Assembly (NCBI GenBank): GCA_028278085.1
Contig: JANQFB010000419.1
Span: 1-35,190, forward strand
From: Chitinophagales bacterium
GTDB taxonomy: Bacteria > Bacteroidota > Bacteroidia > Chitinophagales > JANQFB01
Direction of reading: 5' to 3'
DNA: 35,190 nt
Shown: positions 1 to 35,190 of the stretch, in pieces
How positions within the stretch are numbered: the stretch's first letter is position 1
Layout: the number at the start of each line of letters is the position of its first letter
Notes under the pieces: generated by a model
Databases searched by the model: none
What the model was told of the DNA's origin: nothing
What the model saw: only the letters and a program-made list of their open reading frames with translations
Position numbers and translations under genes: made by a program

Positions 1-141
1 AAACTGATCAAAGTGATCAACATCCGCGCAAGGATCATGAAAGTACACCAAGGTGATCTGATCTCTTACGATACGATCAAAACCCGGAACACAAGTGCAA
101 ATGTTATGACAGGCGTTCTGAACACTGGAACCGGCAAATAA
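1..141 (+). CDS. C-terminal end of an unidentified protein (partial)
   Basis: Frame 1 is open from the first base to a TAA at 139-141, giving the last 46 residues of a protein that begins outside the window. The peptide is basic and hydrophilic and ends in GVLNTGTGK. I do not recognise a family, and it has no T9SS-type C-terminal domain. A strong intrinsic terminator begins 27 bases after the stop, which supports this being a real gene end read on the plus strand. The frame is inferred only from its openness and from the terminator. Confidence 0.55.
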   Translation, partial: KLIKVINIRARIMKVHQGDLISYDTIKTRNTSANVMTGVLNTGTGK

Positions 142-168
142 TCACGCCACCGCAACTCAATCATATAT

Positions 169-201
169 AAGGCTGTCCTCCAACTGGCGGACAGCCTTTT
201 T
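169..201 (+). terminator. Rho-independent terminator after the partial first gene
   Basis: A perfect 10-bp stem (AAGGCTGTCC at 169-178 with GGACAGCCTT at 189-198) closes a 10-base loop and ends in a run of T. It sits shortly after the stop at 141 and separates that gene from the promoter at 276. Confidence 0.85.
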
Positions 202-275
202 CATATCCGGACTTTTCATTTCCTTTCTTTTCATCCTTTTTGAATTCATGCTTTTCAGGAATTGTGTATAACTCT

Positions 276-306
276 TTTGGGATGTTTTTGCCGTTTGTTA
301 TATTTG
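276..306 (+). promoter_or_regulatory. Bacteroidota-type promoter for the SpoIIE sensor gene
   Basis: TTTG at 276-279 is followed, after exactly 19 bases, by TATATTTG at 299-306. This matches the -33 TTTG and -7 TAnnTTTG consensus of the primary sigma factor of Bacteroidota in both boxes and in spacing. Transcription would start near 313, leaving a leader of about 70 bases before the ATG at 382. Nothing else resembling a gene lies between 142 and 381. Confidence 0.8.
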
Positions 307-381
307 AAGTTAGATTTTTGATGCTGAATAAATTAAAGGGCAATAGGATGAATACTGAAGAGGTTTGATCATTCAAAAACT

Positions 382-3300
382 ATGATTTATCACCCAAAGT
401 TTACAGGGCTACCTGGCTTATTGTTGTTGACGATCTGTTTGCAGTTAACCTTCGGTTCATTACTCACCGCCCAACCGATCGGAAAACCCTATCTCAGAAA
501 CTACACCGTCAATGATTATGGTTCGGATGATTATGGGGTTAGCCCCCAGAGTTTCGATATGGAGCAGGATGATCGGGGTGTTATCTATATCGCTAATATT
601 TCCGGTGTCATGGAATACGACGGCCATTATTGGCGCATGGTCGACGGTACCACGGTTATCAAGCCCAGCTCCCTGACCAGGAGTAGCAAAGGACTGATAT
701 ATGTAGGCGGGAATAATGAGATCGGCTATTTATCCGCCGATGAAACCGGCAAACTGGCCTACCAGTCTATCGTCGATCATATACCGGAAGATTACCGTCA
801 ATTCGGCCGGATCTGGAGAGCTTTTTCCACGGAAGATGCCATATTTTTTATGGCGGTAAAACATCTGTTCCGATGGCAGGCCCAGGCGATTACCGTATGG
901 GAACCGGTCGACAATATTTTTTATCCCGCCAAGGCTGTCGACAAAGATATATTAGTCTATAACAGAACCGTCGGCTTGCTGAAAATCAACCAGGATACCC
1001 TGCAATCCCTGTTTCATGCGGATATGATCAACAATGATGTTCCCTATACCTTTATGCCGCTGAAGGAGCAACTCGAGCAGGGTTTGATCCTCGGGACCTA
1101 TAACAACGGTTTATACTTATTTGACGGAAAGGACCAGGTCAATCCTTATGAAACGGCTGTGGATCCCTACCTGAAAGAGAATAAGATCAGGGCCGGTATC
1201 AAATATAATGACCGCAAACTGGTACTGGGCACCTATAACGGGGGTTTGGTATATACCGGCGTCGATGGCCGGCATGCCTATATCGTCAACAAGGAATCGG
1301 GATTATATGATAACAGTGTGTTGAGTGTCTATAAAGACCAACAGGGAGGGGTATGGTGTACGTCTAACCGCGGGGTAAGCAGGGTCGAATATCCTGCACC
1401 ATTAACCTATTTTGACGATAAAAAAGGTATTACAGGTTTGGTGATCTATATACGGAAGTACAAAGGTCTGATCTATGCGGCCACAACCGATGGTGTATTT
1501 ACGATTGATCCCTACGGGCAAAACGGTGGATCGGCCAGTTTTGAAAAAGTAAAAGGGATCGATGGGCAAAGTTATGCCCTGGTCGAGCTCAGGGGAACGC
1601 TATATGCGCTGACCAACCAGGGGATATTCCGGGTCGATCATAAAAGCGCCAGGTTCCTGACTGACAGGATCGTCCGGTGGTTATATCCTAAAAAAGGGGA
1701 TTCGACGATCGCGTTGGGTAGTACCAATGACGGGATCGAACGGTTTACCATTGAAAAGAACAGGATTGTTCAGAAAGATACCGTATTATACCTGGCTAAC
1801 CTGGTCATCAACAAGTTCGAAGAGACAGACGATAACGAATTGTGGGTGTGGACTTATGGGAAGGGGATCTTGTATCTCGACATGAACAAAGAAGTCGAAG
1901 ACTCCGTGCCCTACAAATTGTATTATACGGATCATGGTTTACCGGAGGGAGAAGTTACCCCCATGTACTTGAGAGGTAAGCTGAGATTCAGCACTTCCAA
2001 AGGTTATTTCACCTTCGATAAGGAGGATGATTATTTCTATCCCGATGAAATGCATGGGATCGAATTTACCGACGGTGATGAAGAGGCGATCCATGCAACC
2101 GAAGACCATCACAACAATTTATGGGCTTCTTCCAAGAACCGGGCCGGTATCATTAAAGCTGATGAGAACGGTAAGTATTACTGGGATCCGACCATATCCA
2201 TGCGAATACCGAAAACCGATATTTTCTACATTTTCCCGGATACCAATGATATCTATTGGTTTGGTACAACAGATGGGGTCATCCAGTATAACAGCAATAT
2301 TGACAAAGATTATGACCAGCCATTTGCTTCGTTGGTCAGAAAAGTAAGGGTAGGCGAAGATTCCGTCATCTATTGGGGGACCAAATACTTCGTGGACGAA
2401 TGGGAGTTGCCGGTCTACAATGCCGACTCCGGCGCTGGAAATATCAGGGTTGGCAATCCTTCCAAAGAGGCGGAGCAATACCATAAACCGCAATTACCCT
2501 ATGAACTGAATTCCATTTGGTTTGAATATGCCGCCCCTTATTTCGAAGATGAAAAAAGCCTGGCTTACAGCTTTTTTCTCGAGGGTTATGACAAGGGCTG
2601 GTCGCAATGGACAACGGAGGCCAAAAACAATTATACCAACCTGCCGGAAGGCCAGTATACCTTCAAAGTCAGGGCAAAGAATATCTACAACCGTATCAGC
2701 CGGGAAGGCACCTTCAAATTCGTGATCCAGCCGCCCTGGTACCGCACTATCTGGGCCTTTATCTCCTATACGGTAGCGTTTATCATTTTCGTTTATGTAG
2801 CCATCCAGGTGAGTATTATGCGCCTGAAGGCCGCGAAAGTGAGGTTGGAAAAGATCGTTCAGGAACGGACAAAAGAGATCGCTCAGAAGAACGAAAAGCT
2901 GGAGGTAGCGAATATCGAGATCACCCAGCAAAAAGAAGAGATCGAAAAGAAGAATCAAAACATTACCGATAGTATCCAATATGCCAAAAAGATCCAGGAA
3001 GCGATTTTGCCGCTGCCGGAGAAAGTGAAGGAAGAGCTGCCGGATGCCTTTATCCTGTTTAAGCCCAGGGATATTGTTAGTGGAGATTTCTATTGGTTTG
3101 GTCAAAATGGTAAGAAACTGATCATTGCTGCCGCCGATTGTACCGGTCATGGGGTTCCCGGCGCTTTCGTGTCGATGATCGGGAATACCATGCTGAACAA
3201 GGTGATCAACGAAAAAGGGATCATCAAGCCGGAAAATATTCTTACCAACCTCCACAACGAGATCAAAACGGCCCTCAAGCAGGATGATGAAGGAAAAGGA

Positions 3301-3720
3301 TCCAAAGACGGTATGGATATCGCTATTGGGGTCCTGGATCCGGAAACGAATATCTTACAGTTTTCCGGCGCTTATAACCCGCTCTATATCCTGAGGAAAG
3401 ACGGCGAAGAAATGGAAGAAATAAAAGCCAATAAATTCCCGGTGGCAGGCTTCCACTTTAAAAAGGAGCGGATCTTTGTCGGCCATACCATTCAATTACA
3501 TCCGGGCGATACTTTTTATATTTTCTCCGACGGCTACGTGGATCAGTTTGGTGGCGACGACAACAAGCGGTTTAATTATAAACGGTTCCGAAGCCTGTTG
3601 ATCGAGCACCGTCAAAAAACGATGGAGCAACAGCAGATAGCCCTGGATGAAACCATCGAAGCCTGGAAAGGCGAACGGGATCAGATCGATGATATTTTAG
3701 TGATCGGTGTTCGGGTGTAG
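382..3720 (+). CDS. Propeller/Y_Y_Y sensor with SpoIIE-type PP2C phosphatase output
   Basis: This is a 1112-residue inner-membrane signalling protein. An N-terminal signal or anchor segment (about 1-30) is followed by a long periplasmic two-component-regulator propeller (about 35-640) with recurring blades of the form GLYLFDG and GVWCTSNRGVSR. A Y_Y_Y domain follows (about 704-785; FFLEGYDKGWSQW, LPEGQYTFKVRA). One membrane helix (about 790-812) leads to a cytoplasmic coiled coil (815-880) and a SpoIIE/PP2C serine/threonine phosphatase. Its metal-binding acidic residues are visible: D897 and D902 in RDIVSGDFYW, D919 in ADCTGHG and D1050 in FSDG. The family (RsbU-like) usually dephosphorylates anti-sigma antagonists; the partner here is unknown and not adjacent. 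The gene is monocistronic with its own consensus promoter. The input half resembles the histidine kinase at 29490-32747. Confidence 0.92.
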   Translation: MIYHPKFTGLPGLLLLTICLQLTFGSLLTAQPIGKPYLRNYTVNDYGSDDYGVSPQSFDMEQDDRGVIYIANISGVMEYDGHYWRMVDGTTVIKPSSLTRSSKGLIYVGGNNEIGYLSADETGKLAYQSIVDHIPEDYRQFGRIWRAFSTEDAIFFMAVKHLFRWQAQAITVWEPVDNIFYPAKAVDKDILVYNRTVGLLKINQDTLQSLFHADMINNDVPYTFMPLKEQLEQGLILGTYNNGLYLFDGKDQVNPYETAVDPYLKENKIRAGIKYNDRKLVLGTYNGGLVYTGVDGRHAYIVNKESGLYDNSVLSVYKDQQGGVWCTSNRGVSRVEYPAPLTYFDDKKGITGLVIYIRKYKGLIYAATTDGVFTIDPYGQNGGSASFEKVKGIDGQSYALVELRGTLYALTNQGIFRVDHKSARFLTDRIVRWLYPKKGDSTIALGSTNDGIERFTIEKNRIVQKDTVLYLANLVINKFEETDDNELWVWTYGKGILYLDMNKEVEDSVPYKLYYTDHGLPEGEVTPMYLRGKLRFSTSKGYFTFDKEDDYFYPDEMHGIEFTDGDEEAIHATEDHHNNLWASSKNRAGIIKADENGKYYWDPTISMRIPKTDIFYIFPDTNDIYWFGTTDGVIQYNSNIDKDYDQPFASLVRKVRVGEDSVIYWGTKYFVDEWELPVYNADSGAGNIRVGNPSKEAEQYHKPQLPYELNSIWFEYAAPYFEDEKSLAYSFFLEGYDKGWSQWTTEAKNNYTNLPEGQYTFKVRAKNIYNRISREGTFKFVIQPPWYRTIWAFISYTVAFIIFVYVAIQVSIMRLKAAKVRLEKIVQERTKEIAQKNEKLEVANIEITQQKEEIEKKNQNITDSIQYAKKIQEAILPLPEKVKEELPDAFILFKPRDIVSGDFYWFGQNGKKLIIAAADCTGHGVPGAFVSMIGNTMLNKVINEKGIIKPENILTNLHNEIKTALKQDDEGKGSKDGMDIAIGVLDPETNILQFSGAYNPLYILRKDGEEMEEIKANKFPVAGFHFKKERIFVGHTIQLHPGDTFYIFSDGYVDQFGGDDNKRFNYKRFRSLLIEHRQKTMEQQQIALDETIEAWKGERDQIDDILVIGVRV

Positions 3721-3767
3721 CCTGGCTCCTATACCTGAGCTTTATAATCGATGTCTGGAATCGCCGG

Positions 3768-6605
3768 CTAAGGCAGGTAAATAACCGGAGCCGAATAATG
3801 CCGCCCATTGATCCTGAGCGATAATAGATATACCCCCCGGCTGACTTTTTTCCCCGATCCGTCAACACCCGACCATTTGAATTGGTGATCCCCTTGCGGC
3901 AGGTAGCGGGTCTGTTCATGGACAACTTTTCCCCGGATATCGAATACCCTGAAACTGACCGTTTGTTCCTGGCTCAGGTGGAGGTTGAGCCTGGTTTCAT
4001 CCCCGAATGGATTGGGATATGGCTTCATCGGAGAAGTCTTTGGCCTCGGAGCAGGCGTTGATAAGGTTACTGGTGGCTTATTGGTATATATACCGTTCCC
4101 ATGGGTTCCCAGCGCAACCAGGCCGTCCGACTCACGTGCCTTGACCATATGAATGACCACATTACCGATCGTGGAAGCGCCTTCCTGTTCCCAAACGGTT
4201 GCTTCGCCGGCCAGGGATTGGGTGGAATAAAGACCGGTGCTGGTGGCTGCATAATAGGTGATCAGCGTATCATCGATCGTAGAGGTATCCGGGTACAAGA
4301 TATCCACCCAATGAACAGCCGGGCCAACCCCGCTACCATCCGGATTTTCTTCCAGGTTGCCGCTGATATCGGACCAGTTTTCGCCGTAATCATCGGTCAG
4401 GAATATGCTTTTTACCCCGTAATTGGAAAAGACAGCTATCGCCCGGTTAGCCGCATTTTCGTCAACGGAAATACAATTCAGGTAAGCATCGTTGGGAAAT
4501 TCGGGGGAGGTGATATTGGTTTGCACCGGATCAGCCGAACGCGAACTGTCCAGCCGGTAAACTCTGCCATGGGTAGTACCGTAATACAGGATATCCGGGA
4601 TATTTTCCGAAACATCGAGCGCAGAGATCTGAATCCCCTGCTGGAAACCGATACTGCTGCTGTTGATACGCGTCCAGTTGGTATTGATAGGATCATAGAT
4701 CTCATTGGTTATGGGTATCGCGCTGAGATCATGATTGCGCCAGATATACCGCTTGGTGGTCATATACATCACCTGGTGATCGTTTTTATCCAGGATCAGC
4801 GGATTAATGAATAAATTAGTTCCGCCGCCGTCAGGATCGATCCGGGTTAAACCTACCGTATTCCCCGAAGCATCGATCTCGACTTTATAGGTTTTGCTAA
4901 GCTGCCAGGACAGGTAGTAATATTCCCGGCCCTCGGGAATGCCACTAAAGGAGCCGTCGCCCCGGAGTACATGCGTCCAAATATCATTCGGGTCGTTGAC
5001 CAGGGAAAGAAAAGTGCCGTTGTCCTGCAGTCCTCCCAGGACCATATCGCTATGCACATTGCCCATTTCAAAATCAACCGTATAAAACTGACCGGTAACA
5101 TAGCCATTATTCAGAGAGATCCACTCGACGGTTGGCGCCATATTGTCCAGGGTTTTATAAACGCCGCCGTCATTGGCATTGATGATCACATTTGGGTCCG
5201 AAGCAGCGAACAGGAGCCTGTGCTGGTCGGGATGATGGTTGGGGTAGAGATAATTGTATAAATTAGAAGTATCACACTGATAGCCGCCGATCCATGTCCA
5301 GTTGCTGTCACTCCGAAAAGCATCGGTGGAGCGGTATATATTTGTCCCCCCGAGGAAGATAACATCCGGGTCGTCGGGTTTTACCGCCAGGCATATATCA
5401 TAGGAACTTTGCGTATTATAGCTGGCAAATTCGAAGGTAAAGAAGCCGCTGCAATCGCCTTCCGGCAGGTTGGCCGAACGATTCTCCCATAAACCGCCCG
5501 AACCGCTGCCATCGCCCGATATATATTCATAATACCAGAAATTGTGCTCTGTGGGTCCGCTGCCGGGGGTTTCGGCGACAAAGAAAACCTTGTTTTCGTC
5601 CGAAGGCGCTACGGCAATAGCGATGCGATTTACAGCGCTTGGCCAGCCAGCCGGTGTAATGTCAGTCCAACTGATCCCGTCGGTGGAACGCCATATCCCT
5701 TCATGTGACCCGCTGCTGCTCAACCCGGCATACAATACGCCGTTAGTGGTGCTTACCAGGTCGGCATAAAAGGAGATCTCGGTAACGGTAGTATCCAGGT
5801 CAAGCCCCAGCACCTGCTGCCAATCGGTGCCGCCATTGGCGCTTCTGAAGATCCCTCCCCTGACAGCGGCATATATGACATCTTCCTGCAAAATGGAAGG
5901 ATCGGTAACGATATTCCAGATCAGGTCGAATCCGAAGGTTTCATTAATGGTCGGTGTTCCCGAGACTGTCGAAGGCAGTTGAACCCAGGTCAGGCCGTTG
6001 TCGGTGGATTTAAACATCCCATCCCCCAGATAAAAATGTGCACTCGCCTCATGTCCGGCGCTGTTCCCCCGGGCTTCCCCGGTGCCGTAATACCAGGTTT
6101 CGGTTTTGCCGGGGCGCGTATCCTGGGCAATACAGGTAACGGATTGTAACAGTTCCGGGGTCGTAACTTTGGTAAAGGAACTTCCCCCGTCAATCGACCG
6201 CCACATACCGCCGGATACCTGGCCGGCTAGAATGATGTTTTCATCCGCCACATCGATCCCCAGCGCCCTGGTCCTGCCTCCTACATTAAAGGGCCCGCGA
6301 AGATACCAGTCCGTAGTTCCGCGGGCGGCCGACTTTTTCGGCAAAGACCTGGCAAACGCTAATTCCTTTGACCGGATATTTTCCGGTATTTTTCCAGTGG
6401 TGGGATCTTTAAGTTTGCGAAACATATAAGCATCCCGCGCTGCTTTGTCTTCCGGTGAGCCGATCCCCATTGGCATTTCGAATGGCTTTCTTTGAATGTT
6501 CTTTCCATTGTCCGCTGACGGATCAAGGTTCGGGAAAAGGAAGACAGCCAGCAGGCATCCGCATAGGATGATCAGGGTATGATTGTTGGGTATGATAGGC
6601 TTCAT
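3768..6605 (-). CDS. T9SS-exported BNR/VPS10-like beta-propeller protein
   Basis: This 945-residue secreted protein has a hydrophobic signal segment (about 8-27). From about residue 95 it carries many blades with Asp-box or BNR character (WRSIDGGSSF, FKSTDNGLTWVQL, WRSTDGISWTDI, YRSTDAFR), as in VPS10/sortilin-like propellers. The last 90 or so residues are a T9SS type A sorting domain (YPNPFGDETRLNL, FDIRGKVVHEQ, GVYLLSLR). It would be exported by Sec and moved to the surface or medium through the type IX system. Its substrate or ligand is unknown; such propellers bind glycans or proteins or are simply adhesive. It faces the SpoIIE gene tail to tail with a 47-base gap. Confidence 0.88.
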   Translation of the reverse strand: MKPIIPNNHTLIILCGCLLAVFLFPNLDPSADNGKNIQRKPFEMPMGIGSPEDKAARDAYMFRKLKDPTTGKIPENIRSKELAFARSLPKKSAARGTTDWYLRGPFNVGGRTRALGIDVADENIILAGQVSGGMWRSIDGGSSFTKVTTPELLQSVTCIAQDTRPGKTETWYYGTGEARGNSAGHEASAHFYLGDGMFKSTDNGLTWVQLPSTVSGTPTINETFGFDLIWNIVTDPSILQEDVIYAAVRGGIFRSANGGTDWQQVLGLDLDTTVTEISFYADLVSTTNGVLYAGLSSSGSHEGIWRSTDGISWTDITPAGWPSAVNRIAIAVAPSDENKVFFVAETPGSGPTEHNFWYYEYISGDGSGSGGLWENRSANLPEGDCSGFFTFEFASYNTQSSYDICLAVKPDDPDVIFLGGTNIYRSTDAFRSDSNWTWIGGYQCDTSNLYNYLYPNHHPDQHRLLFAASDPNVIINANDGGVYKTLDNMAPTVEWISLNNGYVTGQFYTVDFEMGNVHSDMVLGGLQDNGTFLSLVNDPNDIWTHVLRGDGSFSGIPEGREYYYLSWQLSKTYKVEIDASGNTVGLTRIDPDGGGTNLFINPLILDKNDHQVMYMTTKRYIWRNHDLSAIPITNEIYDPINTNWTRINSSSIGFQQGIQISALDVSENIPDILYYGTTHGRVYRLDSSRSADPVQTNITSPEFPNDAYLNCISVDENAANRAIAVFSNYGVKSIFLTDDYGENWSDISGNLEENPDGSGVGPAVHWVDILYPDTSTIDDTLITYYAATSTGLYSTQSLAGEATVWEQEGASTIGNVVIHMVKARESDGLVALGTHGNGIYTNKPPVTLSTPAPRPKTSPMKPYPNPFGDETRLNLHLSQEQTVSFRVFDIRGKVVHEQTRYLPQGDHQFKWSGVDGSGKKVSRGVYLLSLRINGRHYSAPVIYLP

Positions 6606-6793
6606 AGGTCTGTGAATTATGCGTATCGACCGGTTGGTCTTGTAAAAATATCCTAATTTCCGCTAAGTTGGAGCAGGGGGGGGTGAAAAGTTGGGCTTGG
6701 CGATCAATTAATATCGCTGAGGTATAATTGAAGGTTGGGTGTTTGTTTGCTATGCTGATATTGGGAGCTGGGAATGATGAATGATTAACAGGG

Positions 6794-6831
6794 AAGGCTG
6801 AATGATGAAGAGTTCTTTTTTATTCAGCCTT
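6794..6831. repeat. Intergenic hairpin and short-word repeat after the transglutaminase gene
   Basis: AAGGCTGAAT (6794-6803) pairs perfectly with ATTCAGCCTT (6822-6831). The loop contains the word GAATGATGAAGAG-TTCTT, which recurs as part of a 13-bp palindrome at 27608-27636. No T-run follows on either strand, so it is not a textbook terminator. The surrounding sequence (about 6770-6860) is rich in the related words AATGATGAAT, AAATTCATCC and TTCAACATTC. It lies 3' of the gene ending at 6864. Confidence 0.55.
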
Positions 6832-6863
6832 TAAAATTCATCCTTCAACATTCTATCAGCATA

Positions 6864-7886
6864 TTATTGCGCTTTTTTCTTGATGTAATCTTTGTAGGAG
6901 AAATGAGTTTTAATATTCGTGTAGGGCTTACCGTCAACCAGGATCACCGGATTGGTCAGGTAGTTTTGCCTCGGGCCGCCCCATATATCGATATCCCTTC
7001 CGGTCGATAGTTTGACGCGGTTCTTATTTAAACGGCCGAAATGTTTGTTTTTCCGGTCCGGATGGTTAAAGTATTCGTTAAAATCCACCGGTACCCAACC
7101 CAGTTTTTCATCGTAAAATTCAGCCCAGCAATGAAACCCGGAGAGCTGTGTTTTTTTAACGGCCAGCGTGTCATCGAGCCGGAAGCCGAAATTCATCCGG
7201 GCAGGGATATTTGCCGCACGGCACATGCCTGTGAACAGGGCATGGTATTCAACCGGATCTCCTTCTTTATTGTCCATCGCCGTCATGGCATTGCCGTCGG
7301 AATTTTCGGCATTACCGGGCAGGAATTTAATTTTTCCGGTCATATGTTCGTAGATCTTCCGGGCCCTGGCGGTATTTCCTTTATCATTACCCGTGATCTT
7401 CGCGGCCAGCTTGGTCATATCTTCATTAACAGGTACCAGGCTATCGGGCTTCAGGAAAACTTTGGGATCGGAATTTTCGGTGATGGTATCCCCGGGAAAT
7501 ACCGGCTTCCGCCTTACGGTGTATTGTACATATAGCTCCATCATAGGCGGAATATTCTCATTGAATTTCATGCGGAAGATCTTGTTGTCATACTTTGAAT
7601 CGTAGTAAAACTCATGGTCGTTCCCCATGGTACAGGTTACCGCTGGAATAGAGATCTTCTGAATTTTATTTTTCGATGGATAGGGCAGTTGGATGATCAG
7701 TTCTTCCGTACCCTTGGGTAAGCCGGGAAAGAACATGGCATAGGTAACTTCAAACTTCCGTTCTTCTTTTTTCTTTTGGGCAGGTTGTGCCGGCGATAAA
7801 TAACTCCCACTAAGGATCAATAGGAAGGTGAAAGCCAACCCTAGAGAATATTTGCGGGTTCCCGGTATCCGGATGATCATATGCAT
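6864..7886 (-). CDS. Exported transglutaminase-like cysteine hydrolase
   Basis: This 340-residue protein has a signal peptide (about 13-33, ending near SPAQPAQ). Its transglutaminase-like core shows the expected triad: C222 in TGMCRAANIPAR, H252 in GFHCWAEFY and D268 in WVPVDFNEY. The N-terminal 190 residues look like a beta-rich domain. In this superfamily bacterial members are usually proteases or peptidoglycan or protein amidases rather than cross-linkers; the substrate cannot be read from the sequence. The start at 7886 is the first of two close ATGs (the other is at 7880); both keep the signal peptide. A -7-like box on the same strand, TAAATTTG, lies at 7986-7993 without a clear -33 box. 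It precedes the T9SS propeller gene on the same strand, but the 258-base gap argues against tight coupling. Confidence 0.88.
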   Translation of the reverse strand: MHMIIRIPGTRKYSLGLAFTFLLILSGSYLSPAQPAQKKKEERKFEVTYAMFFPGLPKGTEELIIQLPYPSKNKIQKISIPAVTCTMGNDHEFYYDSKYDNKIFRMKFNENIPPMMELYVQYTVRRKPVFPGDTITENSDPKVFLKPDSLVPVNEDMTKLAAKITGNDKGNTARARKIYEHMTGKIKFLPGNAENSDGNAMTAMDNKEGDPVEYHALFTGMCRAANIPARMNFGFRLDDTLAVKKTQLSGFHCWAEFYDEKLGWVPVDFNEYFNHPDRKNKHFGRLNKNRVKLSTGRDIDIWGGPRQNYLTNPVILVDGKPYTNIKTHFSYKDYIKKKAQ

Positions 7887-8318
7887 GCTGTTTTGTGATG
7901 AAGGAGAGCCAGCTATTTACCCCAAGGATCCCATTGCCCCACAGGGCCTGCTATCCCGTTTATGGCTACCCTGATTAATATACATCAAATTTAATGAAAA
8001 ACCTTTAAGATTTGAAGATAAAGGCATGCTTACTTCGATTCATGGATACAGGATCACCCTTTATATGGTTCCCCATAGCATTAATTATAATTTTTATGAC
8101 TAGTTTTAACGTTTGCAGGGTTTGTAGAACGCCTTTGATGACGGGATAATCGACCGGATTCAGTGGTTGTTTCCTGATCTTACTGACCCCATGTTAATCA
8201 ATAATCAGCCGGATCTAAGGCATTCGCATCCGGCCGTAATTCCATTGTTTAGCTTGTATCGACGATCTATTAGCTGGAAGGTACATACTTTTGTGTATAG
8301 CATACGATCCTTTACTTT
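7887..8318. other. 432-base divergent intergenic region
   Basis: This is the control region between divergent genes. It holds a -7-like box for the minus gene (7986-7993) and a -7-like TACTTTTG for the plus gene (8286-8293). A perfect 7-bp hairpin lies at 8208-8234 (GCCGGAT / ATCCGGC, 13-base loop). I see no ORF with protein-like composition and no RNA gene. Confidence 0.6.
8286..8293 (+). promoter_or_regulatory. Candidate -7 promoter box for the S9 peptidase gene
   Basis: TACTTTTG fits TAnnTTTG and lies 25 bases before the ATG at 8319. No TTTG stands at the expected -33 spacing, so only half the consensus is present. Confidence 0.4.
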
Positions 8319-10763
8319 ATGAAAATTAAACCATTTTACATTCTTGTTATGAGTGCCGTGATGAGTACATCCCACCTGGACGCACAGATCGATATCACTT
8401 ACCAGGAACCACCCGGGGAAATTCTGGACCTGATCAATGTTCCGCTGACCCCGGCTGTTAGTGTCGACAATGAGGGCAAATGGATGATCCTGTTGACCCG
8501 CGATCCGTTCAAGACCTTGGCTGAGCTGACTGCTGAAGAACTAAGGTTGGCAGGATTGAGGATCGCTCCCCATACATTCGGTCAAAGCAGGAGTTACTAC
8601 TACAAAGGCCTCAAAGTAAAAAATGTGCTTACCGGTGAAGAAAAGGCCGTAAGCGGCCTGCCGGAGGATCCGTTGATCAGCAATACCAATTGGTCGCCCT
8701 CCTACCGCTATTACAGCTTCACCATTACCGGTGAAGGGGGCATTTCCTTGTGGGTCCTGGATGTTGAAAAGGCCATTGCCCGGCCCCTGACCGAACCGTT
8801 ACTTCACGATGTATTCTGGGGGCTGCCCTATCAGTGGATGCCAGATGAGCAAGGCTTGATAGCTAAGTTTGTGGATCGGGCTATGGAGCCACCGGTGTTG
8901 AATAACAAAATACCTACGGGCCCGGTGGTGCGCGAAAATATGGATAAAAAAGCGCCGGTCAGAACTTACCAGGATCTGTTATCCAATAAATCGGATGAAG
9001 AGGCCTTTATCTATTACTGCTCTTCCAAAATTGTTAAAGTATCGCTGGATGGCGGCCAGCAGGATATTTTACCCACGGATATTTACCGCTCCGTTGAATT
9101 GTCGCCTGATGGCAGCTTATTGTTGACCAAAACGATCCACCGGCCCTTTTCTTACCTGGTGCCCTATTACCGTTTTCCTTTTAAAGTACAGGTAGTTGAT
9201 CTGGCAGGTAAAACCGTCAAAGCTATTTATGATGCGCCCCTGTCGGAAGATCTCCCGAAAGGCTTCAATGCCGTACGAAAAGGCCCCCGTGCCATTAGCT
9301 GGCGGGGGGATAAGCCGGCCGGTTTATATTGGATCGAGGCCCTGGATGGAGGAGATCCGGAGCTTGAAGTGGAACACCGCGATGCCCTTTATGCCTGGGC
9401 TTTCCCATTTTCCAGCAATCCCCGCAGGTTGATGAAAACCACCCATCGTTTCAGTTATGTTATTTGGGGCAATGATACGGTAGCTATTGTCAGGGATAGC
9501 TGGTGGAAAACCAGGCGTTCAACCCATTATAAGATCTCTCCCGCCAAAGGCGACGGGCATTCGGAGATGATATTCGATCTGAATACCGAAGACCGGTACA
9601 AGTGGCCGGGCAGTTGGCTCACGGAAAGAAATGAATATGGCAGACGGACACTGATGTTTGCCAGGGATGGCCAGTCTTTGTTTTTGGAAGGCGAAGGTTA
9701 TTCACCCGAGGGCAACAAACCCTTTATCGACGAATTTAACCTCGAAACCCATCAAACGAAAAGATTGTGGCAAGCCAGTGGTGACAGTACTTATGAAACC
9801 GTTACCCAGGTATTGGATATGGCCAAAGGAAGCATTATCACCAGCATAGAATCTCCCGAAGTCAATCCGAATTATTACCTGCGCAATATTGCCCAAAGGA
9901 GTGAGCCGAAAGCCATCACCGAATTTCCGCATCCCTATGAGCACCTCAAAGGGGTAAAGAAGGAAATGATCCACTACCAACGGGATGACGGTATCGATCT
10001 GAGCGCCAACCTGTATTTGCCTGCCGGTTATAAGCCGGAAAAAGACAAGCCGCTACCCTTGATCCTTTGGGCTTATCCACGGGAGTACAAGGATCCTAAA
10101 GCTGCCGGCCAGGTGAAGGAATCCCCGCATCGCTTTATTCGCCTGTACTACGGATCCCCGATATATTGGGTGAATAGAGGCTATGCTATCCTGGATCGCG
10201 CGGATTTTCCGATCATCGGGGAAGGAGAAGAGGAACCTAATGATACTTTTATTCCGCAATTGGTCGCTAATGCGAAAGCAGCTATCGACGCTGCCGTTAA
10301 GTTGGGCGTTGCCGACAGCGCCCGGGTGGCAGTAGGTGGCCACTCTTACGGGGCGTTCATGACCGCTAACCTGCTGACCCATTCTAATTTGTTCGCCGCA
10401 GGAATTGCCCGAAGCGGCGCTTATAACCGGACGCTGACACCTTTTGGCTTTCAATCCGAGGAAAGGACCTTTTGGGAGGCGCCGGAAGTATATTTCAAGA
10501 TGTCACCGTTTATGCATGCGGATAAGATGAAAACCCCGCTATTGATGATCCATGGGGAAGCCGATAATAATTCCGGCACCTATCCCATGCAGAGCGAGCG
10601 GTATTATAACGCCCTTAAAGGCCATGGCGCAAAGGTCCGGTTGGTGATGCTACCCTATGAAAGCCACGGCTACACGGCCAAAAAATCGATCTTCCACATG
10701 CTTTGGGAAATCGATCAATGGCTGGAAAAATTCGTGAAGGGTAAGGGGATGTTAGACAACTAG
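8319..10763 (+). CDS. Exported S9-family serine peptidase, glutamyl-endopeptidase (S9D)-like
   Basis: This 814-residue protein has a signal peptide (about 1-22, MKIKPFYILVMSAVMS). It has an N-terminal seven-bladed-propeller region (about 30-550) and a C-terminal alpha/beta hydrolase domain. The catalytic triad is visible: S676 in GGHSYGA, D749 in HGEADNN and H783 in YESHGYT. The segment GIARSGAYNRTLTPFGFQ is close to what I recall of plant chloroplast glutamyl endopeptidase, pointing to the S9D branch rather than dipeptidyl peptidase IV. It probably degrades peptides in the periplasm. The final codons and TAG stop are embedded in the TTAGAC-word array that follows. It is convergent with dinB. 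Confidence 0.92.
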   Translation: MKIKPFYILVMSAVMSTSHLDAQIDITYQEPPGEILDLINVPLTPAVSVDNEGKWMILLTRDPFKTLAELTAEELRLAGLRIAPHTFGQSRSYYYKGLKVKNVLTGEEKAVSGLPEDPLISNTNWSPSYRYYSFTITGEGGISLWVLDVEKAIARPLTEPLLHDVFWGLPYQWMPDEQGLIAKFVDRAMEPPVLNNKIPTGPVVRENMDKKAPVRTYQDLLSNKSDEEAFIYYCSSKIVKVSLDGGQQDILPTDIYRSVELSPDGSLLLTKTIHRPFSYLVPYYRFPFKVQVVDLAGKTVKAIYDAPLSEDLPKGFNAVRKGPRAISWRGDKPAGLYWIEALDGGDPELEVEHRDALYAWAFPFSSNPRRLMKTTHRFSYVIWGNDTVAIVRDSWWKTRRSTHYKISPAKGDGHSEMIFDLNTEDRYKWPGSWLTERNEYGRRTLMFARDGQSLFLEGEGYSPEGNKPFIDEFNLETHQTKRLWQASGDSTYETVTQVLDMAKGSIITSIESPEVNPNYYLRNIAQRSEPKAITEFPHPYEHLKGVKKEMIHYQRDDGIDLSANLYLPAGYKPEKDKPLPLILWAYPREYKDPKAAGQVKESPHRFIRLYYGSPIYWVNRGYAILDRADFPIIGEGEEEPNDTFIPQLVANAKAAIDAAVKLGVADSARVAVGGHSYGAFMTANLLTHSNLFAAGIARSGAYNRTLTPFGFQSEERTFWEAPEVYFKMSPFMHADKMKTPLLMIHGEADNNSGTYPMQSERYYNALKGHGAKVRLVMLPYESHGYTAKKSIFHMLWEIDQWLEKFVKGKGMLDN

Positions 10764-10910
10764 ACAATTAGACTATTAGACATTAGACTATTAGACATTA
10801 GATTTTAGACCACTCTTTCGAAGGTCTAAAGTCTAAAATCTAACCGTCTAATGTCTATAAGTCTAAAGTCTAACCGTCTAAAGTCTAAAAGTCTAACCGT
10901 CTAACATCTA
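10751..10910. repeat. Degenerate TTAGAC / GTCTAA word array with inverted symmetry
   Basis: About 160 bases are built almost wholly of a 6-8 base word. The left part (10751-10808) reads TTAGAC or TAGACA repeatedly. The right part (about 10824-10910) reads its complement, GTCTAAA, GTCTAACC and GTCTAAT. A non-repetitive centre near ACTCTTTCGAA separates them. The two halves can fold back on each other. The array includes the TAG stop of the peptidase gene (10761-10763) and reaches the TAG stop of dinB (10908-10910). Spacing is irregular, so it is not a CRISPR. Confidence 0.85.
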
Positions 10911-11981
10911 CAACTCCAAACTCAATTGCGGCGGATCTTCGGCTTCCGGCGTTTTCAGGTTAGAGATCCCCAGCCCGAGTAATCGTACTTTTAAGGGCCT
11001 CCGGTCAATTTGGGTAATAAGCTGTGCGGCCAGATCTTTGACCGTATTCGCTTCAGTGATCCAGGTGGTATGCGTCTTACTCCGGTTGAGGGTTTTAAAA
11101 TCGTGAAAGCGGATCTTCAGGGTAAGGGTCCGGCCCGGGGAACCGCTTTTTTCCAGCCTGCTGAAAACAATTTCCGAGAGCTCGTTGATGCGATCGAAGA
11201 TATCCTGCATGTCCGTTAAGTCTTTTTCGTAGGTTCTTTCCGCACTGATACTTTTCCTGACCGGGTTAGGATTGACCGGGCGGTTATCTATGCCCCTGGC
11301 GATCTGGTAAAAAAACCGGCCCATTTTACCAAAATGCTTAGCCAGCAAGGCTTCCGGATAATTTTTCAGGTCTTTCCCGTTGCTGATCCCCAATGCATGC
11401 ATTTTTTTGGCAGTTACCTTACCGATCCCGAAAAATTTCTCGATCGGTAATTGCTCGATGAATGAAAGCGCCTCTTCCGGTTTCACCACGAATAATCCGT
11501 CCGGTTTTCTTTGGTCGGAAGCGATCTTCGCCAGAAACTTATTGATAGAAATTCCGGCAGATGCGGTTAAGCGGGTTTCGGCAAAAATTCGCTTCTTGAT
11601 CTCCCGGGCAATCAAGGTTGCGGACGGTATATTCACTTTACTATGGGTTACATCCAGGAAAGCCTCGTCGAGCGCTAGCGGTTCTAACAGATCCGTGTAT
11701 GCCTTAAAGATCGTCCGGATCTGCCTGGAAACATCCCGGTACACATCAAAGCGGGGCCTTACAAAAATGATGTCCGGGCATTTCCGGTAAGCCGTTACGG
11801 AAGGCATGGCGGAGTAAACACCGTATTCTCTGGCTTCATAACTGGCTGCAGCCACAACGCCTCTTTCCTTGTTTCCCCCTACGGCCAGCGGTTTACCTCG
11901 ATATGCCGGGTGATCCCTTTGTTCAATGGAAGCATAAAAAGCGTCCATATCGATGTGGATGATCTTACGTATCTCCGTCAT
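10908..11981 (-). CDS. dinB: DNA polymerase IV (Y-family translesion polymerase)
   Basis: This 357-residue enzyme bypasses DNA lesions. The catalytic carboxylates are present: D11 in HIDMDAFYASIEQ and D105/E106 in LALDEAFLDVT. Y16 is at the steric-gate position. The palm and fingers region (1-170), helix-hairpin-helix thumb (LPIEKFFGIGKVTAKKMHALG, about 175-200) and little finger (about 245-345) are in the usual order. The C-terminus PPQLSLEL fits a beta-clamp-binding motif. The length is normal. No LexA-like box was recognised upstream. It stands alone, divergent from the cyclophilin gene. Confidence 0.96.
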   Translation of the reverse strand: MTEIRKIIHIDMDAFYASIEQRDHPAYRGKPLAVGGNKERGVVAAASYEAREYGVYSAMPSVTAYRKCPDIIFVRPRFDVYRDVSRQIRTIFKAYTDLLEPLALDEAFLDVTHSKVNIPSATLIAREIKKRIFAETRLTASAGISINKFLAKIASDQRKPDGLFVVKPEEALSFIEQLPIEKFFGIGKVTAKKMHALGISNGKDLKNYPEALLAKHFGKMGRFFYQIARGIDNRPVNPNPVRKSISAERTYEKDLTDMQDIFDRINELSEIVFSRLEKSGSPGRTLTLKIRFHDFKTLNRSKTHTTWITEANTVKDLAAQLITQIDRRPLKVRLLGLGISNLKTPEAEDPPQLSLEL

Positions 11982-12169
11982 TTTTTCGGGTGTCTGTCGA
12001 CTAAGTAGTTAAACTTTGGCATGGAAAATGTTTAGAATATCTTAATTTAGCTACTGATCGGGGGCTTAGGCTACTCTGGTTAGCTACCAGGCCGGTATGG
12101 CCTTTGGACAACAATGACCGGATCCAGCAAGCTTTTGGACAAATTTCATCATAATTAAAACAAGTAACT

Positions 12170-12778
12170 ATGAAAAACTGGCTTTCATTAACACTATTGA
12201 TAGGATTGGTCGCCTTATCAGGCTTAACCATGGCGGGTGAAAACCACCTGCCGGACGGTATGTATGCGGAAATAACGACGAATAAAGGAGTGATAGTGCT
12301 GAAACTCGAATTTGAAAAAACACCCATGACGGTAGCCAATTTTGTCGGACTGGCGGAAGGAACCATCAAGAATAAGGTCAAAGCCGATGGACAGCCTTAT
12401 TATAATGGCCTGAAATTTCACCGGGTCATCGCCAATTTTATGATCCAGGGCGGTTGTCCCTTAGGGAACGGAACCGGGGGGCCTGGTTACAAATTCGATG
12501 ATGAGATCCATCCTGAATTGAGGCATTCCAGCGCCGGGATCCTGTCGATGGCAAATGCAGGCCCGAAAACGAATGGCAGTCAGTTTTTCATTACCCATAA
12601 AGAAACCCCCTGGCTGGATGGCAAACACACGGTTTTCGGCCATGTCATAAAAGGACAGGAGATCGTTAACGCCATCGCGAAAGGGGATGTGATGCAAGAG
12701 GTGAGGATCATCCGGAATGGGGACAAAGCCAAAGCCTTTAATGCGGCTAAGGTCTTTGTTGAGATGACCGGGCTATAG
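12170..12778 (+). CDS. Exported cyclophilin-type peptidyl-prolyl isomerase
   Basis: This 202-residue protein has a signal peptide (about 1-22, cleavage near TMAG-EN). The remainder is a single cyclophilin domain. Hallmarks seen are [13 protein letters not shown] (the catalytic Arg and Phe region), [31 protein letters not shown] and [15 protein letters not shown]. It catalyses cis-trans isomerisation of prolyl bonds, probably helping fold exported proteins in the periplasm. The ATG at 12170 is chosen because it gives a clean signal peptide. It is divergent from dinB (188-base gap). Confidence 0.94.
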
Positions 12779-12908
12779 ATCCATCTTCCCGTAAGATCAC
12801 CGCATGCAGGCAATGGAACCTGGTCAAAACCGATCTTTGCTCAACTGATGGGCGATTGGAAGGGATGCGTGGCTAAGGCAGGACTTTTCTGTAAGGTGCT
12901 TGCAGCTA

Positions 12909-13361
12909 TTATGCTGCGGTATCATTTCCGAGAAAACTTTTTTGCATATCTTCTACAATTTTTTCAGTACCCGGAACATTTTCCATGGAGGCTTTCAATA
13001 CTGCCTGGTAAAAGGCAAATGATCTTTGTATCGCTTTGCTGCCTGCCCACAAGGCAGTGTTATTGATCGTTTTGGCCAATTCCTGAACCTTGCTGAACAA
13101 CTTATCCATTTGCAGGGAAAGACGGTATTCTTTCACCAAAGCGGGTATATCTAAAAATCCGGGTACTAAATTAGGCTGTTCTTGTGCATAGGCTATTGCT
13201 CGCTTGACAAAGGCATTGGAACGGTCTCTTAATTTGGGCAACTTTTGTCCCTCGAATGTCTTATGACAATCATTGACGGCATTGATCGCCTCTTCCAGTT
13301 TTTGAAAGGCCTTTTCAATGGCTGATTGATCGGATTCAGGGTGGTGGTAAACAGGTTCCAT
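12909..13361 (-). CDS. Conserved-looking helical protein of unknown function
   Basis: This 150-residue protein has no signal peptide or membrane helix. It appears all-helical, with an N-terminal charged stretch (AIEKAFQKLEEAINAVNDCHKTF) and a central region (KLRDRSNAFVKRAIAYAQEQPNLVPGFLDIPALVKEY broken by prolines). I do not recognise the family. The frame reads as normal coding sequence, which supports a real gene. It lies downstream, on the same strand, of the Tudor-like protein gene at 13582, with a 220-base gap that contains a long inverted repeat. Its role is unknown. Confidence 0.7.
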   Translation of the reverse strand: MEPVYHHPESDQSAIEKAFQKLEEAINAVNDCHKTFEGQKLPKLRDRSNAFVKRAIAYAQEQPNLVPGFLDIPALVKEYRLSLQMDKLFSKVQELAKTINNTALWAGSKAIQRSFAFYQAVLKASMENVPGTEKIVEDMQKSFLGNDTAA

Positions 13362-13442
13362 ATCTGCGGGTATTTGTTAAAAGTATTGAAATCAAATTTA
13401 ACTTAATATAAAAAAGATTACAATGGAAATAAACCTAAATTG

Positions 13443-13542
13443 AATAATTGCGGAAAATGCCTATTCGTGAAAAGGAATACACCTAGGAGGAGCCAACGGC
13501 GTTAAGGAAAACCTGGGATTTCAGCCGTTTTTCGCAGTTATT
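13443..13542. repeat. Long imperfect inverted repeat between two minus-strand genes
   Basis: AATAATTGCGGAAAA (13443-13457) pairs along all 15 positions with TTTTTCGCAGTTATT (13528-13542), counting two G-T wobbles. An inner 6-bp pair AACGGC / GCCGTT lies within the 70-base spacer. No T-run follows on the minus strand, so a terminator role for the gene ending at 13582 is uncertain. It may be a structured RNA, an operator region or a remnant of a small mobile repeat. Confidence 0.45.
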
Positions 13543-13581
13543 GATATTGTTGGCATAGTTGGGAAGCAGCCCAAGGTAGGG

Positions 13582-14118
13582 CTAAGACTTGCCTTCCCCT
13601 TTAAAATGATCGATCGAATACTTAAATAACACATTAAAGGATGTCAACGATCCGTAAATCCTCGTTACGTATTGCTGGAGATGGATCTTATCCTCATCGG
13701 TAAGACCTTTGTGGCTGTTGATGTTCTGTTCAAGCACCCTTAAACGGTCCCGAACCATGACGATCTTATGGAAAAAGGTTTCGATAGGGATCTCTTTCGG
13801 TTTCAGACTTGGATCTTTTGGCTGCAGGATCAAGGTCCCTCCATGCCATTTTTCGCCCAATTCGATTTCCTCCTGGATCCCCAACCACTCCCGGAGTATA
13901 GCCTCCAGTTTTTCTTCCACATCATAAACGTGGACCTTCTCACTTTCATTGGTAATTTCTTCCATAAGCTCCAGTCCGTCGTATGCTTTGGCAATCTGCC
14001 GGGTACCACCTTTTAAAAAACTGATCATATAGGTATTCCCGTCATTTTCATAGATGATACCTTCACCGTATTCCCGGTGATCTACCCGGCTGCCGATCCC
14101 ATATGTTTTTACTGACAT
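13582..14118 (-). CDS. Protein of unknown function with N-terminal Tudor/SH3-like domain
   Basis: This 178-residue protein looks cytoplasmic. Residues 1-55 (GIGSRVDHREYGEGIIYEND, then SFLKGGTRQIAKAYDGLELM) look like the small Tudor-like barrel found at the C-terminus of PcrA/UvrD helicases and in CarD-type RNA-polymerase-binding proteins. The rest is mainly helical (RLRVLEQNINSHKGLTDEDK, LQQYVTRIYGSLTSF). A nucleic-acid or polymerase-binding role is possible but only inferred. It is divergent from the PrsW gene (121-base gap). Confidence 0.72.
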   Translation of the reverse strand: MSVKTYGIGSRVDHREYGEGIIYENDGNTYMISFLKGGTRQIAKAYDGLELMEEITNESEKVHVYDVEEKLEAILREWLGIQEEIELGEKWHGGTLILQPKDPSLKPKEIPIETFFHKIVMVRDRLRVLEQNINSHKGLTDEDKIHLQQYVTRIYGSLTSFNVLFKYSIDHFKGEGKS

Positions 14119-14239
14119 AACACTGTTTTTTTACTTGAAGATAAACGATGAGCGGGAAATGCGCAAGGAGCCGGCTGAAAAAAATTTATCCCGATGGGAT
14201 CGGTAAAATATAGTATCTTGGGCTGCTTTTAGATTACAC

Positions 14240-14917
14240 ATGTCGTTTCTTGCTGTATTAGCCATAGCCCTGGCGCCAGGTTTTGCCATTGCCTTGTTGA
14301 TCTACCTGAAGGATGAACATGAAAGAGAACCGATTCCCTTGCTCCTGGGTTGCTTCCTGCTGGGGGTTGCCAGTGTTTTGGTTACCTTGATATTGAGCAG
14401 CCTGCTTTCCCTGTTTGTTGAAGAGCCTGATAACACGGTGACCGGTATGTTTGTCAAAGCCTTTATTTGGGTGGCGCTGGTAGAAGAATACAGTAAGTAT
14501 ATTTTCGTCAGGTACGTGGCCTATCCGAATAAAAATTTCAATGAACCCTACGATGCCATCGTATATGCCGTGATGGTTTCCATGGGCTTTGCCACACTCG
14601 AGAATATCATGTACGTGATGGACAGCGGAATAGCAACCGGTATCCTGCGAATGTTCACCGCTGTACCGGCCCATGCAACCTTTGCCATCATCATGGGCTA
14701 TTTTATGGGACTGGCCAAATTCAAATATCACCGGCCCACCCTGGGCATTTTCGGCCTGGCCGGTGCAACCCTGTTACACGGCGCCTACGACTATTTCCTG
14801 TTCATTTCATTCATACCCGGGATGTGGATCGGCGCTTTTGTTTCCCTGGCTATCGGCATTATCCTTTCCAGCAAAGCGATCCGCTTACACCAGGAAGTCA
14901 GCCCCTTTAAAAAATAG
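14240..14917 (+). CDS. PrsW-type intramembrane metalloprotease
   Basis: This 225-residue polytopic membrane protein has about seven or eight hydrophobic segments. The conserved PrsW/CAAX-protease-like motifs are all present: E82-E83 with K86 in VEEYSKY, E121-N122 in FATLENIMYV, H145 in PAHATF, and H180 and D184 in LLHGAYDYF. PrsW cleaves membrane-bound anti-sigma factors in Bacillus; here no anti-sigma gene is adjacent, so the substrate is unknown. A -7-like TATCTTG at 14214-14220 lies 19 bases before the ATG, without a good -33 box. Confidence 0.9.
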   Translation: MSFLAVLAIALAPGFAIALLIYLKDEHEREPIPLLLGCFLLGVASVLVTLILSSLLSLFVEEPDNTVTGMFVKAFIWVALVEEYSKYIFVRYVAYPNKNFNEPYDAIVYAVMVSMGFATLENIMYVMDSGIATGILRMFTAVPAHATFAIIMGYFMGLAKFKYHRPTLGIFGLAGATLLHGAYDYFLFISFIPGMWIGAFVSLAIGIILSSKAIRLHQEVSPFKK

Positions 14918-14951
14918 GTTCCCGCCGGTTGGATTAATATAAACCAACCCA

Positions 14952-14981
14952 TTGCGTGCGCCTGTTTTTTTTGTATCTTGC
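14952..14981 (+). promoter_or_regulatory. Promoter of the deiminase gene
   Basis: TTG at 14952-14954 (the end of ATTG) is followed after 19 bases by TATCTTGC at 14974-14981, a near match to the Bacteroidota -33/-7 pair. The predicted transcript start near 14988 lies 30 bases before the ATG at 15018. This decides the start codon: the in-frame TTG at 14952 is promoter, not coding. Confidence 0.6.
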
Positions 14982-15017
14982 ACTCCCTTTTTTTGGAGAA
15001 CAACTTTTCTTTCCTTG

Positions 15018-16781
15018 ATGAGAAACGGTCTTCTTGGCATGATGATCATGTGCTGCCTGCCTGTAAGCATGATCCTGGCTCAGCATCGTAATTTACCAGT
15101 AGGTCTTGCCCCTTTTGAAAAGGATATACTTCCTTATTATGATTTTACCCGGAATGAGCACCGGACCGCTCATACCAAGGCACCTCCCTTTGAGGTGAGA
15201 ACGATGGCCGAATGGGAAGAGGTGCAGGCCCTGGTCGTTACCTGGACAACTTATTATCCGATCCTCACCGAGATCATCAGGCATGCCCGGGAAGAATGTG
15301 AGGTGATCGTCATCTGCCTCGACTCGAATGTGGTCAAGGAAAATCTAAGGCAGCATGACGTTTCTCTTGAAAATGTAAGCTTCCTGATCCACGATTATAA
15401 TACCATTTGGATCCGGGATTATGGTCCCCAAACCTTATATAAGGATCCGGTGGATTCCCTCGTGCTCCTGGATTGGATCTACAACCGCCCGCGTCCGCAG
15501 GATGATATTCTGCCCGATGCTATTGCCGACCACCGGGAGCTACCGCTTTATTCTGCTCTTCAGGCGCCCAACGACCTGGTCAATACCGGTGGAAATTTTA
15601 TGGTTGACGGCAGAGGAACAGCCTTTGCTTCCACCCTGGTACTGGAAGAAAATGCCTTTGGCAACCCTTATGGTATAACGGTAAAATCGGAAGATGATAT
15701 CGATGGTATCATGAAGGATTTTATGGGGATCCGACGCTATATCAAAATGCCGGTGCTTCCTTTTGACGGGATCCATCATATCGATATGCACATGAAACTG
15801 TTGGATGAAGAAACGCTGTTGATCGGGGAGTTCCCGGCCGGTGAATCCGACGGACCCCAGATAGAAGCCAACATCCGTTATATTTTAAGCAATTACCGGT
15901 CGGTGTTCGGCACTCCTTATAAGGTGATCCGGATCCCCATGCCTGCCAATCAGTCGGGAAGCTTTGCCCCAGGAGCCTTTTACCGGACATTTACCAATAG
16001 TGTGTTTGTCAATAAGACTTTACTCATGCCCATTTACCGCGATGAATATGATACGGTGGCGATGAAGATCATGCGGGAGAGCCTGCCGGGGTACAATATT
16101 GTCGGTATCGATTGCGATGATTTTATGGCCAATATTATTGCTGACGGTGGGGCTTTGCATTGCATTACCCATACCATCGGGAGCAATGATCCTTTGCTGA
16201 TCTCCCATCAGCCGCTGAGGGAAGGAAAGGGTATGAATTATACCGTGGAATCTTTGATTGCCCACAAAGCAGGCATTGCCCGGGCCGATATATTCTATAC
16301 CACCGATACTTCGAAGGGATTTGAACAGGTGCCGATGTCCTTAACCGATCCCGAAAAGGAGCTATGGTCCGGTGCTATCCCCACCCAACCCGCCGGTACG
16401 ACGATCAGCTATTATATAAAAGCGGTTTCCCATTCCGGAAAATCACAGGTACGGCCTATGGTAGCGCCCAAAGGTAGCTGGACCTTCAACATTGGCGGAA
16501 CTACGGCGGTGATCGAACAAACCGGGATCGAACTGGCGAAAGTATTTCCCAATCCTGCTGCCGCTATCACCTGCATTCCGGTTAAATGCCACTTGCCTGC
16601 CAATGGCAGCCTGGTTTTGTATGACCTTTTGGGCCGCCCTGTTCAGGAGATCCACCGCGGGGCATTTCCCATGCAAACCTCCAACTTTTTCTTCGACGCT
16701 TCCCGACTGAGCCCGGGTGCCTATGTGGTGGTCTTGGAAACCGCACAGGGCAGGGAAGCCCAGCGGATCATGGTCAGGTAG
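15018..16781 (+). CDS. Secreted peptidylarginine-deiminase-like enzyme with T9SS sorting domain
   Basis: This 587-residue protein would hydrolyse a guanidino group (arginine to citrulline, or agmatine-like substrates). From ATG 15018 it starts with a clean signal peptide (1-22, ending VSMILAQ). The agmatine-deiminase-like propeller (about 45-400) has active-site landmarks D134 in WIRDYGP, H254 and D256 in HHIDMH, and nucleophile C382 in GGALHCITH. An Ig-like domain (about 405-495; YYIKAVSHSGKSQVRP) and a T9SS type A domain (about 505-587; VFPNPAAAITCIP) follow. This order matches Porphyromonas PPAD. R157 and R159 (YNRPRP) sit where PPAD has the two arginines that hold the substrate carboxylate, suggesting action on C-terminal peptidylarginine rather than agmatine. 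A start at 14952 would use TTG and overlap the promoter. Confidence 0.9.
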   Translation: MRNGLLGMMIMCCLPVSMILAQHRNLPVGLAPFEKDILPYYDFTRNEHRTAHTKAPPFEVRTMAEWEEVQALVVTWTTYYPILTEIIRHAREECEVIVICLDSNVVKENLRQHDVSLENVSFLIHDYNTIWIRDYGPQTLYKDPVDSLVLLDWIYNRPRPQDDILPDAIADHRELPLYSALQAPNDLVNTGGNFMVDGRGTAFASTLVLEENAFGNPYGITVKSEDDIDGIMKDFMGIRRYIKMPVLPFDGIHHIDMHMKLLDEETLLIGEFPAGESDGPQIEANIRYILSNYRSVFGTPYKVIRIPMPANQSGSFAPGAFYRTFTNSVFVNKTLLMPIYRDEYDTVAMKIMRESLPGYNIVGIDCDDFMANIIADGGALHCITHTIGSNDPLLISHQPLREGKGMNYTVESLIAHKAGIARADIFYTTDTSKGFEQVPMSLTDPEKELWSGAIPTQPAGTTISYYIKAVSHSGKSQVRPMVAPKGSWTFNIGGTTAVIEQTGIELAKVFPNPAAAITCIPVKCHLPANGSLVLYDLLGRPVQEIHRGAFPMQTSNFFFDASRLSPGAYVVVLETAQGREAQRIMVR

Positions 16782-16809
16782 TGGGAGACCCTAAAAGCAG
16801 CCAGCCAGT

Positions 16810-18903
16810 TTATTTCGACAATTTTTGTGAAAATACCAGCCCATCCGGTGACCGGACAACAATGATATAATTGCCCCTGGCCAATGGGGTGGTAGAAAAG
16901 CTGAAAAGATTATAGCCTTTGTTCGCCGGCCGGTTCATGAGTTCCGTAACCAGACCGCCGCTCATATCATATAGCCCGATAGTAATTTCGCTGTCTTCTT
17001 CCAGGTAAAACTTAATGGAGCTATAAGTGGCCGCCGGGTTGGGGAAGAGGCTGGCATGGGGTAAATTTTGAGCCACAGGGGCGGGTTCCGAAAGGCTAAC
17101 TTTGGTGTATTGCCGGCAACCGAAGCTATCCGTTACCCACACACTATAATTACCGGCGGGTAAGTTTCTGGCGGTATCGCCTTGTTGTGCCAAAGGATCA
17201 TCCCAGGAATACGTATAAGGTGGGTTTCCCCCCTGGGCTTCCACCACGGCCAATCCATCATCGGCCCTGAAAGCTGACAGGTCCAGGCTATCGGTCATTT
17301 GGATGGTCATCACGGTGGTATCCCAACTGATCAACTCGCTGATCCAGGTCCGGTTCTCCCGGTTGGCGCTCCCCCAGGTACCCGATACCCAAACGGTTCC
17401 CGGTTCATCATATTTTCGCTGAGAACCGGTATAATCACCCCAGCGTTGTACGGCTCCGAACTGGATGTCGACAAATCCTGCGCCGTCTTTCAAACGGAAA
17501 ACATCGGAGTAGTTCCTGTCATTGCCATAATAGATCGCCGACATTCCGGCAAACACATCACCGGCCGTATGGTCGAAACTGATAATGGTTTCCTGGTCGC
17601 AGGGATGCCTGCCGGAATACGAAATATTGGGATAGCCGAACTCCAGAAGCGTGTCACCGATGATATGCCCGCTGAATTGTGGATTGGTCGTCAAACTGTC
17701 GATAAAGCCATGATAAACGGCTGCGAAACCGTTGGAAGTATCGACCGTGTTGCTGACAAATTGTATCCTGCCTTGTTCGAGCAGTCCCCCGAGTACCCGC
17801 GCGTCATTGGTCTGGAAAAAATGATTGTTGGCCTGTTTGGCATTGGGCGGAACACCGTAGGCGGTGGAACTATGGCCCCTTGTAACCAGTAATTCGGCTT
17901 CTCCGGAAGCGATGGTATTCGTGATCTCCATCAGGTAAATAGTGTCGGAAAGCATCGAAAAGTTCTTGTTGGAGAGGAAATAAGCATTCGGACCGTAAGG
18001 ATAGCTGCCCCCTTTGACCGGGTGCATGTTCCGGATATTGGTACTGTCGTCCATAATATCGCTCCACATCACTGTTGTAATGGCGGTATCTCCTTCATAC
18101 CCACCTTCCTTTTCGATCTGCCAGATAAGTGTTTGTGAGAAACCGGTCTGCCACGGCTCGCCTTCCCTGACCAGGTTTATGGTAATGAACAATTCTTCGG
18201 GGCTGATGCTGATGGCCGGATAATCCGACCAGGTATTATCACCGAAGGGATTACCGGGGATCTCGAACAAATGCCAGGCGCCCGTAGGATCGGATGTTGC
18301 CGAGAAGCAAACGATAATACCTGTAACGGCGGCCGAATTACCGCCCAGGTAGACCAGGATAAATCGGTCCCGGATAGGGTCGTACAAAGCTTTCGGATCG
18401 AATTTATTGTTCAGCGAATCGATAGGATGTGCAAAGGCTTCCAGGGTGATATCCATAACCAGGCTATCCAGGCTAAGGTCGAACATATAGATCGTCGTAT
18501 TAATGGATGACAGCAGCATCCCGCCGTTGGAAACCGCCAATGTGTTGTCGTTGGGAACACTCACGGTGAAGGGGTTACCTTCGAAGTTCATACCTATGGC
18601 AGGCGCCTGAGCCGGTGTGTGTCCTTGTTTAAGCGTAGCGGATTTTGCTCTCGGACGATAAGGAAATCGTTTCCGGGATGCTTCTTTGATCACCCGCAGC
18701 CGGGCCTTGTCGCTGCCTGGAACCGGATCGGGCATTTCCAGGCTTTGCAAAACCGGCATCCATTCATTCCTGGCAGCCTTCGGATCGACGGTAGCCTTTT
18801 TGGGGATGGTATATGGGGTTTGCCGGCCAGTTTTTTGTTGCCCGAACAATAAAGGGATGGCATAAAGCATTGCAACCAGGAGTAGAAAAGGTCGAAGGGG
18901 CAT
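16810..18903 (-). CDS. T9SS-exported protein with SprB repeat
   Basis: This 697-residue secreted protein has a signal peptide (1-22, LLFGQQ). A large propeller-like domain (about 100-520) carries FDPKALYDPIRDRFILVYLGG, GAWHLFEIPGNPF, WSDYPAISISPEELFIT and GDYTGSQRKYDEPGTVWVSG. One SprB repeat follows (about 540-607; GGNPPYTYSWDDP, LPAGNYSVWVTDSFGC), then a T9SS type A sorting domain (about 617-697; SLFPNPAATYSSIKF). It is probably a surface or secreted protein; the ligand is unknown. It is convergent with the deiminase gene (28-base gap) and divergent from the ABC-F gene. A -7-like TAATTTTG on its strand (18928-18935) lies 24 bases before the start. Confidence 0.88.
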   Translation of the reverse strand: MPLRPFLLLVAMLYAIPLLFGQQKTGRQTPYTIPKKATVDPKAARNEWMPVLQSLEMPDPVPGSDKARLRVIKEASRKRFPYRPRAKSATLKQGHTPAQAPAIGMNFEGNPFTVSVPNDNTLAVSNGGMLLSSINTTIYMFDLSLDSLVMDITLEAFAHPIDSLNNKFDPKALYDPIRDRFILVYLGGNSAAVTGIIVCFSATSDPTGAWHLFEIPGNPFGDNTWSDYPAISISPEELFITINLVREGEPWQTGFSQTLIWQIEKEGGYEGDTAITTVMWSDIMDDSTNIRNMHPVKGGSYPYGPNAYFLSNKNFSMLSDTIYLMEITNTIASGEAELLVTRGHSSTAYGVPPNAKQANNHFFQTNDARVLGGLLEQGRIQFVSNTVDTSNGFAAVYHGFIDSLTTNPQFSGHIIGDTLLEFGYPNISYSGRHPCDQETIISFDHTAGDVFAGMSAIYYGNDRNYSDVFRLKDGAGFVDIQFGAVQRWGDYTGSQRKYDEPGTVWVSGTWGSANRENRTWISELISWDTTVMTIQMTDSLDLSAFRADDGLAVVEAQGGNPPYTYSWDDPLAQQGDTARNLPAGNYSVWVTDSFGCRQYTKVSLSEPAPVAQNLPHASLFPNPAATYSSIKFYLEEDSEITIGLYDMSGGLVTELMNRPANKGYNLFSFSTTPLARGNYIIVVRSPDGLVFSQKLSK

Positions 18904-19011
18904 TGTTTAATTTTTTATAAATTTAATCAAAATTAAAGATTATATCCGCTTATATCCTCCGTGGAGCTAGCCGTTCCCAGCCAGTTCAACCATTAGGGCA
19001 GTGTACAGGGC

Positions 19012-20874
19012 ATGAATTATTTATCGGTAGAAAATGTATCCAGATCTTTCGGGGACAGGACCATCCTCAGCGACATCACGTTTTATATTGACCAGGGGCA
19101 AAAAGTGGCTTTCGTAGCCAGGAACGGTACCGGCAAAACCAGCTTGCTGAAGATTATTGCCGGCCTTGATACGCCTGATACCGGCACGGTCCAGGTCAAT
19201 AAAAAGATCACTATGGCTTACCTCGACCAGGAGCCACCGCTGGATCCGGGGCAAAAGGTATTCGATGCCGTGTATACCTCTCAGAATCCGATCGTCCGGG
19301 CCATCAGATCCTATGAAGTAAGCCTGGCGGCCGGGGATAGTGCGGCTATACAGAGCGCTTTTGAAAAGATCGAAGCCCTCCAGGCCTGGGATTATGAGGT
19401 AAAGATCAAGCAGATCCTGTATCGCCTGGATATCCCGCAATTAGATGCACGGATCGGTCATCTTTCGGGCGGCCAGCAAAAAAGAGTAGCCCTGGCGAAT
19501 GTCCTGATCAATGATCCTGATTTCCTGGTGCTCGATGAACCGACCAACCATCTCGACCTGGGAATGATCGAGTGGCTGGAAGATTATATGGACAAATCCA
19601 AATTGACGCTGCTGATGGTTACCCACGACCGGTACTTTTTGGATAAAGTCTGCAACCAGGTCCTGGAATTGGATGATGGCAAGATCTATAAGCATCATGG
19701 GAATTATACCTATTTCCTGGAGCAGACTGCCAATCGAAAAGAAAACCTGCAAGCCAGGATCGGAAAGGCCAAAAGCCTGCACCGGAAGGAGTTGGAATGG
19801 ATGCGCCGGCAACCTAAAGCCAGAGGCACCAAAGCGAAGGCCAGGATAGAAGCTTTTCATGAACTGGAAGAGCAGGCCTCCAGGAAAGTCAATACGGAAA
19901 AGCTGACCCTGGATATCAAAATGAATCGATTGGGTGGCAAGATCCTCGAATGCTATAACCTGCGCAAATCCTATGATGAGTTGGTGATCCTCGACAAGTT
20001 CAGCTATAAATTCAAGCGGAGGGATAGGGTAGGCGTGATCGGAAAGAACGGTTCGGGGAAAACCACATTTTTGAGGCTACTGGTGGGATCGGAATCGCTG
20101 GACGGTGGAAAGATCGTGGTAGGAGAAACCGTGCAATTCGGCTTTTATACCCAAACGGGACTGCAGCCGAAATCGGATAAACGAGTGATCGACATGGTAA
20201 GGGATGTGGCGGAAGCGATCCCGATGTATGGTGGTAAAAAGCTAACGGCAGCTCAATTGCTCGAGCGTTTCCTGTTTCCGCGTGAGATGCATTATCAACC
20301 GGTCGGCCAGTTGAGCGGAGGCGAAAAACGAAGGCTTCATTTACTCACCATCTTTATGGCCAATCCCAACTTCCTGATCCTTGACGAGCCGACCAATGAT
20401 CTGGATATCCTGACCCTCAATGTACTGGAAGATTTCCTGGAGCAGTTCGAAGGATGTTTGTTGATCGTTACCCATGACCGCTATTTCATGGATAAGCTGG
20501 TAGATCACATTTTTGTGTTCGAAGGCGACGGTAAGATCATGGATTTCCCGGGCAACTACACAGATTACCGGAATTGGCAAAAGCAGACGGAAAAGACCAA
20601 ACCCGGAGTATTGGAAAAGTCACCCGAACCTTCTTCTGCCGGTGAAGCTTATGCCAAACAAGGTAAAATGGGCTTCAAGGAGAAGCGGGAATTTAAGCAA
20701 CTGGAGAAGGACATCGCTGTGCTGGAACAAACAAAAACAGACCTGGAAGAGCAACTAAATTCCGGGAACCTGGATCATCAATCCTTACATGAGATCACGG
20801 CAAAACTCAGTAAGGTAATGGCTGAGATCGATGAAAGATCCGACCGATGGCTCGAACTTTCGGAACTAAAATAA
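19012..20874 (+). CDS. uup: ABC-F family ATPase, Uup type
   Basis: This 620-residue cytoplasmic protein has two ATP-binding cassettes and no membrane segments. Cassette 1: Walker A ARNGTGKT (36-43), signature LSGGQQKR (151-158), Walker B with D175/E176 (LVLDEPTNHLD). Cassette 2: Walker A GKNGSGKTT (about 344-352), signature LSGGEKRR (434-441), D458/E459 (LILDEPTNDLD). The interdomain linker (about 235-315) and a C-terminal coiled coil (about 550-620; EKREFKQLEKDIAVLEQ) point to Uup rather than EttA. ABC-F proteins act on the ribosome, and Uup also affects branched-DNA intermediates. The Ala in the first P-loop is permitted by the family pattern. The gene is followed by a CTACCC word array and a convergent gene. 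Confidence 0.9.
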   Translation: MNYLSVENVSRSFGDRTILSDITFYIDQGQKVAFVARNGTGKTSLLKIIAGLDTPDTGTVQVNKKITMAYLDQEPPLDPGQKVFDAVYTSQNPIVRAIRSYEVSLAAGDSAAIQSAFEKIEALQAWDYEVKIKQILYRLDIPQLDARIGHLSGGQQKRVALANVLINDPDFLVLDEPTNHLDLGMIEWLEDYMDKSKLTLLMVTHDRYFLDKVCNQVLELDDGKIYKHHGNYTYFLEQTANRKENLQARIGKAKSLHRKELEWMRRQPKARGTKAKARIEAFHELEEQASRKVNTEKLTLDIKMNRLGGKILECYNLRKSYDELVILDKFSYKFKRRDRVGVIGKNGSGKTTFLRLLVGSESLDGGKIVVGETVQFGFYTQTGLQPKSDKRVIDMVRDVAEAIPMYGGKKLTAAQLLERFLFPREMHYQPVGQLSGGEKRRLHLLTIFMANPNFLILDEPTNDLDILTLNVLEDFLEQFEGCLLIVTHDRYFMDKLVDHIFVFEGDGKIMDFPGNYTDYRNWQKQTEKTKPGVLEKSPEPSSAGEAYAKQGKMGFKEKREFKQLEKDIAVLEQTKTDLEEQLNSGNLDHQSLHEITAKLSKVMAEIDERSDRWLELSELK

Positions 20875-20900
20875 ACACAGGTTCTGGCTAAACTTCATTC

Positions 20901-20950
20901 TACCCACTACCATCTACCCTGTACCCACTACCAACTACCCAGTACCAACC
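20901..20950. repeat. CTACCC / CTACCA word array at a convergent gene junction
   Basis: Two 21-base units (20901-20921 and 20922-20942) differ at two positions, and a partial third unit follows (20943-20950). Each unit is itself made of TACCCACTACCA-type words. The array fills most of the 82-base space between the stop at 20874 and the stop at 20957. It has strong strand asymmetry (almost no G on the plus strand). Confidence 0.8.
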
Positions 20951-20956
20951 ACACAC

Positions 20957-21715
20957 CTAATCCCGGCTTCTCAATTTAGCCAGCAACCTTAAAAACTCGA
21001 TATATAGCCATACCAAGGTAACCATCAAACCGAAAGCGGCATACCATTCCATATACTTGGGAACGCCTTGTTCGGAAGCATTTTCGATAAAGTCGAAATC
21101 CAGGACCAGGTTCAGGGCAGCGATCACCACTACGAATAAGCTGAACCCGATGCCGATGATCCCATTTTCATGGATAAACGGGATATTGACCCCGAAAAAA
21201 CCCAGGATAAAGCTCGACAGATAGATCAATCCAATACCTCCGGTTGCCGCAAATACGCCTAGTCTGAAATTTTGAGTAACCTTGATCCAGCCAGATTTGT
21301 AGGCGAACAGCAGGCTGAAGAGCGTGCCTAGGGTCAGCATGATGGCCTGAACGGCAATATAGGGATACATGGATTCAAAGAAAGCGGAGATCCCACCGAG
21401 CAATAAGCCTTCCGTGATCGCATAAACGGGTGCTGTGATTGGGGACCAGGATTTTTTAAATGCCGTGATCAGGGCAAAGATAAAAGCCAGTACCCCGCCG
21501 CCGACCATGAACGGCATAACCAATCCGGCTTTCGTAGGATCGAAAAACCAATTCCAGGTTAATAAGGCGCCGCCCCCGACCAAAAGCGTCAGCAGGAAAG
21601 TCTTGTTGATCGTGCCTTGCAGGGTCATCACATTTTCCCCTGCAACAAGGGCAGTTTCATTCCGGAATGTTTGTTCGTTGAGTGCAGGATTAGAAGATCG
21701 GGAGTATTGAAACAT
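20957..21715 (-). CDS. Bax inhibitor-1/YccA family membrane protein
   Basis: This 252-residue inner-membrane protein has seven hydrophobic helices. Typical features are the N-terminal cytoplasmic stretch SSNPALNEQTFRNE, the segment ITAPVYAITEGLLLGGISAFFE, and the last part ALNLVLDFDFIENASEQGVPKYMEWYAAFGLMVTLVWLYIEFLRLL with conserved acidic residues. Relatives are implicated in calcium leak and in modulating FtsH quality control; the exact role here is unknown. The protein has normal family length. It is convergent with uup, separated by the word array. Confidence 0.93.
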   Translation of the reverse strand: MFQYSRSSNPALNEQTFRNETALVAGENVMTLQGTINKTFLLTLLVGGGALLTWNWFFDPTKAGLVMPFMVGGGVLAFIFALITAFKKSWSPITAPVYAITEGLLLGGISAFFESMYPYIAVQAIMLTLGTLFSLLFAYKSGWIKVTQNFRLGVFAATGGIGLIYLSSFILGFFGVNIPFIHENGIIGIGFSLFVVVIAALNLVLDFDFIENASEQGVPKYMEWYAAFGLMVTLVWLYIEFLRLLAKLRSRD

Positions 21716-22130
21716 AATTTGTTTTTAATCGTTTATAATCAATATTCTGGGTGCGTAAACATTCAGCCCTTTAATGGCAGTTGTCCGGTGATTTTTGATA
21801 AAATTAACTAAAAAAATTACCAACATTCGAACGTTAATAAGGGCCGATCGATCGACCGCTTCGGATCATTGGCAAATAAATACCTGAAATACAACAACAA
21901 ATAAAAAGTAAGACCAATTCATTTTAGCACACAAATTCGTCAAGATCAGTAAACCCCCAGGCATCCAAAGTTTGTAAATCCGGCATTTCTGCTTATATTT
22001 GTATTTTGTGTAAAGTTTGTTATACCTCCAAATACAACTCAATAAGGATAACGCCTGTTGCACTTTTTTGGCACATTTGTTGTTAAATTCTATTTGGAAC
22101 TGTTTTCTAAGAGATTAAATTTCGAGCAAC
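21716..22130. other. 415-base divergent intergenic region
   Basis: The region holds the strong promoter at 21971-22001 and a 120-base leader for the gene at 22131. Near 22003-22018 is ATTTTGTGTAAAG-TTTGT, closely matching a minus-strand sequence near 33007-33031. The remainder is AT-rich with no convincing ORF; a 65-codon minus frame at 21866-22063 runs through the promoter and is unlikely to be coding. Confidence 0.6.
21971..22001 (+). promoter_or_regulatory. Bacteroidota-type promoter for the small secreted protein gene
   Basis: TTTG at 21971-21974, exactly 19 bases, then TATATTTG at 21994-22001: the same sequence and spacing as the promoter at 276-306. Transcription would begin near 22008, giving a leader of about 120 bases before the ATG at 22131. 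Confidence 0.75.
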
Positions 22131-22583
22131 ATGAAGCATTTATTAACAGGTATGACCACCTTGCTATTGATGGCGATCACTTTACCGTCCATCGCCCAGT
22201 GTGATGATGAAGCATTTTTGGACAATTGTGCGCAAAGGCTTGACGACTTCACCTTCCTGAAAGCTTATAAATTAACCGAAAAAGAGATCAAAGACGGTAA
22301 AAAAACAAAAGGAGTAGAATACTCCTATGTTTTTAGCAAAGAAACCATGTACAAATTGACCGTTTGCGATAATAAAGAATCCGATAGCAAAATGATCGTC
22401 AATTTGTATGACCGAAACCGCAAGCTGATTGCCAGCAACTACGACCGCAAAACCAAAAGAAGCTATCCGAGCATTGGTTATAAATGTAAAGCCACCGGCG
22501 TTTACTATTTGACCTACAATTTCAAAGGAGCCGACGATAGCTGGGATGGTTGCGGTGTTAGCATCCTTGGCTTCAATAAGTAA
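22131..22583 (+). CDS. Small exported protein of unknown function, cysteine-rich
   Basis: This 150-residue protein has a signal peptide (about 1-22, LPSIAQ). The mature part has five cysteines (QCDDE, DNCAQR, TVCDN, YKCKA, GCGVS) and alternates charged residues with beta-like strands ending in GVYYLTYNFKGADDSWDGCGVSILGF. I do not recognise the family; it may be a small beta-sandwich stabilised by disulphides in the periplasm or outside the cell. It has its own consensus promoter and a strong terminator, so it is transcribed alone, and probably well. Confidence 0.8.
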   Translation: MKHLLTGMTTLLLMAITLPSIAQCDDEAFLDNCAQRLDDFTFLKAYKLTEKEIKDGKKTKGVEYSYVFSKETMYKLTVCDNKESDSKMIVNLYDRNRKLIASNYDRKTKRSYPSIGYKCKATGVYYLTYNFKGADDSWDGCGVSILGFNK

Positions 22584-22608
22584 GCAACTCCAATTTAAAA
22601 GATTATCG

Positions 22609-22680
22609 AAGCTGTTTGTTTGCCAGCTTTGCTTTGCATAGTTTCAGTAGAGCGAAGCCGGAGATAAACAGCTTTTTTAT
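22609..22680 (+). terminator. Extended structured terminator after the small secreted protein
   Basis: The outer stem AAGCTGTTT (22609-22617) pairs with AAACAGCTT (22666-22674), followed by TTTT. An inner 8-bp stem (GCTTTGCT at 22631-22638 region with AGCGAAGC near 22651-22658, one G-T pair) lengthens the structure. The size is larger than a usual intrinsic terminator. Confidence 0.7.
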
Positions 22681-22713
22681 GTGGGATAAGTAAACGATAG
22701 ATCCCTCAACAGG

Positions 22714-23352
22714 CTATTTCTCCAGCAAGGTAGCGTCGGACTTTAATTTGAAAAAGTCGTCGGACAGTGGGTCTTTATTGATCTCTATAGCGGTAAAGGT
22801 TACCACGGAACCGTCGCCCATGGCAGAAACGATCTTTAGCGGAATGGATTTGGCATGTTTGGTGATGATATCCCAATATTCATGCTTGTGGTTGGAGAAA
22901 TGTTTGGGCTCGATAGCCGTTCTATCCGAGAAATAGTAGGTTATTTCCTGCAGATCGAGCCTGATAAATAGCTTTTGGCAGCGATAACCTAATATGGTTT
23001 CGTTGGATTCGCTGACCGTCTGTTCCAGCACGGCCCCATTGTTTTTATCGATGCCGCAATCGATCACCTTATAGGCATTTTTATCCGGCAGGTATTTGTA
23101 GAGCTTATTCTCCCTGGGCTTGAAGGTGGATTCAAAAAGGGTTGTCCCATTGACGATCGTTTTATAAATACCATCCTTGTAGTAAAAAGTTTTTTCGGTG
23201 CCAAGCCCTTTGATCAGGAGATTCCGAAAGAATTCGTCATCGCTTTCCACAGTAATTTCATAGCGGACAAACCCCTCGAACTCTTGCCCGAAAGCCGAAA
23301 TTCCGGATAACAGCAGCGTTACGGACAATAATCGTCTTACACCAGGAAGCAT
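22714..23352 (-). CDS. Exported protein of unknown function, LolA/GLPGLI-like pattern
   Basis: This 212-residue protein has a signal peptide (about 1-22, SGISAFGQ). The mature start EFEGFVRYEITVESDDE and the later ETILGYRCQKLFI and YYFSDRTAIEPKHF resemble the layout of Bacteroidota periplasmic proteins of the GLPGLI and DUF4412 type, which have a LolA-like half-barrel. The resemblance is in pattern only and is tentative. It is convergent with the small secreted protein at 22131, with the terminator between them, and divergent from the YD-repeat gene. Confidence 0.75.
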   Translation of the reverse strand: MLPGVRRLLSVTLLLSGISAFGQEFEGFVRYEITVESDDEFFRNLLIKGLGTEKTFYYKDGIYKTIVNGTTLFESTFKPRENKLYKYLPDKNAYKVIDCGIDKNNGAVLEQTVSESNETILGYRCQKLFIRLDLQEITYYFSDRTAIEPKHFSNHKHEYWDIITKHAKSIPLKIVSAMGDGSVVTFTAIEINKDPLSDDFFKLKSDATLLEK

Positions 23353-23706
23353 ATATTGGGAATTAATGAAATTGAAATGGTGATTTTCAGGTTTTTATGG
23401 TGAATGGGTTGGTGGCTTTGAAGTTTGCCGAAATATAGGGCGTAAAAGCCTAAAAGTGATAAAATTAACCTTAAATATACTCCATTTTAGCAGAATTCAA
23501 GCGTTTTGTTCCGCTTCTTTTCCGGATAACCGAACCCCTTTCATGGTACCCACACACCTGGTTGGGACACTTTCATGGTTGGCTCCTCGAATCCTCCTGT
23601 GGGCTAACCAATATCATCGAACACAATGATAAACGTTTTCGCTTGGCCGGTCACCCGTCTATAGTTTTGTTGGTGATATTATACAACAAAACTAAATAAT
23701 AGCCTC
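23353..23706. other. 354-base divergent intergenic region with a REP-like relic
   Basis: It contains a 10-base direct repeat CTTTCATGGT (23538-23547 and 23570-23579) bracketing ACCCACACACCTGGTTGGGA, a core similar to the one in the palindrome at 25237-25283. Next come a wobble-containing 9-bp hairpin (23577-23585 with 23601-23609) and a perfect inverted repeat at 23663-23693. No ORF was found. Confidence 0.5.
23662..23693 (+). promoter_or_regulatory. -7 box overlapping a perfect 10-bp inverted repeat
   Basis: TAGTTTTG (23662-23669) fits the TAnnTTTG consensus. A TTG 16 bases upstream (23643-23645) is a poor -33 candidate. AGTTTTGTTG (23663-23672) and CAACAAAACT (23684-23693) form a perfect inverted repeat with an 11-base spacer, overlapping the -7 box and the expected transcript start and ending 13 bases before the ATG at 23707. 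It could be an operator or a 5' mRNA hairpin. Confidence 0.5.
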
Positions 23707-25137
23707 ATGAAAAGACTTTACTTTTTAACGATTTTAAGCCTCGCAATTGCCTGGTCTTTTCCGGCAAGCGCGGAATGGTTTCTTGCAGAATCATTGTGTC
23801 AGTACAATGATACCAGCGCAGGAGGTTGGCGTGACGACTTCAGGAGTCTGTATACCTATGATGCCCATGGTAATTTGATCACTTATGAAGATTACATTTG
23901 GGATTTTCAGCAGTTAAAGCTCCGGGGACATGTTAGAAATGAAACCACTTTTGACGCCGAAAACCGGAAAATTGAAGAGATCGAATCGCATTGGAATGAC
24001 AGCCTGCAGCAATTTGAGCCATCCTGGAGGCAAACTTTTGCTTATGACAGTGAAGGCCGCCTGAGCGAAGATGTTTCCTATATCCGGAATGGCGGACAAT
24101 GGGAAAAAAGCGACAAAAATGAGTATACCTATGACAGCAATGGCCACCATGCTCAAACCATCCACTACACATGGGATGGCAGCCAATGGGTGAAAAATAT
24201 GCGAACCGATTATACCCATGATGCCGAAGGCCAGTTGCAGGAGTCGGTATCCTATCAATGGGATGGATCGGGTTGGAAAGAATTCGCCAAAAATATCTTC
24301 ACCTACGATTCCGAAGGCAGGCTGTTGGAGTTGCATACCTTCGACTGGGATGATGTTTCGGGTAGCTGGGAAAACTCAGCCTTGCAAACCTATGTCTACG
24401 ATACCAACGGCAACCAGTTGGAATATACCTATCAATACTGGCATCAGAATGATAGCATGTGGGTGGGCTCCAACCGGAATACCTCCGTTTACGATGCTCA
24501 AAACCGGCGGACCGAGCACAATACCTTTTCCTGGGATATGATCCTGAGCGACTGGAAACCCAACTCACAGGAAACCTGGATGTATGACAGCAACGACCGG
24601 ATCACGCAATCGGAATATTGGAGCAATTGGGACGGTAGCGCCTTTATTTTCGGCAGCAAGAGGGAATATACCTACGACTCCAATGGCAATCAGACCGAAG
24701 AGAAATGGTATAATTGGGACAATGCTATGCCGGGATGGGAATTGAATGGAAAAAATGTCGTTACCTATGATCCGAATAACAACAGAGACAGCAGCCGGTA
24801 TTATTATTGGGATGGCGCCAATTTCGTGGAGTCCAGCAGGTGCGATTATACCTATACGGAGATCATGACCGGCCTGGCGACAGCTAATGAGCTTCCGTTC
24901 AGCTTATTGGTTTATCCCAATCCATTCCGAGGATATACGACGGTGAGCCTGGAAGGAATGTTTATGGAGTATTCATACGAGATCCATGACCTCTCCGGAA
25001 GGCTGGTGCGGTCGCAATATGGCAAGAGTGAACAGCAATTCACCCTTAGCCAGGAACAACTGGAAGCAGGTGTGTATATACTCAGGATCATTGACCGGGA
25101 AGGCCGTATGGTATATACCAAATTAGTGATCAATTAG
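23707..25137 (+). CDS. T9SS-exported YD-like repeat protein
   Basis: This 476-residue secreted protein has a signal peptide (1-22, FPASA). Residues about 50-385 hold eleven copies of a roughly 30-36-residue unit, with cores such as TYDAHGNL, AYDSEGRL, TYDSNGHH, VYDTNGNQ and TYDPNNNR and, midway, a Trp-rich WDGSQW or WDGSGW. The pattern resembles YD/RHS-type repeats, which form extended beta structures, but it lacks RHS length and any toxin domain. The C-terminus (about 398-476; VYPNPFRGYTTVSL, HDLSGRLVRSQ) is a T9SS type A sorting domain. The role is probably surface or extracellular; the ligand is unknown. It is followed by a good terminator. Confidence 0.85.
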   Translation: MKRLYFLTILSLAIAWSFPASAEWFLAESLCQYNDTSAGGWRDDFRSLYTYDAHGNLITYEDYIWDFQQLKLRGHVRNETTFDAENRKIEEIESHWNDSLQQFEPSWRQTFAYDSEGRLSEDVSYIRNGGQWEKSDKNEYTYDSNGHHAQTIHYTWDGSQWVKNMRTDYTHDAEGQLQESVSYQWDGSGWKEFAKNIFTYDSEGRLLELHTFDWDDVSGSWENSALQTYVYDTNGNQLEYTYQYWHQNDSMWVGSNRNTSVYDAQNRRTEHNTFSWDMILSDWKPNSQETWMYDSNDRITQSEYWSNWDGSAFIFGSKREYTYDSNGNQTEEKWYNWDNAMPGWELNGKNVVTYDPNNNRDSSRYYYWDGANFVESSRCDYTYTEIMTGLATANELPFSLLVYPNPFRGYTTVSLEGMFMEYSYEIHDLSGRLVRSQYGKSEQQFTLSQEQLEAGVYILRIIDREGRMVYTKLVIN

Positions 25138-25170
25138 TGATGCTGTAAGTATTTGTACTTAGAGTTTGGC

Positions 25171-25211
25171 AAAGGCTGTTTGTTCTTGATCGAGGATGAG
25201 CAGCCTTTTTT
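25171..25211 (+). terminator. Rho-independent terminator after the YD-repeat gene
   Basis: AAAGGCTG (25171-25178) pairs perfectly with CAGCCTTT (25201-25208), followed by further T. The stem word AAGGCTG is shared with the terminator at 169-201. Confidence 0.75.
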
Positions 25212-25236
25212 GCAGTTTGCCAAGGGCGGGGACACT

Positions 25237-25283
25237 TTTCCTAGCAGGTTCACCCACACTTTGGTGGGGACCCTGCTAGGAAA
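25237..25283. repeat. REP-like palindrome with 12-bp stem and nested core
   Basis: TTTCCTAGCAGG (25237-25248) pairs perfectly with CCTGCTAGGAAA (25272-25283). The loop contains CACCCACACTTTGGTGGGGA, which itself can fold (CCCAC / GTGGG) and carries the TGGGGAC core seen in the palindromes around the RAYT gene. An outer GGGCG / CGCCC pair can extend it. It abuts the stop of the gene ending at 25290. Confidence 0.7.
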
Positions 25284-25289
25284 GCGCCC

Positions 25290-26423
25290 CTACTTCCGAT
25301 AAGTGATCCGATAGATCATATCCGCATGATCATCCGATAACAACACCGAACCATCCGGCATTTGCAGCAAGGCCACCGGCCGGCCCCAGGCATTGTTGCC
25401 TTCCAGCCAGCCCTCGATAAAGGGTTCGTAACTGAGAGCCTTATTACCATTCAGTTTAACTTGCATCACCCGGTAGCCGATAGGCTTACTGCGGTTCCAG
25501 GATCCGTGCTCAGCGATCAGCAATTGGTTCCGGTATGCTTCCGGAAACATATCGCCGGTGTAGAAGATCAATCCCAACGCCGCCACATGTGGGCCTAATT
25601 TTTGAGCCGGTGGGACGAATTCTTTACAATCCCGTTTCTTCCCAAAATCCGGGTCGGCGAAGTCGCCGCCATGGCAATATGGATAACCGAAATGGAGGCC
25701 TGTTGTCGGAGCGCGGTTCAGTTCGTCGGGAGGCATATCATCGCCCAGGTTATCACCGCCATTATCCGTGAACCACATCTCTGCTGTTTCCGGATGCCAG
25801 GTAAAGCCGACCGAATTCCTGACTCCACTGGCGAAAATTTCCAAATCACTGCCGTCTTTGTTCATCCGCATGATCGTGGCATAAACGGATCGTTCGCTTT
25901 CACAAATATTGCATGGCGCTCCTACGGGCACATACAACTTCCCATCTGGTCCGAAGGCGATATATTTCCACCCGTGGTGGCGGTCGGTCGGGAAGTCGTC
26001 GCGGATCACCACCGGCGCCGGCGGGTTTTTCAGATGGTTTTCGATCTGATCGAAACGGATCACCCGGCTGATCTCCGCTACATACAGCGATCCGTCTTTG
26101 AACGCCACCCCATTCGGCATCCGCAATCCTTTAGCGATAATATGTACCTGATCAGCTTTAAAATCGCCATCCTCATCTTCAATGGCATAAACTTTTCCTT
26201 CTCCCCGGGTCGCTACAAATAACGTTCCTTTATCCCCCAGCACCATCGACCGCGCATTGGGCACATCACCTGCATAAACGTGGATCTCAAACCCCTCCGG
26301 TAACCGGAGCGATCCCAGATCAGGATCCCCGCCGGCAATAAAGGGCGTGCAAAAAGGGATGCCAAATAATACAACGAGGAAGGGAGATAGCTTTAAGGGA
26401 TTTTTGAGCGGATTCGGTATCAT
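25290..26423 (-). CDS. Exported sorbosone-dehydrogenase-like propeller oxidoreductase
   Basis: This 377-residue protein has a hydrophobic signal segment (about 12-30). The rest is a six-bladed quinoprotein-type propeller: LRLPEGFEIHVYAGDVPNAR, ADQVHIIAKGLRMPNGVAF, HHGWKYIAFGPDGKLYVPVG, PCNIC, VRNSVGFTWHPETAEMWFTDNG and IAEHGSWNRSKPIGYRV. It matches the PQQ-dependent sorbosone/glucose dehydrogenase superfamily, in which the conserved His, Arg and the Asp of the NGGD stretch (WFTDNGGDNLGDD) are expected near PQQ and calcium. It would oxidise a sugar or alcohol in the periplasm; the substrate cannot be assigned. No PQQ synthesis genes are in the window. Confidence 0.88.
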   Translation of the reverse strand: MIPNPLKNPLKLSPFLVVLFGIPFCTPFIAGGDPDLGSLRLPEGFEIHVYAGDVPNARSMVLGDKGTLFVATRGEGKVYAIEDEDGDFKADQVHIIAKGLRMPNGVAFKDGSLYVAEISRVIRFDQIENHLKNPPAPVVIRDDFPTDRHHGWKYIAFGPDGKLYVPVGAPCNICESERSVYATIMRMNKDGSDLEIFASGVRNSVGFTWHPETAEMWFTDNGGDNLGDDMPPDELNRAPTTGLHFGYPYCHGGDFADPDFGKKRDCKEFVPPAQKLGPHVAALGLIFYTGDMFPEAYRNQLLIAEHGSWNRSKPIGYRVMQVKLNGNKALSYEPFIEGWLEGNNAWGRPVALLQMPDGSVLLSDDHADMIYRITYRK

Positions 26424-26492
26424 TGTATGAAGGATTGAGCGGTTAGCATCTTGGAAATATTACAGTTAAAGTTAAGCAGAAAAATCATCCGA

Positions 26493-26571
26493 AGGTCGGT
26501 GGGGACACCGACCTCGGAGTGAGATTTTTCTCCCCCATTCAGAGGTCGGTGTCCCCACCGACCATGGGGGA
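26493..26571. repeat. REPIN: two inverted REP-like palindromes next to the RAYT gene
   Basis: The first palindrome is GGTCGGTG-GGGA-CACCGACC (26494-26513; 9-bp stem counting the flanking A and T). The second, at 26544-26563, is its exact reverse complement with loop TCCC, so the pair is inverted across a 30-base spacer. The second is clamped further by TCCCCCAT (26531-26538) with ATGGGGGA (26564-26571). It ends 2 bases past the RAYT stop codon. Confidence 0.85.
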
Positions 26572-26573
26572 TT

Positions 26574-27137
26574 TTAAAACTCCTCCAAATAATGTGTCAA
26601 AAACCCGAATTCATCTTTTTCCAATTCATAATAACTGGCAGAAGACCAATAATAGTCTTCGGGTGTATCAGAAAGGTTCCATCTTCCAGCCATGGGATTG
26701 TTATGAATGTAATTGATTGTTTGCTCTGCCTTTTTCCTGGAATCTATTAATACGGCAAGTGCATCTCTTTGCCAAACCCGGTGTGTCCTGTCTTTTTCCT
26801 CGACCCGATAGTGCTTCAAAAGATGTGGAAAATAGTCTTTCAAATCCTGGATCAGCACATGGGCAGTGAATTTATGGAAGCTGGCATGTGGCGCTTCTTT
26901 CCCGTTCATGGCTTCGAGCCTCCATACAAGATGAATGTGATTCGGCATGATAACAAATGCATAAACGGTTATTTTTTGGGTCTTAACCAGGTGCTTGAGG
27001 GAATCCACTATAAATTGTTTGTATTTATCCGGGGTCAGTAGCATTTGCCAGTTGATAATGGTACTGGTCCAAAAATATACCCGATGTAGATACATTTTTG
27101 ATTTCCGGTCCGGTGTAAAAATGTCCGTTTCCTTCAT
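26574..27137 (-). CDS. REP-associated tyrosine transposase (RAYT), Y1/HUH type
   Basis: This 187-residue protein is a single-strand DNA endonuclease of the IS200/IS605-related Y1 superfamily. The metal-binding HUH motif is H67-I-H69 in VIMPNHIHLVW. The likely nucleophile is Y143 in INYIHNNPMAGRW, and the tail PEDYYWSSASYYE is characteristic of RAYTs. The domain is complete, without frameshift. There is no accessory TnpB and there are no classic IS ends; instead hairpins lie just 3' (26493-26571) and 94 bases 5' (27229-27252), as expected for a gene that mobilises REP elements rather than itself. Members are usually single-copy and vertically kept. It is alone on its strand. Confidence 0.9.
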   Translation of the reverse strand: MKETDIFTPDRKSKMYLHRVYFWTSTIINWQMLLTPDKYKQFIVDSLKHLVKTQKITVYAFVIMPNHIHLVWRLEAMNGKEAPHASFHKFTAHVLIQDLKDYFPHLLKHYRVEEKDRTHRVWQRDALAVLIDSRKKAEQTINYIHNNPMAGRWNLSDTPEDYYWSSASYYELEKDEFGFLTHYLEEF

Positions 27138-27201
27138 GATGTGGATGTTCGCGCAATGGGGGTATTGGAGTTGGTAAAATAAGGATAATTATGGTTTGTT
27201 T

Positions 27202-27234
27202 CGTTGCTTGTCCGTTGCTGGTCCGTTGCTGGTC
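27202..27234. repeat. Three tandem 11-base repeats running into a REP palindrome
   Basis: CGTTGCTTGTC, CGTTGCTGGTC and CGTTGCTGGTC lie head to tail; the first copy differs by one base. The GGTC of the third copy is the start of the palindrome at 27229-27252, so the tandem unit may have been copied from the hairpin arm. Confidence 0.75.
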
Positions 27235-27252
27235 TGTGGGGACACAGACCAG
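27229..27252. repeat. REP-like palindrome upstream of the RAYT gene
   Basis: A perfect 10-bp stem (CTGGTCTGTG with CACAGACCAG) closes a GGGA loop. Compared with the 26.5-kb copies, the stem differs at one pair (G-C to T-A) changed on both sides, while the loop is unchanged. Confidence 0.8.
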
Positions 27253-27310
27253 GAAGGATGATGGTGCAGTGAAATGAACTAAATCGGCTAATGATAAGTT
27301 AAGGATACAT

Positions 27311-27508
27311 ATGTCCAAATTCGACTTTTTCATTTCCTGGGGGCAGATCATTGCGGGGATCATTGTCTTATTGGTCTTCGGCTTTGTGCTGGATTGGTGG
27401 GCCGCCGGGGTGATTTTGGCGGTTGTTTTGGTCTTTCACGGTCTCGGGGAATTGAACCAGAGTCCATCAAAGGAAAAGGATTCGAAAGAGACTAAAGAGG
27501 ATCGGTAA
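27311..27508 (+). CDS. Small membrane protein of unknown function
   Basis: This 65-residue protein has two predicted membrane helices (about 10-27 and 30-44; WGQIIAGIIVLLVFGFVLDW, then AAGVILAVVLVFHGL) and a charged cytoplasmic-type tail (SPSKEKDSKETKEDR). No family is recognised. The clean hydrophobic and charged partition supports a real gene despite its size. It is convergent with the coiled-coil gene at 27681 across a word array. Confidence 0.65.
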   Translation: MSKFDFFISWGQIIAGIIVLLVFGFVLDWWAAGVILAVVLVFHGLGELNQSPSKEKDSKETKEDR

Positions 27509-27607
27509 ACCCCATTCGAAAGGAATATCAACTGCTAATGGATTTGCCGGTTCTGGCAAATGACCGTTTGATGCACCTGCAAACACCAGAAGATGAACCT
27601 CGATTGA

Positions 27608-27690
27608 TGAATGATGAAGAGGTTCTTCATCATTCAATCCTTCAATCTCTGAATCCTTCAATTCCCCAATCCTCCATCCCTCACTCATCC
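27608..27690. repeat. TTCAATCC word array with a 13-bp palindrome
   Basis: TGAATGATGAAGA (27608-27620) pairs perfectly with TCTTCATCATTCA (27624-27636) across three bases. Words TTCAATCC, TTCAATCTC, GAATCC, CCAATCC, CCATCCC and CTCATCC continue to about 27690, running through the TGA stop (27681-27683) and last codons of the minus-strand gene. It is the third such array at a convergent junction. Confidence 0.75.
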
Positions 27691-28025
27691 TGGTGCAGCA
27701 GGCTGTCGATCTTGTGGTGCAAAACATCGGCAGTTTTGCGGATCTTTTCGTCGAGCGTTCTTAATTCCGACCTGATCTTTCCATCAGGGTCCTTTAGATC
27801 TTTTTCAATATTTTCGGAAAGCTCCTTGGTTTTCACATGCAGTCGGTAGGCTTCTTTTTCGAGCACTTTAGCGGTCTTCTCCAGTTCTTTCAGGATTTCC
27901 TCCCATTGATCCTCCGCAGCGCTTTTGGTGGAATCGGGAGGTGTTGTTGTGGCTTGCCCGAATAGCTGAAAATTCCATAAAAAGGCTCCGGCAAGCATCA
28001 GGCCTATGATATTGTTACGCTTCAT
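27681..28025 (-). CDS. Exported coiled-coil protein of unknown function
   Basis: This 114-residue protein has a signal peptide (about 1-24, LWNFQLFGQ). The mature part is one long amphipathic helix with heptad character (QWEEILKELEKTAKVLEKEA, RSELRTLDEKIRKTADVLHH). The role is unknown; it could be a periplasmic oligomer or chaperone-like coil. Its C-terminal codons are overlapped by the 27.6-kb word array, so the exact end may have shifted in evolution. Confidence 0.72.
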   Translation of the reverse strand: MKRNNIIGLMLAGAFLWNFQLFGQATTTPPDSTKSAAEDQWEEILKELEKTAKVLEKEAYRLHVKTKELSENIEKDLKDPDGKIRSELRTLDEKIRKTADVLHHKIDSLLHQDE

Positions 28026-28092
28026 GATCGATGTTTTGTTTGATAAAGATCCTCAAAAATTGTACCGCAAACAAGCCCCATGCGCCACGGTT

Positions 28093-28503
28093 TTATTCAT
28101 AAATGATCTCATGGGTAATCTCGGCGCTGGGCGCCAGTTGGGCGCTCACCCCGCAATATTTTTCCCGGGAAAGATTGACGGCCTTTTCTACCTTATCCGT
28201 CGGGACGTCCTTTCCGGCAACCCGGTAGATAATATGTATCTGGTGATAATATTTCGGGTGTTCTTCGGTCAGGACGCCCGATACGTCGATCCGTAGCCCG
28301 TCGAAAGACACCCGCATTTTTTGTAACAGGGATACCACATCGATGCCGGTGCATCCGGCCAGGGCAGCCAGGATCAGGCGCTTGGGGGAAGGACCGCTAT
28401 CGTCACCGATAGGTTGTTGGGCGTCCATGATAACTTTATGATCCTGGATATCGGCTTCAAAGGCCATGTTATGGGTCCAGGTGCAGCTAATTTGATGATC
28501 CAT
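28093..28503 (-). CDS. OsmC/Ohr family peroxide-handling protein
   Basis: This 136-residue cytoplasmic protein reduces organic hydroperoxides in characterised relatives. The two redox cysteines are present: C51 in LAALAGCTGIDV and C117 in REKYCGVSAQL. The GPSPKRLILAALAGCT context is typical of the YhfA-like OsmC branch. It is divergent from the thioredoxin gene (95-base gap), so the two may share a redox-responsive control region, though no regulator site was identified. Ohr-type lipoyl reduction versus another reductant cannot be decided from sequence. Confidence 0.92.
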   Translation of the reverse strand: MDHQISCTWTHNMAFEADIQDHKVIMDAQQPIGDDSGPSPKRLILAALAGCTGIDVVSLLQKMRVSFDGLRIDVSGVLTEEHPKYYHQIHIIYRVAGKDVPTDKVEKAVNLSREKYCGVSAQLAPSAEITHEIIYE

Positions 28504-28598
28504 GAATATTGGTTTTTGCTTTCAGTGGTAAAACAGCAAAATGGATAATATTGGTTCCGGGAACTTTTGAATCCTCCCCAAAGTTGATAAAATTATCC

Positions 28599-28973
28599 AT
28601 GCGAAAAGTTAAGGTAAATCATACTCCGAACCAAGCAACGGTCATTGACGTTACCGATTTCGAAAATGAGGTGATCCGGGAAAGTTTCCAAAAGCCGGTA
28701 GTGGCGGATTTTTGGGCACCCTGGTGCGGGCCATGTGTAGCATTAGGCCCGGTGCTCGGGGAGATAGTCGAGGCAGCAAGCGGCCGGTGGAAACTGGCCA
28801 AGATCAATGTGGAAGATTATCCGAAGCTGGCCGCCGAACAAGGCGTAATGGGGATACCGAATGTCGTCCTGTATATCGACGGTGAACGGACAGCCGAATT
28901 TTCCGGATCCATGCCGAAGCCTGAAATCGAACAATGGCTGGCCCGCTATCTGCCAGGAGAACCGCAGTCATAA
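28599..28973 (+). CDS. Thioredoxin
   Basis: From the ATG at 28599 this is a 124-residue thioredoxin: active site W42-C43-G-P-C46 in DFWAPWCGPC, cis-proline P87 in MGIPNVVLY, and the typical KINVEDYPKLAAEQGV strand-helix. It reduces protein disulphides in the cytoplasm. The frame can be extended to a TTG at 28509, but the extra 30 residues are unrelated to thioredoxins and would read through the divergent control region, so ATG 28599 is preferred. It is convergent with the response regulator gene (7-base gap). Confidence 0.93.
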   Translation: MRKVKVNHTPNQATVIDVTDFENEVIRESFQKPVVADFWAPWCGPCVALGPVLGEIVEAASGRWKLAKINVEDYPKLAAEQGVMGIPNVVLYIDGERTAEFSGSMPKPEIEQWLARYLPGEPQS

Positions 28974-28980
28974 AGCCGGA

Positions 28981-29385
28981 TCATTCACCGGATGCATCCT
29001 CCGAAGAACATTTGGAGATCAATCTTTCCATTTTATATTTGAGATCATGCACCTCATATGGCTTGGACACAAACATGCACAAGCTATGATCTTTGAAGGC
29101 CTGTTCGATCTCCTCCGTCTTGCTATAGCCGGAAATGATCATCCGGCCTGGGGATACACCGGGCATCCTCGATTGTACTTCCTGCAGAAACTGAACACCG
29201 CTCATTTTAGGCATTCGCTGATCGGTAATGATCAGGTCGATCTTTTCCTTATCCAAGATCTCCAGTCCTTCCTCCGCAGAGGTGGTAGTGAAGATATTAT
29301 AATTCGTTCGGTACACGGATGCGAATACTCTGAGATTCGTTTCCTCATCATCCACATACAAGATGTTATGTTTCAACTGTTTCAT
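28981..29385 (-). CDS. Stand-alone response regulator receiver
   Basis: This 134-residue single-domain receiver has an acidic pair D12-D13 (LYVDDEETN), phospho-acceptor D55 (LIITDQRMPKMSG), a conserved Ser S85 (MIISGYS) and Lys K108 (FVSKPYE). There is no output domain. It lies 104 bases downstream of the histidine kinase gene on the same strand, so it is very probably its partner, passing phosphate on or acting by protein contact. The few extra C-terminal residues (SKCSSEDASGE) are unstructured. Confidence 0.92.
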   Translation of the reverse strand: MKQLKHNILYVDDEETNLRVFASVYRTNYNIFTTTSAEEGLEILDKEKIDLIITDQRMPKMSGVQFLQEVQSRMPGVSPGRMIISGYSKTEEIEQAFKDHSLCMFVSKPYEVHDLKYKMERLISKCSSEDASGE

Positions 29386-29489
29386 TGGGTTAAGGCTATT
29401 TGCTGGTAATTGGTGATTGGAATACGGCCTAATTTAAGACTGTTTCAGCATATTTTTTTGCATTTTATTTAATTTCTTTGGTACCCTTG

Positions 29490-32400
29490 TCACTGATGCT
29501 TCGGTAAGGTGATCGTGAAGGCTGTTCCCGCGTCAAGCTGGCTGGTTACTTCAATTTTTCCATGGTGTTTGTTGATAATCCCATAAACGATTGATAAACC
29601 CAACCCGGTTCCTTCCCCAATTTCCTTGGTCGTATAAAAAGGTTCGAAAACATGCTTTAACGTAACATTATCCATGCCAACCCCGTCATCTGCAAAGATG
29701 ATCTGGATCTGATCTCCGATATCGCGGGTTTGTATGGCAATATGTCCTTCTTCGCGGCAAGCTTGCTGCGCATTCACCAGCAGGTTCATGAATACCTGGT
29801 TGAGCTGACCCGGATAGCACATGATCTCCCCGATAGACTCGTCATAGTTTTTGTCAATGGTCAAAAACTTTTCTTTTAATTTGCTATTAAGGATGCGAAG
29901 GGTGCTATCGATGCCCTGATGGATATTGGCGGTTGTAAAATCCGTGGTCTCAGTTCGGGAGAAATTCCGCAGATCCGTAACAATACCCGCGGTCCGCTTG
30001 GCGCCGATTTGTATGTCTTCGATATTCTGGGTAATGCATTCCCGGAGCATGTCGAGGTCTTCTCCATTGGCATTTTTATAACCTTTGTCGAAACCATGCC
30101 CGGGTGAAACACCGGTTCTGCTGTCCAGGTAATGATCAACGATGCCCATCATTTCTTTAAAGTCATTGCCCAGAGAGCTCGAACCGACACTAACGACATT
30201 GATAGAGTTATTGATCTCATGCGCGATCCCGGCAGTCAGCAAACCCAAAGAAGCCATTTTCTCCGAATGGATAAGTTGTTGTTCTTTTTCTTTCAATTCC
30301 TCGTAGGCCTTTTCACTGGTTTCTTTGGCTTCGTACAGCTCACGGGTCCGTTTTTCCACCAATTCACGCAGCGCTGCCTGACGCTTGTTCAGCCAATACA
30401 ACCGTGCCTGTATGATGATAATGACCAATCCTCCCACCGTTAGGATCATCGCACTCCTGAACCACCAGGTTTGCCACCAGTAGGGCAATACGGTAACCTG
30501 GCAGGATGCTTCATGGTCGCTCCAAAATCCATGGTGGTTCATAGCTTTGACATGAAACCGGTAGCTTCCCGGGTCGAGATTGGTAAAATAGGCTGTCCGG
30601 CGGTTGCCGGCATCGATCCACCGGTCGTCGTAGCCTTCCAGTTTGTATTGATATTTTACTTTTTCGGGAGCGGTAAAGTTCAGGCCGATATAATGAATTT
30701 CAAGGTCGCGATTCCCGGATTTCAGCAGGATCTCCTGCTTGGGTGCGATCGTTTGCTGAGCGACAACAACTTTTTCGATATCGATAGGTGTCGGTAAATC
30801 GATCATGTGTAAACCCGGAACATCCACCTCCGCCAATCCGTTAATGGTCGGAAAATACATCTTCCCATCCGCAGTTTGCCAACCGGCAGGTTGAGAACCA
30901 CCGAATCCTTCGGACATACCGTCGTCCGGGCCAAAGCTAACGCAATACACCGACTCCGTCACACCGTCGGCAAAATCATTCAGTACCGACCGGTTGACGA
31001 AATACAGGCCCATATTGCCCAGCATCCATAGATTGCTATGCTTATCTTCCAGGATCCGGGAGACAACATTATCGAACAGACCGTTTTCTGTGGTGTACTT
31101 CGTTAACCAGCCATCCTTCAACCTGGCCAGGCCACCTCCATAGGTCCCGATCCACAACACGCCTTCCTCATCCTCGTGCAAGGCTCTGACCATCCCGGGT
31201 GGCAGCCCGTCTGCCGGAGTATAGTTGGTGAATTGGCTGCCGTCAAAATAACTAAGCCCTTCACCCGTGCCGATCCACAAGCCATCGTTTTTACTTTGCA
31301 GGATCGTCCGCACATCATTGTCGACCAACCCTTCATCGACTGTATAACGGATACCGGCGGAATCTTTCAGGGACAACAGCCCATCCTCCAACCCTAACCA
31401 GATCAGGCCGTTCCGGTCTTCGAAGATGACATTTACCCAGCCCTTTGTTTCATTGGCCCAGAATTCTCTGATATTCCGGCCGTCCGGAGTCCTGGATATC
31501 TTATGATCATGCCCGATCCACAATAAACCTTTGGTATCGTATAATAAGGAACGAACACATTTGATCCTTCCCCGATCAGTAATCTCTTCCGTTATCATTT
31601 CTCCATCTTTAAAATGCTTGAGGCCCTGGCATGAATAGCCGATCCATAGCCCTCCCTGGCCATCGGTCGTTACCGGTAAAACAGATCTCTCAGGCTGGTT
31701 TTCATCGATAACATGTTTGCTGACGATCCTTTTACTGAACCTGATCAATCCATGGCTGTTGGTGCCCAGCCAAAGATTATTTTCCCGATCACAGAAAAGG
31801 GACCGGATACTAACCTTGCGAGGGAAAGTTTCCGGGAAGATCTCATTCCAGGTAGTTTCCAATGAACCGGGACGGATACTTTGCAAACCATTTCCGGTAC
31901 TGATGAATACCTGGCCTTCATGATTGCCAAAAACAGACCATATAAAGTCAGGTTTTGCCAATTGAATATGGTCAACGGAATGCTTATCGACCGAAAGGCG
32001 ATAAATACCATGCGGATGCCCGACCCATAAATTACCAAGCTTGTCTTCATAGATAGCGGTAATGGCTTTCCCTCCGGTATTTCCCGTGTCTAGCACCCAT
32101 TCGCTGTTTTGATAAGCTAGCAACCCTTTTTTCGTTCCGGCATAAAGTTTTCCATGCTCGGTCAGGTAAAGGTCGTATACGGCAAAGGCTTGCTCAATTC
32201 CCTCGACCGGCCGGTCTTGGATAACATTGTCGGTATAGCTGCTTAACCCTGATTCGGTACCCAGCCAGATCACCCCCCCGGCATCTTCGTTAATGGTGAT
32301 GACGGAATGGTCTTTTAACGCTTTGAAGGATCTGAATTGACCGTTTTCATAAAGGCTTACGCCATCATCCTGGTGACCTATCCAAAGCCGGCCTTGAGTA

Positions 32401-32747
32401 TCCTCGAACAATGACAATATCCGGTTACTGGCCAGGCCAGGCGAATTGCTGATATCGAAAACGGTGAAACTAATGCCATTGAAACGAGCCAGGCCGCCGA
32501 AGGTGCCCAGCCAGATATAACCGTCTTTCGTTTGAATGATATCGTTGACCGAATTCTGGGGGATGCCACTGCTTGTTGTCCAGGATTGGAGCATAAAGCG
32601 GTGGTCCAGGGGCCGCTGTAGCTTGATGGAGTGTTGAGGATTCGATAACCCGATGACTGGAAGAATACTCAACAATTGAACCGTCAATAGCCAGCTCATT
32701 AACTGAAATAAACAGTTTTTTAGGGCTAAATCATACTGCATAGTCAT
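29490..32747 (-). CDS. Propeller/Y_Y_Y sensor histidine kinase
   Basis: This 1085-residue inner-membrane sensor has an N-terminal hydrophobic segment (about 13-35). The periplasmic propeller (about 45-650) has many blades (GYIWLGTFGGLARFNG, GRLWIGHQDDGVSLYENG, GVLWIGTYGGGLARLKDG). A Y_Y_Y domain (about 680-755; YKLEGYDDRWIDAGN) and one membrane helix (about 762-783) follow. The cytoplasmic part has a coiled coil (about 795-830), the phospho-acceptor H843 in AGIAHEINNSIN, and a HATPase domain with the N box (QVFMNLLVNAQQAC), G1 (FADDGVGMDN) and G2 (GEGTGLGLSIVYG). Unlike many Bacteroidota relatives it lacks fused receiver and AraC domains; the receiver is a separate downstream gene. The ligand is unknown; relatives at polysaccharide loci sense oligosaccharides, but no such locus is seen here. 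Confidence 0.94.
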   Translation of the reverse strand: MTMQYDLALKNCLFQLMSWLLTVQLLSILPVIGLSNPQHSIKLQRPLDHRFMLQSWTTSSGIPQNSVNDIIQTKDGYIWLGTFGGLARFNGISFTVFDISNSPGLASNRILSLFEDTQGRLWIGHQDDGVSLYENGQFRSFKALKDHSVITINEDAGGVIWLGTESGLSSYTDNVIQDRPVEGIEQAFAVYDLYLTEHGKLYAGTKKGLLAYQNSEWVLDTGNTGGKAITAIYEDKLGNLWVGHPHGIYRLSVDKHSVDHIQLAKPDFIWSVFGNHEGQVFISTGNGLQSIRPGSLETTWNEIFPETFPRKVSIRSLFCDRENNLWLGTNSHGLIRFSKRIVSKHVIDENQPERSVLPVTTDGQGGLWIGYSCQGLKHFKDGEMITEEITDRGRIKCVRSLLYDTKGLLWIGHDHKISRTPDGRNIREFWANETKGWVNVIFEDRNGLIWLGLEDGLLSLKDSAGIRYTVDEGLVDNDVRTILQSKNDGLWIGTGEGLSYFDGSQFTNYTPADGLPPGMVRALHEDEEGVLWIGTYGGGLARLKDGWLTKYTTENGLFDNVVSRILEDKHSNLWMLGNMGLYFVNRSVLNDFADGVTESVYCVSFGPDDGMSEGFGGSQPAGWQTADGKMYFPTINGLAEVDVPGLHMIDLPTPIDIEKVVVAQQTIAPKQEILLKSGNRDLEIHYIGLNFTAPEKVKYQYKLEGYDDRWIDAGNRRTAYFTNLDPGSYRFHVKAMNHHGFWSDHEASCQVTVLPYWWQTWWFRSAMILTVGGLVIIIIQARLYWLNKRQAALRELVEKRTRELYEAKETSEKAYEELKEKEQQLIHSEKMASLGLLTAGIAHEINNSINVVSVGSSSLGNDFKEMMGIVDHYLDSRTGVSPGHGFDKGYKNANGEDLDMLRECITQNIEDIQIGAKRTAGIVTDLRNFSRTETTDFTTANIHQGIDSTLRILNSKLKEKFLTIDKNYDESIGEIMCYPGQLNQVFMNLLVNAQQACREEGHIAIQTRDIGDQIQIIFADDGVGMDNVTLKHVFEPFYTTKEIGEGTGLGLSIVYGIINKHHGKIEVTSQLDAGTAFTITLPKHQ

Positions 32748-33053
32748 TTATTTCTTTATGGAAATAGGGATCTTCTACTGTTGAATAGCAAATACTATCA
32801 TGAGAATTGACGTTTCCAGTGACCAAGCAGCTACCTTCCGGCGCATGTATAGCAACGGTCAATGCTGTAAAACGAGGTGGGGTAAGTTATACGTTCTACT
32901 GTCTCGTGATGGATCTTGAAGCGGATGATCCAATATACCGTATAGACCTCTTTTACCTGATCTTGGGAGGCATGGCTGAAAGGTTTAGCGGACCATACCT
33001 TGAATTAAATATACAAAAGTTTACACAAAATCCTATGGCCCGGGATGAAATTT
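32748..33053. other. 306-base intergenic region upstream of the histidine kinase gene
   Basis: It separates the kinase start from the aat stop. It holds no consensus promoter on the minus strand. A minus-strand sequence near 33007-33031 (ATTTTGTGTAAAC-TTTTGTATA) resembles the leader of the gene at 22131. A plus-strand frame (32807-33238) runs on into aat in antisense, and a 39-codon frame starts at 32800; neither looks like protein. Confidence 0.5.
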
Positions 33054-33746
33054 CTATAGCGAAAGCCATTCCCGCCAATGGCCTACCATTGCCGGCCCCG
33101 CCAATCCTTCTCCCAGTATTTTCAGAAACTCATCCCTGGGGATCATTACTGCGCCAAGGCTTTTTAAATGATCGGTATAGACCTGGCAATCGATCAACCG
33201 GAAATCCTTATGCTCCAGTTCACGGACCAATCGGATAAATCCTGCTTTCGAGGCATTCGCCACTTTCGAAAACATCGACTCTCCGAAAAAGAGCTTGCCC
33301 AAAGAGATCCCGTATAAGCCCCCGACCAGGGTTTGATCCTGCCAGACCTCTACCGAATGGGCATAACCCATCTCGTGCAGGGTTTCATAAGCCTCGATCA
33401 TATCAGGTGTGATCCAGGTATCTTCCTGGCCCACCCGTTTGATCTTTTGACAGGCTTCGATCACGCGGTGGAAATCCCGGTCGACGGTAAAGTTGAAGAG
33501 ATCTTTTCGAAGCACCTGTTGCATACTATTGGAGATCTTTAATTGCCGGGGAAACAGCACAAACCTGGGATCGGGACTCCACCATAAGATGGGCTGACCT
33601 TCCGAATACCAGGGAAAGATCCCGGAACGATAGGCCAACAGGAGCCTTTCCGGTTCAAGGTCACCGCCGATGGCCAGCAATCCGTTCGGATCGGCCGATG
33701 CCACCGGAGGGAAGATCAATTGTTCATCGAGCCAAGGGGTTTTCAT
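33054..33746 (-). CDS. aat: Leucyl/phenylalanyl-tRNA-protein transferase
   Basis: This enzyme adds Leu or Phe to N-terminal Lys or Arg of proteins, marking them for ClpS/ClpAP in the N-degron pathway. Family hallmarks are LIFPPVASADPNGLLAIGG, YRSGIFPWYSEGQPILWWSP, EDTWITPDMIEAYE, AHSVEVWQ, LVGGLYGISLGKLFFGESMF and IDCQVYTDHLKSLGA. The ATG at 33746 gives 230 residues and a family-like start (MKTPWLDE). An upstream in-frame ATG at 33794 would add 16 residues (MLFLFAKNNDHWLADV) not expected in the family. The gene is divergent from the TonB receptor gene. Confidence 0.95.
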   Translation of the reverse strand: MKTPWLDEQLIFPPVASADPNGLLAIGGDLEPERLLLAYRSGIFPWYSEGQPILWWSPDPRFVLFPRQLKISNSMQQVLRKDLFNFTVDRDFHRVIEACQKIKRVGQEDTWITPDMIEAYETLHEMGYAHSVEVWQDQTLVGGLYGISLGKLFFGESMFSKVANASKAGFIRLVRELEHKDFRLIDCQVYTDHLKSLGAVMIPRDEFLKILGEGLAGPAMVGHWREWLSL

Positions 33747-33986
33747 AACATCAGCGAGCCAGTGATCGTTGTTTTTGGCGAATAAAAATAACATTTATCG
33801 ATCACCTATTGCGGATCACCTTACACTTACGACGGCCCCTTTCCCGGATAATGGTTAATAATTACTATTTTGGAAGTCCAACGCATTGTGCCCATGACCC
33901 AATTACCAAAAAGAACCGACCCTTTATGGCCTTATGATGGATCACAACGTGGGTAATTCAGATCTTTGTTCAAGCATGAAAACAGC

Positions 33987-35190
33987 ATGGTTTTAAAGCC
34001 AGTCATAAGCGTTTGTCTTTTGTTGATGTGTGTCCAGGCATTGAACGGACAGGACACCATCCGGGGCGTAGTTTTGGACCGGATGGATCTGGCTCCGGTT
34101 TCAGGGGCAATGGTCTGGTGCGATAGTACCGGTAATCCGGCCAACGCAGTACAGACAGATGGGAACGGTGCTTTTACCTTGATCACCCGAGGTCACTGCC
34201 AAGAGAATATCTACGTTTCGGCGATCGGATTTGCACAACTGGCCATGACCCGGGATAAGGCAACCCGGTTTTACCGCATGCTGCTGGCACCCGTCCCTGT
34301 TCATTTAAATGAAGTTACGGTTTACGCTTTCGAGGCATCGAGGCAAATGCTCGAAACGCCGGGTGGGTTGGCTGTGATAGATGGTGAGGCTTTGCGCCAG
34401 TTTGAGCAAACATCTGTTTTACCGGCGATAAACATGGTTCCCGGGGTAAAAATGGAATCCAGGGGCGCCGGAGGCAGCCGGAGGATTTCGATCCGGGGCA
34501 GCAGCCTGCGGTCTCCGTTTGGGGTAAGGAATATCAAAATGTATTGGGATGGCATTCCGCTCAGCAGTCCTGACGGATCAACGCCCCTGGAAGTGATCGA
34601 TGTGGTGAATATCGGCCAGTTGCAATTGATCAAAGGGCCTGCCGGAAGCTTATATGGTGCCGGCAATGGCGGGGTATTGTTGTTTCGGACACAGGATGCC
34701 GACCCGCTGATCAAAAAAGTATCATGGGAGGGATTATATGGCAGTTTCGGATTGAACCGGATCGTGAACAAGCTATATGTTAACGAACCCAACGTCAAAC
34801 AGACGGCTGCTTATATCCGGCAGGACAATGCAGGCTACCGGGATCAGGAGGCAAATTTTAAGGATATGGTTATGCTAAAGTCCGGATTTTTTATCGGGCA
34901 GCGCCAGGTACTGACCTTATTGGGATATTTTTATAATGGCTACTGGGAATTACCAGGGGCATTGGACAGCGCCCAGGTGGCATCGGATCCACGACAAGCC
35001 GTACCTTTTGCCATTTCCGGCAAAACAGCGGTTCACCGGAAGCGGGGGAGGATCGGACTTAAACATAGCTACCGGTTGAATGATAGTTGGTCGAATGAAA
35101 CGAGCATCTATAACAACTATACCACCAAGATCAATCCTTACGGGACCAGCGCTTTTTTCAATGGCTATAAAGATGAGCAAGCCTTAGGGA
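33987..35190 (+). CDS. TonB-dependent outer-membrane receptor (partial)
   Basis: The frame is open for 401 codons from the ATG at 33987 to the window end. It starts with a signal peptide (MVLKPVISVCLLLMCVQALNGQ). A carboxypeptidase-regulatory-like domain (about 24-105; IRGVVLDRMDLAPVSGAMVW) and a plug domain (about 110-245; VLPAINMVPGVKMESRGAGG, ISIRGSSLR, IQ-type LIKGPAGSLYGAGNGGVLLF) follow, then the start of the beta-barrel (AAYIRQDNAGYRDQE, FFIGQRQVLTLLGYFYNGYWELPG). It lacks an obvious partner lipoprotein in view and resembles siderophore/metal or small-molecule receptors more than SusC; the substrate is unknown. Confidence 0.9.
   Translation, partial: MVLKPVISVCLLLMCVQALNGQDTIRGVVLDRMDLAPVSGAMVWCDSTGNPANAVQTDGNGAFTLITRGHCQENIYVSAIGFAQLAMTRDKATRFYRMLLAPVPVHLNEVTVYAFEASRQMLETPGGLAVIDGEALRQFEQTSVLPAINMVPGVKMESRGAGGSRRISIRGSSLRSPFGVRNIKMYWDGIPLSSPDGSTPLEVIDVVNIGQLQLIKGPAGSLYGAGNGGVLLFRTQDADPLIKKVSWEGLYGSFGLNRIVNKLYVNEPNVKQTAAYIRQDNAGYRDQEANFKDMVMLKSGFFIGQRQVLTLLGYFYNGYWELPGALDSAQVASDPRQAVPFAISGKTAVHRKRGRIGLKHSYRLNDSWSNETSIYNNYTTKINPYGTSAFFNGYKDEQALG

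Follow-up and report, generated by a model that had tools for sequence, protein, structure and literature searches.

We identified a locus in the window, the 35,190-nt stretch of Chitinophagales bacterium contig JANQFB010000419.1 analyzed here, that is very probably a REPtron of REP-associated tyrosine transposase (RAYT) subclass 2.6 (Bertels group 5), with hairpins of a type that carries a conserved 5′ foot. Subclass 2.6 is the Bacteroidota branch of domesticated IS200-like Y1 HuH transposases, and the window locus is an ordinary, low-copy example of this published RAYT group. The features of the locus are as follows:

26493–26514, minus strand: hairpin 1, A GGTCGGTG GGGA CACCGACC T, with a 9-bp stem, GGGA on the plus strand and TCCC on the minus strand; outer member of the REPIN-like inverted pair that it forms with hairpin 2; DNA fold z = −5.6 (plus) and −5.1 (minus)
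26516–26519, minus strand: CTCC, foot of hairpin 1 on its TCCC strand, which agrees with the YCC found in the nearest relatives
26538–26541, plus strand: foot position of hairpin 2, TTCA, which does not fit YCC, GCC or TTA
26544–26563, plus strand: hairpin 2, GGTCGGTG TCCC CACCGACC, with an 8-bp stem and TCCC on the plus strand, inverted relative to hairpin 1 and directly 3′ of the RAYT stop codon; DNA fold z = −2.7 (plus) and −3.2 (minus)
26574–27137, minus strand: RAYT gene encoding 187 aa, subclass 2.6 / group 5
27229–27252, minus strand: hairpin 3, CT GGTCTGTG GGGA CACAGACC AG, with a 10-bp stem including a compensated pair, GGGA on the plus strand and TCCC on the minus strand, upstream of the RAYT start; DNA fold z = −6.7 (plus) and −5.3 (minus)
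27253–27256, minus strand: foot position of hairpin 3, CTTC, one base off CTCC

An initial annotation of the sequence had described three palindromes around an intact RAYT, and our analysis bears out this architecture, with an uninterrupted reading frame between hairpins 2 and 3 and three perfect hairpins that have stem GGTCGGTG twice and GGTCTGTG once and share the GGGA/TCCC loop in all three copies. The pattern GGTCNGTGNNNNCACNGACC matches three times in the window and not at all in 100 dinucleotide shuffles. Nowhere else in the 35 kb does a perfect stem of 8 bp or longer enclose a 4-nt loop; in shuffles, such stems of any sequence occur at a mean of 0.66 and a maximum of 4. As single-stranded DNA, each hairpin folds better than its own shuffles on both strands (z −2.7 to −6.7), and DNA folding joins hairpins 1 and 2 into one long inverted structure, in agreement with the REPIN-like pair proposed at 26.5 kb. 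The proposed compensated stem change is likewise present, with a G-C pair in GGTCGGTG replaced by T-A in GGTCTGTG at the fourth pair from the loop and the partner base changed too. The foot of hairpin 1 may also pair, as TCCGA/TCGGA lengthens the stem. No Rfam family matched in the window. Abutting the left arm of hairpin 3, an 11-bp unit (CGTTGCTGGTC) is repeated three times in tandem at 27202–27234, possibly through slippage seeded by the hairpin.

The encoded protein carries the HuH motif NHIH (residues 66–69), W122-Q123, Y143 within YIHNNP and C-terminal S165 S166, with N66, H67, H69, W122, Y143, N147 and S165 invariant in a 42-row alignment; Tyr143 is the putative catalytic residue. The NCBIfam equivalog model NF047646 (REP_Tyr_transpos), which matches all 10 A1 members, recognizes the protein with E = 1e-18 and 67.7 bits, under the curated cut-off of 80, and the match to PF01797 is weak. 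An AlphaFold model built from an alignment with 42 relatives (pLDDT 93.7) has as its best match in the Protein Data Bank E. coli TnpA-REP bound to a REP hairpin (PDB 4er8; E = 9e-8, 19% identity in the structural alignment), ahead of the ISDra2 and IS608 transposases, and 4er8 is also found by sequence profile (E = 6e-4). The predicted structure is thus a TnpA-REP-related Y1 HuH transposase fold with one tyrosine. Named relatives of the protein are nearly all from Bacteroidota, and genes in the window carry type IX sorting domains. A viral sequence collection yielded a single distant relative with 29% identity, giving no sign of phage carriage.

Across about 140 relatives, the RAYT gene is repeatedly enclosed by hairpins. 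In two sets of loci (61, and 69 from named genomes), hairpins occur on both sides of the gene at 88 of 130 loci with enough flank (44/61 in the first set and 44/69 in the second), and at about one-fifth of RAYT loci (11/61 and 12/69) neither side has a detected hairpin. Because the search accepted only perfectly paired stems, the evidence lies in the excess over controls: shuffles gave 0.8 hairpins per 122 flanks, stretches about 700–1000 nt away gave 7 per 121 and positions inside genes gave 0 per 61. This excess backs the earlier proposal that hairpin shape is under selection. In 35 of 47 pairs the two hairpins are inverted: upstream of the gene the pyrimidine-rich loop strand runs in gene direction, and downstream its complement does. 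Window hairpins 2 and 3 are inverted around the RAYT in the same way. Two loci (L031 and L032, from genomes G011 and G133) have RAYT flanks in which two hairpin types with stems GTTGCCTGTG and CGTTGTTTGTG alternate and are repeated several times, the gene-adjacent copies having GCC feet.

Read 5′ to 3′ along the pyrimidine-loop strand, the family hairpin consists of a foot, ten stem bases, a loop of 3–6 nt and the complementary arm. The stem core is G(G/T)T(T/C)(N)GTG or GTTGGTC, and all stem positions but the third from the loop vary in the first set, each together with its partner, a pairing that detection itself imposes. The foot, 10 nt from the loop, is mostly CC, in the form GCC or TCC/CCC/ACC: of the flanking hairpins in the two sets, 63/105 and 70/109 have CC at the 5′ positions −12 and −11, compared with 12 and 7 that have it at the mirrored 3′ positions. 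When 63 dispersed copies were oriented by loop composition alone, 33 had the CC foot and none had it on the mirror side (p = 7e-13). One well-supported clade has a TTA or CTA foot in place of CC. The GT[AG]G 5′ foot of canonical REPs, correctly reported as missing from the window, occurs in only 1/105 and 1/109 hairpins of relatives; since its lack is published for subclass 2.6, this rules out canonical REPs and not RAYT membership.

Foot and stem follow the protein tree. Foot class (GCC or TTA) requires 2 changes on a tree of 70 proteins (shuffled mean 8.4, minimum 5), GCC/YCC/TA requires 14 changes on a tree of 138 proteins (27 when shuffled, minimum 22), and the inner stem requires 22 changes, where shuffles never fell under 35. 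The hairpins of the family persist despite change in stem sequence, and both stem and foot shift as the protein does. These change counts show joint descent of the hairpin and protein lineages; they do not identify contact residues. Protein positions that differ between foot classes (residues 13, 14, 84, 132 and 136, and Q123, which is K in most TTA members) mirror phylogeny and are not put forward as determinants.

The initial annotation had emphasized a constant GGGA loop and the lack of a common flanking tetranucleotide, and had suggested from these that recognition rests on the loop in a distinct mode. Each observation stands for the window and fails for the family: the loop is identical in the three window copies and the sequences at the foot positions differ (CTCC, TTCA and CTTC), whereas among relatives loop sequence and length vary (TCCC, TCTT, TCTC, TTAT, TTTTT, GCCT, TCT and others) and a foot (GCC, YCC or TTA) is conserved. 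A protein that recognizes a fixed GGGA loop and needs no foot is accordingly unlikely. Such recognition would fit the TCYY/RRGA loops of all three window copies and most copies in the same genome, the contact that group 3 RAYTs make with a loop base (PMC8266576), and the first base of the loop, which tracks the protein tree with 20 changes versus 28. It is at odds with the wide variation in loop sequence and length, seen even between the two hairpins of one gene, which share the same loop in 18/47 pairs and the same inner stem in 37/47, with a loop length that does not follow the protein tree, and with conservation of the foot among relatives as well as among dispersed copies. The loop may still contribute to recognition, as its first base also follows the tree.

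A hairpin family with a conserved foot leaves the feet of the window to be accounted for. The nearest relatives (Chryseotalea L100, Pedobacter cryophilus L131, Sphingobacteriales L164 and Mucilaginibacter L101) join GGTCTGTG stems and TCYY loops to a TCC, CCC or ACC foot. One of the three window feet fits YCC (CTCC) and two do not (TTCA and CTTC), and the TTCA of hairpin 2 is, judging from sequence, probably a degenerate foot. The missing tetranucleotide is best explained by drift within a small population, not by lack of a foot in the family; the foot is invisible from this one locus because the window copies are few and two of their three feet have drifted. A tag-plus-stem pattern specific to these nearest relatives, and too specific to inform, matched once in 396 genomes of the phylum.

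Pattern searches with the exact core across the 6.1 Mb, 590-contig genome revealed that the core is rare yet present beyond the window locus, on contigs C461, C588 and C236. The palindromes are therefore not confined to the copies initially noted, and cognate hairpins are dispersed in the host genome, although in a small population of three copies at the window locus and roughly ten elsewhere, many of them degenerate. On C461, a degenerate cluster (GGACGGTG-TCCC, GGATGGTG-TCCT, GGGCGGTG-TCCC and GTACGGTG-TCTT) lies in the gap between two genes identified by eye as asparagine-synthase-like; C588 has one copy, GGTCAGTG-TCCT, and C236 has a group of hairpins with a TCGA loop. These variants show that the stem varies further within the genome and that the loop is TCYY and not strictly TCCC. 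Of the other copies with an orientable loop, 5/6 have the CC foot, four of these coming from one local cluster. One REPIN-like pair lies at 26493–26563, and no second pair of this sequence was seen in the 590-contig assembly. This small and largely degenerate population suggests an old system that is barely mobile or decaying.

Several neighboring observations concern the same genome. The C461 cluster (locus L010, about 1460–1700) comprises several diverged hairpins with GGACGGTG or GGATGGTG stems in alternating orientation. The C236 hairpins (locus L001, about 1335–1545) are unlike the other copies in this genome, combining GGTCTGTG stems with a self-complementary TCGA loop that makes the whole 20-mer a perfect palindrome. 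No second close copy of the RAYT was found in the genome. Other Y1 proteins are encoded on C239 and C28, with fragments on C143 and C144, and none of these genes has the hairpins nearby. The further Y1/RAYT-like genes on C28 and C144 lie at contig ends, which suggests repeats that broke the assembly.

We compared relatives with and without a RAYT across 299 genomes of the order, in which a homolog occurs in 61 (E ≤ 1e-25) and the hairpin pattern GGTYBGTGNNNNCACVRACC in 67, with 410 copies of the pattern versus 6 of its reverse. The pattern is present in 32/61 RAYT genomes versus 35/238 others (Fisher p = 4e-9), an association that is not independent of phylogeny. Within mixed genera the excess is only suggestive, with 3.5 copies per genome in RAYT carriers versus 0.75 (permutation p of about 0.07). 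One genome (G221, locus L037) contains 118 copies of the pattern and has RAYT surroundings with TATA/TACA loops and one stem of up to 19 bp; this population looks recently expanded and would make a better experimental system than the window locus.

REPs in general can serve as transcription terminators or mRNA 3′ stabilizers, and hairpins 1 and 2 do sit in the gap after the RAYT stop codon, so the hairpins might be elements of that kind that flank the gene by chance. We consider this very unlikely for the window, as no terminator-like site was found in 26300–27400 and the same hairpin also lies upstream of the RAYT, and as inverted placement on both sides of homologs recurs across many families with foot and stem that track the protein tree. 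The least probable reading is an IS200/IS605-type insertion sequence that moves as a unit with the hairpins as its two ends, as the Y1 HuH fold, the structural likeness to the ISDra2 and IS608 transposases and the hairpins at both ends would allow, for IS200/IS605 elements are without terminal inverted repeats (PMC2817692), the gene is single-copy in the genome, and the protein scores as a REP-associated transposase, only weakly as PF01797 and with TnpA-REP rather than an insertion sequence transposase as its best fold match.

Assignment to a subclass 2.6 REPtron agrees with published descriptions. A 2010 study already reported RAYT genes flanked by inverted REPs, as well as complementary mutations in REP stems (PMC2817692), and in 2018 the Bacteroidetes subclass 2.6 (group 5) was reported to be flanked by 'atypical' hairpins without GT[AG]G (PMC6006769). 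The window locus matches that subclass in its NHIH, WQ and YIHNNP motifs (NH[LIV]H, WQ and YIH[QN]NP in Table 1 of PMC6006769), protein length, C-terminal SS, Bacteroidetes host, flanking hairpins without GT[AG]G and copies elsewhere in the genome. With the group 3 REPtrons of Stenotrophomonas and Marinomonas (PMC8266576, PMC2817692) it shares a gene flanked by inverted REPs, a short perfect stem (8 bp in S. maltophilia) with compensated changes, a small loop and, putatively, foot plus loop as determinants; those systems differ in their GTAG/GTGG foot and in the protein motifs DH[LF]H and YI[VI]ANP. E. coli TnpA-REP (group 2), the best fold match, has the same HuH, W and Tyr arrangement but only 19% identity, and a bulge and a GTAG foot set the E. 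coli REP apart. Hairpins 1 and 2 resemble Pseudomonas REPINs (PMC3116915) in forming two inverted hairpins with a short spacer, and differ in that this genome showed no further copies of the pair dispersed as a unit.

By analogy with the RAYTs of E. coli, Stenotrophomonas and Marinomonas (PMC8266576), the window RAYT would bind one strand of the extruded hairpin, the TCCC strand and not the GGGA strand, and would read stem, loop bases and foot together. It may then cleave beside the hairpin with Tyr143, which could lead to spread or rearrangement of the small repeats during replication.

SELEX experiments published in 2021 demonstrated that group 3 RAYTs recognize loop bases (PMC8266576), and as the lack of GT[AG]G was also already published in 2018, neither constitutes a new mode. 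The main text of the subclass 2.6 study gives no hairpin consensus and calls the hairpins 'atypical' by manual inspection (PMC6006769); relative to that main text, the stem core, pyrimidine loop strand and foot are defined here, and its Table S1 may list part of them. A foot consensus with GCC/YCC/TTA switching does not appear in PMC2817692, the main text of PMC6006769 or PMC8266576. Within the literature covered, the only REPs whose recognition has been elucidated are GTAG-footed hairpins from Gammaproteobacteria. The consensus of foot, stem core, loop strand and inverted placement makes the Bacteroidota repeats searchable, and foot classes that track the protein tree offer a direct test of substrate choice by a tamed single-strand transposase. 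We give even weight for and against the broader proposal that the 5′ foot recognized by Bacteroidota RAYTs is exchangeable (GCC, YCC or TTA) and takes the place of GTAG, with foot, stem and protein having switched together several times. If true, these lineages would supply naturally matched protein–hairpin pairs for deciphering the foot code and, through it, the choice of cleavage site.
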